DNA of 64,000 nt, taken from Candidatus Gastranaerophilales bacterium. GTDB lineage: Bacteria > Cyanobacteriota > Vampirovibrionia > Gastranaerophilales > Gastranaerophilaceae. Under the pieces are notes generated by a model. The model was given only the letters and a program-made list of their open reading frames with translations, ran no database searches and was not told the origin of the DNA. Each line of letters begins with the position of its first letter. Position 1 is the first letter of the stretch. The DNA is taken from NCBI GenBank assembly GCA_944322855.1, contig CALUQG010000007.1, positions 1 through 64,000 of the forward strand, written 5' to 3'. This document shows positions 1 through 64,000 of the stretch, in pieces. The position numbers and the translations under genes are program-made.

Positions 1-124
1 CTGCCGAAATTGCCTTCGATAACGTTGTTAGCGTTTAATTTAAGTTGCTCGTTGATAACCGAGAACAGCGCTCGGACTCGCAGTTTGATACAAACGATCA
101 CCCCGTCAAATCCAAAACGTCCCC
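1..124 (-). ncRNA. ssrA: tmRNA (transfer-messenger RNA), 5' part, cut by the window edge
   Basis: On the minus strand the RNA begins at 124 with GGGGACGTTTTGGATTTGACG, the classical tmRNA 5' end (GGGG...TGGATTCGACGGG in most bacteria). The start of the tag frame is visible at 32 down to 1: GCT AAC AAC GTT ATC GAA GGC AAT TTC GGC, giving ANNVIEGNFG before the window ends. Known cyanobacterial tags start ANNIV, so the Ala-Asn-Asn resume segment fits. tmRNA rescues stalled ribosomes with SmpB. The 3' half, the tag stop and the tRNA-like 3' end lie outside the window. The exact 5' end assumes RNase P processing at the GGGG. Confidence 0.93.
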
Positions 125-161
125 ATTTATTTAATATTTCAAAGTTCTATGTGTATTTACT

Positions 162-167
162 ATTATA
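162..167 (-). promoter_or_regulatory. -10 box of the ssrA promoter
   Basis: TATAAT is read on the minus strand, 37 nt before the mature tmRNA 5' end. A transcript starting about 7 nt below it would carry a ~30 nt leader removed by 5' processing, which is usual for tmRNA. No convincing -35 box is seen upstream, only T-rich sequence. Confidence 0.45.
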
Positions 168-209
168 ACATATTTTAAATTTTTTACATTAAAACAGCAA
201 TTTTTAAAC

Positions 210-710
210 CTATTTCAAAATATAGCCGGTTGCTTTTATATTGCCGTTTTTGTATTTCAGAATATAGTATTCGGGATTTGATGCATCAATAGAGGCTTCC
301 ATATCGGCCTGTTTTTTTCGTTCTGTCTGGTCAAGAGGTTTTCGTCTTTTATTATGTCGATATTTTTTTTCAAGCTTTTCTTTTTCTTTTAGTTTTTGGC
401 GTTCCTCTTCTTCATTGACAATTTTTTCAACGAGGTTTGCCACAGGTATAGATGCTTTTATCTGTTTTGATTGTACAAAGTATAATGTTTTTCTGTCGGG
501 AGAAAGCACTATTTCATAATGACCGGGAGGGATGTTGTTTCCATCGTAATCTTCAAGGATATATGGCATATTCAAAATGGGATATGAAGAGGACGGATAG
601 CCAAATTTTATATGTCCCTTGTCTTTATCCAGCAGACCTGATTTTGTGGCAGGATAAGGAAGAATGTCATCGGGATTGTTTAGAGCGATAAAGTTACAAT
701 CAATAATCAT
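210..710 (-). CDS. hypothetical protein, 166 aa, charged
   Basis: I do not recognise this protein. It has no signal peptide or membrane segment. The middle (about residues 95-135) is a highly charged Lys/Glu/Arg stretch, probably helical, flanked by short beta-rich parts; residues 62-85 (GHYEIVLSPDRKTLYFV) look like a beta hairpin. The ATG at 710 has no Shine-Dalgarno sequence; instead TATAAT (717-722, minus strand) ends exactly 6 nt before it, so the mRNA may be leaderless. It is divergent from rsgA and lies upstream of ssrA on the same strand. Confidence 0.7.
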   Translation of the reverse strand: MIIDCNFIALNNPDDILPYPATKSGLLDKDKGHIKFGYPSSSYPILNMPYILEDYDGNNIPPGHYEIVLSPDRKTLYFVQSKQIKASIPVANLVEKIVNEEEERQKLKEKEKLEKKYRHNKRRKPLDQTERKKQADMEASIDASNPEYYILKYKNGNIKATGYILK

Positions 711-716
711 ATTTCT

Positions 717-740
717 ATTATAACGTAATTTGGATATAAT
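717..740. promoter_or_regulatory. divergent -10 boxes for the 166-aa gene and rsgA
   Basis: TATAAT on the minus strand (717-722) ends 6 nt before the leftward ATG. TATAAT on the plus strand (735-740) ends 8 nt before the rightward ATG of rsgA. The gap between the two start codons is only 38 bp, so both promoters must be compressed into it and both transcripts would start at or within 1-2 nt of their start codons. The -35 regions are poor. Confidence 0.5.
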
Positions 741-748
741 ATGAGAAT

Positions 749-1765
749 ATGAAAGGGCATATTTTTAAAATACATTCGGATTTTTATTATACAAACACTG
801 ATGAAGGGGTGTTTGAATGTAAGATACGGGAAATCCTGAAAAAACAAAAAGCTCAAATTTTTGTCGGAGATTATGTTGAACTGGAGCAGTTAAATACAAA
901 CTCCAAACAAGCTTTTATTTCAAAAATACTGCCTAGAGAAAATTTTATCCCCAGACCCAAAGTTGCAAATATCAATCAGGTTATTATTGTTTCTGCAATA
1001 AAAGAACCGGATTTGGATTTTGAGCAGCTCAACAGATATCTGTGTTTTTGTGAATATTACAAAATTCCGGCGGTGCTTTGCTTCAACAAAAATGACCTTG
1101 AGGGTGAAGAAGAAATTATTGCAAATATAAAATCAATCTATGAGCCTTTGGAATACAAACTTTTATTTACTTCGGCACTTGAGAGAAACGGTCTGGATGA
1201 GTTTAAAGATGTGTTAAAAAACAAAACTACTGTATTATGCGGTTCTTCCGGTGTCGGAAAGTCATCTCTGATAAATGCAATAAAACCTGACTTAAACCTC
1301 AAAACTAAAGCAGTGAGTGAAAAAACAGAACGAGGCACACATACAACAAGACACTGTGAAATTATAAAACTCGATGCAAAGACAAACTCGAATATTGTTG
1401 ATACTCCGGGTTTCAGTCAGCTTAAGTTTGATTTTTTGATGCCGGCTGAGGTCTCGGAATTATTCAGAGAATTTACAGAAATTAAAACAAAATACGGAGA
1501 ATGCAAGTTTTCTGATTGTTTGCATGACACAGAAAACAACTGTGTTATAAAGAAACATTTTGAAAAAATTTCCCCTGAAAGGTATGCAAGCTATCTGCAA
1601 TTTGTTAAAGAAGCAAAAGAATACAAAAAACAGGTCACATACAGCGGTAAAAAAATTGAGACTAAATCAAAAACAGTCCACAATCGGGAAATGACAAAAA
1701 TCAGCAGCAAAAAAAGAACAATATCAAGACGAAAGTCAAATCAAAATATCGATAAGGAAATATAA
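749..1765 (+). CDS. rsgA: ribosome small subunit-dependent GTPase A
   Basis: RsgA is a circularly permuted GTPase that checks late 30S subunit maturation. The order fits the permuted family: an N-terminal OB fold (about residues 1-70), then G4 (NKND), then G1 (GSSGVGKSSL), G2 (RGTHTTRH) and G3 (DTPG), and a C-terminal zinc knuckle with Cys and His (YGECKFSDCLHD...C). The length of 338 aa is slightly long because of a very basic tail of about 35 residues, plausibly rRNA binding. ATG has no clear SD and a -10 box just upstream. Two nucleotides separate it from the prenyl synthase gene, so they form an operon. Confidence 0.95.
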   Translation: MKGHIFKIHSDFYYTNTDEGVFECKIREILKKQKAQIFVGDYVELEQLNTNSKQAFISKILPRENFIPRPKVANINQVIIVSAIKEPDLDFEQLNRYLCFCEYYKIPAVLCFNKNDLEGEEEIIANIKSIYEPLEYKLLFTSALERNGLDEFKDVLKNKTTVLCGSSGVGKSSLINAIKPDLNLKTKAVSEKTERGTHTTRHCEIIKLDAKTNSNIVDTPGFSQLKFDFLMPAEVSELFREFTEIKTKYGECKFSDCLHDTENNCVIKKHFEKISPERYASYLQFVKEAKEYKKQVTYSGKKIETKSKTVHNREMTKISSKKRTISRRKSNQNIDKEI

Positions 1766-1766
1766 A

Positions 1767-2654
1767 ATGAATGAAGTTGTAAAAAAACAGTTTGATGAAT
1801 ACAAAAATTTGATAGAAAGAAAATTGGATGAATATATTCCTGTTGAATATCCTGAAAAAATATGGAAATCAATGAGATATTCAGTATTGGCCGGTGGAAA
1901 AAGACTGCGCCCTGTTATGACTCTTGAGACTTGCAGAGTTTTGTCCGGAAGTTATGAAAATGCTGTTGCTGCGGCATGTGCAATAGAAATGCTTCATTCA
2001 CAAAGTCTTATCCATGACGATTTACCTTGTATGGACAATGATGATTACAGAAGAGGCAAACTCACAAATCACAAAGTTTTTGGGGAAGCTGCGGCAGTGC
2101 TTGCAGGTGATGCTTTGTTGTCTTTTGCTCCGCAAATTATCATTCAAAAAACACCGAAAACTGTTTCTGCGGAAACATTATTGAAAGTACTCGAGGAGTT
2201 TACTGTTGCGGCAGGTGCACATAAGCTTATTGCAGGGCAGGTTGTGGATATTGAGTCTGAAGGAAAACAAATTTCTCAAGAAACTTTGAACTATATCCAT
2301 GAAAACAAAACAGCCGCATTATTCAAACTTTCCATGAGAACTGGAGCAATAATAGCAGGAACCGATGAAAAAATACTTTCGGCAGTGACAGAGTATGCGG
2401 AAAAAATCGGTCTGGCTTTTCAGATTATGGATGATATTCTTGACGTTACAGCGACACTTGAAGAACTCGGCAAAACCCCCGGGAAAGATGCAAAAGAAGA
2501 AAAGGTTACATACGTAAGCTTTTACGGACTTGAGACTTCTAAAAAACAAGTCTCTTCCCTTTGCAGTGAAGCTTGTGATATATTAAAAGAGCATAATATT
2601 CAATCTGATATCTTGAGAGAGATAGCAAACAGTATCAATGAAAGGGTTAATTAA
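1767..2654 (+). CDS. ispA: polyprenyl (farnesyl/geranylgeranyl) diphosphate synthase
   Basis: A trans-prenyltransferase that condenses IPP with allylic diphosphates. Both aspartate-rich motifs are present: the first as DDLPCMDND (about residues 92-100) and the second as DDILD (about 219-223), with GGKRLRP near residue 44 for substrate binding. At 295 aa it matches the IspA/CrtE-type short-chain synthases. Product chain length cannot be fixed from sequence by eye. It starts 1 nt after the rsgA stop and is followed 2 nt after its stop by a PAP2-like gene, so the three genes form one operon. Confidence 0.92.
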   Translation: MNEVVKKQFDEYKNLIERKLDEYIPVEYPEKIWKSMRYSVLAGGKRLRPVMTLETCRVLSGSYENAVAAACAIEMLHSQSLIHDDLPCMDNDDYRRGKLTNHKVFGEAAAVLAGDALLSFAPQIIIQKTPKTVSAETLLKVLEEFTVAAGAHKLIAGQVVDIESEGKQISQETLNYIHENKTAALFKLSMRTGAIIAGTDEKILSAVTEYAEKIGLAFQIMDDILDVTATLEELGKTPGKDAKEEKVTYVSFYGLETSKKQVSSLCSEACDILKEHNIQSDILREIANSINERVN

Positions 2655-2656
2655 AT

Positions 2657-3112
2657 ATGTATCAAATAGGTACAGCTGTTGAAGTTATAGGTAATGCGCT
2701 TATTGCTGCTGCTATTGCACAAATTCTAAAAGTTTTATATTTTTTGATTATTCATAAAAAAATCAATTTTAAAATTTTTACAACAACCGGCGGTATGCCG
2801 AGTTCTCACAGTGCAGGTGTAATCGCTCTTTCAATGACTGTAGGTTACAATGAGGGGATGAATTCCATTCCTTTTGCTATTGCGCTCGGTTATGCTTTTG
2901 TAGTAATGTACGATGCTGCCGGTATCAGACGTTCTGCAGGCAAGATAGCTGCTACAATGAATCGTGTTATGGAAGAATTTTATGCCCACAGACCTTCTGC
3001 TGCAGGGGAAAAACTTAAGGAACTTCTGGGACATACTCCTCTTGAAGTTTTTATGGGTGCAGTGGTTGGTATAGTCATATCTTACATAATTCATTTTTGT
3101 ATTTTGCAATAA
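2657..3112 (+). CDS. divergent PAP2 (acid phosphatase/VanPerase-related) membrane protein
   Basis: 151 aa of the DivPAP2 family known from cyanobacteria, plants and firmicutes. Seen: hydrophobic segments near residues 10-30, 50-85 and 130-150, the motif GGMPSSHSAGV (about residues 45-55), DAAGIRRSAG (about 88-97) and a terminal LGHTPLEVFMGAVVG. The family resembles type 2 phosphatidic acid phosphatases, but its reaction is not firmly established. It directly follows a prenyl diphosphate synthase, so a role on an isoprenyl phosphate is a reasonable inference only. Confidence 0.85.
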   Translation: MYQIGTAVEVIGNALIAAAIAQILKVLYFLIIHKKINFKIFTTTGGMPSSHSAGVIALSMTVGYNEGMNSIPFAIALGYAFVVMYDAAGIRRSAGKIAATMNRVMEEFYAHRPSAAGEKLKELLGHTPLEVFMGAVVGIVISYIIHFCILQ

Positions 3113-3129
3113 AATGTTAAAATATCTCT

Positions 3130-4830
3130 ATGGGTATCGTTGATTTTAGTCTGTACAATAATTTTTCGTGCGCAGTTTTAATTCTCGGTTGTGACAAAAA
3201 AATTGCGTTTAGAAATATTGCATTTTTGAATAATTTCGGAAACGTAAAAAATCTTGAAAAATTTTCAAACTATTTTTCTTTTGACATATGCGTTCTCGAT
3301 TCTGATAATATCTTAAACTCTAATCCTGTAAATTATGCGATTGAGTCAAAAGAAAATTTCAGTGCAAATGCAACATACCAGAAAACAGACAGAATTTTGT
3401 ATTACAGAATAAATTCTTTTTTTAATAATGAATACAAAATATTGATGTTTAACAACATTACACCGGAAATACTGTATGAAGAGACCGAAAAGAAATATAA
3501 TTTTATAAGACAGCAGTATCTTACACTTGCGGAAGAAAATAAACAATTTGCGTCATTGCAGACACAAGCTCAGGCGCAGACGGTTAAATTGGGTTTATTA
3601 AACAGAATATCAAATGTAGTTAGAGAGTCAATTGATTTAAATAAAATCATAAACTCTGCTCTCAGGGAACTGTTTAATCTGTTCGGTGCAATAAAGGTAT
3701 ATTACGCACCGTATGAAGACGGAAATTTTTATATAGAACAGGTGTATCCTTCAAAATACAAAAATTTTATCGGCCAGCGAGCAGAATTTTCAGCAGACAC
3801 AAAAAGATGCATCTCTTTAAAAAAAATAAAAGTTAATTCCTGTATAAAAGATTTTTTAAACAGTGAAACCGCTTATCCTGCGCAAGTAAACAGAATAATT
3901 ATACCTGTCACCAAGATGCATGATATTCTTGGTATTCTTTTGATTTATACAAATCAAAAAAGCTTTGATGATTCTCAAAATGATGTACTTCAGTCTATTG
4001 CCGCACAGCTTGCATCGGCAATAACACAGGCATCACTTTTTTTGCAGATAAAACAAAAAAATGAAGAATTGGAAAATACACTGAAAGAACTTAAAGAAAC
4101 TCAGCTTCAATTAATAAACTCTGAAAAAATGGCATCTCTGGGACAACTTGTCGCCGGAGTTGCGCATGAAATTAATACTCCTCTTGCTTCAATAAATTCT
4201 AACAACGACATATTAAAAAAACTAATCGAAAAATTACCGCAGGAACCTTCGGAAAAAGATTGCAAAATATTTTTTGAAAATATAAAAAATATAAACCAAA
4301 TTGATAAAGAGGCGATTAAAAGAATCAGTAACATAGTAATGAGCCTCAAGAAGTTTGTGCGTCTGGATGAAGCCGAGCAGCAGGAAGCTGATATAAATAA
4401 TGAATTGGATCTTACGCTGCAGCTCATTAAACATGAAACAAAAAATAAGATTAAAGTTACAAAAAATTATTCGAAACTGCCTCTTGTGAAATGCTATCCT
4501 AATATGCTAAATCAAGTATTTATGAATATTCTGGTCAATGCCTGCCAGAGCATGCCTGACGGTGGAGAACTTGTAGTGACGACACTTGAGGAAGATAATA
4601 ACTTAATCGTAAAAATTAAAGATACAGGCACAGGCATTGATGAATCAATAAAAGACAAACTTTTTACCGCAGGAGCAACTACCAAGCAGATAGGCATAGG
4701 TACAGGGCTTGGACTTGCAATTTCGAAGAAAATTATTGAAAAACACGACGGCCGGATTTCTTTTACATCAGAAAAAAATAAAGGCACGGAATTTGTTATA
4801 TCTATACCGTTAAACAGGAATAATAAATAG
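3130..4830 (+). CDS. sensor histidine kinase with GAF domain, orphan
   Basis: 566 aa, soluble (no membrane segment). Residues ~1-130 are an uncharacterised N-terminal sensor region, ~145-300 a GAF-like domain, ~300-335 a coiled coil, then HisKA with phospho-acceptor His346 in GVAHEINTPL. The HATPase domain follows with the N box (NILVNACQSM), G1 (DTGTGI) and G2 (GTGLGL). The large H-box to N-box spacing and the AHEINTPL form place it among cytosolic cyanobacterial-type kinases. No response regulator is adjacent. The ATG has no SD; TAAAAT (3118-3123) ends 6 nt before it, inside the 17-nt gap after the previous gene, so it probably has its own promoter and a leaderless mRNA. Confidence 0.92.
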   Translation: MGIVDFSLYNNFSCAVLILGCDKKIAFRNIAFLNNFGNVKNLEKFSNYFSFDICVLDSDNILNSNPVNYAIESKENFSANATYQKTDRILYYRINSFFNNEYKILMFNNITPEILYEETEKKYNFIRQQYLTLAEENKQFASLQTQAQAQTVKLGLLNRISNVVRESIDLNKIINSALRELFNLFGAIKVYYAPYEDGNFYIEQVYPSKYKNFIGQRAEFSADTKRCISLKKIKVNSCIKDFLNSETAYPAQVNRIIIPVTKMHDILGILLIYTNQKSFDDSQNDVLQSIAAQLASAITQASLFLQIKQKNEELENTLKELKETQLQLINSEKMASLGQLVAGVAHEINTPLASINSNNDILKKLIEKLPQEPSEKDCKIFFENIKNINQIDKEAIKRISNIVMSLKKFVRLDEAEQQEADINNELDLTLQLIKHETKNKIKVTKNYSKLPLVKCYPNMLNQVFMNILVNACQSMPDGGELVVTTLEEDNNLIVKIKDTGTGIDESIKDKLFTAGATTKQIGIGTGLGLAISKKIIEKHDGRISFTSEKNKGTEFVISIPLNRNNK

Positions 4831-4834
4831 CTTT

Positions 4835-5719
4835 TTATCGCAAAACTTTTTTCCTTGTGACAATCATAATTACACCTGTTAGTATCAATACAATCCCTGT
4901 AACAATTTTTGTTGTTAACTGTTCATTAAACAGCAAAACTCCGAAAAATATTGCGGTTAACGGTTCAAGTGCCCCGAGAATTGCTGTTGTGGTTGAGCCG
5001 ATAAGTTTTATTGATATAGTTATTGTTTCAAGCGATATTATTGTAGGAAAAAGAGCAAGTGCTATTGTACATAACCACATAAAAGGAGTATTTAGTATCT
5101 GCAGCTGTGTACAGAATTTTAAGTTGTAAATATAAACCAGAAGCCCGAAAAGCATTACATAAAAACTCAATTTTTCTGGCCGAATATGTTTGACAGCTTT
5201 TATATTTTTCACTCCGACTATGTATAGCGCATACAAAAGAGCAGAAGCCAGTACGAGCAGTACCCCGTGTAAATTAAGAGTTGTACCGGGTTTTCCTCCA
5301 TACAAAAGACATATTCCCGTAAAGGTTAATAATATAGAAAATATAACAGTTTTTGTAATTTTTTCTTTAAAAAATACAGCCATTATCAATGCAACAATCA
5401 CCGGATAAATAAAAAGAATTGTACATGCAACTCCTGCTTCGATATATTGAAAAGCGTCGAACAATGTTAATGATGACAGTGAAAAAAATATTCCTAGAAA
5501 AAATATAGGAAAAAATTCTTCAATAGACAGGTTAAGAGAAATTTTTTTATAAAATTTTATCCACAAACCATATATCAAAACGGCAATTGCATATCTGTAA
5601 AATAAAACAGAATTTACTCCTATGCCCCTGGCATACAAAGGCAGTGCAAAAAGAGGATTTGTACCGTAGCTTGCAGCAGCAACAATACCGTTGAATACCC
5701 CGATTGTCTGTCTTTTCAT
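4835..5719 (-). CDS. EamA/DMT-family transporter
   Basis: A drug/metabolite transporter with about ten membrane helices in two EamA repeats (first half ending near LLYGGKPG, second ending near TGVIMIVTRKK). The substrate is unknown. The frame is open to 5773, but the start at 5719 (MKRQTIGVF) is chosen because AAAGGAGG lies at the right distance upstream; that gives 294 aa. It converges with the histidine kinase gene, leaving only 4 bp and no terminator between them. Confidence 0.88.
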   Translation of the reverse strand: MKRQTIGVFNGIVAAASYGTNPLFALPLYARGIGVNSVLFYRYAIAVLIYGLWIKFYKKISLNLSIEEFFPIFFLGIFFSLSSLTLFDAFQYIEAGVACTILFIYPVIVALIMAVFFKEKITKTVIFSILLTFTGICLLYGGKPGTTLNLHGVLLVLASALLYALYIVGVKNIKAVKHIRPEKLSFYVMLFGLLVYIYNLKFCTQLQILNTPFMWLCTIALALFPTIISLETITISIKLIGSTTTAILGALEPLTAIFFGVLLFNEQLTTKIVTGIVLILTGVIMIVTRKKVLR

Positions 5720-5811
5720 TTTTCCTCCTTTGAATAAATAATATGCAGAAAAATATGCCAAAAGCAATTCCACTTTTTTCTTAAATAATACTTTGATGAT
5801 AAAATTGTGTT

Positions 5812-8800
5812 ATGGATAACATTTTGAAATGGCTGAATAATCAAAATAATCTTAAAAATCCTGTCATCCTTGAAAAAATTCATGCATTTTTGAAGAAAAA
5901 ATGTTCTTTTACTCTTTCAGGTCTGACAGCTTTTTTGAGACTGCTTCTGCTTGCAGATATTTCAAAAGAAAAGAAAATTATTTTTGTTGTAAATTCCGAA
6001 CAAACTGCTCTTAAATACAAACATGATCTTGAAAAGCTGTTTGATATAAAATCAGAAATTTTTCCGTATCAGGATGTTTCTTTGTATGACGGTGTAAGCC
6101 AGAATTTATACCGCTATGCAAAGCAGATGGAAATTTTGCAAAATATAGAAAACATAAATGTTCTAATTGCACCTGTCAAATCTTTGCTCGAGAAATTTCC
6201 TTCATATGATTTTTTCAAAAAATATTTAATAAATATAAAAATTGATGATGAAATTGATACCTCCAAAATGGCTCAAAGTTTGGTTGATATGGGTTATAAA
6301 AGGGTTACCATGGTATCTGATATCGGAGAGTTTTCAATAAGAGGCGACATTATAGATGTTTTTTCTATAGACCGCTATGCTTCACGTATCGAACTCTGGG
6401 GCGATACAGTCACGGATATCAGATATTTTGACAATAAAACCCAAAGAAGCATAAAAAAAACTAAAGAAACAACGATACTTCCCGTATACAAATTTGTATT
6501 GAGTAAAGAAAATTCCGAAACTTTTAAAAATGAACTTATAAATGCTACTGTCTGTACTGAAACCGGTGAAAATGCAGACTTGATAAAGGAAATGCTTGAA
6601 GAAACTCTTGAAAAAATTGATAACGAAAAATATTTTGACGGCATAGAATATTTCCAATCGTATATTAATAAAAAAATGAAGAGTGTGATTGAGCTTTTAC
6701 CTGAAGATTTTTCTGTAATTTTTGATGAATCGTCAGAAATATTTTCTAAATTGGCACAAATTGACGAAAACTACTCAAAACAAATTGAAGAAAATACACA
6801 AAAAGCTCTGGCACTGCCTTTGAAAAACAAGGCTCATCTGGAGTTTGATGATTTTCAAAATGTCATAGCGAAAAGAGAAAAAATCTTTTTTGACAATTTT
6901 CTGGATACCGTATCCGATTATACAGAGGAATTTGAAAGTACTCTTATTCCGAGTTTTTCTTCAAAAATGGAAGAAATAATTACGTTTGTTGAAGAAAAAA
7001 TAAAACAAAACTACAAAGTAGTAATAGCCACAGATTACAGAAACAGAATAGAAGAAGTTCTCGATGATTTTGAAATGCCATACTCTGACAGAATAGAAAA
7101 TCAGTCGGAAATATATCTTACGGAAAATATAGCTCTCGGCGGTTCTTTGATAGAAGATTTCAAACTTGTTGTATTGACGGATAGAGAACTGTTTAATAAA
7201 AAATCCAAAGATATTACCGCAAAAAAATCAGCCTATCACAAAGAGAGTGTTGAATATATTGAATCTATCAATGATATAAAAGAAGGCGAATATGTGGTTC
7301 ATCAGGTGCATGGAGTCGGTCTTTACAAGGGGCTCAGTAAGCAGGAAATCGATGGCCAGCTCAAGGACTATTTAACCATAGAATATGCTCAAGGCGACAA
7401 ACTACATATGCCTGCCGAGCAAATCAACCTGCTTGTCCGATATAGAGGTTCGGGTTCTGTTCATCCGAAACTTTCCAGAATGGGCGGAAATGATTGGAAT
7501 ATTACAAAGACAAGAGCTAAAAAAGCAATTGAAGATATAGCAAAAGACCTGCTCAGACTTTATGCAAAACGAGAAGTTGCACAGGGTATAGCTTTTGAAC
7601 CGGACACGGTCTGGCAGTATGAAATGGAAGAGGCTTTTGAATATACGGAAACACCTGATCAAATGAAAGCCATTCAGGAGACAAAAGCAGATATGGAACT
7701 TTTAAAGCCTATGGACAGGCTGATATGCGCTGATGTCGGTTTTGGAAAAACAGAAATCGCTATCAGAGCAATATTCAAAGCTGTTATGTCAGGAAAGCAG
7801 GCAGCAGTCATTGTTCCGACTACAATTCTTGCAATGCAGCATTATCAGACTATTTCAGAAAGGTTTAAGCCTTTCCCTGTAAAAGTTGAGCTTCTATCCC
7901 GTTTTAGATCTGCAAAAGAACAAAAAGAAACAATAAAAAAACTCTTGAAAGGCGAGGTTGATGTTGTGATAGGAACTCACCGACTTTTGCAGGATGATGT
8001 TGTGTTTAAGGATTTAGGACTGCTGGTTATAGACGAGGAACACAGGTTCGGGGTAAAACACAAAGAAAAGCTCAAGATGATGAGAAAAAATATAGATATT
8101 CTCAGCATGTCTGCAACTCCCATTCCGAGAACTTTATATATGTCTTTGTCCGGAATAAAAAATATGTCCGTAATAAACACTGCTCCAATGAATAGACTGC
8201 CGATAAAAACTCATGTCGGACAGTACAATGAAACTTATGTAAGAAATGCAATAAATCATGAAATAGAACGTGACGGACAGGTGTTTTTCCTCTATAACCG
8301 TGTTGAGACGATATATGAATTCGCTTCAGAGCTTCAAAAAGTTGTTCCGAATGCAAGAATAGCAGTAGCCCACGGTCAAATGGATGCAAAAACACTTGAA
8401 AATATAATGCTTGAATATGCAGAACACAAGTATGATATATTGCTCTGCACAACAATTATTGAGTCAGGACTGGATATTCCGAATGCCAATACCATGATAA
8501 TCTATGATGCGGACAGGTTTGGTCTTGCCCAGTTATATCAGCTTCGTGGAAGAGTCGGAAGAAGTGAACGTCAGGCATATTGCTACTGCTTTTACAGAAA
8601 TCCAAAAAAACTTACTCCGGAAGCAATTCAAAGACTCAATGCCATAAAAGAATTTTCAACTCTTGGAGGAGGATATCAAATTGCCCTGAGGGATATAGAA
8701 ATAAGAGGAGTAGGTAATATCCTCGGAACCAAACAGCACGGACATATGACCAGTGTCGGTTTTGATACATACTGCCAGCTTCTTGAAGAAACAATAAACG

Positions 8801-9318
8801 AACTGCAGGAAAAAGATGAAAAACCTCAGCCGCCTGCTATTGTTGATATAAATGTTACTGCATACATCCCCGACGAGTGGGTTGGATCAAAAGAACAAAA
8901 AATGATAGAGTACAAACGGCTTGCCGATGTAAAAACGGTTGAAGAGCTGGATTTGATACACCAGGAGTGGATTGACAGATTTTCAAAAATTCCTGAGCCT
9001 GTAGAAAATTTAATCAAGCTTATACATTTGAGGCTGCTTGCGACTCAGGCAAAAATAACACTTATCCGTGAAACGGCAGATAATATAAGAATTTATATGC
9101 CTTATAACAAAACCGAATGGAATATCATTGCTTCACAAACAGATAGAAATATTACAAAATATATAAAATACACTATTGCTCCAAAGTCGTGCCAGGAAGG
9201 CAATTCTATCTTGCTTTTGAATAATGCTATTCTAAGTTTTAAAGAAGTATTTAACATCTTGAGCGATTTATTTTATTATATAAACAAGGTCACGTATGAC
9301 TATATGAACAAGAATTAG
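5812..9318 (+). CDS. mfd: transcription-repair coupling factor Mfd
   Basis: 1168 aa. Mfd pushes stalled RNA polymerase off DNA and recruits UvrA. Domains in order: UvrB-like N-terminal part (residues ~1-350), CarD-like RNA polymerase interaction domain (GEYVVHQVHGVGLY, ~490-545), Walker A (DVGFGKTE, ~640), Walker B (DEEHRFG, ~745), SATPIPRTL, the RecG-like TRG motif with RGRVGRSERQAY, and a C-terminal UvrA-inhibitory region. No SD precedes the ATG; TGATAAAAT, an extended -10 form, ends 6 nt before it. The next gene follows 28 nt after with its own strong SD. Confidence 0.97.
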   Translation: MDNILKWLNNQNNLKNPVILEKIHAFLKKKCSFTLSGLTAFLRLLLLADISKEKKIIFVVNSEQTALKYKHDLEKLFDIKSEIFPYQDVSLYDGVSQNLYRYAKQMEILQNIENINVLIAPVKSLLEKFPSYDFFKKYLINIKIDDEIDTSKMAQSLVDMGYKRVTMVSDIGEFSIRGDIIDVFSIDRYASRIELWGDTVTDIRYFDNKTQRSIKKTKETTILPVYKFVLSKENSETFKNELINATVCTETGENADLIKEMLEETLEKIDNEKYFDGIEYFQSYINKKMKSVIELLPEDFSVIFDESSEIFSKLAQIDENYSKQIEENTQKALALPLKNKAHLEFDDFQNVIAKREKIFFDNFLDTVSDYTEEFESTLIPSFSSKMEEIITFVEEKIKQNYKVVIATDYRNRIEEVLDDFEMPYSDRIENQSEIYLTENIALGGSLIEDFKLVVLTDRELFNKKSKDITAKKSAYHKESVEYIESINDIKEGEYVVHQVHGVGLYKGLSKQEIDGQLKDYLTIEYAQGDKLHMPAEQINLLVRYRGSGSVHPKLSRMGGNDWNITKTRAKKAIEDIAKDLLRLYAKREVAQGIAFEPDTVWQYEMEEAFEYTETPDQMKAIQETKADMELLKPMDRLICADVGFGKTEIAIRAIFKAVMSGKQAAVIVPTTILAMQHYQTISERFKPFPVKVELLSRFRSAKEQKETIKKLLKGEVDVVIGTHRLLQDDVVFKDLGLLVIDEEHRFGVKHKEKLKMMRKNIDILSMSATPIPRTLYMSLSGIKNMSVINTAPMNRLPIKTHVGQYNETYVRNAINHEIERDGQVFFLYNRVETIYEFASELQKVVPNARIAVAHGQMDAKTLENIMLEYAEHKYDILLCTTIIESGLDIPNANTMIIYDADRFGLAQLYQLRGRVGRSERQAYCYCFYRNPKKLTPEAIQRLNAIKEFSTLGGGYQIALRDIEIRGVGNILGTKQHGHMTSVGFDTYCQLLEETINELQEKDEKPQPPAIVDINVTAYIPDEWVGSKEQKMIEYKRLADVKTVEELDLIHQEWIDRFSKIPEPVENLIKLIHLRLLATQAKITLIRETADNIRIYMPYNKTEWNIIASQTDRNITKYIKYTIAPKSCQEGNSILLLNNAILSFKEVFNILSDLFYYINKVTYDYMNKN

Positions 9319-9346
9319 AACTAATTTAAATAAGGAGTTAATAAAA

Positions 9347-10468
9347 ATGAAAAAATTGAAACTATTCGCAACAATTGTTATTGCGTCAATGTCTTTGATG
9401 CTTTGCGGATGTGTAAACAAAAATGCAGTCGTAACAGTAAACGGTGATGCTATAACAAGATCGCAATACGAAAAAGCATTTGATGCAATAGCCAGCAATT
9501 CAATGTTTACACAGATGGGTATTGATTTGAAAAAAGACGAAAATAGTTTTCTTCATCTTATGCTCAAAGAAAGAGTCATAAATGAACTCGTTGTGAAAAA
9601 ACTTATTGATCAGGAAATAAACAAAAGACATATCAAAGTTTCAAAAGCAGATATGGATAAACAGCTGAAATCTATTATTGATAAAGTGGGTTCAAAAGAA
9701 AAATTTAATGCTCTTTTGAAAGAAAACGGTGTTACTACAGCACAGTTCAAAAAAGATTTGTCTGATGAAGTGAAAATTCAAAAACTTGTAGATTCGCTTT
9801 CAGTAGTTTCTATAAGCGATAAAGATGCAAAAAAATTCTACAATGAAAATCTTGATAAATTCAAAAATCCTGACAAAGTCAGAGCTTCACACATTCTTGT
9901 AAGTGCAAATCCTGAAGAACTGAAAGCAAAAATTGCTGAAACTCCCGAAGGCAAAAAAATGTCTGCAGCTGACCTTGACAAAGCTGTAAAAGAAGAAATG
10001 GCTCAAAAGAAAGCAAAAGCAGACAAACTTCTTGCTGAAGCAAAGAAAAATCAAAAAGAATTTGCAAAACTTGCCAAAGAAAACTCTGATGATACTGTAA
10101 GTGCTAAAATGGGCGGCGACCTTGGATTTTTTGCAAAAGAAGAAATGGTTGAACCTTTCTCAAAAGCAGCATTCTCTATGAAACCAAACACATTGAGCAA
10201 TGTAATCCAAACTCCGTACGGATATCACATTATTCTCGTTACTGACAGACAAAAAGCCGGTGTTGAACCGTTTGAAAAAGTTAAATCAGAAATCAAAGAA
10301 TTTTTGACAAATCAGGAAAAAGTTAAAGTTCTCCAGCAGTTTGTTGATACATTGAAAAACAACGCAAAAATTGAATACAATGACCCGAGTTTCAAACCGG
10401 AAACAATTCAAAAACTGTTGAAAGAACAAGCAAAAAATAATCCGGCATTAATGGAAAGCCAGAAATAA
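9347..10468 (+). CDS. SurA/PrsA-like peptidyl-prolyl isomerase lipoprotein
   Basis: 373 aa. The N-terminus is a lipoprotein signal (basic MKKLK, hydrophobic core, lipobox LCGC with Cys22). A SurA_N-like chaperone region (residues ~25-170) contains a single parvulin rotamase domain (from DKVRASHILV to TPYGYHIILV). An unusual Lys/Ala/Glu-rich helical insertion sits early in the rotamase domain. It probably assists folding of exported or outer-membrane proteins in the periplasm. SD AAGGAG precedes the ATG. It is followed 38 nt later by the heptose genes, so envelope functions cluster here. Confidence 0.9.
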   Translation: MKKLKLFATIVIASMSLMLCGCVNKNAVVTVNGDAITRSQYEKAFDAIASNSMFTQMGIDLKKDENSFLHLMLKERVINELVVKKLIDQEINKRHIKVSKADMDKQLKSIIDKVGSKEKFNALLKENGVTTAQFKKDLSDEVKIQKLVDSLSVVSISDKDAKKFYNENLDKFKNPDKVRASHILVSANPEELKAKIAETPEGKKMSAADLDKAVKEEMAQKKAKADKLLAEAKKNQKEFAKLAKENSDDTVSAKMGGDLGFFAKEEMVEPFSKAAFSMKPNTLSNVIQTPYGYHIILVTDRQKAGVEPFEKVKSEIKEFLTNQEKVKVLQQFVDTLKNNAKIEYNDPSFKPETIQKLLKEQAKNNPALMESQK

Positions 10469-10506
10469 ACATCGACAGACCTTAGATAGAAATAAAGGAA
10501 CCGTAT

Positions 10507-11523
10507 ATGGATAAAACTTTAAAGAACAAACTGTTAGAACTAATCAGCAAGTTCAATGAAGCAAAAATACTCGTTGTGGGCGATATTATTCTCGATGAAT
10601 ACCTCTGGGGATTGGCAAATCGTCTTTCTCCGGAAGCACCTGTACCTGTGCTTGAAGTAAAGAGAAAAACTTATCTTTTAGGCGGTGCGGCAAATGTTGC
10701 GAACAATATTGCCGCAATGGGGGCAAAATCCATAATATGCGGTGTAATCGGAGATGATTTGTACAGCAGTGTTGTTATGGATTTGTTGAAAAAAAACAAA
10801 GTCGATACAGAATTTGTTATCAAAGACAAAACCCGTCCGACAACGGTAAAAACAAGGTTAATTGCGCAGAATAACAAACATCTTGCACGTGTTGACAGCG
10901 AATCTCTTGATTTGATAAGTGCTGAAATTTCGAAAAAAATCTATGAAAATATAGAAAAAGTTATAGATGATGTTGATTTGATTATACTTTCAGACTATAT
11001 AATAAGCGTCTTTTCAGCAAAACTTATCAAAGAAATTGTGAAACTCGCAAACCGTCATGACAAAACTATACTGATGGATCCTAAAGGACAGGATTTTTCA
11101 AAATATGCAGGGGTTGATATACTCGTTCCAAATATGGAAGAAGCTCTCATTGCAACAAAATCTGACAGAACAAAACCTGTTAAAAAAATAGCGGAAGCTT
11201 TGAGAAAAATTGCTGACAAAGTTATTATCACAAGAAGCTCAGAAGGTGCATACTATTACGACGGAGCAGACGAAATAGAACTGGAAGCTTTTCCGACAGA
11301 AGTTGTTGATGCAACAGGTGCCGGCGGTTCTTTTGTTGCATTTTTGGGGCTGGGACTGGCCGGTTCAAATTTTGATTACAATGTTGCTCTGCCGTTGGCA
11401 AACTATGCTGCAGCTGCTGCTGTTAGAAAAGTCGGAACTTTTGCAATAAAACCGGTTCAATTGAAAGAAATAATCGATGTTGCTTATAACAATTCCGGCA
11501 AATTACCGGCAAAGAAACATTAA
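10507..11523 (+). CDS. rfaE1: D-glycero-beta-D-manno-heptose-7-phosphate kinase (RfaE1)
   Basis: 338 aa of the PfkB/ribokinase fold. It makes heptose 1,7-bisphosphate for ADP-heptose and LPS inner core. Seen: VVGDIILDEYLWG near the N-terminus, GGAANVANNIAAMG (about residue 58), and the catalytic anion-hole motif DATGAGGSF near residue 273 (the usual form is DTTGAGD; here the second D is replaced by GG). In many proteobacteria this is the first half of HldE; here the two halves are separate adjacent genes. SD AAAGGA. Confidence 0.93.
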   Translation: MDKTLKNKLLELISKFNEAKILVVGDIILDEYLWGLANRLSPEAPVPVLEVKRKTYLLGGAANVANNIAAMGAKSIICGVIGDDLYSSVVMDLLKKNKVDTEFVIKDKTRPTTVKTRLIAQNNKHLARVDSESLDLISAEISKKIYENIEKVIDDVDLIILSDYIISVFSAKLIKEIVKLANRHDKTILMDPKGQDFSKYAGVDILVPNMEEALIATKSDRTKPVKKIAEALRKIADKVIITRSSEGAYYYDGADEIELEAFPTEVVDATGAGGSFVAFLGLGLAGSNFDYNVALPLANYAAAAAVRKVGTFAIKPVQLKEIIDVAYNNSGKLPAKKH

Positions 11524-11535
11524 GAAAGAATAACT

Positions 11536-12015
11536 ATGGGACAGCTGATAAAAAGAGAAAATCTTCAAACACTTTTAAACAGACTCCGTTCTGAAGGGAA
11601 AACAATAGTTACAACAAACGGATGCTTTGATATTCTGCATGTCGGGCATGTAAGATATTTGCAAAAAACAAAAACCTTTGCGGATATAATGATAGTTTGT
11701 TTAAACTCAGATGTCTCTGTCAAAAAAATCAAAGGCCCGACAAGGCCGATAAACAACGAAAATGATCGTGCGGAAATTTTGTGTGCGCTTGAGTGTGTTG
11801 ATTATGTTGTGATGTTTGATGAATCTTCTCCGGAAAATCTGCTTTGTGAAATCAAACCCGATGTTCATACAAAAGGTGCTGATTATACTCTTGAAACTCT
11901 TCCGGAAGCAAAATCAATCATTGCAAATGGCGGCAGAGTCGAATTTATAAGTTTTGTTGAAGGTAAATCAACAACAAATGTTATCAAAAAAATAGAAGAA
12001 ACTGCAGGCTGCTGA
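11536..12015 (+). CDS. rfaE2: D-glycero-beta-D-manno-heptose 1-phosphate adenylyltransferase (RfaE2)
   Basis: 159 aa nucleotidyltransferase of the cytidylyltransferase-like fold, the second half of HldE in other bacteria. It transfers AMP from ATP to heptose 1-phosphate. Key motifs: TNGCFDILHVGH (HxGH, about residues 27-38) and the C-terminal GKSTTNVIKKI corresponding to the ISxTSI-like signature. It lies 12 nt after rfaE1 with SD-like AAGAAAG, so the two are co-transcribed. The intermediate phosphatase (GmhB) and isomerase (GmhA) are not in the window. Confidence 0.93.
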   Translation: MGQLIKRENLQTLLNRLRSEGKTIVTTNGCFDILHVGHVRYLQKTKTFADIMIVCLNSDVSVKKIKGPTRPINNENDRAEILCALECVDYVVMFDESSPENLLCEIKPDVHTKGADYTLETLPEAKSIIANGGRVEFISFVEGKSTTNVIKKIEETAGC

Positions 12016-12201
12016 TTGTTCAGATTTAATAATTATTAGGAATTAATATTTATTACAAAATGTAAAAAAGAATTTTATATTTTAAAACCTGTGGTAGACT
12101 AGATTGTAGGGATTTTGTAAAAATTTACTGCGTTTAGGGTAGCAAAAAATATTTTGACGAACCTTTAATATGTAGGAATTACATGCGATTCAAGGGAAAA
12201 A

Positions 12202-13338
12202 ATGGTTACTGTATCAACTTTAGTGAACAACAGTGTGAATAATCACATGTCTTACGGAGCCGCTGTCTCTGACAATAAAAAATCAAAAATTGATTTGAAT
12301 TTTCAGGCACATGACAGCAAAAAAACTAAAAATAAAGAAGGCCGGCCGAAAGCAGATTGTCTTGTTGAAAACACATTTGTCAACAAGATGAAAATCAACT
12401 GGGACAAAACTACGGCCATACCATTTGTGCATTTCCCGAGAGGATTGGGCGGAGCACCTGATTATACATTTTTTGAATTTTTACAAACAGCCAAATTCCC
12501 TTATTATGTCGGCGGCCCTATACTTGCTGCACTTTTCTATGCCGGTGTAAAGAAAGACAATATGATTGCCGGAAATGCAGCCAAAAATGTTGCAAAACAT
12601 ATGGCTCTGGGAGTCGGACTTTATTATCTTGGTGCTGCTGTTGCTAAATCTATAATCTCAAACACTGTTAAAGCTGCAAGAGGTATTGATCTTAACCAGC
12701 CTTATGTAAGAGTTATTCCTACTTCAACAAACCAGACAGGTGTTTTCAAAAAAGATATCGAATATCACAAACTTTTTGAAAGCGTTGATTTTACATACTG
12801 GCCGCTTTTATACAAAAAAGGAAACACTCCGAAAGAAATAAACGAAAACTACGCTAAAATCGCAAAAAAATACGGCATTGATGAAGATGCCAATGATGTT
12901 GATTCAACAGTAAAACCGTTAATCAAAAAAACGGTGGTAATGGCAAGAGCCTGGCAATATGCTCTGACTGCATTTTATGTCACACTCGGTATAGGTATGG
13001 CAAACCAGCCGGCATGGGAAAAAAGCTCTCCTGACGGATTTAAAAAGACCGTAACAGAAGGTATCTTTGGTAAAAATGTAAGATTTATGGATCGCCTGCA
13101 TAATACAAAGGTAATGCTTTATAACTATATGATTAAACCTTTTGGCAAAAGTTTTGTTGAATTCTGGAAGGGGCATAGTAAAGCATCGTCAATAGCAGGA
13201 AAATCTGTTATTTTGTCTTCTGCAGCTGCTACCCTTACTGCTTTAGGTTTGCTGCTTGGCAGTACAAGCGGACGCCGTCACAAGATAGAAAACTCCGGGA
13301 CTAACAAAATAAAGGGCGAGGTAAAGAAAAATGGCTAG
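12202..13338 (+). CDS. unrecognised membrane protein, first gene of the GH13 operon
   Basis: 378 aa with no family that I recognise. Residues ~1-60 are polar and low in complexity and carry LNFQAHDSK near residue 30. Hydrophobic segments lie near residues 110-130, 143-165, 250-270 and 325-350. The tail is basic. The segment around VKAARGIDLNQPYV and the later stretch KKYGIDED...W.YALTAFYV resemble the matching region of the next protein (IKAKTGVDINQKYI; DKLGIPKN...WMLTAGVMTP), suggesting an ancient duplication. SD AAGGGA precedes the ATG. It overlaps the next gene by 8 nt. Confidence 0.8.
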   Translation: MVTVSTLVNNSVNNHMSYGAAVSDNKKSKIDLNFQAHDSKKTKNKEGRPKADCLVENTFVNKMKINWDKTTAIPFVHFPRGLGGAPDYTFFEFLQTAKFPYYVGGPILAALFYAGVKKDNMIAGNAAKNVAKHMALGVGLYYLGAAVAKSIISNTVKAARGIDLNQPYVRVIPTSTNQTGVFKKDIEYHKLFESVDFTYWPLLYKKGNTPKEINENYAKIAKKYGIDEDANDVDSTVKPLIKKTVVMARAWQYALTAFYVTLGIGMANQPAWEKSSPDGFKKTVTEGIFGKNVRFMDRLHNTKVMLYNYMIKPFGKSFVEFWKGHSKASSIAGKSVILSSAAATLTALGLLLGSTSGRRHKIENSGTNKIKGEVKKNG

Positions 13339-16300
13339 TTTAATTAATTCAATACCCGTCCAAAAACCTCAAACACAGGGAACAGTTAGACCTGCTCAAC
13401 CTAATCATCTTTCCAATCTGCCTACAGCGGCAGTCAGCAATCCTTTCCCTCAGGTTCAAACATATTCATATCTTCCGGCAAAACCTCTTAGCCCCGGAAA
13501 TACAAGACCCAAAGGAGTTCGTCCTCATAAAGCAAGCGGTCATATTGTAAAAGAAAATATTTTTGAATCTGCTGCAAGCACAGTGAAATCTTATGCAAAC
13601 TATGCAAAATATTTTTATAATGCAGCTTTTAAAGGTGAAGGAACAGATTATTCTGTCGGAAAAATCAATGATCTTGCAATCAGAACAGGTTCTTTAGGAA
13701 TTGCTGCAGTTCTTGCTTCATCAAAATTTTTCCCGTTCGCAAAAGGAATGGAATTTATAGGGCTTGGTACATGGTTTGCTTCAATGGCTGTCTGGCCGCA
13801 GATTATAGGTGCTGCTATAAAAGCAAAAACAGGTGTTGATATAAATCAGAAATATATTGATTCATACGGAAGAAGAAAATTCGTTTACGAAGACAACCTG
13901 TATCGTCCTATGGATTTGTTCAGGCACGTAGATGAAAAAGGCAGACCCCTTTCTGAAGAAGAATACTATCAAAAATATAAAGATGATTATGCTTATCTTA
14001 GTGCAACTGCTGACAAATTAGGCATACCAAAGAATATTCATAACAGAAACGAAGCTGCAATGAACAAAATGGGACAGATCGCTGTTCAGGGTAAAACTAT
14101 ATGGATGCTCACAGCCGGTGTGATGACTCCTGTTATCTCTTCAATTGTTGCAGATGCTCTTCAAACTCCTCTTAAAAACGGTATTGAAAAACACAGATAT
14201 AACAAAGAATTAAAAGAACTTGAAAAAATTGATGACGCTCTCTATGAGCTCGCTGATCTTCAAAGCCCGTTTGATTCAAGAAAAATAGAAACTAACATTG
14301 ATACTGTAATTGAAAAACTCGGAATAAAAATTCCTCAATTACCGGAACAGGAATTGAATTCTCTTATTATCAAAGACTGTGAACTTACAAAATCTGAATT
14401 TGACAGACTTAAGAAAATTTCAGAAGAAAATCTTGCAGGAACACAGCTTAAAACTGCTCTTGATAACGCATTGAACAATGCTGTAATAAACGGTGAAAAG
14501 GTAACACTGCCAAAAGCCAATATGCCGGAAGTTTTGACAGCAATGCAGTCGCTGAATGGTTCGAATGTATCCGGTCAGATTAAAGACGAACTTGAACACA
14601 ACCTTACACGTGCTCAAAAACTGGATAAAAAAGAATTTGAAAGATTGCAGAAGTTTATCGATGACAGATATGCCGGCACAGGCTTTAAAGATGCTTTTGA
14701 CAGACTTGTTAAATACGAAATGCGTTATACCGAACCTCATATTACACTTTCTGACAATTTGAGAGACGGACTTTCACAAACTGTTAAGAAAGCAATAAAA
14801 GAAGCTGTTGCTAATATGGATCCGGAATTTGCCGCAACTCTTCCGGATGCTGTTACAAACTATCAGGGTGTAACCCAGGAAGAATTTTCTAAAATAATTA
14901 GCCGTTCATTTAACGACGGAGCTAAAGAAATGAATTTGATTGCTAATAATTCGTTTGAAAATATTGCAAAACGTGTTATTGCAGAAAGATTTGCCAATAT
15001 CAATCTTGATGAAGATGCTGTTGATATGATAGCAGAGTCTATAAACAAACATATCAAGAAGTTTATGAACTCTCAAAGACATTTCATCATTCCTCAGCAA
15101 AGAATGAAGGATTTATTCAGATTTATTGAAGCTAACAAGGAAATTATATCCAGAATTGAAAAATTTGAAGCTGCTTCGATAATGAATATTTCTGAATCAA
15201 TAACAGCAAACAACTGGAATAAAATTCCTCAGGAATATCTTAAACTCTTGAAATTTACAAATGAAGAAATTGCACAAATTGCTGCACTTGATTCTTCAAG
15301 CGCAAGCAGAGTAATTTCTCAAAAATATGAGCAAATAGCCGCTGATCCGAAACAATATGAAGAAGTTATCAAAAAAATGACAAAATATGCTCAAAAGGCT
15401 ATTGAAAAAGAAGCCAAAGCTGCTGAAAAATTAATCGGTACAGCAGAAACTTCTGCTACTTTGTCAAACTTAAAAGATCTTATGTCGGCTGTCGGCGGTT
15501 CGAACTTTGGTGATAACATCGGTAATCCTGTTTCAGAATTTTACAGAACAACAATATTTGATGTTCAAAACAAACTCAGAAATACAATAGACTCTCTTGT
15601 CAGACCGATAAAAGGTCTTGATACCTTTAGGAACATTGACAAAATTGTCAAAGATATTCTCGGCTACACAGCTCAGGAATATTCTGACAGAGTTTACGGA
15701 CACATTGACAGAAATATTAAACTCAATCCTAACTATCACATGTTTGAAGGTTTAAGCTATGAACAGGCTACAGAGTCTCTCAAAGCTTATATAAAAGATA
15801 TTGTTCTTGACAAAAATGACATAAATAACTGGACAACAAAATTTGAACATAACATTCCGGGTGTAAAAAGAGGTTTAAAATATTCTCTTGAAATAGTCAA
15901 AAAAATTGCTGATGCTGTAAACGGTGATATGAGTGCGGAAACAGAAGAAATTATCAAAAATGCTTTCTTGAAAAATGCTCAAGAATCAATTGAAAATATA
16001 AACAGTGAAGCAGATTTTGCAAAAAGAGCACTTGGTGAAGAATTTGCAAAACTCTGTAATCAAAACAATGCTATAATGCGCTTCCGCTATCTTGCACTGG
16101 AAAACAAGCTTACAAGAGATTTTCTCAAAGACGAAAGACCAAATTACATGAGAGATTATACTCCTGCGGCAAAAATAATTGATGAAATTTGTACAGGCAA
16201 TAATAAGAATTTACATGTTTTAGAAGCATTGTTAAACGAAAGAAAAACTGAAATACCTCTTGACGGAATAGCAGTGGTCAAAAAAATAATCCAAAAAGGT

Positions 16301-16597
16301 AAAGGTATGGATGTTGATTTAACTCTTAAAGAAATTGAAAGTGCAAAAACGTGGTATTTGAATTTTGCTACATCAAACAAAGCAATTTCTGAAATGTCAG
16401 GAAAAAATGTAACTGAATTCTTCAAAAATGCAGCGGAAAATGTACGTTCAAGAAACAAATGGTCAAAACTTGCATATGGCTTACTGGCAGGAACAACAGC
16501 TCTCACAGCACTGGCAGTAGCACTTGTCGGGAAAAAGAATTATTTCAACAAAGATATATATGAATACAAAAATCCGCAGCAAGGAGCCGGACAATAA
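13331..16597 (+). CDS. unrecognised 1088-aa protein with N-terminal membrane domain
   Basis: No known family recognised. Residues ~1-75 are Pro/Gln/Thr-rich. Residues ~80-300 form a membrane domain with hydrophobic segments near 115-135, 140-165 and 255-280 that resembles the preceding protein. Residues ~300-1045 are polar and almost entirely helical, with recurring short units built around xxLDKKEFERLQKFI and LTKSEFDRLKKIS. The C-terminus has one more membrane segment (LAYGLLAGTTALTALAVALVG). The start overlaps the previous gene by 8 nt and its stop overlaps the next start (TAATG), so the three products are likely made in fixed ratio. Confidence 0.82.
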   Translation: MASLINSIPVQKPQTQGTVRPAQPNHLSNLPTAAVSNPFPQVQTYSYLPAKPLSPGNTRPKGVRPHKASGHIVKENIFESAASTVKSYANYAKYFYNAAFKGEGTDYSVGKINDLAIRTGSLGIAAVLASSKFFPFAKGMEFIGLGTWFASMAVWPQIIGAAIKAKTGVDINQKYIDSYGRRKFVYEDNLYRPMDLFRHVDEKGRPLSEEEYYQKYKDDYAYLSATADKLGIPKNIHNRNEAAMNKMGQIAVQGKTIWMLTAGVMTPVISSIVADALQTPLKNGIEKHRYNKELKELEKIDDALYELADLQSPFDSRKIETNIDTVIEKLGIKIPQLPEQELNSLIIKDCELTKSEFDRLKKISEENLAGTQLKTALDNALNNAVINGEKVTLPKANMPEVLTAMQSLNGSNVSGQIKDELEHNLTRAQKLDKKEFERLQKFIDDRYAGTGFKDAFDRLVKYEMRYTEPHITLSDNLRDGLSQTVKKAIKEAVANMDPEFAATLPDAVTNYQGVTQEEFSKIISRSFNDGAKEMNLIANNSFENIAKRVIAERFANINLDEDAVDMIAESINKHIKKFMNSQRHFIIPQQRMKDLFRFIEANKEIISRIEKFEAASIMNISESITANNWNKIPQEYLKLLKFTNEEIAQIAALDSSSASRVISQKYEQIAADPKQYEEVIKKMTKYAQKAIEKEAKAAEKLIGTAETSATLSNLKDLMSAVGGSNFGDNIGNPVSEFYRTTIFDVQNKLRNTIDSLVRPIKGLDTFRNIDKIVKDILGYTAQEYSDRVYGHIDRNIKLNPNYHMFEGLSYEQATESLKAYIKDIVLDKNDINNWTTKFEHNIPGVKRGLKYSLEIVKKIADAVNGDMSAETEEIIKNAFLKNAQESIENINSEADFAKRALGEEFAKLCNQNNAIMRFRYLALENKLTRDFLKDERPNYMRDYTPAAKIIDEICTGNNKNLHVLEALLNERKTEIPLDGIAVVKKIIQKGKGMDVDLTLKEIESAKTWYLNFATSNKAISEMSGKNVTEFFKNAAENVRSRNKWSKLAYGLLAGTTALTALAVALVGKKNYFNKDIYEYKNPQQGAGQ

Positions 16598-18648
16598 TGA
16601 TAGTAAACAAAATAACAAACTATACTTCAGCTCTACAGCCTAATTTTAAAGCGTCATTGCTTGCTCAAATGACACAGAACTATCATTCTGCTCAAATTCA
16701 ACAGCAAGATGCACCTGTTGTGCAAACTTTGATTTTCAATTCGGCTGATGTGCCGGTGAGTACTCCTGCTGCACAAAAATACAATACAATGTACGGCCCT
16801 TCAAGCCTTTTGACAGCTTTAATGAATAAAACACAGGCAACAATGGCAGTAAATTCTGCTGTTGCTTCAGAAACCTCAGCAGCGGCAAAGATAGAAGCTT
16901 CACAAACAGAACCGTTAACAAATTACAAAAACAATCTCCGTTCTATGTTCCAGAACAATCAAGCTGTTATCTATGCAATGATTCCAAGAACTTTTAATGC
17001 AAAAGATACGGACGGAAACGGACTAATTGAAGGCAATGAAGAACCCGGTTATTTTACGAATATGGTAGACCGTCTCGATGAACTCAAAACATACGGAATA
17101 AACACTCTTCACTGGCTTCCGATAAATCCTCCAGGGAAAATTGCGGCAAAAGGCAGTGCAGGTTCTGTTTATGCACCGTTAGATTATCTTTCAATAGATC
17201 CGAAACTGGATGATCCCAAAAATCCAAAATCAGTATACGAAGAAGCAAAAGACGCTATCAGAGAGTGCCATAAGAGAAATATAAAAGTTATGGTTGATTT
17301 GCCAAGCTGTATGTCAGTTGATCTTTATGACGCAAGACCTGATTTGAGAGCAACAGATGCACAGGGCAACCCAAAAACTCCTGAAGGATGGGAAGACATC
17401 AGAATGTTTAACCCATGGCAGGATGCTGATAAGAGAATTTTAAATCCTGCATTGATTGATTATCACAAAAAATTTATAGATATGTGCATTGATCTTGGTA
17501 TTGACGGTATAAGAGCCGATGTAGGCAGAGCAAAACCTCCGGAATTCTGGGATATAATTACATCATATGCAAGAAGCAAAGACCCTGAATTCGGTTTCCT
17601 TGCAGAATGTTATACATACGAAGACGCATCTCCAATGAAAAACATGCCGGCAGACCGTCCTGAAGAAGCTCTGGATGCGGGATTTGACACATATTACGGC
17701 CAGTACCATATTTTCAATATCTGGAAAGCAAAAGATTTTCATCAATTTGTAAAAGATAATTTGCAAATGTCATATAATCACAACAAAGGAAAATCATTAA
17801 TCGGTTCATTTGCCACACACGATGACAAAAGTCCTATGTCAAACGGTGGGCCTGATTACTGTATGATGACAAATGTAGTTCAAGCTACATTGCCGATGAC
17901 TAATCCATATATTGTTACCGGATATGAGTCTGGTGACAGATATCTTTATCCTTATGACAAAAAATTTGTAGACAAAACATTTAAACAGATGCTGGAAAAT
18001 CCTGTATACAAAGATACTGTTGACTCTTTGCTTCATACAAGCAAATTTGAATACAGAGAAAATTTAAGAAAGCTTATCTCCGGTAATGATGCTAACAAAA
18101 AAATTGCGCAGTTAGCCAAAGACCCTCAGTATAAAGGTATTATAGATTTTCTTGATCATTTTTCACTTACAAAAGACAATATCAGACATTATGTTCATAC
18201 TGAATTTGTAGATATCTTTAATGAATCAAGAAAACCTGGAGGAGAAAATCCAGAAATCGGACAACACTTCGGCTATTTGATGAATGTTGTAAGACCCAAA
18301 TACGGTGAATTGATTACAAAGGGAAGTTATATAGAACTTCCAGTCAAAGGCAACAGCCGTGATGAGGTTATTGCTTATGCACGACACAAAGATGGAAAAA
18401 CCCTTGTTGTTATTGTTAACCATGATGTAAACTCAAGACAAAAAGTTACTGTAAAAGTTCCAAGCCTTAAAGAAACACAGCAGCTTGTTGATATTGCACC
18501 AAAATATGGAACGGGAAGCAATTGGAAAGCAAAAGATAACGCAATAGAAATTGATTTAGGCCCGGCACAGGCTCATATCTTTGAAGTGGATACACCTAAT
18601 ATTGAGCAATATTTTAAACCGGAAGAAGTTTATAAACAAAATTTATGA
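16597..18648 (+). CDS. GH13 alpha-amylase family glycosidase
   Basis: 683 aa. A ~120-residue low-complexity N-terminus (with PNFKASL near residue 14) precedes a (beta/alpha)8 barrel. GH13 conserved regions are visible: II as GIRADVGRA with nucleophile Asp308, III as FLAECY with acid/base Glu337, IV as FATHDD with His408-Asp409, and region I degenerate (VMVDLPSCMSVD). A beta-sandwich domain C closes the protein (VIAYARHKDGKTLVVIVNHD). DTDGNGLIEG near residue 130 looks like a calcium loop. No signal peptide is obvious, so it may act in the cytoplasm on alpha-glucan; specificity is not predictable by eye. Translationally coupled to the 1088-aa gene. Confidence 0.88.
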   Translation: MIVNKITNYTSALQPNFKASLLAQMTQNYHSAQIQQQDAPVVQTLIFNSADVPVSTPAAQKYNTMYGPSSLLTALMNKTQATMAVNSAVASETSAAAKIEASQTEPLTNYKNNLRSMFQNNQAVIYAMIPRTFNAKDTDGNGLIEGNEEPGYFTNMVDRLDELKTYGINTLHWLPINPPGKIAAKGSAGSVYAPLDYLSIDPKLDDPKNPKSVYEEAKDAIRECHKRNIKVMVDLPSCMSVDLYDARPDLRATDAQGNPKTPEGWEDIRMFNPWQDADKRILNPALIDYHKKFIDMCIDLGIDGIRADVGRAKPPEFWDIITSYARSKDPEFGFLAECYTYEDASPMKNMPADRPEEALDAGFDTYYGQYHIFNIWKAKDFHQFVKDNLQMSYNHNKGKSLIGSFATHDDKSPMSNGGPDYCMMTNVVQATLPMTNPYIVTGYESGDRYLYPYDKKFVDKTFKQMLENPVYKDTVDSLLHTSKFEYRENLRKLISGNDANKKIAQLAKDPQYKGIIDFLDHFSLTKDNIRHYVHTEFVDIFNESRKPGGENPEIGQHFGYLMNVVRPKYGELITKGSYIELPVKGNSRDEVIAYARHKDGKTLVVIVNHDVNSRQKVTVKVPSLKETQQLVDIAPKYGTGSNWKAKDNAIEIDLGPAQAHIFEVDTPNIEQYFKPEEVYKQNL

Positions 18649-18850
18649 TAGATACAATTTTGTCATTCGATTAAGAAATTTCAAATTTCTTTTAGGTTTG
18701 GACAAGGTGTTATTAATTTTTTAGCAGCTTATTTAACAAAAATTTAGTAAATTTTTTTCAAGAAATTCATAAAAGATAATTGAAAAAAACATATTCATTG
18801 CGAATGAGATAGTAAGTATTGTCAACCCGTTCCAGCCAAAAACATGCGCC

Positions 18851-18909
18851 CTGTCATCCTGAAGCGTGATTTTTGAAATTAATGCTTTAGTCCGGTGTGT
18901 TCAGGATCT
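18851..18909 (+). repeat. family A repeat, copy 1
   Basis: Begins CTGTCATCCTGAAGCGTGAT and ends GTTCAGGATCTT. The ends TCCTGAA and TTCAGGA are inverted, so each copy can fold into a long imperfect hairpin. The other two copies are in the opposite orientation at 19541-19598 and 19697-19755. Confidence 0.85.
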
Positions 18910-18972
18910 TAGGATTTTGTGTGAATACAATTATTTTTTTGTTTTTATTTTCCACCCATTCTTTACTAAGAA

Positions 18973-19009
18973 CTCTGTTCAAAACGATTGAGTATCGTTT
19001 TGAATAGAG
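18973..19009. repeat. hairpin, 16-bp stem with one mismatch
   Basis: CTCTGTTCAAAACGAT and ATCGTTTTGAATAGAG pair over 16 positions with a single mismatch and a 5-nt loop. No T tract follows on either strand, so it is not a standard terminator. Confidence 0.75.
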
Positions 19010-19326
19010 GCAGGCTAAGTCAAAAGCGTAGCTTTTGCGTGCCGTATAGTAATTGTGGAGCCCAAGTTCACTATTAAAAGATTTCTGTAATTCACTACGC
19101 AAAGGTCGGATTTTTAAAAAGATATCAACAGTATTTAACCAAGGTCACAACGGCAAAGCCGTATCACCTCTTCGAGGTTTAGTTATTCTTTTCTCTGTAA
19201 GTCGGGAACGAAATTACTGACGTCGGTTAGGCATACCTTGCCCAACAGCATTGATAAATATAAAATTTATTTTCAACCGCAAGGGGTTCGGGGACGGCAC
19301 GTCCCTGATGGCGTAGTCTATGGGTT

Positions 19327-19402
19327 AGAGCTTTTTAGCATTTGAAGAAAATTTACTCAGTCCTGTGCTGAGAAATTTTCGCACAAAGGCTCTAAAAGCT
19401 CT
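19327..19402. repeat. nested hairpin in the repeat mosaic
   Basis: Outer arms AGAGCTTTTTAG (19327-19338) and CTAAAAGCTCT (19392-19402) pair with one bulge. Inner arms GAAAATTTACTCAG (19347-19360) and CTGAGAAATTTTC (19368-19380) pair with one bulged base. The two-level fold is unlike a terminator and fits a REP- or MITE-like palindromic unit. Confidence 0.6.
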
Positions 19403-19431
19403 TTTGATAAAGCGCCGGTTTCTCTTTTTTG

Positions 19432-19480
19432 TGATACTTTTTTCTCTTTGCCTGCAAGACACAAAGAGAAAAAAGTATCA
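19432..19480. repeat. perfect 19-bp inverted repeat
   Basis: TGATACTTTTTTCTCTTTG (19432-19450) and its exact complement at 19462-19480 flank an 11-nt loop CCTGCAAGACA. The stem itself is A/T-rich, with pyrimidines on one arm. Its perfection suggests recent spread or a conserved function. Confidence 0.85.
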
Positions 19481-19540
19481 AAGAAAATGAGGATTTTTCT
19501 AAAAATAACAAATAAATCATTCTCTTCACCCTAAAATCAA

Positions 19541-19598
19541 AGATCCTGAATACACCGGATTAAAGCATTAACCCCAAAATCACGCTTCAGGATGACAG
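19541..19598 (-). repeat. family A repeat, copy 2 (inverted)
   Basis: The reverse complement closely matches copy 1 across its length, including GTCATCCTGAAGCGTGATTT and TCCGGTGTATTCAGGATCT. Copies 1 and 2 therefore form a very large inverted repeat spanning about 750 bp. Confidence 0.85.
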
Positions 19599-19696
19599 CA
19601 ACATAATCGGTTTGCTGTTGGGCAGGTATGCCCAACCTACTGTTAATATCGTCAGTCCGTAGAGTGGGCAAAACGGAGTGTGCCCACCGGAACCTA

Positions 19697-19755
19697 AGAT
19701 CCTGAACACAGCAGGCTAAAGCTTTAACCCTCAAATCGTGCTTCAGGATGACAGC
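19697..19755 (-). repeat. family A repeat, copy 3 (inverted, diverged)
   Basis: Same architecture as copy 2 (AGATCCTGAA ... TTCAGGATGACAGCAA) but with more substitutions in the centre. It lies between two family C hairpins and next to a family B unit, which shows that the families travel together. Confidence 0.8.
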
Positions 19756-19969
19756 AAGAAGGCTGACGTCGGTTGGGCATACTTGCCCAACGGCATTGAT
19801 AAATGCAAGTTCGTAGGTGGGCCAAAACGGAGTGTGCCCACCCTACGAACTGATTGATATTAATAAGAATAATTTTCTCTAATTTTTCAAACACTACATT
19901 TTATACAAAATGTGATAATACAGCTTTATTCTGCATGTTAAGCAATATTTATAAACCTTAAAGACCATG

Positions 19970-19997
19970 TTGGTTTATATTTTGTTTGGGTTATAAT
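19970..19997 (+). promoter_or_regulatory. promoter of rpsB-tsf
   Basis: TTGGTT (19970-19975) and TATAAT (19992-19997) are separated by 16 bp. Transcription would start near 20004, giving a leader of about 150 nt before rpsB. Confidence 0.65.
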
Positions 19998-20003
19998 TTT
20001 GTA

Positions 20004-20150
20004 TGTAGTACAGTAATTGGATTTCAAACGGAACCAGTCGGGGCCGAGGCAGTATAGCAGCCGGAGCTTAACCCACCTAGTATGTTGAAGTCCGCAAAAA
20101 TGGTTGCAGCCGAAACAGATAAAACTCTTTAGGCGGTAATCAGGAAAGGA
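20004..20150 (+). ncRNA. structured rpsB leader, or separate small RNA
   Basis: The leader is clearly richer in G and C than the surrounding intergenic DNA and contains possible stems, e.g. GGC-AGTATAGCA-GCC (20048-20062) and a long-range AACCA/TGGTT pairing (20032-20036 with 20101-20105). Ribosomal protein S2 represses its own mRNA in several bacteria, so an autoregulatory leader is the simplest reading. I cannot match it to a named RNA family. Confidence 0.4.
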
Positions 20151-20156
20151 GAACAG

Positions 20157-20948
20157 ATGCCTGTAGCATCAATGATTGATTTACTTGAAGCAGGTGTGCA
20201 CTTTGGACACCAGACTCAAAGATGGAACCCCAAAATGAAACCGTATATCTACGGTGCAAGAAACGGAATTTACGTATTAGACTTAAGAAAAACTTCTGAC
20301 AAATTGGATGAAGCTTATGCTATAGTCAGAGAATTTGCAGCAAGAGGAAAAAATATTCTTTTTGTCGGTACAAAAAAGCAAGCATCAGAAGTTGTTGCAG
20401 AAGAAGCAGCAAGATGCGGTATGTATTATATCAACCGCCGCTGGCTCGGTGGTTTGCTGACAAACTTTGAAACAATTCGAGGCAGAGTCAACAAATTAAG
20501 AGAACTCGAAGACTTTGTTAATTCAGGTCATATTGAAAAACTTCCTAAAAAAGAAGTTGTACAAATGACTAAAAAGCTTGAAAAGTTGTCAAAAACTCTC
20601 GGCGGTATCAAAGAAATGAGAGGTATGCCGGATTTAATTTTTGTTGTTGACCAGAAAAAAGAAGATATTGCAATTGCAGAAGCAAATAAATTACATATTC
20701 CTGTAATTTGTCTTGCTGATACAAATGCTGATCCTGACGGAATTGACTATATTATTCCGGGTAACGATGACGCAATTCGTTCTATCAGACTGATTGCATC
20801 AAAACTTGCTGATGCGGTTCTTGAAGGAAAACAACTCAAAGAAAACAAAGCTGTAGGCGCAAAAGCTGAAACTATCAAAGCTGAAGATGCCGGTGTAGTT
20901 GAAGCTCCTGCTGAAGAAAAAACAGAAGAAGCTTCTGTTGAAGCATAA
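20157..20948 (+). CDS. rpsB: 30S ribosomal protein S2
   Basis: 263 aa. All S2 hallmarks are visible: [19 protein letters not shown] at the N-terminus, the FVGTKKQA segment, the [12 protein letters not shown] motif, and [24 protein letters not shown] near the C-terminus. The final ~35 residues are an acidic Glu/Ala-rich tail. AAAGGAG precedes the ATG at 20157. tsf follows 128 nt downstream behind two hairpins, the usual rpsB-tsf arrangement. Confidence 0.98.
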
Positions 20949-20957
20949 AATTTAATG

Positions 20958-20988
20958 TCAGGAAACCCATTTATACAGGGTTTCCTGA
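20958..20988 (+). terminator. rpsB-tsf intergenic hairpin (attenuator-like)
   Basis: TCAGGAAACCC and GGGTTTCCTGA pair perfectly over 11 bp with a 9-nt loop. The tract after it (TTATT) is short, so it probably stops only part of transcription or stabilises the rpsB 3' end. Confidence 0.65.
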
Positions 20989-20998
20989 TTATTCAAAA

Positions 20999-21043
20999 CC
21001 GCCATTATGGCTGTGGATTTTATTTCAAGACACACAACGGCGG
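20999..21043 (+). promoter_or_regulatory. second intergenic stem-loop in the tsf leader
   Basis: CCGCC (20999-21003) pairs with GGCGG (21039-21043), and GTGTG/CACAC-like bases inside can extend it. It lies between the attenuator-like hairpin and the tsf ribosome binding site (AGAGAGGA, ending ~8 nt before ATG). It may set the S2:EF-Ts ratio. Confidence 0.4.
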
Positions 21044-21076
21044 AATTGGTATTAAAAAACAGAGAGGATTATTAAT

Positions 21077-21943
21077 ATGACAGTAACTGCTGCTATGGTA
21101 AAAGAACTCAGAGAAAAAACCGGCGCCGGTATTTTGGATGCAAAAAAAGCATTAACAGAAAATAACGGCGATATGGAAAAAGCAATGGAATACCTCCGTC
21201 AAAAAGGTATTGCTTCTGCTGAAAAGAAAATGGGCAGAATAGCTGCTGAAGGTCTTGTTGATTCTTATATTGAAGGCAACACAGGCGCTTTAATCGAAGT
21301 TAACTGCGAAACAGACTTCGTTGCAAAAAATGAAGAGTTCAAAACTCTTGTTAAAAATCTTGCAAAACAGGTTGTTGCAACAAAACCTGCTAACGTAGAA
21401 GAATTACTCGCTTCTACATGCGCTCAATGCGGCAAAAAAATTGAAGACATCATAAAAGAAAAAGTTGCTACAATCGGTGAAAAAATAACTGTAAGAAGAT
21501 TTGTTATTGTTGAAGGCAATCCTGCTTCTTATATCCATAACGGAAAAATCGGTGTTTTGCTTAACACTGATAAAGCTGATGAAGTTCTGGAAAAAGACAT
21601 ATGTCTTCACATCGCTTCAAATGCTCCAGAATTTGTTTCCAGAGAAGAAATTCCTCAGTCAGTAATTGACGAAGAAACAAGAATTGAAATGGGCAAAGAA
21701 GATCTTGCAAAAAAACCTGAAAACATCAGAGCAAAAATTGTTGAAGGCAGAATTAATAAGTTGATGGCTTCAAGATGCTTGCTTGAACAACCGTTTGTAA
21801 AAAATCCTGATGAAACAGTTGCTCAGTTGATTGAAGGCAAATTGATAATCAAAGGATTTGTACGTTACGTACTCGGTGAAGGCCTTGAAAAAAGACAGGA
21901 CAACTTTGCTGAAGAAGTAGCAAGCCAAATGGCTGGTAAATAG
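21077..21943 (+). CDS. tsf: translation elongation factor Ts
   Basis: 288 aa. EF-Ts exchanges GDP on EF-Tu. The N-terminal UBA-like domain (VKELREKTGAGILDAKKAL) and the core motif NCETDFVAKNEEF are typical, as is the C-terminal module with GKEDLAKKPE and RYVLGEGLEK. A Cys pair (CAQCGKK, about residue 115) is unusual for the family. Confidence 0.98.
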   Translation: MTVTAAMVKELREKTGAGILDAKKALTENNGDMEKAMEYLRQKGIASAEKKMGRIAAEGLVDSYIEGNTGALIEVNCETDFVAKNEEFKTLVKNLAKQVVATKPANVEELLASTCAQCGKKIEDIIKEKVATIGEKITVRRFVIVEGNPASYIHNGKIGVLLNTDKADEVLEKDICLHIASNAPEFVSREEIPQSVIDEETRIEMGKEDLAKKPENIRAKIVEGRINKLMASRCLLEQPFVKNPDETVAQLIEGKLIIKGFVRYVLGEGLEKRQDNFAEEVASQMAGK

Positions 21944-21964
21944 TTAATTTTTAATCTTGGTTTT

Positions 21965-22003
21965 AAAACTCTCCGGCAATTCAATCTTGCCGGAGAGTTT
22001 TTT
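21965..22003 (+). terminator. rho-independent terminator of rpsB-tsf
   Basis: AAAACTCTCCGGCAA and TTGCCGGAGAGTTTT form a perfect 15-bp stem with a short loop and end in T residues. It closes the ribosomal operon before kdsD. Confidence 0.93.
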
Positions 22004-22055
22004 AATAGCAAAAAGCAAAAATTTATTTTATAATTAAGAAAAAAGAGAGGGTCAT

Positions 22056-23042
22056 ATGCTGCAAACTTTAAATAAAATAAATTCGATATGCGAACTTGCA
22101 AAAGAAGTTCTACAAATAGAAGCTGATTCTGTTCAAGAACTAAAAAACAGAATAAACGAAGATTTCGAAAAAGCAATTGATATTCTTTACAACTGTAAAG
22201 GCAGAGTTATCGTAACAGGAATGGGTAAATCCGGACATATCGGACGTAAAATTGCAGCAACCCTGTCATCAACAGGAACACCCTCATACTTTTTACACCC
22301 TGCAGAAAGTACCCATGGTGATTCTGGCTTAATTACCAGAGAAGATGTTGTAATCGCCATATCAAACAGCGGAGAAACAACAGAACTCCTTAATCTTTTG
22401 CCGCTTATTGAACGTTTTGGTGTAAAAATGATAGCAATGACAGGTGTAAAAAACTCTACTCTCGGAAAGAAATCCGATGTAGTTCTTGATGTTTCCGTAC
22501 AAAAAGAAGCATGTCCTCTGGGCAAAGCGCCGACAGCAAGCACCACTGCTACACTTGCAATGGGAGATGCAATTGCTATATGTCTTTTAAAAAAACGCGG
22601 ATTTACAGAAGAAGATTTTCTTATGTTCCACCCTTCAGGAGCTCTGGGCCGCGGTGTTCTTTATCATGTTTCAGATTTGATGATTACAGGCGACAGACTT
22701 CCTCTTGTCAATGAAAATAATGGCTTCCATGATACAATACAGCTTATATCAGCGAAAAAACTCGGATGCGCAATACTAATCAATAATGACGGTATTATGA
22801 CCGGTATTCTAACAGATGGTGACATCAGAAGAACACTGTTGAAATATGATAATACCTCATCTCTTACGGCAAAAGATGTTATGACAAGAAATCCAAAAGT
22901 AATTTTGGCAACTGATCTGGCTGCCAAAGCTTTGCATATTATGGAAAAACATTCAATAACCTCTCTTGCTGTATGTGACAATGAAAACAGACCTATTGGT
23001 ATAGTCCATGTTCATGATCTGTTGAAGGCAGGTGTCGCTTAA
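22056..23042 (+). CDS. kdsD: D-arabinose-5-phosphate isomerase (KdsD/KpsF family)
   Basis: 328 aa. It converts ribulose 5-phosphate to arabinose 5-phosphate for KDO synthesis. An SIS domain (residues ~40-175; GMGKSGHIGRKIAATLSSTG, HPAESTHGDSGL, SNSGETTE) is followed by two CBS domains (~205-325). The GutQ/KpsF domain order is exact. SD GAGAGGG precedes ATG. Its stop overlaps the kdsC start by one base (TAATG), so two consecutive KDO steps are coupled. Confidence 0.95.
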   Translation: MLQTLNKINSICELAKEVLQIEADSVQELKNRINEDFEKAIDILYNCKGRVIVTGMGKSGHIGRKIAATLSSTGTPSYFLHPAESTHGDSGLITREDVVIAISNSGETTELLNLLPLIERFGVKMIAMTGVKNSTLGKKSDVVLDVSVQKEACPLGKAPTASTTATLAMGDAIAICLLKKRGFTEEDFLMFHPSGALGRGVLYHVSDLMITGDRLPLVNENNGFHDTIQLISAKKLGCAILINNDGIMTGILTDGDIRRTLLKYDNTSSLTAKDVMTRNPKVILATDLAAKALHIMEKHSITSLAVCDNENRPIGIVHVHDLLKAGVA

Positions 23043-23578
23043 TGATAAATGAAGAAATCCAAAAAGCTGCGTCTAATATAAAAGCTCTGGTTACAGATGT
23101 AGACGGTGTATTGACTGACGGTTCTCTTACATTTGATGAAAACGGGGTTGAATACAAAACGTTTAATGCAAAAGACGGTCAGGGCATTGTTATGCTCAAT
23201 AAAACCGGATTTGTGACCGCAATAATAACCGCAAGAGAAAACGGAACTGTCCGACACAGATTTAAAAATCTGGGCATGACAAAATTGTATGAAGGATGTA
23301 AAAACAAAATAGCAGCTTTGAAAGATTTCATGGCGGAATATAATTTAAAACCGGAAGAAATTGCATATGTAGGAGACGACCTGCCTGATATATGTGTTTT
23401 AAGAGTTGTAGGCTTGCCTTGCTGCCCTTTGGATGCCGTAGATGAAGTTCGAGCAACTGCAAAATTTGTATCATCTAAAAATGGCGGAAAAGGGGCAATT
23501 CGTGAGATTTGTGATTTAATTCTTAAATCAACGGGAAAATACGACCAAATAGTGAAAGAAATAGTAAATAAGTGTTAA
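23042..23578 (+). CDS. kdsC: 3-deoxy-D-manno-octulosonate 8-phosphate phosphatase
   Basis: 178 aa HAD-superfamily phosphatase without a cap domain. Seen: the catalytic DVDGVLTDG (about residues 19-27), the KDGQG substrate loop, and the metal-binding GDDLPDI near residue 117. Length and motifs match KdsC. It acts after KDO-8-phosphate synthase, which is not in the window. Confidence 0.95.
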   Translation: MINEEIQKAASNIKALVTDVDGVLTDGSLTFDENGVEYKTFNAKDGQGIVMLNKTGFVTAIITARENGTVRHRFKNLGMTKLYEGCKNKIAALKDFMAEYNLKPEEIAYVGDDLPDICVLRVVGLPCCPLDAVDEVRATAKFVSSKNGGKGAIREICDLILKSTGKYDQIVKEIVNKC

Positions 23579-23710
23579 GCATGGTCTGAAACCATATATA
23601 ACAGGGAATTAGCGGTTTCTTACCATTGTTATCAAGAATATTTCTTAATAATAATTGTTAAAAATACACTTTTTCTCCGTTGCAAAACAGGAGAAAAAGG
23701 AACAAAAAAA

Positions 23711-23737
23711 TAGGGCTTTTAGCTTGAAAAAGCCCTA
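23711..23737 (-). terminator. rho-independent terminator on the minus strand, no gene assigned
   Basis: TAGGGCTTTT and AAAAGCCCTA form a 10-bp stem. On the minus strand it runs into a U tract (A7 at 23704-23710 on the plus strand); on the plus strand there is no T tract. It would stop leftward transcription, yet no leftward gene is recognisable between 23740 and 24060. The stretch 23579-24061 holds nothing else except the promoter below. Confidence 0.6.
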
Positions 23738-23969
23738 GCTGTCTGGAATTAAGAATAGTTGGAAGTATGAAAAAGATTTAATTATATATAACAGTAAAAT
23801 TCAAATTTGAACAATTAGCCGGTCGGGTATTTGTATAAATTTAATAAAATTATTCAAAAAAAGACAAAAAAATAATAAAAACATCTTATTAAGTGTACAA
23901 AATGCACTTTATCATAAACCCAATATTTACAAGTGTTTTGAGGAGATATTAAGATTTTTTTAAGAGGGG

Positions 23970-23998
23970 TTGACAATCAAAGCTTTATAGTACATAAT
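23970..23998 (+). promoter_or_regulatory. strong sigma-70 promoter of the 97-aa gene
   Basis: TTGACA (23970-23975), a 17-bp spacer and CATAAT (23993-23998). The predicted start near 24005 gives a leader of ~55 nt ending in AAAAGGA before the ATG at 24062. One of the best promoter matches in the window. Confidence 0.8.
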
Positions 23999-24061
23999 AA
24001 AAATGTACTAAATAGTGTAGTTGAAACACTTAATTTAATTCACAACAAAAGGACAAAAACA

Positions 24062-24355
24062 ATGAAAGTAAATGGTTTAAATACATTTAACTATTCAAAT
24101 ATAAATAACAACCACAAACAATACGCTACAAGACCTGTTTTCAAACAAGATTTGGCAACAGTTACACAAAGAGCTATTGTAGACGAATTTATTGAATCAG
24201 CTAATGACAAGAAAAACAGCAAAAACCCTCTGGTTAGCAAAATTTCTTTCTTAAAAGATGTACTTTTCTCAGATTCTACTACAGCTAAAGCTAAAGAACT
24301 TCAGGAAGTACTCGACAGCTACGATTCAAAACACAATATATTGTACAAAATATAA
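24062..24355 (+). CDS. small protein of unknown function, 97 aa
   Basis: No family recognised. The first ~28 residues are Asn-rich and flexible, then RPVFKQDLATV begins the folded part, which is predicted helical and charged. No membrane segment. It is a single-gene unit: consensus promoter upstream, AAAAGGA SD and a clean terminator 80 nt after the stop. The strong promoter implies high expression. The N-terminus shares the F-K/Q/G pattern seen in several other orphan proteins in this window. Confidence 0.75.
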   Translation: MKVNGLNTFNYSNINNNHKQYATRPVFKQDLATVTQRAIVDEFIESANDKKNSKNPLVSKISFLKDVLFSDSTTAKAKELQEVLDSYDSKHNILYKI

Positions 24356-24434
24356 TATATTGCAAGCCAAAACATTGTAACAAAAGACTTTTCCCCCGTT
24401 AAATATTTTTTTATTTGAATAGATGCAGTAAATA

Positions 24435-24458
24435 CAGACCAAAAGGTCTGTTTTTTTT
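24435..24458 (+). terminator. rho-independent terminator
   Basis: CAGACC-AAAA-GGTCTG followed by eight T residues. It serves the rightward 97-aa gene and lies just before the stop of the leftward formyltransferase gene. Confidence 0.92.
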
Positions 24459-24467
24459 ATCTAATAT

Positions 24468-25439
24468 CTATCTGCAGATGTCACCTGCTTTTATGCAGAA
24501 TCTGAGATAAAAACCGGTAAAAAGCCTTTGCCATTTTCCAAACATCTTAAAACCTGTTAATTTTGCAATTTTGTCATCACCTGTAAGTATCCAAAGTGAT
24601 TTGTTTGTTCTTTTCAAAATTAGACCGGGTTTATATTTGTCTGTATGGAATTTTGTCTTATTTTCTAAGAATTTAGCTCTTTTAACCTGTAAAAAACTGT
24701 TTTTATGAGCTATGTAAGCCGGCTGCCACGGGGTAAGCGCTCTTAAAAGAGCATTAATTTGAACGGAAGATTTGTTAAAGTCTATCAAAATATCTTTTTC
24801 GTTAATTTGAGGATAGTATGATGCCTCTTTTTCGCTCTGATTAATTGGAATAATCATTTCATTATCCATTGTCGTCAAAAGTTCTGCCACAGCAGTTTTG
24901 GCAAGAGCACAGCATTTGTTTTTAAGACTTTCTCCTGTATCTCCTTTAAATCCTTGCAAAATCTCTATTTTTTTCTGCAGCAAAATCGGGCCGGTATCAA
25001 GATGCTCATCCATAAGATGGAATGTTATACCTGTTTCTTTTTCTCCGTTCATGATAACCCTGATATACGGGTTAGGGCCACGATATTTTGGCAAAAGTGA
25101 CGGATGACAGTTTATTGTACCAACTTTGGGAAGATTGATTATCGGTTTTTTAAATTTCTCACTCCAGGAGCCTACAAGTATGATATCAGGATTAAGTTTT
25201 AACGCTGCTTTATAAAATTCTTTTGAATTTACACTCCTCGCCTTAATTTCTTTAAGCTTGAAGCTTTTTATGAACGAAAAATCTTTACCAGGAGCAAAAA
25301 TGTCTTTAAAAAACAGCCAAAAAGGATGTATAGTCACCCGTTCATGTCTAAAAACACCGACAACCCTATGTTTTGAGCCTAATGTACCCAAAATCAGGTT
25401 CGAAAACATTTGATCATATCCGACTATTATTATTCTCAT
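24468..25439 (-). CDS. formyltransferase family protein (methionyl-tRNA formyltransferase-like)
   Basis: 323 aa. The N-terminal formyltransferase fold has the catalytic signature INCHPSLLPKYRGPNP (Asn, His) and the later Asp in HLMDEHLDTGP, using 10-formyltetrahydrofolate as donor by family analogy. A C-terminal Fmt-like beta-barrel domain follows (ALTPWQPAYI onward). True Fmt usually reads SLLPRYRGAAPIQ; here and in the paralogue at 42498 it reads HPSLLPxYRGxNP, so the acceptor could be an amino-sugar nucleotide or tRNA. ATG without a clear SD. Confidence 0.8.
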   Translation of the reverse strand: MRIIIVGYDQMFSNLILGTLGSKHRVVGVFRHERVTIHPFWLFFKDIFAPGKDFSFIKSFKLKEIKARSVNSKEFYKAALKLNPDIILVGSWSEKFKKPIINLPKVGTINCHPSLLPKYRGPNPYIRVIMNGEKETGITFHLMDEHLDTGPILLQKKIEILQGFKGDTGESLKNKCCALAKTAVAELLTTMDNEMIIPINQSEKEASYYPQINEKDILIDFNKSSVQINALLRALTPWQPAYIAHKNSFLQVKRAKFLENKTKFHTDKYKPGLILKRTNKSLWILTGDDKIAKLTGFKMFGKWQRLFTGFYLRFCIKAGDICR

Positions 25440-25492
25440 CGTTTTTTAAAGAGTTTTTCTTCAATTATTTCCCAGAGATCTTCAGCTTGCAT

Positions 25493-25837
25493 TCATATTT
25501 CATTTTGGAGTTTTTTTGCACATGCACTGCAAAGCATATTAGTTTTATTTGCTATGGGAACGATATTTCCGCATTTTGCACATTTCATTGTAACTTTTTG
25601 TGAAATTTTAACGAACTTGCCTGCCTGATATAATTCCTCAAATTCTGAAAGTTTAAGATTAAATTTAGTAAGCAGATTATCAAGAAAAATAGATTCTACA
25701 GGAGCATTCATAACATAATCATTTATCTCATTAACAAGTTTAAATTGTTCTTCAAAACACTTGTCACAAATATCTCTTTTTGCAGTTTGCACAAATAGAG
25801 CGCCACATTTTTTACAGTTAGCTACATTTGTCATCAT
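25493..25837 (-). CDS. YvyF-like flagellar operon protein, zinc ribbon
   Basis: 114 aa. Two Cys pairs at the N-terminus (CKKCG and CDKC) and two near the C-terminus (CAKCG and CSAC) surround a helical middle. The arrangement resembles the firmicute flagellar operon protein YvyF (TIGR03826), whose function is unclear. The gene starts ATGATG; the second ATG (25834) sits at a better distance from the SD AAGGTG. No other flagellar gene adjoins it, although a flagellin gene lies 36 kb away. Confidence 0.65.
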   Translation of the reverse strand: MMTNVANCKKCGALFVQTAKRDICDKCFEEQFKLVNEINDYVMNAPVESIFLDNLLTKFNLKLSEFEELYQAGKFVKISQKVTMKCAKCGNIVPIANKTNMLCSACAKKLQNEI

Positions 25838-25907
25838 TTCACCTTCTAACTACCTTTATACTAAAATCTTAGCCTAAACACTACACAAAAAGCAAGCAAA
25901 ATTTATG

Positions 25908-25937
25908 TTGACAAAGGGTTATTACAAATAGTATAAG
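25908..25937 (+). promoter_or_regulatory. promoter upstream of the 209-aa gene
   Basis: TTGACA (25908-25913), an 18-bp spacer and TATAAG (25932-25937). It points right towards the TTG start at 26023, leaving a leader of about 80 nt. Confidence 0.55.
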
Positions 25938-26022
25938 TGTATTGTAATGTAAATAAAATGCCTGATTTGTGTCCTCAAATTAAATTTTTATATACAATAT
26001 AACTAAGAGAGAAGAGATATAC

Positions 26023-26652
26023 TTGGAAAACAATTTTAACAGTTTTGATAACCTAGAAACATCTATTAGAAAATCTTCTGTTATACAGGAGAGAATAAAT
26101 CTTGTTTCAACTCATATGTACAAACAGTTTTTGGAATATCAGCGTTCTACAATGAATGCATCAGAAACATTTGTAAAAATTACGGATAACATGGAATCAA
26201 CTGTTGAATATTTGAAACAATCTTTTGCCGCACGTGGAGTTGCAACAGACAGTATTTATTTTGAGGAAAATTCTGAAAAAAATGTGCTTGTCTTACACAT
26301 TTTATGGCATACGATAAGCTTTACAATGAAATGGAACAATCAACCCCAAGCCTTGTATCGTGGAGTTGAAATGCCGATGATATCAAACAGAATTATTGCG
26401 TTGAAAGGCAATTTCTATGAACTTACGAAAAATATCAAAGAAGAAGATCAACTCCAGGCAGTGCTTGAACATGAAGTTGCTTCTTTGTTCATCCCTGCCG
26501 AACGTGGACAAAACTGTATAATAAAAATAAATCATCTTGGAAACAAAGAGTTTTTTATAAACCACATGGATGCTCCCAGAGAGTTTTTGTTAAAGGTTAT
26601 AGAAACAATCTGCGGCGGCGGAATTTATCACGAAGAGCAGCGTCAAATATAA
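26023..26652 (+). CDS. hypothetical protein, 209 aa
   Basis: No family recognised. Soluble and acidic; residues ~1-80 look helical (possible coiled coil), residues ~80-125 contain alternating beta segments (VLVLHILWHTISFTMKW) and the C-terminus is mixed. The start is TTG, chosen because AGAGAGAAGAG lies upstream and no ATG is available before the conserved-looking region. It is followed 16 nt later by a TPR-glycosyltransferase gene and may be co-transcribed with it. Confidence 0.72.
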   Translation: MENNFNSFDNLETSIRKSSVIQERINLVSTHMYKQFLEYQRSTMNASETFVKITDNMESTVEYLKQSFAARGVATDSIYFEENSEKNVLVLHILWHTISFTMKWNNQPQALYRGVEMPMISNRIIALKGNFYELTKNIKEEDQLQAVLEHEVASLFIPAERGQNCIIKINHLGNKEFFINHMDAPREFLLKVIETICGGGIYHEEQRQI

Positions 26653-26668
26653 ATACTGCAGGACTATT

Positions 26669-28162
26669 ATGACTGATATTCAAAAAGCACTTACTTTGCA
26701 GTCTGAGGGAAAATTTGAAGAAGCCAAAGATATATATCTGGAATTTCTAAAAAATTCACCACAGCAGCCCGATGTTTCCAATCTGTTAGGACTTGTTTAT
26801 CTGCAGCAAAATCTTCTCGATGAAGCAAAAAAACAATTTGAAATCGCGATAAAAGGCTTTCCATGCGCTGAATTTTACCAGAACCTCGGGCTTGCATACT
26901 TTAAAAACAAAGAATACAAAACCTCAATGGAATACTTTTCAAAAGCTATTGAGTATGAAAGCAGCAATGTCGAATTTATAAGAAACTTTGCACAAATGGC
27001 TAAAAAAACAGAGCAGACAGACTTTGCTGTAACTTTTTTTGAAAAAGCTCTGGCTCTGGAACCTGATGACGAAGTAGGCTGGAATAATCTTGGCCTGCTA
27101 TACGAAAAAAAACATAACTTTGAAAAAGCTAAAGAATGCTATATAAATTCGCTGAAAGTCAAAGAAAATTACGAGGCTGAACACAATCTTGGGGTGTTAT
27201 ACAGGACTTTGAGAAATTTTGATGAGTCAATAAAATGCCTCAAAAAAGCCTTAAAGCTTAGACCGGGTGAAAACGAAACAATGATTAGCCTTGGTATGTC
27301 ATATCTATCAAAAAAAGATTTGATTAACGGTTTCAAATATTACCGTTACTTGAATCCTGAAACAAGGGCAAAATACAAAAATCACTGGGACGGCAAAAAA
27401 CATCCTGACAAAACTCTTTTTGTGTTCTACTACGCAGGATACGGTGATCATATTATGTTTTGCAGATATCTGCCTTTTCTAAAAAATTACTTTAAAACGG
27501 TAAAAGTCTGGCTGCCACCTTCCGTAAGAATTTTAATGAAAAAAAACTTTGACGGTATAGAGTTTGTTGACTGCTATCAGGATGATTACGATTACATTGC
27601 AAACATAATGGAACTTCATTATCTTTTAAATCTTGATTTTGAAAGTATTCCTTCAGCAAGCGGTTATCTGAAAGCAGACAATAAAAAAATACAGGAATAT
27701 AAATGCTATTTTGATACAACAAAAAGAAAAGTCGGTCTTTTCTGGCAGGGAAACCCGAATGTTTTTGCAAACCGATCAATCAAGCTGAAAGAACTTGGAA
27801 AACTTTTTGAACTGGAAAATATAAAATTCTACAGCTTTGAAAAAGAAGATAAATTAAACCAGATAAAAGACTTTAATCAAATAACAGACCTTGGTTGTAC
27901 TTTCAAAAATTTTGAAGATACGGCGGCAGCACTTATGAATATAGATTTATTAATTACAATTGATTCATCAATTGTGCACCTCGCCGGGGCACTCGGAGTA
28001 AAAACATATTTGCTTCTGCCGTATTCAAGCGAATGGAGATGGTTTGATGACACAAAAACAACACCATGGTATGACAGCGTAATAATATTTAAACAAGAAA
28101 AACCCTACAATTGGTCTGATGTAGTTGAAAAAGTATTTGAAGAATTAAAAAAAACAAATTGA
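26669..28162 (+). CDS. TPR protein with a C-terminal GT9/heptosyltransferase-like domain
   Basis: 497 aa. Residues ~1-225 contain six or so tetratricopeptide units (e.g. NNLGLLYEKKHNFEKAKECY). Residues ~245-497 resemble the glycosyltransferase-B half seen in many TPR proteins: FWQGNP, a Rossmann-like helix, LLITIDSSIVHLAGALG (nucleotide-sugar binding region) and LLPYSSEWRWF...TPWYDSV. The acceptor is unknown; such proteins often act on protein or surface glycans. SD AGGA. Three tRNA genes follow. Confidence 0.85.
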   Translation: MTDIQKALTLQSEGKFEEAKDIYLEFLKNSPQQPDVSNLLGLVYLQQNLLDEAKKQFEIAIKGFPCAEFYQNLGLAYFKNKEYKTSMEYFSKAIEYESSNVEFIRNFAQMAKKTEQTDFAVTFFEKALALEPDDEVGWNNLGLLYEKKHNFEKAKECYINSLKVKENYEAEHNLGVLYRTLRNFDESIKCLKKALKLRPGENETMISLGMSYLSKKDLINGFKYYRYLNPETRAKYKNHWDGKKHPDKTLFVFYYAGYGDHIMFCRYLPFLKNYFKTVKVWLPPSVRILMKKNFDGIEFVDCYQDDYDYIANIMELHYLLNLDFESIPSASGYLKADNKKIQEYKCYFDTTKRKVGLFWQGNPNVFANRSIKLKELGKLFELENIKFYSFEKEDKLNQIKDFNQITDLGCTFKNFEDTAAALMNIDLLITIDSSIVHLAGALGVKTYLLLPYSSEWRWFDDTKTTPWYDSVIIFKQEKPYNWSDVVEKVFEELKKTN

Positions 28163-28192
28163 CCACTTGACACTTTAACATGTCCTTAATAT

Positions 28193-28198
28193 TATAAT
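28193..28198 (+). promoter_or_regulatory. -10 box before the tRNA cluster
   Basis: TATAAT ends 5 nt before the first tRNA. The only TTGACA (28167-28172) is 20 bp away, longer than usual, so the -35 assignment is uncertain. A start at or just before the tRNA 5' end is implied. Confidence 0.55.
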
Positions 28199-28203
28199 CC
28201 TAT

Positions 28204-28275
28204 GCCGAAGTGGCTCAATGGTAGAGCAACGGTTTTGTAAACCGTAGGTTGTAGGTTCGATTCCTATCTTCGGCA
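28204..28275 (+). tRNA. tRNA-Thr (anticodon TGT)
   Basis: Acceptor arms GCCGAAG and CTTCGGC pair fully; D-stem GCTC/GAGC, anticodon stem ACGGT/ACCGT with loop TTTGTAA, T-arm GTAGG-TTCGATT-CCTAT. Discriminator A; CCA is not encoded. Confidence 0.97.
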
Positions 28276-28291
28276 TTCTTTTATAATCTGC

Positions 28292-28363
28292 GCCTTCGTA
28301 GCGCAGGGGTAGCGCACTCCCTTGGTAAGGGAGAGGCCACGGGTTCAAATCCCGTCGAAGGCA
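28292..28363 (+). tRNA. tRNA-Thr (anticodon GGT)
   Basis: Acceptor arms GCCTTCG and CGAAGGC pair fully; D-stem GCGC/GCGC, anticodon stem CTCCC/GGGAG with loop TTGGTAA, T-arm CGGG-TTCAAAT-CCCG. CCA is not encoded. Confidence 0.97.
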
Positions 28364-28397
28364 GATTTCCTTATCGGAGTGCAGACAATTTAATAAA

Positions 28398-28483
28398 GGG
28401 TAGATGGCCGAGTGGCTAAAGGCGACAGACTGTAAATCTGTTCCCGCGAGGGTACGGTGGTTCGAATCCACCTCTGCCCACCA
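28398..28483 (+). tRNA. tRNA-Tyr (anticodon GTA)
   Basis: Class II tRNA with a long variable arm (CCCGCGAGGG). Acceptor GGGTAGA/TCTGCCC (one G-T pair), anticodon stem CAGAC-type with loop CTGTAAA, T-arm GGTGG-TTCGAAT-CCACC. Unlike its two neighbours it encodes CCA at 28481-28483. Confidence 0.97.
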
Positions 28484-28487
28484 TTTT

Positions 28488-28514
28488 AAAAAGACTCCGA
28501 AAGGGGTCTTTTTT
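28488..28514 (+). terminator. terminator of the tRNA cluster
   Basis: AAAAAGACTCC-GAAA-GGGGTC followed by six T residues; a stable GNRA-type loop closes the stem. Confidence 0.9.
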
Positions 28515-28628
28515 CGTCAGAGGACTTTCTCACCACCGTTGTGGTTCTTCCCTCCATTTAAAACCTGACATTTAGTCAGCTTTTTTAATGTCCGGTTTGT
28601 TATATATACAACAAAAAGTCGGTAAAAT

Positions 28629-29750
28629 TTAACAAAAAATTGAAAAACTGCCGTTTTTGATATCTTCTCTTAGTGCTGTATTCAAACCTTGAGGGGCAGC
28701 GAATGATGTTCCTGATACAGTATTTGGAATTTTTGTTGTTTTAGTCATCGGCATAACATGTTGTGACTTACTTTTCATATCAAAAAATTGTCTGAATTGT
28801 AAATCACAATGTGTTCCTTGCGGAAATGTATATTTTAAAACTTCATCATCAAATTTTCCTTCAAAAATTTTCATAAATTTATCAATTTCAAAAATTTTAT
28901 TTTTAAGATTTTTATCTACTGAAGAAACTAATTTATATCTCATAAAGTCTATGTCAAAATTAAATTTTCCGCTTGAATAAAGCTGGTTTACATATTGTTC
29001 CAGTCTTTCATAATCGTTTTTAGTTGCAATTTTTTTCCTTAATTCAAATTTAGATAATTTAGACAGATCACTTTCTATAGGTATTAATTTAGATAAATTC
29101 AAAGCTGTTTTATCTGTTTCATTTATAATACTTTGTTTTTTTGATATGTAAATTGGTAAATTTTCATAGCTATTTACCAGGGGATTTACAGAAAATCTTC
29201 TTATTGGCTCAAGTGTACTTCCATTTCTTCCGCCGATTGTGTGAACACCTTTTGCAAGTGATAAAGCATTAAAACCGTTTTTCTTATTGCAAGCGGAAAT
29301 ATAAACTCTTGTACCTTCTGATGTAATTCTTTCAAGTTCTGCAATAACATGTTTTACCTGTTCAGGTAAAGTATCATAAAATGCTTGTCTCACTTTAACG
29401 TCTTTTAATTTTGAAACATCATCCAGTATGCCTGTCAATTCATAAGGCAATACGTGCGATGTCGAAATGTTTAAATAATCTAATTTTTCATTGTTTCTGT
29501 TGATTTTTTTTAGTTGTTTTAATAGTGATTTAAACTGAAAAGACGCATTAGAATCATCACGGACTTTTACCGGAATTCTTGTTATATTTACAGGCAAATC
29601 ATCTGTCAATTTTTCTAATACAGCAGATGTCATATCGCCGTGAGTAAAGTCTTTTTTTACTCCGTTAATCGGTATTGCTTTTTTCTTACCAAAAATATCT
29701 ATAATTCCTATTTTTATACTGCGAAGTGATGATGAGCTTATACTAACCAT
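28629..29750 (-). CDS. divergent subtilase (S8)-like protein
   Basis: 373 aa. Subtilisin landmarks appear in the right order: IGIID with Asp18, FTHGDMTSAV with His37, a LNISTS beta strand (~94-99), the oxyanion Asn155 in ISACNKKNG followed by ALSLAKGVHTIGG, and SGTSFAAPQG with Ser349. The catalytic core begins directly at the N-terminus with no signal peptide and no propeptide. About 160 residues (~185-345) are inserted between the oxyanion region and the serine. If active it would be a cytoplasmic or unconventionally exported protease; whether it is active is unknown. Confidence 0.72.
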   Translation of the reverse strand: MVSISSSSLRSIKIGIIDIFGKKKAIPINGVKKDFTHGDMTSAVLEKLTDDLPVNITRIPVKVRDDSNASFQFKSLLKQLKKINRNNEKLDYLNISTSHVLPYELTGILDDVSKLKDVKVRQAFYDTLPEQVKHVIAELERITSEGTRVYISACNKKNGFNALSLAKGVHTIGGRNGSTLEPIRRFSVNPLVNSYENLPIYISKKQSIINETDKTALNLSKLIPIESDLSKLSKFELRKKIATKNDYERLEQYVNQLYSSGKFNFDIDFMRYKLVSSVDKNLKNKIFEIDKFMKIFEGKFDDEVLKYTFPQGTHCDLQFRQFFDMKSKSQHVMPMTKTTKIPNTVSGTSFAAPQGLNTALREDIKNGSFSIFC

Positions 29751-29922
29751 TTTATAACCTATAAAAACTAACCCTATATTAATAAAAAGTTACTTAGGCT
29801 AAGAATTGACTTTTGTATTGAAAAAATTTTTTAAATGTTAAATATTTGTAATAATTAGACAAAAACTGGTAATTTTTCTTTTATCATACGTATTATAAAA
29901 ATAAAGGAGCAATGAAGTTTAA

Positions 29923-30243
29923 ATGTTTTCTAATGTATCTAATGTAAGTTTTTATGGTAAAAATCCTTATAAACAAAAATTGAAAGATATTGTTGATGAG
30001 GATAAACTTGATGCTTATTTAAACGAAAAAATTCGTGAAGAAAAAGCCAGTTCTCCGGAAGGAATGATTTATAGTTATAGAGATTATTTAACAAATAGTG
30101 AAAAAAAACGATTTAAAAAAGAACTCACAGGTTCACTTGGACATTATGTTATAAACAATAATCTGCATATAATAAAAAAGGATAAATATACAAACTCATT
30201 TATTGATATAAAAAAACAAATAAAAGAATCAAATAAAAATTAA
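29923..30243 (+). CDS. small protein of unknown function, 106 aa
   Basis: No family recognised. Lys-rich, soluble, mostly helical; the N-terminus NVSFYGKNPYK matches the short F-K/Q/G pattern of other orphan proteins here. The SD AAAGGAG lies 13 nt before this ATG but only 2 nt before another ATG in a different frame that opens a short 11-codon frame, so the true start deserves checking. It is divergent from the subtilase-like gene (172 bp apart). Confidence 0.68.
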   Translation: MFSNVSNVSFYGKNPYKQKLKDIVDEDKLDAYLNEKIREEKASSPEGMIYSYRDYLTNSEKKRFKKELTGSLGHYVINNNLHIIKKDKYTNSFIDIKKQIKESNKN

Positions 30244-30269
30244 TACGTGTAGTGTTATCGTTTAAAATA

Positions 30270-31271
30270 CTAAAAACAGCCATCGCACGGCTCTTTACAA
30301 AAAGCACATTTATTATGTTCCTCGAGGTTGAAAGAAGTAACGGAATAGCCGTTTCTTGAAATTATCGGCCTACCGCAGTTTTTACAATATGTGGAAGAAG
30401 TCTTTTCTGTAGAAAGATTTCCTGTATAAACATACTTTAATCTAAGATTTGAAGCTATATTAAAGGCTTTTTGCAGCGTAGAGAAATCTGTATTTTTTCT
30501 GTTTAAAAATTTATAATTAGGGAAAAAAGCACTGAAATGAACAGGCACGCAGTCTCCGAGATTTTCCAATATCCACAAACATTCTTGTTTCAATTCTTCA
30601 TCGGAATCATTTTCTCCTTCAATAAGCATTGTCGTGAGTTCAAGCCAGCATGCTGTCTCTTGTTTTACATACCTTATTGTATCAAGCACAGGCTGTAAGC
30701 TTGCCATACAATTCTTACGGTAAAATTTTTCGCTAAATCCTTTTAAATCAATATTGGCGGCATCCATGTAAGAAAAAAATTCTTTTGCAGGTTCGGGATT
30801 TATAAATCCTGAGGTTACAGCTATTGTTTTTATACCTTCTGTTCTGCATAATTTTGCGGTATCAACAGCATATTCCAGAAATATAACAGGGTCATTATAA
30901 GTAAATGCCACACTTTTACAATTATATTTTTTTGCAATCCGGACAATTTCATCCGGAGAGGTTTTGTTTAAAAGCCATGTATCAATATTATTTTTTGTGG
31001 TTTTCCAGTTTTGGCAGAACAAACAGCCCATATTACAGCCTGTAGTTCCAAAAGACAAAACATTTGATGCCGGATAAAAATGATAAAGGGGTTTCTTTTC
31101 CACAGGGTCAACAGCAAGACCTGTATTGCAGCCGTAAGAGGAAAGAATTATATTACCGTTTTCATTTTTTCTGACAAAACAAAATCCGCTTTGTCCTTCA
31201 GTTAGTTTACAGTTTCTTGGACAAACACTACATTGTGTTTTGCCGTTTGTTAATATCTTTTGATATTTCAT
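30270..31271 (-). CDS. amrS: AmmeMemoRadiSam system radical SAM enzyme
   Basis: 333 aa. Radical SAM core with the CxxxCxxC cluster motif in TTGCNMGCLFCQNW (about residues 78-91). An N-terminal Cys motif (CSVCPRNC) and a C-terminal Cys-rich zinc-ribbon-like region (CKNCGRP ... CAFCKEPCDGCF) complete the family layout. It belongs to the three-part AmmeMemoRadiSam set whose bacterial reaction is not established. The partner Memo-AMMECR1 gene starts 38 bp away in the opposite direction. Confidence 0.93.
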   Translation of the reverse strand: MKYQKILTNGKTQCSVCPRNCKLTEGQSGFCFVRKNENGNIILSSYGCNTGLAVDPVEKKPLYHFYPASNVLSFGTTGCNMGCLFCQNWKTTKNNIDTWLLNKTSPDEIVRIAKKYNCKSVAFTYNDPVIFLEYAVDTAKLCRTEGIKTIAVTSGFINPEPAKEFFSYMDAANIDLKGFSEKFYRKNCMASLQPVLDTIRYVKQETACWLELTTMLIEGENDSDEELKQECLWILENLGDCVPVHFSAFFPNYKFLNRKNTDFSTLQKAFNIASNLRLKYVYTGNLSTEKTSSTYCKNCGRPIISRNGYSVTSFNLEEHNKCAFCKEPCDGCF

Positions 31272-31294
31272 TATCGCAAAAATCTCTTAAATAT

Positions 31295-31302
31295 ATTATA
31301 AT
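31295..31302. promoter_or_regulatory. overlapping divergent -10 boxes of the AmmeMemoRadiSam pair
   Basis: ATTATAAT contains TATAAT on the plus strand (31297-31302) and TATAAT on the minus strand (31300-31295), overlapping by 4 bp. The plus copy ends 6 nt before the ATG at 31309 (leaderless arrangement); the minus copy is 23 nt upstream of the amrS ATG. The two promoters cannot both be occupied at once. Confidence 0.55.
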
Positions 31303-31308
31303 GCCGTT

Positions 31309-32655
31309 ATGGAAAAAGTTAAAGAACCGGCTGTTGCAGGAACATTTTATTCAAACAACGCAGCAGAATTGAAAAATCAGATAGAAGAATTTTCAAAAAC
31401 AAATAAAAATTCTTACAAAATTCCAACAAGAGCTGTCATTGTGCCTCATGCCGGACTTGTTTATTCTGGTAGACTGGCTTTTGAAGGACTGAGCCAGCTG
31501 GACAAAAATATAAAAAATATTTTTATTTTTGCTCCGGCTCACAGAGTTGCTTTTGAAGGTCTTGCACTCTCAGGCTATGACCGATGGGCCACTCCTTTTG
31601 GAGAAATTGAACTGAACAGCGAAATAAATAACAACCTGCAAGAAAATTTCAATGCAAAAATTAACGATGATGCCTTTATTCAGGAGCATTCGATAGAAAT
31701 TCAGCTGCCTTTAATTCAACAGCTTTTTGCAAATGTGAGAATAATTCCTGTATTGATTGGTTCTCAAACTCCTGATGTTATTGAAAACATAATTGACAAC
31801 TATTATAATGACCCTCAAAACGGATTTGTTATTTCATCAGATTTAAGTCATTTTTTGAAATTTGAAGATGCTAAAAAAGTTGATTTGCTGACAGCACAGA
31901 TGATTGAGACAAAAAATATAACAAATTTTAATCCGCAGCAGGCATGCGGTGCTGTCGGGATAATCGGACTCGTTAACTTTGCATTAAAAAAGAATTATTC
32001 TCTAATCAGAATAGACATGACAAATTCTGCGGCAACAACCGGTGATAAAACATCTGTTGTGGGCTATGGCTGCTGGTTTTTGTATGAAGGCGAAAAAAAT
32101 AATTTTTTGAAAGAACATTATTCAAAATTTATCCTTGAACTATGCAAAATCAGTATCAAATCACGCTTTATAAAAAATAAGATACAAATAAATTATCCGG
32201 CGGTCTTTGATGAAGCAGGCGCCTGCTTTGTTACACTTGAGAAAGACAATGTTCTAAGAGGTTGTATAGGCTCTATCATTGCGCACAGAAAGCTCATTGA
32301 AGATATTATTCTAAACGCACAGAACTCGGCTTTTTCAGACCCGAGATTTCAGCCGTTAAAACCGGAAGAAATTGATAAATTAAAGATTTCTGTATCGCTA
32401 TTGTCTATGCCGGTTGAGATTAATTTTAATGGCGAAAATGATTTGCTTGAAAAAATTGTACCTGTTGAAGACGGAATTATAATACAAGACAGAAGCCATC
32501 AGGCTGTCTATCTCCCTTCCGTATGGGAACAACTGCCGGACAAAAAAGATTTTCTAAACTCGTTGAAACTAAAAGCAGGATTGCCGGCCGAATATTTTTC
32601 AGACACATTCAAAGCTTTTCGCTTTAGATGTGAGTATATTACTGAAAAACAATAA
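31309..32655 (+). CDS. Memo-AMMECR1 fusion (AmmeMemoRadiSam proteins B and A)
   Basis: 448 aa. Residues ~1-260 are a Memo-like domain (PAVAGTFYS, VVPHAGLVYSG, HRVAFEG, EHSIEIQLPL, SSDLSHF), related to class III dioxygenase folds. Residues ~275-448 are AMMECR1 with the signature LRGCIGS and NSAFSDPRFQPL. In other organisms the two are separate genes next to the radical SAM enzyme; here they are one polypeptide, supporting physical cooperation. Function unknown, thought to be an RNA or protein modification. Confidence 0.93.
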   Translation: MEKVKEPAVAGTFYSNNAAELKNQIEEFSKTNKNSYKIPTRAVIVPHAGLVYSGRLAFEGLSQLDKNIKNIFIFAPAHRVAFEGLALSGYDRWATPFGEIELNSEINNNLQENFNAKINDDAFIQEHSIEIQLPLIQQLFANVRIIPVLIGSQTPDVIENIIDNYYNDPQNGFVISSDLSHFLKFEDAKKVDLLTAQMIETKNITNFNPQQACGAVGIIGLVNFALKKNYSLIRIDMTNSAATTGDKTSVVGYGCWFLYEGEKNNFLKEHYSKFILELCKISIKSRFIKNKIQINYPAVFDEAGACFVTLEKDNVLRGCIGSIIAHRKLIEDIILNAQNSAFSDPRFQPLKPEEIDKLKISVSLLSMPVEINFNGENDLLEKIVPVEDGIIIQDRSHQAVYLPSVWEQLPDKKDFLNSLKLKAGLPAEYFSDTFKAFRFRCEYITEKQ

Positions 32656-32671
32656 GTCTTTAGTGTCTAAA

Positions 32672-33268
32672 TTAGAAATGAGATTTAACAATCTGTGAAA
32701 TTTCAACCAGTCTTTTGCTGACTTCAGCCTGAGAAATGTTAATTTCTTTTGCAATTTCTTTTTGCTTCATTTCTTTTACATATCTCAAGAAAAAGATTTT
32801 CAAAAACTCTTTAGTCGGATTATTTTTTTGTGCAACAAGAACAATATCAACAATCTTTTGGAGCAAGTCTTTTCTGACAACTTTTTCTTCAAAAGATTCT
32901 CTCGGGTCAGCAATCTCGTACAAAAAATCACCGGAAAAAGGTTGAGCAGTTGCTGTTTCAAGTTTTTCTTGCTCACTAACAGCAGCTTTTGCCGGCAGTG
33001 GATTAATTAGTATTTCTTTAGTGCTGACATATTTGTTTTCACGTCTTCTGACACGTCCATTTTCCTTAAGTACAGTCAAAATGGCTGTGTTCACAACTTT
33101 GGAAAGATATGCTTTTACATCTGCAATATCTGCATTCTCAAGCAATGTATGAGAACGTTTAAAAGCTTCAGAACAAAAATCTGAGAGCAAATCTTCGTTG
33201 CCATTATATTTATTATTTGATTTTACAAGTTTCTCTATAAGATCTCGTTGTTGTTGTAGTGTATCCAA
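32672..33268 (-). CDS. RNA polymerase sigma factor (sigma-70 family, ECF-like)
   Basis: 198 aa. Residues ~25-85 resemble region 2 (KAYLSKVVNTAILTVLKENG) and residues ~140-198 region 4 with a helix-turn-helix (KEIAKEINISQAEVSKRLVEI). The linker between them is long and variable. The start is TTG at 33268, with only weak SD-like sequence. It lies 67 bp downstream of the DUF1822/zinc-finger gene on the same strand, so the two probably form a sigma/anti-sigma-like pair. Confidence 0.8.
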   Translation of the reverse strand: MDTLQQQRDLIEKLVKSNNKYNGNEDLLSDFCSEAFKRSHTLLENADIADVKAYLSKVVNTAILTVLKENGRVRRRENKYVSTKEILINPLPAKAAVSEQEKLETATAQPFSGDFLYEIADPRESFEEKVVRKDLLQKIVDIVLVAQKNNPTKEFLKIFFLRYVKEMKQKEIAKEINISQAEVSKRLVEISQIVKSHF

Positions 33269-33335
33269 TTCCGCAATCCAATTTCATATGTTATATATAA
33301 TATACATCAAGAACTGATTATATCATATCATAGAT

Positions 33336-36300
33336 TTAGAAATTTATGATTAAAGTTAAGAAATAATCAGATTTGAAATCTTTCAATTTTGGTACACTGA
33401 TGTATTTTAAAGTATTTTTAATACTTCTTAATACAATATCATCAATTTGATCAGAACCGCTGGATTCCAGTACCTGCATACCTTTCATGGTGTTGTCAGG
33501 TGCAATTTCAAATGACACTTTTATTACATTATTAAAGTTTATATCAGCAGAATTTGCCAGATCATTTTGTAAATTCATTTGAATATTTTTACCTGCGGTT
33601 TGTAAATATTCTTTAACAGAAGCATCGGCTGCCAGTTTTTCACTCACCTGCCATGACAATTTTGTAATAGTAATAGCTGCAGGTTTGTCTGAGAAAGAAT
33701 TTGTCATCGACTTGTTAATATCCTGTGAAACAGCCGGAGTTTGGTCATCTTCACCCTGCCCCTGATTTTGCATATTGAAAAATTCTCCATCTGCAGATGC
33801 ATCTAAATTGGCATCCTGAGCATTTTTTGCATTGTTATATAGCCATGAGCCTACACCGCCTGCGGCAAGCAGCAAGAGAACTGTAGCACCGACAATGATT
33901 TTCTTTGTTGCATTAACTGTTTTTGCGGAGACAGGTTCCTGAGCAAGTTCAAATTGAGCAGGCTCATCACCCTCTTGCTGCGGAACGGATGTTTCACTAT
34001 ACAGAGATTCGATTGTTTCATCCTCATGTGATATTTCTTCGGCTGCATTTTCCGACATATCAGGCTGCTGCTGTGAAGGATTTTCTTCCTCTTCATCCAG
34101 TTCAATCATGTCTTCTTCAATATCGTCTTTTTCTTCTACATTTTGATACTGTGAAAAAGGCGGTTGAACCTGCTGCTGCAATGGTGTCGGTTCTTCCTTT
34201 ACAGGTTCTTTTAACGGTTGTTCGTTTACCGGTTCGTTTTCAGAACCGTCGTTATCATCTGAGAGCAATGCAAGCAAATCGTCATCAAGAAGTCCCTGTA
34301 TCTCAGAATCAGTATCCTGTCCGGCGGATGTTTCGGATTGTACTGTTTGTGAATTTATTTCAGCCAAATTATCTATGCTATCTGTATTTGACATTTCATC
34401 GTCATACACAAGCTCTTGAGGTGTTTGTTCTTCAATAGTGTTTTCCTGTTCAGAAGCAAGGCTATCCGTACTACTTTCCTCGTTTTCTTCTCCTTCAATG
34501 GTAAGTTTAAAAGGAGTCCTTTCCTCAGAAGCTGTTGTTTCTGTAACAGAAGCAGTCTCCTGCGAGTTATTTTCGTTTTCAGAAAAATCTTCAAGCATAT
34601 CAGGTTCAAGCATTTCCAGCTCTTCACCTTTCAAATCATCTGTAAGAGTTTCAGATTCTTCAATATTTTGCAGCGGAGCTGCACCATCTGAAAGCTTATC
34701 AACAGCAGCATCCTCTATTTCTTGTAATTCAGGCAAATCCGCATTCTCTGAAAGTTCATCAAGAGTTTCAAGATTGCTTTGTTCAAGATTTATTTCATTA
34801 TCATCAGATAATTTATCTATTGCAGCTTGAGCCGGCTCATCAGTATTGTCCTGCGGTTCAAGATTTTCATCAGACTGAATATCTTCAAGTTCATTAAGCG
34901 TCAAATCATCATCAGATGATAAAAGTTCGAGACTGTCATCGGAATTGTCAACAAGATTAGCCGGTTCATCATCCGGCAAGGTCTCCTGTGCAATATTTTC
35001 TATATCTTCTTTTGTTTCATTTAAAGAATTTTCATCAACAGTTATTTCCGGCTGAATAGATGTGTCTTCTGTTTCATCAGCTTGAAGTTGTGTCAAATCA
35101 TCTTCAGAACTTTCTTGAAGAATATCAACATCTTCAAGGGTATCTAATGTCTGTATATCTTCTGTTTCAAGAAGAGATGCATCGTCTGCCAAATCTGTTT
35201 CAGAAGTTTGTGTATCATCAACTATTGTAATATCATCTAATTTTTCTTCTTCAATATCCGTTTCAGCGGAAATGTCATTTAAAGACTCTTCATTATCTTC
35301 ACTGCCGTCTGTTAATTTTTCTATATTTGCAGGTTCTGTTTCTTGCAAGTCTTCTGAAAGGATATCTTCAGTTTCCTCAAGCAGCAAATCCGGTTCCTGA
35401 ATATTTTCAATCAATTCTTCAGTTTCTTCTGCATTGTTATTGTTCTGTAATGTATCTGTCTCCGTATCCTGAATAATAGAAAACTCATCATTTTCATTTT
35501 CATTATTTATAATATTCTCTTCAGCAGATATATCATTCAGCTTTTCCGGCACTTCTGCTAAAGTATCAATAGGCGGTACACCCATTGGCAGAACAGGAGG
35601 AATTAAAGATTCATCTTCCAATGTATTTGCATCATCGGATGCAGTTTCTTCCAAAATATCATTTTCTTCTTGCAAAAACGGAGTTTCTTCCGTTTCAAGG
35701 CTTGCATAAGGAGTTGTTTGTTCGTCTTCTTCATTTTCAACAACAGCCATGCCTGCGATAATAGCTTCATCAACTTCTTTTTTATTGCCTGACAACACAC
35801 TCAGGGTACTGTCATTTAATAATTCATGGTAATTTTTCACCTGAGAAACAATTACATCAAAATCACCCATATCAGAAAATATTTCTCTGCAGGCAGGACA
35901 GTTTATTATGTGTTTGATAAAGAAAACTTTTTCACTTTCTGAAATTTCGTCGTCCAAAAATGCTGCGCAAAGCTCTTTTATTTTTTCGTGTTCGATAGAA
36001 GAGTAAATTTTTTGTTTAGGATGAATTGTTGAAAGAAAATTTTTCAACTCACTTATTGGCTTCAAAATGGCAGTCTGATAGCAAAGGTATTCTGAATTAG
36101 ATTTTGCATCTTCAAGATTTTCTGCCGGAACAAAACCTAAAATTTTAGCTTTTGACAAATCTTTTCCAAGTTGAATAACTATATAGGCATATGGTTTAGC
36201 ATCATATTTATCATGAATTTTAGGGATACAAAAAGATGTTTCATCAAATGTAACTCTAACATCAAGCCTTAATCCGTCAATATATACATCAGCCAGCTCA

Positions 36301-36503
36301 AGATTCTTTGCAAATGCAAAATTTCTGCATAAACTCAGTTTTGTATCAGCTTCGATTCCTTTTGAGGTAAGGTATTCTGCTGCGGATAATGCTGCAATAT
36401 TCAGCGCAAAAGCTCTTTTTCTTATTTCTTTATCATCAATTTTTACTGCAACAACTTTAGCTTTATCTATTATTTTTTTATCAATATTTATATTTTCTGC
36501 CAT
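33336..36503 (-). CDS. 1055-aa DUF1822 / anti-sigma zinc finger / acidic linker / TM / TonB-C-like protein
   Basis: Residues ~10-155 resemble the cyanobacterial DUF1822 family (ALNIAALSAAEYLTSKGIEA ... YAYIVIQL ... ILGFV). His198-x3-Cys202-x2-Cys205 is the classical zf-HC2 anti-sigma finger. Residues ~255-860 are an extremely Asp/Glu-rich, low-complexity linker. One membrane helix spans about 868-889, and residues ~945-1055 resemble a TonB C-terminal domain (VIKVSFEIAPDNTMKGMQVLESSG). The N-terminus would be cytoplasmic and the C-terminus periplasmic, a layout suited to signalling across the membrane to the neighbouring sigma factor. SD AGAGGA. Roles are inferred. Confidence 0.75.
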   Translation of the reverse strand: MAENINIDKKIIDKAKVVAVKIDDKEIRKRAFALNIAALSAAEYLTSKGIEADTKLSLCRNFAFAKNLELADVYIDGLRLDVRVTFDETSFCIPKIHDKYDAKPYAYIVIQLGKDLSKAKILGFVPAENLEDAKSNSEYLCYQTAILKPISELKNFLSTIHPKQKIYSSIEHEKIKELCAAFLDDEISESEKVFFIKHIINCPACREIFSDMGDFDVIVSQVKNYHELLNDSTLSVLSGNKKEVDEAIIAGMAVVENEEDEQTTPYASLETEETPFLQEENDILEETASDDANTLEDESLIPPVLPMGVPPIDTLAEVPEKLNDISAEENIINNENENDEFSIIQDTETDTLQNNNNAEETEELIENIQEPDLLLEETEDILSEDLQETEPANIEKLTDGSEDNEESLNDISAETDIEEEKLDDITIVDDTQTSETDLADDASLLETEDIQTLDTLEDVDILQESSEDDLTQLQADETEDTSIQPEITVDENSLNETKEDIENIAQETLPDDEPANLVDNSDDSLELLSSDDDLTLNELEDIQSDENLEPQDNTDEPAQAAIDKLSDDNEINLEQSNLETLDELSENADLPELQEIEDAAVDKLSDGAAPLQNIEESETLTDDLKGEELEMLEPDMLEDFSENENNSQETASVTETTASEERTPFKLTIEGEENEESSTDSLASEQENTIEEQTPQELVYDDEMSNTDSIDNLAEINSQTVQSETSAGQDTDSEIQGLLDDDLLALLSDDNDGSENEPVNEQPLKEPVKEEPTPLQQQVQPPFSQYQNVEEKDDIEEDMIELDEEEENPSQQQPDMSENAAEEISHEDETIESLYSETSVPQQEGDEPAQFELAQEPVSAKTVNATKKIIVGATVLLLLAAGGVGSWLYNNAKNAQDANLDASADGEFFNMQNQGQGEDDQTPAVSQDINKSMTNSFSDKPAAITITKLSWQVSEKLAADASVKEYLQTAGKNIQMNLQNDLANSADINFNNVIKVSFEIAPDNTMKGMQVLESSGSDQIDDIVLRSIKNTLKYISVPKLKDFKSDYFLTLIINF

Positions 36504-36687
36504 TATAATTTTCCTCTGAATATTCCCTATATATTTTTAGATTACATTTAGAAAAAAAATATTCCAAATAATCAAAAAAATATGCTATAATGTAACAAAA
36601 TGTTTCATAATGTATACACATGGCTATTTCATGTGGCAATAAATTTTGTTTCTGTGTTTTGTATTCTTAGAAGTGTGAAGAAAAGGA

Positions 36688-37092
36688 GTGTTTATTATGT
36701 CAGTAAATTTCTCAACAATAACCCCGATGAGTCAATCAACTATTTCAAGAGCACCTGCTTATACAACAGTTGCTGCAAGTGCTGCACCTGCAGCAAGCAG
36801 TCCGATTGATGCAGGCGCACAGGCTCCAAAAAAGAAAAGCCACTGGTTTAGAAATACTTTAATTGCTGCTGCAATTATCGTAGGCGGTGCGACTTTGTTA
36901 AGAGGCAAAGTTGATATGTTCAAAAACTTTGACAAAGCAGGCGAATTATCTAAAGATGCCAAATTTGTTGAACAATTTGCACATTACGCTAAAAAAGGTG
37001 TAGCTGTTGTTGGCGATTTTGTTATGGATTACTGGAACAAGGGTTACAAATGGTTTACAGGACTTTTCCAAAAAGCTCCTAAAGCTGAATAA
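36688..37092 (+). CDS. small single-pass membrane protein, 134 aa
   Basis: No family recognised. An Ala/Ser/Pro/Thr-rich N-terminus (~1-48), one membrane helix (NTLIAAAIIVGGATLL, ~54-70), then a helical tail with aromatic residues. SD AAAGGAG precedes the ATG and a strong terminator follows 24 nt after the stop, so it is a single-gene unit. Confidence 0.75.
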   Translation: MFIMSVNFSTITPMSQSTISRAPAYTTVAASAAPAASSPIDAGAQAPKKKSHWFRNTLIAAAIIVGGATLLRGKVDMFKNFDKAGELSKDAKFVEQFAHYAKKGVAVVGDFVMDYWNKGYKWFTGLFQKAPKAE

Positions 37093-37115
37093 GAGAAACT
37101 GACAATAACATAAAT

Positions 37116-37145
37116 AAAAAACCGGCCTATAAAAGCCGGTTTTTT
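37116..37145. terminator. bidirectional rho-independent terminator
   Basis: AAAAACCGGC and GCCGGTTTTT form a 10-bp stem with T tracts in both directions. It separates the converging 134-aa gene and era. Confidence 0.93.
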
Positions 37146-37186
37146 ATTTTCCTGCTGATTAATTCCATTTTTGGGGTACTGACCAT

Positions 37187-38086
37187 TTATACCCAATTTT
37201 CAATATCCGGGGTCTTTTTTCTCCAGTCTTTTGAAACCTTAACTTTCAACTCAAGATAAACTTTTTTATCCAGCATCTTCTCAAGGTCAGCCCTTGCTTG
37301 AGATCCTATTGTTTTGAGCATTAGTCCTTTTTTCCCAATCATAATTCCTTTCTGGCTTTCATGCTCAACATGAATTGCAGCAAAAATTCTGTCTATATTT
37401 TCCTTCTCTTCGTATTTTTCTATCAGCACTGCTACACTGTGCGGTATTTCATCTTTTGTATTTTTCAAAATTTTTTCACGGATAACTTCCTGTGCAATTG
37501 ACCTCATGCTTTCATCAGTTAAATCTTCTTCGTCATAAATAGCAGGCCCTACAGGGAGTTTTCTCATAATTGTTGAAATCAATGTGTCTATATTCCTGCC
37601 AGTCTGTGCTGAAACTTTTGCTGTGGGAAGATTTGTATCAAAAAGCATTTTGTAAGTGAGTAAATTTTGTTCTTTTTTTATAGGATCTTTCAGCTTATCA
37701 ACCTTGTTTAACACAATAATAATCGGGATTTCAGTTTTTTTAAGGATATTTTCAACAATCCATTTATCCCCTGCCCCTGCAGGCTCTGATACATCAACAA
37801 GAAAAAGTATCAAATCCGCATCAGGTATGGAACATTTTGCTTCATCCATTAAAAATTCACCGAGTTTGTCCAGAGGTTTGTGAATTCCAGGTGTATCTAT
37901 AAAAACAATCTGTCCCTCTTCATTTGTATATATGCCTTTTATTCTGCGTCGTGTTGTTTGTGCCTTGTCTGTAGCAATTGCAATTTTTTGACCGACTATA
38001 GTATTCATAAGTGTCGATTTTCCGACATTAGGCCTTCCTATAACTGCTACAAAGCCTGATTTGAATTCTTTCATAAATAAAACCAT
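37187..38086 (-). CDS. era: GTPase Era
   Basis: 299 aa. Era acts in 16S rRNA maturation and 30S assembly. G1 (GRPNVGKST), G2 region (TTRRRIKG), G3 (DTPG) and G4 (NKVDK) are followed by a KH domain with IGKKGLMLKTIG. The start at 38086 is preceded closely by AAGAAG; an internal ATG at 38074 is an alternative. Confidence 0.97.
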   Translation of the reverse strand: MVLFMKEFKSGFVAVIGRPNVGKSTLMNTIVGQKIAIATDKAQTTRRRIKGIYTNEEGQIVFIDTPGIHKPLDKLGEFLMDEAKCSIPDADLILFLVDVSEPAGAGDKWIVENILKKTEIPIIIVLNKVDKLKDPIKKEQNLLTYKMLFDTNLPTAKVSAQTGRNIDTLISTIMRKLPVGPAIYDEEDLTDESMRSIAQEVIREKILKNTKDEIPHSVAVLIEKYEEKENIDRIFAAIHVEHESQKGIMIGKKGLMLKTIGSQARADLEKMLDKKVYLELKVKVSKDWRKKTPDIENWV

Positions 38087-38132
38087 TTCTTCTTTGTATA
38101 TTACTTTTATAATATCAAAACTATAAAAATAG

Positions 38133-38170
38133 AAAAAGGGCGGAATGTCTTTTGCACTCCGCCCTTTTAA
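38133..38170 (-). terminator. terminator after rpsA
   Basis: Inverted arms GGGCGGA.TG / CA.TCCGCCC with A/T flanks at both ends (AAAAA on one side, TTTT on the other) give a stem that can terminate leftward rpsA transcription before era. Confidence 0.85.
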
Positions 38171-38184
38171 GTTATGAAAAGATA

Positions 38185-39237
38185 TTATTCTTTAATATCT
38201 TTAACGCTCAATGCGATTCTGTGTTCTTGAGGTGTAAATTTTTTGATAAGTACTTTAACTTCATCGCCATTTTTGTATACGTCAAACGGATTTGCGTTTG
38301 AATCTTCCATTTCAGCAACCGGAAGAAGGGCTTCAACACCCGGGAAAATGTTGATAAATGCACCGAAAGAAGTAACTTTGTTTACAGTACCTGTAATTAC
38401 CTGTCCTTCTTCAAATTTATCTTCAATTTCTTCCCATGGATTGTCGCCTATTCTTTTCAAGCTTAAGCTGATTCTTTTCAAATCTTCATCAATTTTAAGG
38501 ACTTTAACTTCAATTTTTTGGCCGAGTGTCAAAACATCTGAAGGGTGTTTAATTCTCTGCCAAGAAATTTCAGAAATAGGAAGAAGTCCGTCTACACCGT
38601 TGATATCGATAAATGCACCGAAATCAGCTATTCTGACTACTTCACCTTCTACAATCTGATCAACTTCAAGGTTTGAAATAACTTCATCAACAAGCTGTTC
38701 TCTTTGTTCAGCAAGAGCCTGTCTTTGTGAAAGAATAAGTTTGTTTCTTTTTGCATCAGCTTCAAGAACTTTAACTTCGATTTCCTGATTCATCAAACCG
38801 TCAAAAGGCATGCCTGTTCTGAGTTGAGATGCAGGAATAAATCCTCTTAAATCTTCAACTTCAACAATAACACCGCCTTTAACAAGAGATACAACTTTTG
38901 CAACGACAGTCTCACCGGAAATTTTTGCATTCTGGAGATTTTGCCATGCCTGAGCACATGCAACTCTTTTGAGAGAAAGAAGCATTCCGTTGTTGTCATC
39001 ATCGTCTTCTTTCAAAATATAGAACTCTTTGCAATCGCCTACCTTAAGTTCATCAAGCATAGAAGAAGGAACTTCTTTGTTAGGCAAAAAGCCTTCTGAT
39101 TTTGCACCGATGTCTACTAAAAATCCATCATTTTCTTTTTTCAAAATCAAGCCTCTTACTACATCTGCAACGCTCAATTTTGAATTGAAAGATTCTTCCA
39201 ATAATTTTTCAAATTCATCCAGTTGTGTTGTTGTCAT
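38185..39237 (-). CDS. rpsA: 30S ribosomal protein S1 (four S1 domains)
   Basis: 350 aa. Four S1 RNA-binding domains are recognisable (DVVRGLILKKENDGFLVDIG; VVAKVVSLVKGGVIVEV; VEGEVVRIADFGAFIDI; ITGTVNKVTSFGAFINI). Domains 3 and 4 are the most canonical, domain 2 is the degenerate one as in other short S1 proteins. Proteobacterial S1 has six domains; cyanobacterial and plastid forms are shorter. It lies 21 bp downstream of ispH, with SD GGAAAA. Confidence 0.92.
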   Translation of the reverse strand: MTTTQLDEFEKLLEESFNSKLSVADVVRGLILKKENDGFLVDIGAKSEGFLPNKEVPSSMLDELKVGDCKEFYILKEDDDDNNGMLLSLKRVACAQAWQNLQNAKISGETVVAKVVSLVKGGVIVEVEDLRGFIPASQLRTGMPFDGLMNQEIEVKVLEADAKRNKLILSQRQALAEQREQLVDEVISNLEVDQIVEGEVVRIADFGAFIDINGVDGLLPISEISWQRIKHPSDVLTLGQKIEVKVLKIDEDLKRISLSLKRIGDNPWEEIEDKFEEGQVITGTVNKVTSFGAFINIFPGVEALLPVAEMEDSNANPFDVYKNGDEVKVLIKKFTPQEHRIALSVKDIKE

Positions 39238-39258
39238 TTTGTTTTTTTCCTTTCATTA

Positions 39259-40137
39259 TTAATATTTTGTATTTAATTTTTCTATTACATTGTGAATTAT
39301 GCTGTCAGGAGTAGATGCCCCTGCAGTAACACCAATATTTTCAGCATTTATTATCAAATCTTTGTAATTATCCAATTCATCATCAGTTTCTATGTGAACA
39401 GTTTTTGTTATGTCAGCGAGAATTTCAGCCAGATGTGTTGTATTTGCACTTTTTCTGCTGCCAACAACTATCATCAAATCAGACTCTTTTGCAAGATTTT
39501 TTGCTTCTGTTTGTCTCAAAGAAGTAGAAGCACAAATTGTATTGAAGATTTTCAACTCTTTTGCAACTGGTAAAAGATAATCTACCACATTTTTTAAGTT
39601 TTCAATTCTTTGCGTAGTCTGCACTACCACACCAACTCTTTTATGCTCTCTAATCTGTTTTTCATAAGTTTTTAATGTCTCAACGTCAGGAGCAACTATG
39701 ACATTCTCACCATGAGTCTGTGCGTTGGCTTTTATGGCACAAACTTCCGGATGTTCGGGCTTTCCGACTATTATTAGCAAAAAACCTTCTTGTACAAGCT
39801 GAATTGCCTTTTGTTGAACCTTTTTCACATCAAGGCATGTCAAGTCTACTATCTCATAGCCCTTATTCCTGGCATCATCAAATACTTCCGGTGCTGCGCC
39901 ATGGCTTCTTATTACACATATTTTTGCACAACAGGTATTTTGACAGGGAAGTTCATCAACAGTATGAATACCAAGCTGCGATAATTCATTGATAACATGT
40001 GAATTATGTATTAATTCACCAAGAACAAATATTTCCTTGTCAGAATTTTCAGATTTTAATTTTTTTGTCGTTTCAACGGCTCTTTTTACGCCGTAACAAA
40101 AACCTGCATGTTTCGCCAGTTTTATAATTTTTTTCAA
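39259..40137 (-). CDS. ispH: 4-hydroxy-3-methylbut-2-enyl diphosphate reductase
   Basis: 292 aa. Last step of the MEP pathway, producing IPP and DMAPP through a [4Fe-4S] cluster. Seen: the first Cys in HAGFCYGVKRAV, HNSHVINEL, IRSHGA, the second Cys in DLTCLDV, STSLRQTEA with a third Cys, and VTAGASTP. The start is TTG at 40137, because no in-frame ATG exists before the conserved first residues. Its product feeds the prenyl synthase at 1767. Confidence 0.95.
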   Translation of the reverse strand: MKKIIKLAKHAGFCYGVKRAVETTKKLKSENSDKEIFVLGELIHNSHVINELSQLGIHTVDELPCQNTCCAKICVIRSHGAAPEVFDDARNKGYEIVDLTCLDVKKVQQKAIQLVQEGFLLIIVGKPEHPEVCAIKANAQTHGENVIVAPDVETLKTYEKQIREHKRVGVVVQTTQRIENLKNVVDYLLPVAKELKIFNTICASTSLRQTEAKNLAKESDLMIVVGSRKSANTTHLAEILADITKTVHIETDDELDNYKDLIINAENIGVTAGASTPDSIIHNVIEKLNTKY

Positions 40138-40333
40138 ACGTTAGTACGTCCATTCTTTCAGACTCACGCTGAATTTGCAAAGCAAATTGACAAAATAGCG
40201 TGGTATTTTATTATTAACATGAACAATTTCTGTTTTCAATACAGCTATTGTTCTTTTGTTTTATCAAACTTTTTGTCATTTTATGATTTGAATTTTAAAA
40301 GTTTTGTTTTTTTACAAAGTATTTTGTGGATAT

Positions 40334-40909
40334 CTAGAATTTTACTTCCGGTGCTTTTTTCTCAGTTTCGCTTATTTCAAAATAGTCTCTTGATTTTATT
40401 CCTATGATTGATGCAATGATACCTGTCGGAAAGGTTCTGATTTTTGCATTCAAAGCCTGAACACTTTCGTTGTAATCTTTTCTTGCTACAGACAATCTGT
40501 TTTCTGTTCCTGCAAGTTCATCCTGCAGGTTAATAAATTGTTTATCCGCTTTCAAATCCGGATATCTTTCCACAATTAGAAGCAGCCTCGAAAGAGCGCT
40601 TGATAATTCATTGTTGCTCTGTTGTATAGCTTTCATGTCATTTTTGCTCATGGCACCGCCGAGTTTTGAACGTGCATCAGCAATATTTGTAAAGACTTCT
40701 TTTTCGTGAGCGGCATAGCCTTTTACTGTTGCAACAAGGTTTGGGATGAGGTCATTACGTCTTTTGAGCTGGTTTTCTACCTGTGCCCATTTTGCGTTTA
40801 CATTTTCATCCATCAATTGCAGATTGTTATAAGTTCCGATGAAAGCTCCAAAGAGCATTATCAAAAGTAAAAATATAACTCCCAAAATAATTAGTCCTGT
40901 TTTTTTCAT
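40334..40909 (-). CDS. LemA family protein
   Basis: 191 aa. An N-terminal membrane helix (~5-27) is followed by the long helical bundle typical of LemA: YNNLQLMDENVNAKWAQVE, RRNDLIPNLV, VKGYAAHE and NLQDELAGTENRLSVARKDYNE. Function not established in general. SD AAGGAG. It ends a three-gene leftward cluster with a nucleotidyltransferase-like gene and a TPM-domain gene; LemA and TPM genes are frequent neighbours elsewhere. Confidence 0.93.
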   Translation of the reverse strand: MKKTGLIILGVIFLLLIMLFGAFIGTYNNLQLMDENVNAKWAQVENQLKRRNDLIPNLVATVKGYAAHEKEVFTNIADARSKLGGAMSKNDMKAIQQSNNELSSALSRLLLIVERYPDLKADKQFINLQDELAGTENRLSVARKDYNESVQALNAKIRTFPTGIIASIIGIKSRDYFEISETEKKAPEVKF

Positions 40910-40921
40910 ATTTATTTCTCC

Positions 40922-41638
40922 TTATATATTATTTACGTATTCTAACAGCTTGGTTAATTCAGATATTATTCTATCGGAAATTTCATATGTTTCTTTTTTA
41001 TTTAATTTACAGTGATTTTCTTTGATACATAATAATTTTTCGAATAATTTTTTGTCAATTGCAGTTATTTCATGAATTTTGTTTATAATCTCGTAAGGTG
41101 ATTTTTGCACGGTAATATCATTTAGCTCCAATATTGCTTTAAATATGGCAATGAAACTTTTTGTAACCGGAACAATGCTTTTTTGTATATTTAAAACCGA
41201 ATCTGCATTCAAAAGATAGTGAGAACGAAAGCGCATGAGCAGATTTTTGGTTTCAGTTTCACACTGTAGTCTCAAATCTTCTTTTTTAACATTTATACTG
41301 CAAATTAGATTTTCTCCGTAAAGAATTTTGTGATTTTTAATAATATCAGAATATTCCATTGCGTAAACATCTGAGGAATTCATCCATTCATCCTCACCCA
41401 TAAATACAGGTTCAGGATTTTTTTTGTCAAAAAGACCCGTTCCCATCCATTTTTTTGCTGCGGCGGATACCTCTTTTACATCTTCACCGTTTAATGTGTC
41501 AGTGATAACCATCAGATTTATATCGCTATCTAATTCTTTCGGTTCAAGATGTGCTTTTGCGCCATAAATAAAAACACTTTTGAGTCTGTTTGGAAATATT
41601 TTTTTTAATTCATTTAAAAAATTATCGAGTTTTTTCAT
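40922..41638 (-). CDS. nucleotidyltransferase-like protein, 238 aa
   Basis: The N-terminal ~110 residues have the polymerase-beta-type fold pattern VFIYGAKAHLEPKELDSDINLMVI: the Asp-x-Asn after Ser corresponds to the metal-binding DxD, but the normal GS dipeptide is replaced by GA. The C-terminal half is helical. It may be an inactive or altered member; the substrate is unknown. The gene sits between the TPM and LemA genes with short spacers, and an SD (AGGATAA) precedes the ATG. Confidence 0.6.
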   Translation of the reverse strand: MKKLDNFLNELKKIFPNRLKSVFIYGAKAHLEPKELDSDINLMVITDTLNGEDVKEVSAAAKKWMGTGLFDKKNPEPVFMGEDEWMNSSDVYAMEYSDIIKNHKILYGENLICSINVKKEDLRLQCETETKNLLMRFRSHYLLNADSVLNIQKSIVPVTKSFIAIFKAILELNDITVQKSPYEIINKIHEITAIDKKLFEKLLCIKENHCKLNKKETYEISDRIISELTKLLEYVNNI

Positions 41639-41661
41639 TTTTTATCCTGTCTGTTAAATAT

Positions 41662-42381
41662 TTACCAGCTTCCTGAGGCACCGCCTCCGCCAAAACCGCC
41701 TCCGCCGCCAAAGCCGCCGAAACCGCCGCTTGAAAAACCGCCTCCGTAGCTTCTGTATCCGCCTACCGGAATAAATAACGGAAATACATTAAATCTTATA
41801 CACAAGAAGATTACAACAAAAATCAACAGCCAAAAACTGTCATCCTGGTGTGAAGGAGAAGCCGGAACAGGTCCGTCATAAGACAGAGTCGTATTATTTT
41901 CTTTTGCAATGATATTTGCAAGTGTATATGCGCCTTTGAATATTCCGTCTTCATAATTGCCTTTGCTGAAATAAGGAAGCATTTCTTCATCACGAATTCT
42001 TCCTGCTTTTCCGTCCGGAATAATACCTTCAAGCCCGTAACCTATTTCTATTCTCATTTTTCTTTCATTTGGTGCAACGAGAATAACCGCACCGTTATCT
42101 TTTCCTTTTTGACCGAGTTTCATTTTTCTGCCGATGTTCAGAGCTGTTTCTTCGACAGTCCTTCCGTCAAGGGAGTTTACAGTGACAACAGCTATATCAG
42201 TTCCTGTCTTTTTTTGTAAATCCCATAGAAAAGAATTTATCAGATTTTCTGTTTTTTCAGGCAGAAGCTGAGCATTGTCGCAAATAAACGCATTAAAATT
42301 GTATGTTTCATCTGCCAGTACAAAATTTCCTGCAAAGGCAAAGAAAGATAATATAAAAAACAGAAATAATTTTTTTATCAT
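41662..42381 (-). CDS. TPM domain protein (YgcG-like) with Gly-rich tail
   Basis: 239 aa. A signal peptide (residues ~1-23), a TPM domain (~28-150; DLQKKTGTDIAVVTVNSLDG, RIEIGYGLEGIIPDG), a membrane helix (~185-205) and a Gly/Ser-rich tail with GGFGGGG repeats. Such proteins are anchored in the inner membrane with the TPM domain outside; function is unclear, and they often neighbour LemA, as here. Confidence 0.9.
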   Translation of the reverse strand: MIKKLFLFFILSFFAFAGNFVLADETYNFNAFICDNAQLLPEKTENLINSFLWDLQKKTGTDIAVVTVNSLDGRTVEETALNIGRKMKLGQKGKDNGAVILVAPNERKMRIEIGYGLEGIIPDGKAGRIRDEEMLPYFSKGNYEDGIFKGAYTLANIIAKENNTTLSYDGPVPASPSHQDDSFWLLIFVVIFLCIRFNVFPLFIPVGGYRSYGGGFSSGGFGGFGGGGGFGGGGASGSW

Positions 42382-42497
42382 AAAGCATTTTGATACTAAT
42401 AATATCTATTGATTATAGTATATTTTGACTTATTTACAACAATCTATAGTATAATAAAACAAGATATAATATCCTTTAATTGAAACAGGAGTAAATT

Positions 42498-43442
42498 TTG
42501 GATAAAAAATATCAAAAAAAAGTTCTTTTTTTAGGCATGCCTGATATGGCTCTTGTCTGTTTATCAAAACTGGTTTATGACGGTTTTAATATAGTTGGAG
42601 TTGTTCCTCCTCACAGGAGTGACGGAACTTATGAATTGATGTGCAATTTTGTTAGAGGATTGAAATTGCCGCTTGTTGAATATCAAAACAAGCTTGATGA
42701 ACTTGATTTTTTACATAAGATAAGGCAGCTCGAGGCTGATATTGCGGTAGTCTGTTCTTATAATAAAAAATTTCCTCCGGAGCTTTTGAAAATTGTAAAA
42801 GGCGGTTTTGTAAACTGCCATCCTTCTTTACTGCCGGATTACAGAGGGGCAAACCCATATAGCAATGTAATTATTAATGATGAAGCAGAAACCGGAGTAA
42901 CTCTTCATTTTATGGATGAAGAGTTTGATACGGGCAATATTATTGCGCAGAAAAAAATGAAAATTGATAAGAATGAAACAATGGGCACACTTTTCAACAA
43001 ATTAAATCTTGTATGTGCTCAAATGATTTCTGATTTTTTGAAAGATTATGAACAAAACTCAAATATACAATCCGTTCCTCAGCCGGATGGAGAATTTAAA
43101 AAAGCGCCGGCAATTGAAGCGAAAAATTTGAAGAATTTCATTGACTGGAGCAAAGATGCATTTTATATTGAACGCTTTATCAGGGCATTGAACCCTTTTA
43201 TATCAGCGATGACAAATTTTCGCGGAGTTTTTGTAAAAATATATTCGGCCGAGTATTCTGATAAAAATCCAAAACAGCCTCCGGGTACTATATGCAAAAT
43301 TAAAGACAACAAAATCGGAGTTGCAACAGGACAAGGTACTTTATATATCAGAGCTTTGCAGTTTGGTTCTTATATGATATGCGATTCAAAAGAATTTATA
43401 GAAAAATTCAAACCACAGGTTGGAGAAAGAATGGGAGTGTAA
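42498..43442 (+). CDS. formyltransferase family protein, second copy
   Basis: 314 aa. The same catalytic signature as at 24468: NCHPSLLPDYRGANP and HFMDEEFDTGN. A C-terminal Fmt-like domain follows (FIRALNPFISAMT onward). The start is TTG, chosen because AGGAG lies 7-11 nt upstream. The stop overlaps the next gene (TAATG). Either this or the paralogue may be the true methionyl-tRNA formyltransferase; the GANP variant and lack of a neighbouring def leave it open. Confidence 0.8.
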   Translation: MDKKYQKKVLFLGMPDMALVCLSKLVYDGFNIVGVVPPHRSDGTYELMCNFVRGLKLPLVEYQNKLDELDFLHKIRQLEADIAVVCSYNKKFPPELLKIVKGGFVNCHPSLLPDYRGANPYSNVIINDEAETGVTLHFMDEEFDTGNIIAQKKMKIDKNETMGTLFNKLNLVCAQMISDFLKDYEQNSNIQSVPQPDGEFKKAPAIEAKNLKNFIDWSKDAFYIERFIRALNPFISAMTNFRGVFVKIYSAEYSDKNPKQPPGTICKIKDNKIGVATGQGTLYIRALQFGSYMICDSKEFIEKFKPQVGERMGV

Positions 43443-44272
43443 TGGACAGATTGAGATTTGTTACTGCAGGACAGCCGATTTGTAACGGTTCCGCAGGATA
43501 TGAAAAAGCTTTTGATATATTGGAAAACCTTAAACTCGACGGATTGGAGCTGGAATTTGTTCATGGTGTTCGAATGACTCCTGCAAACAAAGAAATTGTC
43601 TCACGTGTTTCAAAAGAAAAAGATATGGTGCTGACAGCGCACGGGCCTTATTATATAAATTTGAATTCCAAAGAGGAAGAAAAAATTCAGGCAAGTATAA
43701 CAAGGATTCTTGATACAGCAAGAATGGGCAAAGACCTGGGGGCATTTTCAATTACGTATCATGCTGCTTTTTATATGGGAATGCAGCCTGAAGACGTTTA
43801 TAAAAAAGTTGAAAAATCCATGGAAGTTATTTGTAAAACGCTTGAAAAAGAAGGCAATGACATATGGGTAAGACCTGAAACAACCGGCAAGCCGACTCAA
43901 TGGGGAAATCTGGAAGAAATAGTTAAACTTTCACGTGATTTTAAGCAGGTTCTGCCATGTGTTGATTTTTCTCACCTTCACGCAAGAACAAACGGAAAAT
44001 ATAATACTTATGATGAATTTTGTGCGATTTTTGAATATATAGGAAAAGAACTCGGAACCTCTGCTTTGGAAAACTTTCATGCTCACATTGCGGGTATTGA
44101 ATATGGTGAAAAAGGAGAAAAGAAGCATTTGCTTTTGCATGAAAGTGATATGAATTACAAAGATCTTATGAAAGCCTTTAAACAATTTGATGTAAAAGGT
44201 GTCATAGTCTGCGAAAGCCCGATTATGGAAGATGATGCTGTTATTTTAAAAGAGTTTTACAACAGTCTTTAA
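43442..44272 (+). CDS. endonuclease IV-like TIM-barrel protein (AP endonuclease family 2)
   Basis: 276 aa using the ATG at 43442, which overlaps the previous stop codon; an upstream in-frame extension to 43379 lies within the previous gene and is rejected. Metal-ligand motifs fit the Nfo/xylose-isomerase-like barrel: LTAHGPYY, YHAAF, RPETTGK, CVDFSHLHA and HAHIAGIEYGEKGEKKH. Archaeal-type Nfo homologues look similar. Likely a DNA repair AP endonuclease, with sugar isomerase as the alternative. Confidence 0.82.
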   Translation: MDRLRFVTAGQPICNGSAGYEKAFDILENLKLDGLELEFVHGVRMTPANKEIVSRVSKEKDMVLTAHGPYYINLNSKEEEKIQASITRILDTARMGKDLGAFSITYHAAFYMGMQPEDVYKKVEKSMEVICKTLEKEGNDIWVRPETTGKPTQWGNLEEIVKLSRDFKQVLPCVDFSHLHARTNGKYNTYDEFCAIFEYIGKELGTSALENFHAHIAGIEYGEKGEKKHLLLHESDMNYKDLMKAFKQFDVKGVIVCESPIMEDDAVILKEFYNSL

Positions 44273-44275
44273 AAT

Positions 44276-44635
44276 TTAGTTATTGCCGGATTTTTTTCTT
44301 GCAAGCAGAGTAAAAACACTGTTAATAACAAGACCTATCAATACAAACAGACCGCCCATAATTGCAGCTTGTTTTGCAATTCCTGAAGCAGGAATAATTT
44401 TTGTTTTGTCAGGAACTTTTTTCAATTTTTCAACAATATTGCCGCCAATGTTTAAAATAGAACTAATAATTGCACCGGCTGCAAACTGGCCTATTGAATA
44501 TGCAGCGATGGCTTTTGCTCTGGAAGGTTTATGCGCTTTTTCTTCTGCAATAGATTGTTGTTTGGGGGTATCTCCAAAGTTTGTGTTTTGTTTTTGGTAA
44601 GTGTTCAAATTGACAGTATTCAGTGGTTGTATCAT
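44276..44635 (-). CDS. small two-helix membrane protein, 119 aa
   Basis: No family recognised. Polar N-terminus with QNTNFGDTPK (residues ~16-25), then two hydrophobic segments (~44-66 and ~88-110). SD AAGGAG. It converges with the preceding gene, leaving 3 bp. It is another holder of the short N-terminal F-K/Q/G pattern. Confidence 0.7.
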   Translation of the reverse strand: MIQPLNTVNLNTYQKQNTNFGDTPKQQSIAEEKAHKPSRAKAIAAYSIGQFAAGAIISSILNIGGNIVEKLKKVPDKTKIIPASGIAKQAAIMGGLFVLIGLVINSVFTLLARKKSGNN

Positions 44636-44767
44636 ACTTCTTACTCCTTTTTTACTGCTATTATAAAACCTGTATACGGATTTTTTTGCTATTCAATATG
44701 ATAAATGTAACAATACTATACGAATGTGTTACAATATAACGGAACAATGTAAGCCGGAGTATTTTCT

Positions 44768-45235
44768 ATGGATGAAAAACATTTAGTATTGGAGCAATAC
44801 AGGATATACAATGAAATGAAAGAAAGTTTTATCAACAGGTCATTTCTTGTAAACAGATTTTTTATAATTCTGACAACGATATTTTTCTTTATGATGATTA
44901 TTACAAAAATGGTTTTTCCTGATGCTTATCCGCTGCTTCTCGGGCTTGAAATTTTTGGTATGGCTGTATGTATTATGTGGATTTCTAATCAAGATGCTTA
45001 TGCAACAATTATCAAGATAAAATATAATGCTGTTATTGAAAAACTTGAAGAAGATTTGCCGAAAGCTCCGAACAAAGACGAATACAAAGAACTTACAGAC
45101 AAACGCTCAAAGAAAAGAGTTATTCTTGTCAAAGATATCCAAAAATGGTTTGCTATATTTCTTATGCTTATATTTCTCGGAAACTGCTTGATAGATATTG
45201 CAAACAGTATTATTGCTGCTTTTTTGCATATTTAA
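44768..45235 (+). CDS. membrane protein with RipA-like features, 155 aa
   Basis: Two to three hydrophobic segments (residues ~32-52, 57-77 and ~127-150) enclose a soluble central part. The pattern YRIYNEMKESFINRSFLVN, then a helix pair, then W.S..DAYATIIKIKYNAVIEKLEEDLP resembles the RipA-family octameric membrane proteins, but I hold that only loosely. SD GGAG. Confidence 0.5.
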   Translation: MDEKHLVLEQYRIYNEMKESFINRSFLVNRFFIILTTIFFFMMIITKMVFPDAYPLLLGLEIFGMAVCIMWISNQDAYATIIKIKYNAVIEKLEEDLPKAPNKDEYKELTDKRSKKRVILVKDIQKWFAIFLMLIFLGNCLIDIANSIIAAFLHI

Positions 45236-45308
45236 AAAGAAAAGATAAATTTTTCTTTTAAATTGTTGAATAATACATTATAATAGACTCAATAAGGATA
45301 GGGTTATT

Positions 45309-45641
45309 ATGGAAGATTGTATATTTTGTAAAATAGCAAACAAAAAAATACCAACAGAACCGGTTTATGAGGATGAAAATACTATAGCTTTCAATGATTT
45401 AAATCCGCAGGCACCGGTGCATGTTCTTGTTATTCCTAAAAAACATTATGCTTCATTAAATGAACTGGATGACGAAAAAACCATGGCAGCACTTTTAAAA
45501 GCTGTAAAAGAAGTAGCCCGAAAGCTTGGAATAACTGATTACAGGACAGTTATAAATACCGGTAAAGAAGCCGGTCAGGAAGTTTTTCACATACATTTCC
45601 ATGTACTTGCAGGTAGACCTCTAAAATGGCCTCCGGGATAG
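45309..45641 (+). CDS. HIT family protein (HINT-like hydrolase)
   Basis: 110 aa. The N-terminal Cys pair (CIFCKI) and the histidine triad HIHFHVLAG (His-x-His-x-His near residues 98-102) identify a nucleotide-binding hydrolase of the HINT branch. SD AGGATAGGG is close to the ATG. Confidence 0.95.
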   Translation: MEDCIFCKIANKKIPTEPVYEDENTIAFNDLNPQAPVHVLVIPKKHYASLNELDDEKTMAALLKAVKEVARKLGITDYRTVINTGKEAGQEVFHIHFHVLAGRPLKWPPG

Positions 45642-45663
45642 TGTTTAAGGCAGGGTTGTTTGG

Positions 45664-47295
45664 ATGTTAAACAATTTAATTCTGATAGTTTTATTTATAT
45701 GTTTTCTTGCCGCACTGTCATATGTTTATTTGTGCCTTAAAGCAGAAGCTTCTAAAAGAAAAACCAAAAAAGGCGAGGATTTGCAAATTACTCCTGAAGA
45801 GGTTTTGAAACAGGTTGAGGCTCTTGCTGTAAATGCTGATTTTTCGACAGCACAAAAGCTTGCAAAAAAATATCTTGCACAAAATCCTTATCACCATGAA
45901 TTGCGCAGACTGCTAATCAAATTGTATATAGATACACAAAAGGAATACGAGGCTATATCAAACCTCCTTGTTCTCGTACAGTTTTATCCTGATGATTTGA
46001 GTTTGTATTTGCAGCTTGCTACTTTATATAAAAATACCCATCAAAATAAAAAAGCAATCCATTTTTATTCATATCTTTTGAGCAAAGACAAATATGACGT
46101 AAATTCAATGCGAAATCTTGCGGAACTTTATTACAACAATAAGCAGAAAGAATCCGCTTTGAAGCTTTATAAACAGCTTGTAACATATATTGATGATGAA
46201 GAAGAAAAAATTGAATACTACCAGATTATGGCAAGTATTTATATGACATACGGTGAATACAATAAAGCAATTAATCTTTATAAAAAAGTTTTGGAACATA
46301 AACCGGGAAATGTAGATGCCGTAAGGGACTTAAGAAAGATATACCTGAAACTGAAAGATACAGAAAATGTAATATATTATTCTAAAAATTTGATAGATTT
46401 AGAGCCGGATAACTATACTTATTATGAAGAGATAGTTGACTTGTTGTTCCACGTACATGCGTACGATGATGCATTAAAATATGCACAAAAAGCTCTTGAA
46501 CTTCCGACAGCTGATGTGTTTGCCATAAAAAACCTTATTGCCAAAATTTATATTTATACAGGCAGAATTGATGAAAGTATAAAACTTATCAATGAAACTA
46601 TTGTATCAGATCCTACAAATTTGCTTTTGAGCCAGACTCTTGCAATGGCATACTGCATGAATAAAGATTTTGAAATGGCAAAAAAGGTTTGTAACGATGC
46701 TTTAGAAGTTGCTGTTCCGTCTGACATAAAAGTTATACATAACAATTTGAGCACAATTCTTGCTGAAGAAGCCGTGAATCTTTTAAATCAAGGAAAAACA
46801 AAGCAGGCGTTTGAAAAATTTACAGAAGCAATGCAATACAACAATGAAAACCCTGAAATATACTACAAACTGGCAAATGCAAACAGAGCAATAAAAAATT
46901 ATTCCGAAGCAATAAGACAATGTAAAAGAGCAATCGAACTTGCCCCAGAGGTGAGTCTGTATTATGAGACTCTCGGTGATATATATTATGAGCTGCAGAA
47001 TTATATAGAAGCAAAAAAATTGTACAAAGAAGCTGTGTTTATTGATCCAAAAAATGCTCGTGCTCATACATTTTTGGGAATTTTGCAATCACGAGATAAA
47101 GAGCATGACAGTGCTCTTAAGTCTCTTGAGACTGCTTTGGCTCTTGATTCTTCCAATGTTGACATAAGATACAATCTCGCTTTGGCCTATGAAGTTGCAG
47201 GTAAAAAAGAAGAAGCAAAAGCTGAATATGAGAAAGTTCTGGAATTTGACCCGACACACAAAGAAGCTCAAAATAATCTAAAGCTATTGCAATAG
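45664..47295 (+). CDS. membrane-anchored TPR protein, 543 aa
   Basis: An N-terminal membrane helix (~3-22) is followed by roughly a dozen tetratricopeptide units (e.g. YYNLG-type LAKIYIYTGRIDESIKLINE; RYNLALAYEVAGKKEEAKAEY). It probably serves as a scaffold in the cytoplasm at the inner membrane. It follows the HIT gene by 22 nt. Confidence 0.9.
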   Translation: MLNNLILIVLFICFLAALSYVYLCLKAEASKRKTKKGEDLQITPEEVLKQVEALAVNADFSTAQKLAKKYLAQNPYHHELRRLLIKLYIDTQKEYEAISNLLVLVQFYPDDLSLYLQLATLYKNTHQNKKAIHFYSYLLSKDKYDVNSMRNLAELYYNNKQKESALKLYKQLVTYIDDEEEKIEYYQIMASIYMTYGEYNKAINLYKKVLEHKPGNVDAVRDLRKIYLKLKDTENVIYYSKNLIDLEPDNYTYYEEIVDLLFHVHAYDDALKYAQKALELPTADVFAIKNLIAKIYIYTGRIDESIKLINETIVSDPTNLLLSQTLAMAYCMNKDFEMAKKVCNDALEVAVPSDIKVIHNNLSTILAEEAVNLLNQGKTKQAFEKFTEAMQYNNENPEIYYKLANANRAIKNYSEAIRQCKRAIELAPEVSLYYETLGDIYYELQNYIEAKKLYKEAVFIDPKNARAHTFLGILQSRDKEHDSALKSLETALALDSSNVDIRYNLALAYEVAGKKEEAKAEYEKVLEFDPTHKEAQNNLKLLQ

Positions 47296-47451
47296 TTGTC
47301 TGAAAAATTACATATAAACTGTCATGCTAAATCAATTATCTCCATATTACTCTCAAGATAACAGGAAGAAAGCAGGTTTTCTGTCGGACAAAGTTTGTAT
47401 AAAAATCTAATCTACAAGTATAACAAGTTTATATTTTTTGTTAATGAACTG

Positions 47452-48240
47452 CTAATTTTCAAAATAAGGCAGTTCTTCATTTTTATCAAGTGTTCTGGCA
47501 TCTTTTTTGAAAATTTTTGATTTGTAAATACCCGATTTTGCAAGAGCATACAAAATGCTTACTTTCAAAACACCTATACCGTATTTGCAGCTTCTTAAGA
47601 AATTTATTGAAGATGCATCAGGAAAATATTTTGTAGGACAGCTTATCTGTCCGATTGTATAACCTTTATAAAAAATCAGAGCAAGCATTTCATTATCAAA
47701 AATGAAATCATCATCGCAATCTTTTAGCGGCAATGTTTCTAAAACCTGGCGGCTGAATGCACGAAATCCGGTATGGTATTCTGTTAGTCTTTCACCCATC
47801 AAAAGATTTTGAAATAGTGTTAAAAACTTATTGCATACAAATTTGTAAAAAGGCATACCCCCTTCAAGAGCACCTTTGCCTATAAATCTTGAAGCAATAC
47901 AAGCATCATATTCGTCAAACGCAATCATTGTTGCCATTGCCGGAACAAGTTTTGGTGTATATTGATAATCGGGATGCACCATAATTACAATATCAGCATC
48001 TGTCTTAAGAGCAGCTGTATAGCAGGTTTTTTGGTTGCCGCCGTATCCTTTATTTTTGTCGTGAACAATTGTTGTTATTCCCAGTTTTTTTGCAACTTCT
48101 TTTGTTTTGTCAGACGAATTGTCATCAACAAGAATAATTTCATCTACTATATCTTTGTATAATTCATTGTATGTCTGTTCCAGTGTTTTTTCTGCGTTAT
48201 ATGCAGGCATGATAACAGCTACTTTTCTATTGTTAATCAT
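47452..48240 (-). CDS. glycosyltransferase family 2 (DPM1/GtrB-like)
   Basis: 262 aa GT-A fold. Seen: VAVIMPAYNAEKTLEQT at the N-terminus, VDDNSSDKT, the metal region MVHPDYQYTP and the FRAFSR motif near residue 165. It lacks the C-terminal membrane helices of some family members. It likely transfers a sugar from a nucleotide donor to polyprenyl phosphate. The divergently transcribed neighbour is a polytopic membrane protein that could use such a lipid-linked sugar. SD AGGGGA. Confidence 0.88.
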   Translation of the reverse strand: MINNRKVAVIMPAYNAEKTLEQTYNELYKDIVDEIILVDDNSSDKTKEVAKKLGITTIVHDKNKGYGGNQKTCYTAALKTDADIVIMVHPDYQYTPKLVPAMATMIAFDEYDACIASRFIGKGALEGGMPFYKFVCNKFLTLFQNLLMGERLTEYHTGFRAFSRQVLETLPLKDCDDDFIFDNEMLALIFYKGYTIGQISCPTKYFPDASSINFLRSCKYGIGVLKVSILYALAKSGIYKSKIFKKDARTLDKNEELPYFEN

Positions 48241-48326
48241 TTTTTGTCTATCCCCTGATAAAAATATAATTTTAGAATAATTGATTATTCATAGTATAAT
48301 CAAAATCAGAGGAGAACACAATTTGT

Positions 48327-50132
48327 ATGGAAAAATTCATAAATTATGCAAAAAAATATAATCTGCAGGATTTATTTTTTATCTTTTTAGTTTCGCTTTT
48401 CTTGTTTATATTTTTCTATGCAAAACAGGATGCATACCTGGTTGATGTCGGCAGAGAAGCCTATATACCGTGGCAGATGTTGCAGGGAAAAGTCCTTTAT
48501 AAAGATATTTTCAATGTGTATGGGCCTCTCGGATATCAAATCAATGCAATTGCGTATATGATTTTCGGAGTTAACTTAAATACTTTATATCTGATGGGTT
48601 TTTTAAACTCGCTTATTGTATGTTTTACTACATATTATACTGTGAAGCTATTTTCATCAAGAAGGATTGCTCTTTGTGCAACTGCGCTGACTCTGGCTGT
48701 TTGTGTTTACATCAGGACATTTTTTAATTTTATTTTTGCGTATTCATATTCCGCTTTGTATGCATTGAGCGGTTTTTTGTTGTCGCTGTTTTTTGCTTTG
48801 TTTTATATAAAAGAAAAAAGTTTTAAATATCTTATTATTTCTTTTTTGTGTGCAGGTTTTTCCTTTGCAAACAAGATAGAAGATATACCTTATTTTATAT
48901 TTCTGTTTTTGTGTCTTCCTTTTTTTACAGGTTTTGAGAAAGATTGGAAAAAATATTTATATGCACTTTGTGCATTTCTTGTTTTTCCTGTAATATCCTT
49001 TGGCATTTTGTTATTACAGGGAGTATCTGTTGATAACCTGTTATCGGCTTATAAATATGTAACCGGTTTAATAAAAGCTCCTGCAACCGAATACTTTTAC
49101 AATGCTTACGGCTTGTATTTCAATCCGTTTTATATTCAGCTTTCTTTTGTTTATCTTTTTAAACTTCTAAAAACCGCATTGCCGTTTGCTTTACTTTTCT
49201 ATGTGCTGAATTTTTTAAATAAAAAGTTTATTGAAAATAGTTTTCTAAAAAAAATACTAAACTGTTCAGTTGTCTTTTTCATTTTGTTTGCGGTTTTCTC
49301 TACGTACAAAAAAGCTGCAGCCATCAATGTCAAAGTGTTCTGCTGGGTTGGATTATGTGCCGTTCTTGTGTTGATTGGATTTTTTGCTTTTTATTTTATA
49401 AAACTTTTGATTAATAAAAGAAATAACGGTTGCATAAATCTTACTTTTATAAAAACTGATGATTGGATGTTTTTGTTCCTGCTTGTGTCCGCAATTCTTG
49501 TTTCTCTAAAGGGGATATGGGGTATTTCTACGGAATGCTACGGAACTTTTACTCTTGCAGCGTTATTCATGCCTTTTGTTGTGTTTTTTGCAAAATATTT
49601 AGCGCTTATTAAACAGGTTGACCGCGAAACTCTTGAAAAAACTATACAAAATCTTTGTGTTGTTATTTTATTGTCTTATTTTTTTGTAAATGCGGTTAAA
49701 ATAGGCGAAAAACCCCTTTATCCAGTTGTAACGGATAGAGGTACAATTATGGTTAGAAGTGTTTTTAAATCGCAAAATGAGTTTATAAAATTTATAAAAG
49801 CCAATACACCTGTTGATGCAAAAATAGTTTCTGTACCGGAAGGCGCAATGATAAATTTCCTTTCTGAAAGGAATTCCGATAATTTCTATTACTATTTAAT
49901 TCCTGTAAATGTACAGGTTTTTGGCGAGAAAAAAATTCTGGCGGATTTTAAAAAGAACATGCCTGATTATTTTATAATGAACAATGTCCCTTATACACCT
50001 TTTAATGTCGGAAACTTCTGCAGTTACGCTTCAAAAATATGCGATTTTATTGAAAAGGAATATATTCCCATGGCTGGAGTGAATGATGGGGTGGAATTTG
50101 TTTTGTACAAGAAAAAGCCTGTGGTAAAATAA
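48327..50132 (+). CDS. polytopic membrane protein, GT39/PMT-like glycosyltransferase
   Basis: 601 aa with about eleven hydrophobic segments. The first extracytoplasmic loop contains VDVGREAYIPWQM and later VYGPLG, resembling the acidic loop of lipid-linked-sugar transferases (DPM-dependent, ArnT-like). The C-terminal ~100 residues are soluble. SD GGAG lies about 12 nt before the ATG at 48327. Paired divergently with a GT2 gene. The acceptor is unknown. Confidence 0.72.
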   Translation: MEKFINYAKKYNLQDLFFIFLVSLFLFIFFYAKQDAYLVDVGREAYIPWQMLQGKVLYKDIFNVYGPLGYQINAIAYMIFGVNLNTLYLMGFLNSLIVCFTTYYTVKLFSSRRIALCATALTLAVCVYIRTFFNFIFAYSYSALYALSGFLLSLFFALFYIKEKSFKYLIISFLCAGFSFANKIEDIPYFIFLFLCLPFFTGFEKDWKKYLYALCAFLVFPVISFGILLLQGVSVDNLLSAYKYVTGLIKAPATEYFYNAYGLYFNPFYIQLSFVYLFKLLKTALPFALLFYVLNFLNKKFIENSFLKKILNCSVVFFILFAVFSTYKKAAAINVKVFCWVGLCAVLVLIGFFAFYFIKLLINKRNNGCINLTFIKTDDWMFLFLLVSAILVSLKGIWGISTECYGTFTLAALFMPFVVFFAKYLALIKQVDRETLEKTIQNLCVVILLSYFFVNAVKIGEKPLYPVVTDRGTIMVRSVFKSQNEFIKFIKANTPVDAKIVSVPEGAMINFLSERNSDNFYYYLIPVNVQVFGEKKILADFKKNMPDYFIMNNVPYTPFNVGNFCSYASKICDFIEKEYIPMAGVNDGVEFVLYKKKPVVK

Positions 50133-50166
50133 AAAGTATCAACTCGAAACTAAAAGGTAGAAAATA

Positions 50167-50520
50167 TTGTCTGAAACAGAAGCAATAGAATTTCCCGATT
50201 GTCCAATAGAAACGATTTTTTCGTTAATCGGTCATAAATGGAAAATTTTGATAATCAGAGATTTGCTATGCGGATCAAAACGCTTTGGGGAGCTAAAAAA
50301 ATCCACGCATGCTTCACAAAAATCTCTCACAACAAACCTCAGAGAGCTTGAGGATGACGGAATCATTGAAAGAAAAGTATTTGCGCAAATTCCTCCAAAA
50401 GTCGAGTATTCTTTAACTGATATAGGATATTCTCTTGCACCGGTGCTTGAAGCAATGGCGCAATGGGGTACAGACTACAAACAGTACTGCCTTTTAAAAG
50501 CAAAAATCAAGCAGAAATAA
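50167..50520 (+). CDS. HxlR family winged-helix transcriptional regulator
   Basis: 117 aa. The typical core is visible: IGHKWKILIIRDLLCG, RFGELKK, SQKSLTTNLRELEDDGII and YSLTDIG. A Cys in DCPIE matches the N-terminal Cys that senses oxidants or electrophiles in YodB/HypR-type members, but function here is inferred. The start is TTG with AAGGTAG upstream. No obvious target gene sits beside it. Confidence 0.92.
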   Translation: MSETEAIEFPDCPIETIFSLIGHKWKILIIRDLLCGSKRFGELKKSTHASQKSLTTNLRELEDDGIIERKVFAQIPPKVEYSLTDIGYSLAPVLEAMAQWGTDYKQYCLLKAKIKQK

Positions 50521-50544
50521 TCCAAAGAATAATCCGTATAACGG

Positions 50545-51405
50545 TTATACTCCTGAGCCTTTTTGTATATCAATTTTTTTCAAGCGTTTTTCGAGTTTTT
50601 TGTACCATTTCAGCTTTTGTTTATACAGGTATTCGTAATCTTCTATTTCGCCGTGACGAATATCTTCAAATTGTTTATCGCACAAAATTTCAAAATCTTT
50701 TTCTAGTTTGTGTGTGAGTTCTTTCCGGTCAATATTGGGGTCGGTTAAAATGTAAGGCTCTCCGACTTCACACAGGACTTCGGGTTTGTCTTCTCTTAAA
50801 AACGGATAGTTTACAGCAACAGGAATAAGATTTATACCTCCGGCTTTTTTTACAACATTTTTTGCAATATAAGCCATGCCTGTTTGAAATTCTATCGGAC
50901 GAAACATGGGCGGTCTGATTATTCCCTGTGGGAAAAGCCAGAGAGTTTTTGTTTTGTCGCATAACTCTTCTACAGAATATTGCAAAGCTCTCATTGAGGC
51001 CTGTGCTGATTTTTTATTAACAGGAAATGCTCCTGCTCTTGCCAGAATAGGAAATCTGTTGAGTTCTTCAATCATCATTCTGATATCGGTTTTGAAGACT
51101 CTTCTGCAAATATTATATCCGACAATACCATCCCACCAGTTGTTGTGCGGAGCATAGATTATATTTGCAAAATCCGGGTTTCTTTTATCGTAATTTTCTT
51201 CATTTTTAATTTTTAAAGAAAAAAATCTGTGTTCCAGCATATTATAAAAAAATCTGTCAGCGACCCAGCGCCAGAAGGCATTTGGTTTTGCCGCTCTAAA
51301 TTTTTCATCTTTGTTCCTGAGTTTTGTCGGTGGAACATTGGAATATAAAATTTGATTTTCTTTATGAAGCAGATTATTCAAAGTGATAAAACTCTCCTTA
51401 TACAA
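50545..51405 (-). CDS. 1-acyl-sn-glycerol-3-phosphate acyltransferase-like (PlsC family)
   Basis: 286 aa from the TTG at 51405. Acyltransferase motifs: HNNWWD (the H(x4)D catalytic pair, ~residue 93) and LFPQGIIRPP (FPEG-type, Gln replacing Glu). The true start is uncertain: AAGGAG lies within codons 3-4, so a TTG at codon 9 is an alternative. Likely membrane-associated phospholipid or lipid A-type acyl transfer. Confidence 0.83.
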   Translation of the reverse strand: MYKESFITLNNLLHKENQILYSNVPPTKLRNKDEKFRAAKPNAFWRWVADRFFYNMLEHRFFSLKIKNEENYDKRNPDFANIIYAPHNNWWDGIVGYNICRRVFKTDIRMMIEELNRFPILARAGAFPVNKKSAQASMRALQYSVEELCDKTKTLWLFPQGIIRPPMFRPIEFQTGMAYIAKNVVKKAGGINLIPVAVNYPFLREDKPEVLCEVGEPYILTDPNIDRKELTHKLEKDFEILCDKQFEDIRHGEIEDYEYLYKQKLKWYKKLEKRLKKIDIQKGSGV

Positions 51406-51465
51406 ATTTTACTCTGTTAATACAAATTTTTGAAGATATTTAACGATTTTTTTACATTTAGGCAC

Positions 51466-52752
51466 TTATTTTTTTATATCTATAGAATAAACCGGTATTT
51501 TTCTCATATTCTCTTTCTTTCCTGCGTAAAAGTCCAGACGAATTTTTTGTGCACTAAACAGTTCGTCTTTGTCTGCGTATTCATATACAAATTTGTATTC
51601 AGGAGATTCAGTTCTGGATTTTAGAGGTTTCTTTTTCGAATAAAAACGACGGCTAAATATTTCTCTGTCTTCAAGGTTCTCTTCACCTTTGTCATAATGC
51701 AGTTTTGCAATTACAAAAAGAGAATTGAAATCGTACTTTGAATTATTTTCTATTTTGAATTTGACCCCGATTTTGTATTTGGTATCAAAGAAATTGCTTT
51801 TATACCTTAAATCTACTATGTTTATTCCAACATCTTTTTCTGTAATTACATATCTTTTCTGAAAAGTATGTATAGATTTAAGCTTGTGTTGATATAGCTC
51901 TTTTTCGATGTCCATGTTTCTTTGATAATAGTAGTTTATTAATTTCAAAAGAATTTCTTCATAAATATCAAAATTTATGATGCCGGGATCAGTTTTGTAA
52001 GTTTTTTCCATATATTTGTTAGCTGCTACGGGATCATAGTCTTTATACAATATAGCGAGTTTATAATATATAAAAGGAACTTCCTTATATAAAAGAGCTG
52101 TTTCAAGACTTTCTATTGATTTTTCTATTTTATGCTTTTTGTAATATTCGTCGGCTATTTTGTTATAGCAGTCAATTATACCGGCAATAGCGGTATCCTT
52201 TTTGTTTGAGTCAACTTTTTTGTAATAGAAAAATGCAACTTTATATTGTCTTACGGCATCAAGATATTTGCTATTCTGCCATAATGCATCTCCAAGGTTC
52301 ATATAAAAATCACCTTTTGCTATCAAAAGCGGTTTGTAATCTTTATTGTCAAGTTTTTTGACAACTGCAAGTGCTTTTTTATACTTACCGGCTTTTATAT
52401 ATAAATTTGCAAGTCCGAAAAACGGGGAATAAACCCCGTAGGGCGATTTGGATATAGCGGTTTTGTACTGTTCTTCTGCCTGTTTATAGCTGAAAAGAAG
52501 TTCATATAATCCGCCGAGCCGTACATTGATTGTATAGTCTCCGGGATTTTGGGATGCTTCTCTGAGATATTTTGTTATTAAATAACCGATGAGTTCATTG
52601 TCTTTTGTTGTATTGGAAATTCTTGCCAGCATTTTTGAATGATGTTCTGCAATAACTTTTGAACAACCTGTTGCAACTCCGGCAAGTACCAGAGCTACAA
52701 TCAATGCTATAACAACCGTACGGGCATATTCCAAAAGTTCTTTTTTATCCAT
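51466..52752 (-). CDS. membrane-anchored TPR protein, 428 aa
   Basis: An N-terminal membrane helix (~12-32) ends in VATGCSK. TPR-like repeats fill ~50-270 (LYIKAGKYKKAL, NLGDALWQNSKYLDAVRQY). The last ~130 residues form a beta-rich domain (VDLRYKSNFFDTKYKIGVKFKI). No exact family recognised. It starts 5 bp after the mgtC stop, so the two genes are likely co-transcribed. Confidence 0.8.
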   Translation of the reverse strand: MDKKELLEYARTVVIALIVALVLAGVATGCSKVIAEHHSKMLARISNTTKDNELIGYLITKYLREASQNPGDYTINVRLGGLYELLFSYKQAEEQYKTAISKSPYGVYSPFFGLANLYIKAGKYKKALAVVKKLDNKDYKPLLIAKGDFYMNLGDALWQNSKYLDAVRQYKVAFFYYKKVDSNKKDTAIAGIIDCYNKIADEYYKKHKIEKSIESLETALLYKEVPFIYYKLAILYKDYDPVAANKYMEKTYKTDPGIINFDIYEEILLKLINYYYQRNMDIEKELYQHKLKSIHTFQKRYVITEKDVGINIVDLRYKSNFFDTKYKIGVKFKIENNSKYDFNSLFVIAKLHYDKGEENLEDREIFSRRFYSKKKPLKSRTESPEYKFVYEYADKDELFSAQKIRLDFYAGKKENMRKIPVYSIDIKK

Positions 52753-52757
52753 AATTT

Positions 52758-53465
52758 TTATTCATAAAGTTCCTGAATTGAAATTGACTCAATCCCTTCA
52801 ATTGCATTTAACTCTTTATGCAAAGATTGCACAGGATTTTTGTCATATATATCAAGTTTGAAGCTGATTTTCATCAAACCTTCATTTGAAGCGGAAGCTT
52901 TCTGGTTTATTTCAAAAATAGATTTAAACCTGTCTATGATTTTTGAATATACATTGTCTGCTGTTTCAACAGAAGAATAAAAAGATACTTTGAATTTTCT
53001 TAAATTTTTTGAACTTTTGTGTATGTATTGTTTCTCAAATATTCTGATTAAAACAAGAGTACCGACTGCAAGCACTGTGCAAACAAAAGCCATAGCCGTG
53101 AAACCGCAACCGCATGCCATACCGATACTGGCAGTAATCCACAATGTTGCTGCGGTTGTTAATCCTGATATTGCATAGCCATGTCTTAATACCGTACCAC
53201 CGCCTATGAAACCTATACCTGTTAATATCTGAGCCGCAATCCTTGCAGGGTCAGCCTGAGGGCTGTGCGCATAAACAGGAAAAGCATGTATTGAAAGCAA
53301 TGTGAAAATACAAGAACCTAAACACACAAGCATGTGCGTTCTTAAACCGGCCCATTTGTTTGTGATTTCACGTTCAAAACCTATTGCAAAGCCAAGAACA
53401 ATTGCCAGCAATATGTCCAAAAGCATACTCTTCGAAATTAATATGTGTGATATAAACTCTTCCAT
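52758..53465 (-). CDS. MgtC/SapB family membrane protein
   Basis: 235 aa. Four to five membrane helices carry the MgtC core: GFAIGFEREI, GLRTHMLVCLGS, RIAAQILTGIGFIGGG and TTAATLWITASIGMACG. The C-terminal ~80 residues are a soluble ACT-like domain. MgtC-family proteins are linked to magnesium stress and virulence in other bacteria. SD AAGGAT. Confidence 0.93.
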   Translation of the reverse strand: MEEFISHILISKSMLLDILLAIVLGFAIGFEREITNKWAGLRTHMLVCLGSCIFTLLSIHAFPVYAHSPQADPARIAAQILTGIGFIGGGTVLRHGYAISGLTTAATLWITASIGMACGCGFTAMAFVCTVLAVGTLVLIRIFEKQYIHKSSKNLRKFKVSFYSSVETADNVYSKIIDRFKSIFEINQKASASNEGLMKISFKLDIYDKNPVQSLHKELNAIEGIESISIQELYE

Positions 53466-53500
53466 CTATCCTTTTTGTCCTTTAGTTCTTATTAAATATC

Positions 53501-54571
53501 TTACCTTAGCTTACTTTTCGGGTCGAGAATATCCCTTATTGTATCACCTATGAGGTTAAAAGATAAGACTGCAATAAAAATTAAAAAACCCGGAGTCAAA
53601 AGCCATGGACGGTAAAGAATGTTTATGTATTCCTGAGCTTCCTTAAGCATATTCCCCCAGCTTGCATCCGGCTGTTGAATACCAAGTCCCAGAAAGCTCA
53701 AACCTGATTCTGACAGAATATAAGACGGTACACTTAAAGTCATTGCAACTATTACATAACTCATTGTTTGAGGCAGAAGGTGTTTTATTATTATTCTTAG
53801 TTTTGAGGCTCCTATAGATTCAGCCGCCTGCACAAACTCTTGATTTTTTACAGACAATACCATTCCTCTGACTACTCTGGAAAATCCTGCCCAGCCTATC
53901 ATTGCCAGTATAACTACAATAAGGGTAAATCTCTGGATGCTTGTCATGTTAGTAGGCAAAATTGCCGCAAGTATAATCAAAAGATAAAAACTCGGTATTG
54001 ACATAATCGCTTCCGATATTCTCATCATTATATTGTCAACGAATCCTCCGAGATATCCTGATATACCGCCGTATAACATGCCCAGAGGAAATGAAATAAA
54101 TAATGCGAGAAAACCTATCGTCAAAGATATTCTGCCGCCGAACAAAATTCTTGAATAAACATCCCTGCCGTTAATATCTGTTCCAAGCAGGAACAATCTT
54201 CCTTCAGGTTCAACTGTTACAAGATGTCTTTCCATCGGAATAAACCCAAGGAACTTGTATTTTTCTCCTTTTGCAAAAAATTTCAAGTAGAATTTTTTAC
54301 TCCTGTCCAGTTTATAGCTGATTTTCAATGCGTCAGCATCAAAGTATCTAATGTAATTATACGTATATGGTTTGGAAAATTTGCCGTTCTCATCTATTGT
54401 AAATATTTTTGAAGGCGGAACATATGCTCTGTGTCTGTCTGAAAACTCTTTTGAATATGGTGCAAGAAAATCAGCAAAAAGTATTCCGAGGTACAAAAGC
54501 AAAAGCACAACCATTGCGATAGATGCATATTTGTCTTTAAAAATTTGAGAAAGTACAGAATCTTTTTTCAT
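53501..54571 (-). CDS. ABC transporter permease, DppC/OppC type
   Basis: 356 aa from the ATG at 54571, whose first base overlaps the stop of the upstream permease gene (TGATG). N-terminal OppC-type helix, a long extracytoplasmic insertion (~35-125), then the permease domain with the EAA-type loop (ESIGASKLRIIIKHLLPQ). Peptide or nickel transport is the usual role. No binding protein or ATPase gene is nearby. Confidence 0.9.
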   Translation of the reverse strand: MKKDSVLSQIFKDKYASIAMVVLLLLYLGILFADFLAPYSKEFSDRHRAYVPPSKIFTIDENGKFSKPYTYNYIRYFDADALKISYKLDRSKKFYLKFFAKGEKYKFLGFIPMERHLVTVEPEGRLFLLGTDINGRDVYSRILFGGRISLTIGFLALFISFPLGMLYGGISGYLGGFVDNIMMRISEAIMSIPSFYLLIILAAILPTNMTSIQRFTLIVVILAMIGWAGFSRVVRGMVLSVKNQEFVQAAESIGASKLRIIIKHLLPQTMSYVIVAMTLSVPSYILSESGLSFLGLGIQQPDASWGNMLKEAQEYINILYRPWLLTPGFLIFIAVLSFNLIGDTIRDILDPKSKLR

Positions 54572-55539
54572 CAATTCACACTCACTCTCGGGTCAACTAT
54601 TTTCAACAAAATATCTGCAATAAGGTTACCTGCTATCAGCATTATCGTACCCATCATCAATGATGCCATAACAAGGTTTATATCAGATTTCATAACAGCT
54701 TCGAGAATTAGTCTCCCGAGACCCGGGTATTGGAAAACATATTCTGTCAATGCTGCGCCGCTCAGAAGTGTTGCAAATTCAAATCCGAGAAGTGTAACCA
54801 TAGGATTTATTGCATTTCTCAAAGCATGCTTGTATACGACTTTGTTTTCGCTCAAACCTTTTGCTCTTGCGAATTTTACATAATCAGAACCAAGAACATC
54901 AAGCAGGTTCCCTCTCATTTGTCTTTGCAGCCCTGATAATGAAATAGTGAACAAGACCAGAACCGGCAATATTAAATGATGTATTATATCGAGAATTTTG
55001 CGGAATATAGAATATGATGAAAAATTGTAATTTGTCAAACCGCCTGTCGGGAACCAGCCTGTTTTTACTGCAAAAATCAATAACAGCAGTGCAAAGAAAA
55101 ATGACGGAATAGCCATGCCGATACTTGTTACAACTGTCAATATTCTGTCAACCGGCTGTTTCCAATGCAGTGCAGCATAAATTCCAAGCGGAATACCAAC
55201 TAGCCATGTCAGTAATATAACTACGGCTGTTAAAAGTAATGTGTTAGGGATTCTTTCTTTAAGTTTTACGCTGACTTTTTCTCCTGTAACAGTTACTCCA
55301 AGATCGCCTTTCAAAAAACTTTTCAGCCACAATCCGTACTGTACAATCATTGGTTTATCCAATCCGAGTCTGTGCTGTTCTGCTTTGATTGTCTCTTGCG
55401 AAATCGCAGGATTTAATCTTAACTCCGCAAGCGGATCAACGGGGCTCAGTCTTACAAGGAAAAAGCTGATTATAGATACAAGAAATAATAAAGGTATCGC
55501 CTGTAGTAATCTTTTTAATATATAAATAAAAAGCTGCAT
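54571..55539 (-). CDS. ABC transporter permease, DppB/OppB type
   Basis: 322 aa with six membrane helices and the coupling loop FARAKGLSENKVVYKHALRNA. The N-terminal YILKRLLQAIPLLFLVSIISFF is typical. The ATG has no SD; TAAAAT ends exactly 6 nt before it on the minus strand, suggesting a leaderless mRNA. It is coupled to the DppC-type gene. Confidence 0.9.
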   Translation of the reverse strand: MQLFIYILKRLLQAIPLLFLVSIISFFLVRLSPVDPLAELRLNPAISQETIKAEQHRLGLDKPMIVQYGLWLKSFLKGDLGVTVTGEKVSVKLKERIPNTLLLTAVVILLTWLVGIPLGIYAALHWKQPVDRILTVVTSIGMAIPSFFFALLLLIFAVKTGWFPTGGLTNYNFSSYSIFRKILDIIHHLILPVLVLFTISLSGLQRQMRGNLLDVLGSDYVKFARAKGLSENKVVYKHALRNAINPMVTLLGFEFATLLSGAALTEYVFQYPGLGRLILEAVMKSDINLVMASLMMGTIMLIAGNLIADILLKIVDPRVSVN

Positions 55540-55601
55540 AAATATATTTTACAAGAGTGTTTGAGTTTTGCAATTAGTTTGTTGTGTAATTATATATAAA
55601 A

Positions 55602-57455
55602 TTATCTGCCAAACATTACCATCAATACCGAAATATCAGCCGGTTTTACACCGCCTATTCTTGAGGCTTGCGCCAGAGTCGTTGGTCTGACTTTTGCTAG
55701 TTTTTCTCTTGTTTCTGCAGATATATGAGTCAGCTCATCATAGTTTATATCCGGCGGTATTTTTATTTTCTCAAGTTTATCAAGAGTTTCCACCTGTTGA
55801 TTCTGACGTTTTATATAGCCGTCGTATTTTATTTTAATTTCGGCTTCTTCGTAAACTTCTTCCGGCAGGTTTAGTGATGCTGTTTCATTATCAATTTCTT
55901 TAAGCACTTTATAATCGATATTCGGTCTTTTAACAAGTTCAGCAAGCTTCATGCCTTTGTCTATTTTTTCATTGTATTTTGCAAGTATTCCGTTGACTTT
56001 TTCTGTCGGAGAGACTTTGGTTGTTTTTAAACGTTCTGTTTCATCGGAAATTTTTTTCTGTTTATCCAAAAATCTTTGATATCTTTCATCACTTATCAAA
56101 CCTATTTTATATCCGATTGGAGTCAGTCTTTCATCCGCATTATCCTGTCTTAAAAGCAGCCTGTATTCCGAACGGGATGTAAGCATTCTGTATGGCTCCT
56201 GAATATCTTTTGTAACAAGGTCATCTATCAATGTACCTATATATGAGTTGCTTCTTGAAAGTTCAAGCATTTCCGAGTTATTCAGATAGTTGAAAGCATT
56301 AATCCCTGCGACAAGCCCTTGTGCAGCAGCTTCTTCATATCCGCTGGTGCCGTTAATCTGTCCTGCACAAAAAAGTCCTTTTATCCTTTTTGTCATAAGG
56401 GAATGAGAGAGCTGTAAAGCAGGTATTGCGTCATATTCAACAGCATAGGCCGGTTTTATGATATGTACATTTTCTAAACCAGGAAGTGAATGAAGCATCT
56501 GCACCTGAACTTCTGCAGGAAGACTTGTTGAAAATCCCTGAACATAAATTTCATAGGTGTCTTTGCCTTCGGGTTCAATGAAAATATGATGCGACGGATT
56601 ATGTGCAAATCTGATAACTTTGTCTTCTATTGACGGACAGTATCTGGGACCGATTCCGTGTATCATTCCAGAATACATTGGTGATTTATCAAGGTTTGCT
56701 TTAATTATTTCATGTGTTTTTTCTGTTGTTCTGGTGAGATAACACGGATACTGCTTTCTGACAGGTCTGTTCGGTTCAAAGGAAAAGAAATGAAGTTCAT
56801 CATCACCTGGCTGTATAGTCATTTTGGAATAATCTATAGTTCTCGCATCAACTCTCGCCGGAGTACCTGTTTTCAGCCTTTTAGTTTCCAAACCGCACTT
56901 ACGCAGTGATTCAGACAGCCCTGTTGCCGCACGTTCTCCCATCCTTCCTGCATTAACGGATTGCAGGCCTACATAACATTTCCCCTCAAGTGATGTTCCT
57001 GTTGTCAATATGACAGCCGGAGCATGGTATTCAAGTCCGAATTCATCAACAACGCCTTTAACCGTATTATTTTCAACAAGCAGTCCGGTTATCATTGTTT
57101 GTTTAAGAGAAATATTCTTGTTGCTTTCAATTATATTTCTCATATATGAGATATATTCTTTTTTATCGGATTGGGCTCTTAATGCTCTTACCGCAGGGCC
57201 TTTTGATGAGTTAAGCATCTTCATCTGTATGTATGTGGCATCTGCAGCTATGCCCATAACACCGCCCAGGGCATCAATTTCTCTGACAAGACATGATTTA
57301 GCAGGCCCTCCGATTGCAGGGTTGCATGGCATTAGTGCTATATGCTCAAGGTTAAGAGTTGTTAAGAGACATTTCATTCCGAGTTTTGCAGCCGAAAGCG
57401 CTGCCTCACAACCGGCATGGCCTGATCCAACAATTATTAAATCATAATTAAACAT
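55602..57455 (-). CDS. mnmG: tRNA uridine-5-carboxymethylaminomethyl modification enzyme MnmG
   Basis: 617 aa. MnmG (GidA) modifies U34 of tRNA with MnmE using FAD. Seen: the FAD motif IIVGSGHAGCEAAL, GPAKSCLVREIDALGG, the CYVG Cys motif region (GKCYVGLQ), RLKTGTPAR and the C-terminal helical domain. The start at ATG 57455 is preferred over a TTG at 57473 because TATAAT ends 6 nt before it and no SD is seen for either. Confidence 0.95.
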   Translation of the reverse strand: MFNYDLIIVGSGHAGCEAALSAAKLGMKCLLTTLNLEHIALMPCNPAIGGPAKSCLVREIDALGGVMGIAADATYIQMKMLNSSKGPAVRALRAQSDKKEYISYMRNIIESNKNISLKQTMITGLLVENNTVKGVVDEFGLEYHAPAVILTTGTSLEGKCYVGLQSVNAGRMGERAATGLSESLRKCGLETKRLKTGTPARVDARTIDYSKMTIQPGDDELHFFSFEPNRPVRKQYPCYLTRTTEKTHEIIKANLDKSPMYSGMIHGIGPRYCPSIEDKVIRFAHNPSHHIFIEPEGKDTYEIYVQGFSTSLPAEVQVQMLHSLPGLENVHIIKPAYAVEYDAIPALQLSHSLMTKRIKGLFCAGQINGTSGYEEAAAQGLVAGINAFNYLNNSEMLELSRSNSYIGTLIDDLVTKDIQEPYRMLTSRSEYRLLLRQDNADERLTPIGYKIGLISDERYQRFLDKQKKISDETERLKTTKVSPTEKVNGILAKYNEKIDKGMKLAELVKRPNIDYKVLKEIDNETASLNLPEEVYEEAEIKIKYDGYIKRQNQQVETLDKLEKIKIPPDINYDELTHISAETREKLAKVRPTTLAQASRIGGVKPADISVLMVMFGR

Positions 57456-57648
57456 AAAATTATTATAAAACAAACATCAATTATGTTTAAAAACTTTGAA
57501 ATTGGGAATATAAATATTAATAGTGTATTAATAGTATTGCTTTTTTTTGTATAATGTTTTATAGTATGAAGATATAATGCATATCTATGATGCATACAAT
57601 AAAAAGTAAATAAAAAACGAAAGTTGAAATAAGAAAGAAGAGGATCTT

Positions 57649-58182
57649 ATGAACAAAAAATCTGGTTTTACTTTAGCGGAAGTTCTTGTTACATTGATGA
57701 TTATCGGTGTAATTGCTGCTATGACAATTCCGTCATTGATGCAGAGCACATCACAACAAGAATATAAAGCTGCTTTCAAAAAAGGTGTTTCAATGCTGAA
57801 CCAAGCTGTTACTTTAAACTATGCATTGGATGGTCTTGATGGTACTGACTTTACAGGTACAAGTTTCTATAATTTGATGACACAAAGATTGAACGTTATG
57901 TCATCTACTGCAGCAAGTGCTGAAGTTTACACAGCTGACGGTATGTATTTTAAAGCATTAGCTTCAGGTGCAGGCTTATCTGCAACAGGTTGTGCTGTTG
58001 AAGCACCAATGAATACAGGCAATATATGTTCTGTTGTTTCTGTTGACGTAAACGGTATGAAAGGTCCTAACAAACCTTCAGATTCTACAACAAAAGTTTA
58101 TGATATTTTTACAGTAGCAATTTATCCGCAAAAAGCATTACCTGCTACATTCACTCAATCACAAATTCTTTACAGAAAATAG
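57649..58182 (+). CDS. type IV pilin-like / pseudopilin protein
   Basis: 177 aa. The prepilin peptidase site is clear: KSG|FTLAEVLVTLMIIGVIAAMTI, with Glu5 of the mature chain, followed by a single membrane helix. The rest is a small soluble domain with two Cys (TGCAVEA ... GNICSV). No other pilus gene adjoins it. SD AAGAGGA lies upstream and a strong terminator follows. Confidence 0.9.
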   Translation: MNKKSGFTLAEVLVTLMIIGVIAAMTIPSLMQSTSQQEYKAAFKKGVSMLNQAVTLNYALDGLDGTDFTGTSFYNLMTQRLNVMSSTAASAEVYTADGMYFKALASGAGLSATGCAVEAPMNTGNICSVVSVDVNGMKGPNKPSDSTTKVYDIFTVAIYPQKALPATFTQSQILYRK

Positions 58183-58205
58183 TCTGATTGTTTGATATAA
58201 CTTTT

Positions 58206-58238
58206 AAAAGAGCTTCGCATTTTGCGAAGCTCTTTTTT
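58206..58238 (+). terminator. rho-independent terminator of the pilin-like gene
   Basis: AAAAGAGCTTCGCA and TGCGAAGCTCTTTT pair over 14 bp with a tiny loop and continue in T residues. Confidence 0.93.
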
Positions 58239-58268
58239 ATTCAATAAAATATTTGTTTATAATAAAAA

Positions 58269-58437
58269 CCCTATACAAGCATGATTTTGTTGCCTGCGAG
58301 TCTCGCAGGTGGGTGAGTGCCTTGGCTTTTCCGTTTCCTACTGGCATAGAAACTATGGTAGGTGTACTTCAAAGTTTTCGAGTCGCCTCTCCCGATAATC
58401 AATAATGTAGGAACAAAATTAATACCTGTATAGAGTA
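58269..58437 (+). ncRNA. rod-shaped structured RNA, candidate 6S RNA
   Basis: The ends pair: CTATACA (58271-58277) with TGTATAG (58431-58437), and ATTTTGTT-G-CCT with AGG-AACAAAAT just inside. GGGTGAG and CTCTCCC pair further in with one mismatch, and CCTAC..CATAG / CTATGGTAGG caps the centre as a hairpin. A CCTGCGA/TCGCAGG hairpin branches on the 5' side. A closing stem, open middle and apical hairpin in ~169 nt resembles 6S RNA. TATAAT (58258-58263) lies 6-7 nt before the 5' end. I cannot match it by sequence; orientation on the minus strand is not excluded. Confidence 0.45.
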
Positions 58438-58508
58438 TTAATATTTTATACTTTTTTGTTATAATTAACAAGTATTATCACTATAAAACAAATGGGGTAT
58501 ATTTAGGA

Positions 58509-58709
58509 ATGGAAAGATTAATGGACAAAATCACAATCAGATCTGACAGAAAAGATGACTACACTTTTATGTATAAAGGAGAAGAAGTTGTCTTAAAAGC
58601 AGGATCTATTATTGATATTGCTAACGGACTGAATGATGTTGTTCTTCCGACTGTGGCAATGAAAATCATGAATAATCTTATCGTTATCAAGGATGACGTA
58701 AAAAAATAA
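58509..58709 (+). CDS. small protein of unknown function, 66 aa
   Basis: A short soluble protein with alternating beta-type segments (TFMYKGEEVVLKAGSIIDI). AGGA is very close to the first ATG; an internal ATG at 58521 sits 5 nt after GGAAAG and is an equally good start (62 aa). No family recognised. Confidence 0.6.
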   Translation: MERLMDKITIRSDRKDDYTFMYKGEEVVLKAGSIIDIANGLNDVVLPTVAMKIMNNLIVIKDDVKK

Positions 58710-58807
58710 ATATTTTGTTTTGATGTTTTTATATTACCCTGTCAAGATTGTTTGATCAGTTCGTTTGCTGTACAAAATTTTAATTTGTAACAGTTTATAA
58801 AGATTTC

Positions 58808-58915
58808 ATGAAGAAGCCTAAAGTTTTTCAAAAAAAATCCGTAAGTATAAAATGTGAACCGAAGGGATTAAGTTTTTTACGGTTCAGTATACAGTTAATG
58901 GAGGCGTATTCGTGA
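58808..58915 (+). CDS. possible leader peptide, 35 aa
   Basis: A short frame starts MKKPKVFQKKSV and ends inside the start region of the next tiny gene (TCGTGA overlaps GTG). Its own ribosome site is poor, so translation is uncertain. If real it would be coupled to the 52-aa gene. Confidence 0.25.
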   Translation: MKKPKVFQKKSVSIKCEPKGLSFLRFSIQLMEAYS

Positions 58916-59070
58916 TTACAAAGAACATGTATCTGGAAATGGATTCCGACATGGCACTTGAAGAGCTTCAAGAAGAGCTCAATGACATCAAATTGATGTT
59001 CAATGAAAGAAGTTGTTTTAAAACAAGAAAAAAGGAGAAAAAATTTAAACATAAACAGTGCTGGGAATAA
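58912..59070 (+). CDS. very small protein, 52 aa, GTG start
   Basis: GTG at 58912 is preceded by GGAGG at 58900-58904 with a 7-nt spacer, a strong ribosome binding site. The product begins MITKNMYLEMDSDM, has an acidic helix (ALEELQEELNDIK) and ends in a Lys-rich tail with two Cys and one Trp. A rightward terminator follows 42 nt after the stop. The longer frame on the opposite strand has no such signals. Confidence 0.6.
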   Translation: MITKNMYLEMDSDMALEELQEELNDIKLMFNERSCFKTRKKEKKFKHKQCWE

Positions 59071-59111
59071 ATAGCCCGCTTTAAATATCACAATTGAATA
59101 ATTTAATTAAA

Positions 59112-59139
59112 AAAAAACCGGTTTATTAACCGGTTTTTT
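59112..59139. terminator. bidirectional rho-independent terminator
   Basis: AAAAAACCGGTT and AACCGGTTTTTT pair perfectly around TATT. It serves both the tiny genes on the left and the leftward DAHP synthase gene. Confidence 0.93.
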
Positions 59140-59144
59140 CAGTT

Positions 59145-60173
59145 TTATTGTTTTACCGGTTCACTGATATGTTTGCCGATAATCGGTGCAATTTTTTCCA
59201 AATCGCTTTTTAAATCAGCAAATTGCGAAGGATAAAGAGATTGTGCCCCGTCACAGAGTGCACTGTCAGGATCATGATGGACTTCGATAATCAAACCGTC
59301 GCATCCGGCAGCAACAGCTGCTCTGGACATTGGTGCAACTTTATCTCTCAGGCCTGTACCATGTGAAGGGTCAATTATAATCGGCAGGTGGCTTAATTTT
59401 TTTACTACGGGAATTGCACTCAAATCCAGTGTGTTTCTGGTAATGCGTTCAAATGTTCTAATCCCTCTTTCGCAGAGAATAACCTGTCTGTTGCCTCCTG
59501 ACATAACATATTCTGCAGCCATAAGAAGTTCTTCTATGGTATTACACAGGCCTCTTTTTACAACTACAGGTTTGTTAATGTAGCCGAGTTCTCTAAGCAG
59601 ATTAAAATTTTGCATATTTCTGGCACCAACTTGCAAAATATCTACGTATTTTAAACACATAGGAATTTGGGAGATTTCCATGACTTCTGATGTAACTGCC
59701 ATGCCATACTTGTCAGCAACATCTCTGATAATTTTGAGTCCTTCTTCGCCGAGTCCTTGAAAAGCGTATGGAGAGGTTCTCGGTTTGAATGCTCCGCCTC
59801 GTAATATTTTTACTCCCATTTGAGAAAGCTGTTTTGCTGTTTCATCCATCTGTTCATAAGTTTCAACAGTGCAGGGGCCTGCAATCAGCCCTATATTATC
59901 ACCGCCGAACTTTACTCCGTTTACTTCGATAATAGTATCTTCCGGTTTAAACTGTCGGCCTGCAAGTTTGTAGCTTGAAGTTATTCTGATTACCTCTTTG
60001 ACTCCTTCTAAGAGTTCTATGTCTCTCGGGTCAATGATTTTTCCGCCTACAGCTCCGATAACCGTTTGTACTTCACCTTTCGAAACGTGAGCATCAAAGC
60101 TTTTTCTTTTGATAAAACTTACAACATTTTGAATTTGTTCGTCTGTCGCATTCGGGTTCATTATAATAAGCAT
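59145..60173 (-). CDS. aroF: 3-deoxy-7-phosphoheptulonate synthase (AroA-I-beta type)
   Basis: 342 aa. First step of the shikimate pathway, joining PEP and erythrose 4-phosphate. An N-terminal ferredoxin-like regulatory domain (~1-70) precedes the barrel with AGPCTVE, RGGAFKPRTSPYAFQG, VGARNMQN, KRG and DPSHGTG. The N-terminal domain is the allosteric part in the Thermotoga-type enzyme. SD GGAAG lies upstream of the ATG. Confidence 0.95.
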   Translation of the reverse strand: MLIIMNPNATDEQIQNVVSFIKRKSFDAHVSKGEVQTVIGAVGGKIIDPRDIELLEGVKEVIRITSSYKLAGRQFKPEDTIIEVNGVKFGGDNIGLIAGPCTVETYEQMDETAKQLSQMGVKILRGGAFKPRTSPYAFQGLGEEGLKIIRDVADKYGMAVTSEVMEISQIPMCLKYVDILQVGARNMQNFNLLRELGYINKPVVVKRGLCNTIEELLMAAEYVMSGGNRQVILCERGIRTFERITRNTLDLSAIPVVKKLSHLPIIIDPSHGTGLRDKVAPMSRAAVAAGCDGLIIEVHHDPDSALCDGAQSLYPSQFADLKSDLEKIAPIIGKHISEPVKQ

Positions 60174-60263
60174 TTAAAACTTCCTTTTTTTATTATTAAT
60201 GTTTAGCAAATTTATTTTTTATATGTTTTATAATTTTTGTTACCGTTGCCGGTTAAGAAAGAA

Positions 60264-60332
60264 TTATCTGTTTTTCAGATAACAAAAAGTTATAATATAC
60301 ATGATGGTACTACAAAAATTATTTTTGTAGTA
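60264..60332 (+). promoter_or_regulatory. decarboxylase promoter flanked by two inverted repeats
   Basis: TATAAT (60291-60296) is the -10 box. TTATCTG-TTTTT-CAGATAA (60264-60282) lies over the expected -35 region. TACTACAAAAA-TTA-TTTTTGTAGTA (60308-60332, 11-bp perfect stem) lies at the start of the transcript. Either could be an operator; the second could also be a 5'-end stabilising stem-loop. Confidence 0.5.
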
Positions 60333-60377
60333 GTATATAAAATACGTGTATCAAATTTAATGGAGATTTTATGCTAA

Positions 60378-61829
60378 ATGCTAAAAGCAAAGACAAAAAC
60401 ACATAAGTTTCGAAAAATTGCCGAAGAAATGTCTACGGATGTGAAAGCTCCTCTTGTTGAAGCATTGGAGAAGTTTTACAAAAATCCGATGATGCAGTTT
60501 CATATACCCGGTCATACCGGTGGACACGGGGCTTATCAACCGTTTAAAAAGCTGATTGGCAGCCGTACTTTGCTTTTAGATACAACAGATGAATTTGACA
60601 ATCTTGGAACACTCCATCCGGCTACAGGCCCGATAAAAGAAGCACAAGAACTTGCAGCAAAAGCATTTGGTTCTCAAAGAACTTTCTTTTTACTCGGAGG
60701 TTCCACTCTCGGAAACCTTACGCTTGCTATGTGCCAGTCTCAAAAGGGGAAAAAAGTTATCGTAAACAGAAACTGTCATCGTTCTATTCTCACAGGCATG
60801 ATTATTTCAGGAGCTGAGCCTGTATGGATTTTGCCGGAAAAATTGAATGAATGGTCGCTGTGGGGAGAAATTGAACCAAAAGAAATAGAAAAAGCTCTCA
60901 AAGAAAACGATGATGTTGCCATGGTCTGGATTACAAATCCGACTTATGAAGGTGTTGTTTCCGATATAAAATCTATTGCAGATATTTGTAAAAAATACAA
61001 TGTACCGCTGATAGTTGATGAGGCTCACGGATGCCTTTGGAATTTTAACAAACATCTTCCTGTTTCATCACTTCATCTTGGTGCAGATGCTGTTGTGCAT
61101 TCTTTGCACAAAACTGGCGGAAGTATGGCGCAAAGTTCTATGCTTCATATTACAAAAGGTTCAAAATTTAATCCCGATGAGATTGAAAGAACTCTTCAGC
61201 TTTTGCAGACCACAAGTCCTTCAATGCTTTTGATGGCAAGTCTTGATGCTGCACGTGCAAATCTTGAATCAAAAAGAGGAAAAAGACAGTTGAGCCGTGC
61301 TATCCAGTATGCATCGTATGTCAGAAAAAAACTTTCAAAAGTTGAAGGTGTAAATGTTCTCGAAGCAGGTGAACATTTTGACAGAGACATTACAAAAATA
61401 TTTATATCTGTGGACGGTTTATCCGGCAAACGTCTTGAAAGTATTCTCGAAATTGATTTTGATATAGAAGTTGAATCTGCAAGTGATGTTGGTGTTTTGC
61501 TTTTAATAAACATTGGAAATACAAAACAGGAAATCAGATACCTTGTTGATGCAATAGAAAAAGTTGCCAAATCAAATTATTCAGATATTTACTATATTGA
61601 AAAAAGAAAACATATGCCAATGCTTACTCCAAAAATTGTCATGAACCCGAGAGAAGCTTACTACAGTGAGAAAGAAACTGTTGAAAAAGAAAAAGCAATA
61701 GGCAGAATTTCGGCTGAAGTAATTGCGGAATGTCCGCCAGGGATTTCCATTTTGCTTCCCGGAGAGTTAATTACGCAGGAGCATATGCCGTATCTCAATG
61801 AATATAAATGCATTGAAGTAATTAAATAA
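60378..61829 (+). CDS. Orn/Lys/Arg decarboxylase family protein (SpeA-like arginine decarboxylase)
   Basis: 483 aa, fold type I PLP enzyme. Seen: FHIPGHTGG (~40-48), GGSTLGNL (~115), VDEAHG (~214) and the PLP lysine K245 in HSLHKTGG. The C-terminal domain carries the usual ECPPGISILLPGELI. The short form without an N-terminal wing domain is common in cyanobacteria and firmicutes; arginine is the likely substrate but not proven. GGAG lies 12 nt before this ATG and at ideal distance from an out-of-frame ATG at 60371; the first ATG opens only 11 codons. Confidence 0.9.
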   Translation: MLKAKTKTHKFRKIAEEMSTDVKAPLVEALEKFYKNPMMQFHIPGHTGGHGAYQPFKKLIGSRTLLLDTTDEFDNLGTLHPATGPIKEAQELAAKAFGSQRTFFLLGGSTLGNLTLAMCQSQKGKKVIVNRNCHRSILTGMIISGAEPVWILPEKLNEWSLWGEIEPKEIEKALKENDDVAMVWITNPTYEGVVSDIKSIADICKKYNVPLIVDEAHGCLWNFNKHLPVSSLHLGADAVVHSLHKTGGSMAQSSMLHITKGSKFNPDEIERTLQLLQTTSPSMLLMASLDAARANLESKRGKRQLSRAIQYASYVRKKLSKVEGVNVLEAGEHFDRDITKIFISVDGLSGKRLESILEIDFDIEVESASDVGVLLLINIGNTKQEIRYLVDAIEKVAKSNYSDIYYIEKRKHMPMLTPKIVMNPREAYYSEKETVEKEKAIGRISAEVIAECPPGISILLPGELITQEHMPYLNEYKCIEVIK

Positions 61830-61836
61830 GATTACC

Positions 61837-61868
61837 AAAAACGAGTAAAATTTTTACTCGTTTTTTTG
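61837..61868 (+). terminator. terminator after the decarboxylase gene
   Basis: AAAAACGAGTAAAA and TTTTACTCGTTTTT form a 14-bp stem followed by T residues. Confidence 0.93.
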
Positions 61869-62034
61869 TTTTTAATTTTAAAAATTAAATGTAATAAAGG
61901 CATGCTTATAATTGAGCTGTTGCGTTGTGTTTGCAGTAAAAAATGTATTTTATGTTTAGAAACGTATTTGCAAAAAACCATACTTTAGTTTCGAAAACTT
62001 CTAACTTTTTGAGTATGTAGTTCAGGTCAAAATA

Positions 62035-62197
62035 GCCGTAGTATGTATGTGTAAGAGGAATGCCATCCCTCTAAACTCAGAAAGTATAGGCTTTTTAAGC
62101 CTCTGGTTTTTATGCCATCCAATCAGAGAGCTAAATAGAGCCTCTTTAGAGTTACACGGAAGTATTAAAGAAACTCTCTCAGAAAGGAGCTATCACT
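62035..62197 (+). promoter_or_regulatory. structured flagellin leader with a CsrA-like site
   Basis: The 61869-62197 stretch holds no gene. Its second half can form small hairpins AGAGG..CCTCT (62052-62070), GGCTT-TTT-AAGCC (62090-62102) and CTAAA..TTTAG (62131-62149). CACGGAAG (62155-62162) matches the CsrA consensus CANGGANG and the SD is AAGGAG (62184-62189). GCCGTAGT (62035-62042) loosely resembles a FliA -10 but no good -35 partner is seen. Confidence 0.4.
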
Positions 62198-63106
62198 ATG
62201 GCTATTATTGTAAACACGAACATGACTGCGTTAAAAACGCAAACAAACTTGAGCACTGCAACAAACAAAATGGGCAATGCTCTTGAAAGAATGTCAACAG
62301 GTTACAAAATCAACAGCGCAAAAGATGACGCTGCCGGTTTGTACGTAGCAACAGGTTTGGAAACACAGATCAGGGGATCAAAAGTAGCACAGGATAACAT
62401 TGCTACAGGGAACAACGTGTTGCAAATCGTTGAAAGTGACCTTGACAACATGTTATCTAACCTCAACCGTATCAGAGACCTTGCAACACAGGCTGCAAAC
62501 AGTATCTATGATGAAGATGCTATGAACGCTATGTATGAAGAAGTTGTTGCACGTATTGAGGAAATTAACAGGGTGTCACTTGCGTCCAACTTCAACGGTT
62601 TGGAACTGTTGAGCGGTAACAGCAGATTGGCGACAGACGGCCTGAGACTTCAGGTTGGTGCAAACTCTGACCCTGCCGGAAACTCTATTATGATTGATGC
62701 GACATTATTTAACCAGATTGACGCAACAACACTGGGTACAGGCGGTGACACAATCGCAGGTTCAACCGTTACTAATACTGATACAGTTGCAACAGGTGCG
62801 GAAAAAGCATTCCTTGCTGCAACAGCTGCTGCAAGTTATATCGCTGTAATCGACTCAGCAATCGATACAATTTCTACAAACAAATCTACAATCGGTGCTG
62901 TTATGAACAGACTTGAAACAGCAGAAGAATCATTGATTACAACAGTAGAAAACGCTACTGCTGCAAAATCAACAATTATGGATGCTGATATTGCTGAAGA
63001 ATCTGCAAATTATGTTCAAAACCAGATTTTGCAGCAAACATCATCAGCACTTCTTGTTCAAGCTAACTCATTGCCTCAAATCGCAATTCAGCTTGTACAA
63101 GGCTAA
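62198..63106 (+). CDS. fliC: flagellin
   Basis: 302 aa. Conserved D0/D1 ends: N-terminal IVNTNMTALKTQ, STGYKINSAKDDAAGL, NRIRDLATQAANS, and C-terminal TIMDADIAEESANYV and ALLVQANSLPQIAIQLV. Only a ~60-residue variable centre (Thr/Gly/Asp-rich) separates them, so it is a short flagellin. The N-terminal LATQAAN segment is the region recognised by TLR5 in other flagellins. SD AAGGAG 8 nt upstream. Confidence 0.97.
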   Translation: MAIIVNTNMTALKTQTNLSTATNKMGNALERMSTGYKINSAKDDAAGLYVATGLETQIRGSKVAQDNIATGNNVLQIVESDLDNMLSNLNRIRDLATQAANSIYDEDAMNAMYEEVVARIEEINRVSLASNFNGLELLSGNSRLATDGLRLQVGANSDPAGNSIMIDATLFNQIDATTLGTGGDTIAGSTVTNTDTVATGAEKAFLAATAAASYIAVIDSAIDTISTNKSTIGAVMNRLETAEESLITTVENATAAKSTIMDADIAEESANYVQNQILQQTSSALLVQANSLPQIAIQLVQG

Positions 63107-63197
63107 TAAAAAGCTTACGCTTACAATATACATACTTCTTTCTGAGCCCACAAAATATCTTTACGGTATGGAGTGGGCTCAAAATTATTAACAAAAT

Positions 63198-63224
63198 AAA
63201 GCACCGTTTAAAAAACGGTGCTTT
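63198..63224. terminator. bidirectional terminator between flagellin and the GH57 gene
   Basis: AAAGCACCGTTT and AAACGGTGCTTT pair perfectly over 12 bp. An additional hairpin GAGCCCAC/GTGGGCTC (63144-63180) lies between it and the flagellin stop. Confidence 0.88.
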
Positions 63225-63246
63225 ATTCTTTAACTTAAATATTTTG

Positions 63247-64000
63247 TTATTGATATAACGGTTTAAGTTTTTCTTCCTGCTGAGGAATTTTGCCTTCTTC
63301 AATTGGAAGATATGCTCTGTAATCGATTACAGGGAAGCAATTGTCGATAGATTCAATCTCTTGAAGTTTTGCGTCATCGATACAATTGTTTTCAATCATA
63401 TCAGCAATAGTTTCAAATCTTTCAACGTGTTCTCTGAATCTGTCTGTAGCATAGTCTTTTGCCTGCCATGTTGTAATAAGGAACGGCCAATCAGAACTTT
63501 GCAAAAGCAGGTTTTCTCTTGCAAGCTGATTTAATGCTCTGTGCAAAAGTTTGTCCTCAGGAATTTTTTCGTATTTTGAAACAATATCAATAATACGTCT
63601 TTCACAACCGTGAATAATCGGCCACATCCATTCAGTGAGGTGATTTTGCCATACATAGAAATGACCGCCCTGTCCCCATGAAGATTCAGGGATTTGAATT
63701 GCTTCTGTCGGCGGATGAGCCTGAAGATATTCGCCGGCTGTCATTCTTTCAACTTGGGGCAGATAGTTGTTGAATTTTCTTACAACCTGTTTGATAAACT
63801 CAACACCTTCAAACCACCAGTGTCCGAACAATTCTGTATCAAATGAAACCATAACAAGCCCTTCTTTATTGTGAGCGAGTTTGTAGTCGTTTAACATATG
63901 ATAAATCAAAGTTGTATAGTGATCGGAATTCAAATTAACCTGAGACATTGCAAGCACCGGATCATACAACATTTTGTCACCCAAATCGGTAGTTGAAGAA
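63247..64000 (-). CDS. GH57 1,4-alpha-glucan branching enzyme-like protein, C-terminal part
   Basis: The last ~250 residues of a DUF1957-type GH57 enzyme; the frame is open to the window end, so the N-terminus and catalytic nucleophile lie outside. Visible motifs: SFDTELFGHWWFEG (containing the catalytic acid Asp) and SSWGQGGHFYVWQNH. The C-terminal helical domain (RRIIDIVSKYEK onward) fits cyanobacterial and Thermus-type branching enzymes. It forms alpha-1,6 branches in glycogen; with the GH13 gene at 16597 it suggests storage glucan turnover. Confidence 0.9.
   Translation of the reverse strand, partial: SSTTDLGDKMLYDPVLAMSQVNLNSDHYTTLIYHMLNDYKLAHNKEGLVMVSFDTELFGHWWFEGVEFIKQVVRKFNNYLPQVERMTAGEYLQAHPPTEAIQIPESSWGQGGHFYVWQNHLTEWMWPIIHGCERRIIDIVSKYEKIPEDKLLHRALNQLARENLLLQSSDWPFLITTWQAKDYATDRFREHVERFETIADMIENNCIDDAKLQEIESIDNCFPVIDYRAYLPIEEGKIPQQEEKLKPLYQ

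Follow-up and report, generated by a model that had tools for sequence, protein, structure and literature searches.

Two paralogous membrane proteins and a divergent GH13 enzyme form a conserved gene trio in Gastranaerophilales, the candidate core of a membrane-tethered alpha-glucan complex

Overview

In an uncultured gut lineage related to the cyanobacteria, a near-core gene set appears to couple GH13 catalysis to a new family of membrane proteins. The set consists of two paralogous membrane proteins, P1 and P2, and a GH13 protein, P3. This trio is probably (we put it at roughly 0.55) the core of a membrane-tethered complex that would process alpha-glucan or maltooligosaccharides, with a giant GH13 protein as a partner. 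The reading is suggested by two GH13s of maltooligosaccharide type, whose best PDB relatives act on maltodextrins, a paralogous membrane pair, the fusion of P2 with a GH13 in some relatives and the joint absence of the components from others. It gives a testable role to four protein families that are in the libraries either absent or matched only as divergent GH13, and it points to an undescribed way in which reactions of starch-like sugars are carried out at the membrane.

Bacterial intracellular alpha-glucan enzymes are usually described as soluble and, to our knowledge, a tethered P1/P2–GH13 arrangement is undescribed in bacteria. Literature searches found no description of the P1–P2–GH13 module, and the accessible portion of a 2024 review of prokaryotic alpha-glucan enzymes (PMC11046441) uses none of the terms “membrane-bound”, “membrane-associated”, “integral membrane” and “inner membrane”. 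The use of starch, glycogen and amylose has been reported for the Melainabacteria, together with genes for alpha-amylase and pullulanase (PMC3787301).

Organisation of the trio locus

The window, a stretch of 64,000 nucleotides, is part of a Candidatus Gastranaerophilales genome of 2.01 Mb (G000, contig C7) and carries the three coupled genes on its forward strand (Table 1). The ORF list gives the gene boundaries as a first-pass annotation had described them: P1 and P2 overlap by 8 nt, while the stop codon of P2 and the start codon of P3 have one base in common (...TAATG). In 65 trios compared by their longest-ORF starts, P1 and P2 are for the most part −1 to +3 nt apart, and P2 and P3 for the most part −17 to +3 nt, and coupling is therefore a general trait. 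PADLOC returned no match, on which ground a reading as a defence system was rejected.

With regard to the surroundings, mfd-ppiC-hldE-like genes are found upstream of the trio in G000. The 1.5 kb between the trio and rpsB (18649–20156) is devoid of long ORFs and contains imperfect direct and inverted repeats, with 67-nt copies at 19535 and 19691 and an inverted copy near 18851–18949; Rfam gave no match in this repeat-bearing stretch. Elsewhere in the window, a 1055-aa protein encoded on the reverse strand (33336–36503) presents the unusual combination of a zf-HC2 anti-sigma-type zinc finger (residues 174–206) and a weak TonB C-terminal match (residues 973–1041).

Table 1. Positions of the trio genes and their features in the window, and of the giant GH13 genes in their own loci
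Feature	Position (nt)	Residues	Strand	Description	Basis
P1	12202–13338		+	378 aa, short paralogue of P2	ORF list
P1 hydrophobic segments		94–112, 134–152, 250–268, 335–353	+		family-averaged hydropathy
P1 region homologous to P2	12358–13002	53–267	+	includes GIDLNQPY loop	hhalign
P2	13331–16597		+	1088 aa, paralogue of P1	ORF list
P2 hydrophobic segments		112–130, 142–160, 256–274, 1047–1065	+		family-averaged hydropathy
P2 region homologous to P1	13541–14149	71–273	+	GVDINQKY loop	hhalign
P2 large helical domain	14153–16468	275–1046	+	between hydrophobic segments 3 and 4	AF2 secondary structure
P2 internal repeat, copy 1	14381–14464	351–378	+		local alignment
P2 internal repeat, copy 2	14618–14701	430–457	+		local alignment
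P3	16597–18648		+	683 aa GH13; variable N-terminal extension 1–109	ORF list
GH13 region I	17296–17316	234–240	+	DLPSCMS, without canonical Asn-His	alignment
Catalytic nucleophile	17518–17520	Asp308	+	region II GIRAD; 65/65 conserved	
Acid/base	17605–17607	Glu337	+	region III; 65/65 conserved	
Region IV aspartate	17821–17823	Asp409	+	THDD; 65/65 conserved	
C-terminal tail	18628–18645		+	VYKQNL; tail motif in 43/65	
Giant GH13s	L190 4731–8528; L173 5252–9679; L175 11019–15353; L179 3092–6928; L181 11184–15473; L183 3345–7412			F-x-G motif	

The membrane proteins P1 and P2

On profile comparison, P1 and P2 are distant paralogues. With 65-sequence profiles, hhalign aligned the two proteins over 180 columns at a probability of 95.8% (E 8.3e-9), and profiles of close relatives gave an E of 1.7e-4 and a probability of 49%; the control comparisons of P1 with P3 (E 0.25) and of P2 with P3 (E 0.56) were not significant. 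Furthermore, an HMM of P2 recovered the P1 proteins of outgroup genomes at E values down to 4.6e-11. The duplication that had been suggested from one shared region and the similar helices after it is borne out by these comparisons, under which the two proteins are homologous, and the unrelated folds that had been named as a refuting outcome did not emerge.

P1 and P2 have a common layout, in which a pair of hydrophobic segments is followed by a GxDxNQxY loop, a third segment and a C-terminal fourth one, at matching positions. The segments are of moderate hydrophobicity (family-mean KD 1.06–1.77), the N-terminus of P1 is variable and of low confidence, and the charge pattern of both proteins is ambiguous under the positive-inside rule, in the family as well as in the outgroups. 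What distinguishes P2 from P1 is a helical domain of approximately 770 residues. The unfused P2 proteins of the outgroups have only some 500–625 aa, and the helical domain is therefore longer in the gut order. The first-pass annotation had attributed the size of P2 to a long helical repeat region, which holds for the helical insert and hardly for the repeats: a single clear internal repeat was found, in two copies of some 28 residues, with a score of 65 against a shuffle maximum of 40. The repeat-bearing stretch is largely absent beyond close relatives, the occupancy of residues 351–425 being 6–7%.

No Pfam or NCBIfam model was found above cut-off for P1 or P2, and the weak Pfam matches of P2, the best of which was COG6_C (17.6 bits against a cut-off of 26.4), were rejected as below cut-off and eukaryotic. 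Sequence comparison with the PDB yielded weak matches only, mostly helical and designed proteins. The AF2 models have a mean pLDDT of 66.6 for P1, which is weak, and 76.2 for P2, and Foldseek found no match at E<=0.001 for either of them. The best VIA match of P2 reached a Z of 7.6 (rmsd 6.4, 200 aligned residues) and that of P1, from the weak model, a Z of 6.9 (rmsd 4.3, 121 aligned), both in a range common for helical models. The middling helical resemblance of P2 to XPR1 (Z up to 7.6) and that of P1 to designed bundles and BAR domains (Z under 7) were both read as uninformative. As far as the Pfam, NCBIfam and PDB comparisons go, the membrane partners would represent a new family, which agrees with the earlier statement that neither protein matches a known one.

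The GH13 enzyme P3

The profile of P3 matches 107 PDB sequences at E<=0.001, with a best E of 6.8e-26. At its C-terminus, the Pfam model Alpha-amylase_C scores above cut-off, while Alpha-amylase itself stays below (19.1 bits against a cut-off of 22). Apart from Asp308, Glu337 and Asp409, the residues D234, R306 and H408 are also identical in 65/65 homologues. Region I of the P3 family reads DLPSCMS or DLPSCAS, so the canonical Asn-His of the alpha-amylase type is missing. The earlier description of an intact triad beside a degenerate region I is correct on both counts, and the PDB relatives together with the conserved catalytic residues speak for the glucan-type enzyme that had been proposed. 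Since region I of the maltosyltransferase departs from the canonical form too, this deviation would lower the claim to a particular subfamily and not the GH13 membership of P3; because region I is non-canonical, the activity of P3 is not guaranteed. The chemistry of the trio is very likely GH13 chemistry.

P3 has neither a signal peptide nor a hydrophobic segment, and no export signal was seen on P1, P2 or P3. The nearest paralogue of P3 is the second GH13 of the same genome (contig C5; L151 4989–6638), a secreted type which, like its relatives in L107 and L108, has a typical signal peptide by eye. The YKQN-type tail of P3 recurs in the order and was not seen in the GH13s of other families. 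Additionally, the N-termini of P2 (13331–13400) and P3 (16597–16923) from the same genome often have a similar NLI..YL.N-type start that precedes a low-complexity linker. As judged by eye only, these starts could be a shared docking motif.

Fusion and conservation of the trio

P2 and a GH13 are found in a single ORF in L179 (986 aa), L182 (1082 aa) and L183 (1030 aa), from the outgroup genomes G167, G157 and G147, which belong to three genera and the last of which is a single-contig genome. The fused GH13 begins a few tens of residues past the last hydrophobic segment and keeps its motifs. In the phylogeny, the fused proteins form one clade (support 100/99), and the secreted paralogues fall outside the clade of the trio GH13s of the class (100/100). 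G167 carries two trios, one fused (L179) and one unfused (L180). Because P2 and the GH13 are fused in three outgroup genomes, there is strong evidence, with the fusion as its strongest element, for a P3 that acts attached to P2, and the membrane tethering of the GH13 that the first-pass annotation had proposed is supported.

The three genes also travel together. Of the 146 family genomes, 136 have both P1 and P2 and the other 10 have neither; GH13 matches occur in all 146, those of the 10 trio-lacking genomes with paralogue-grade scores only. Loci that were selected because they contain the complete set favour intact trios, and the unbiased counts come from 30 named loci for which similarity to the GH13 was the sole criterion and from the loci found by the P2 profile outside the family. 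P1 and P2 lie directly upstream of a trio-type GH13 in 27 of the 30 named loci, although in two of the 27 a contig end truncates the GH13; the remaining three comprise one truncated locus and two with a secreted-type paralogue. From one genus to another the neighbouring genes change and the trio remains. With the P2 profile, the trio is also detected in one other family of the order and two more of the class; the genomes sampled elsewhere in the phylum gave no match. Outside the family, P1 adjoins P2 in 14/14 loci and the GH13 is next to P2 or fused with it in 13 of them, the contig ending in the other (L185). Conservation in relatives, on which the earlier proposal had been made to depend, therefore extends over several families, and the fusion, the order and the joint absence make a specific interaction testable.

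A divergent gene of about 770–800 aa adjoins the trio in L132 (10240–12579), and similar genes are found in L135, L140, L141 and L148, in genera with a downstream giant; the L132 copy has AAA-type and TPR matches.

A giant GH13 as fourth component

In seven outgroup loci, the gene of a giant GH13-like protein of 1211–1493 aa neighbours the trio in divergent orientation; in seven family loci from six genera, it lies immediately downstream of the trio. In G000 the giant is unlinked (contig C8, locus L190; 1265 aa), and it is homologous to all the trio-adjacent ones. Residues D784, E833 and D914 of regions II, III and IV (L190 numbering) are invariant in 14 sequences, by which the giant is classed as a divergent GH13; its profile similarity to P3 is not significant.

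The giant was detected in 37 of 38 trio carriers tested and in 1 of 22 non-carriers (Fisher p 6e-14, with related genomes counted as independent). Within the family, the figures are 26/27 carriers and 1/10 non-carriers (p 8e-7, counted in the same way). The exceptions are G058, with the giant and no trio, and G052, with the trio and no giant. Trio and giant seem to be jointly absent on separate occasions in genera g11, g15 and g18 and in the genome G089.

The start of the giants is very variable apart from an F-x-G motif near the N-terminus (F32 and G34 in L190), found in all 14 aligned sequences. N-terminal FxG is not enriched in the neighbouring genes (76/602 against 68/602 in the next stretch), and the motif is therefore taken as a feature of the giants, not one shown proteome-wide.

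Proposed model and alternative explanations

In the favoured model of a membrane-tethered GH13 complex, P1 and P2 would form a membrane scaffold, to which the helical domain of P2 would add an interaction platform. P3, soluble and related to the secreted GH13 paralogue that G000 also encodes, would dock on P2, to which it is covalently fused behind the last hydrophobic segment in one outgroup clade. The giant, cyclomaltodextrinase/neopullulanase-like, would be the functional partner of the trio, whether linked or unlinked, and the reaction may be the transfer or trimming of maltosyl or maltooligosaccharide units. From these data we infer that the proteins associate physically in species that lack the fusion, that the substrate is an alpha-1,4-glucan and that P1 and P2 act as the scaffold. 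The complex may face the cytoplasm, for which the missing signal peptide speaks and on which the charge distribution does not decide. More tentatively, the two new-family scaffold paralogues and the two divergent GH13s might constitute an undescribed bacterial alpha-glucan metabolon, converting maltooligosaccharides at or across the membrane independently of the classical glycogen pathway in several families of one class.

Among the alternatives, P1 and P2 could be a novel maltodextrin transporter or channel that the GH13 serves as an ancillary or hydrolysing subunit, in analogy to SLC3/SLC7 pairs. Such a function would suit two paralogous membrane proteins that come as a pair, contribute four hydrophobic segments apiece (eight in total) and are coupled or fused to a GH13. 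However, the segments look weak for a carrier, neither protein has sequence or fold similarity to any transporter, and the catalytic triad of P3 is intact in 65/65 homologues, whereas SLC3 subunits are classically non-catalytic. We regard a transporter as unlikely.

A storage function had been raised in the first-pass annotation, and in this case the trio would anchor and remodel a glycogen-type granule at the membrane. G000 does encode a short phosphorylase-type protein as well as a GT5 glycogen synthase (contig C4, E 4.6e-74), and the GH13 pair has maltosyltransferase-like and cyclomaltodextrinase-like relatives. Nevertheless, GT5 is kept in 10/10 of the trio-lacking family genomes, and no GT5 match at E<=1e-20 was found in the trio-carrying outgroup genomes G195, G157 and G147. 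As genomes without the trio retain GT5 and the trio does not require it, and as the phosphorylase profile is uncorrelated with trio presence, the storage role is not supported and appears improbable.

The absence from P3 of the signal peptide of its secreted paralogue, and of an export signal from every trio protein, makes it decidedly improbable that the complex sits on the outer, periplasmic side to build or trim an envelope glucan, even though the nearest paralogue of P3 is secreted and the charge distribution, with loops one and three as positive as the others, is compatible with an outward C-terminus. Finally, P3 could be a conventional soluble enzyme of maltodextrin metabolism whose sole tie to two functionally unrelated membrane proteins is a common operon. 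We consider this very unlikely: P3 has no hydrophobic segment and maltodextrin GH13s are common, but three P2–P3 fusions, an order conserved across families, the joint absence and the co-occurrence of an unlinked second GH13 argue against this.

Comparison with known systems

For GH13-fold proteins tied to membrane partners, a known case is that of the SLC3 (rBAT/4F2hc)–SLC7 transporters, in which SLC3 is an animal, single-pass and classically non-catalytic protein. The likeness to the trio is one of analogy only, as P1 and P2 have no transporter similarity.

The best PDB relative of P3 is the maltodextrin glycosyltransferase (maltosyltransferase) of Thermotoga maritima (PDB 1gju/1gjw, GH13; profile E 6.8e-26). 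In the alignment, both proteins lack Asn-His in region I and have a PRT motif ahead of the barrel, although identity is low and the alignment partial, in two to three separate stretches. Unlike the T. maritima enzyme, P3 has a variable N-terminal extension, a C-terminal tail and the P1/P2 partners, and is fused to P2 in relatives. P3 thus appears to be related to the 1gju-type maltosyltransferases, with maltosyl transfer as a putative activity. The GH13 alpha-amylases 4gkl (9.9e-26) and 3dhu (2.7e-22) have profile scores to P3 comparable with the best, and we know of no membrane partners for them.

With regard to the giant, its best PDB relatives are found in the cyclomaltodextrinase/neopullulanase/maltogenic amylase group (1sma, 1j0h and 1ea9; E 4e-32), from which it differs in its size, in the long insertions between its GH13 motifs and in its co-occurrence with P1 and P2.
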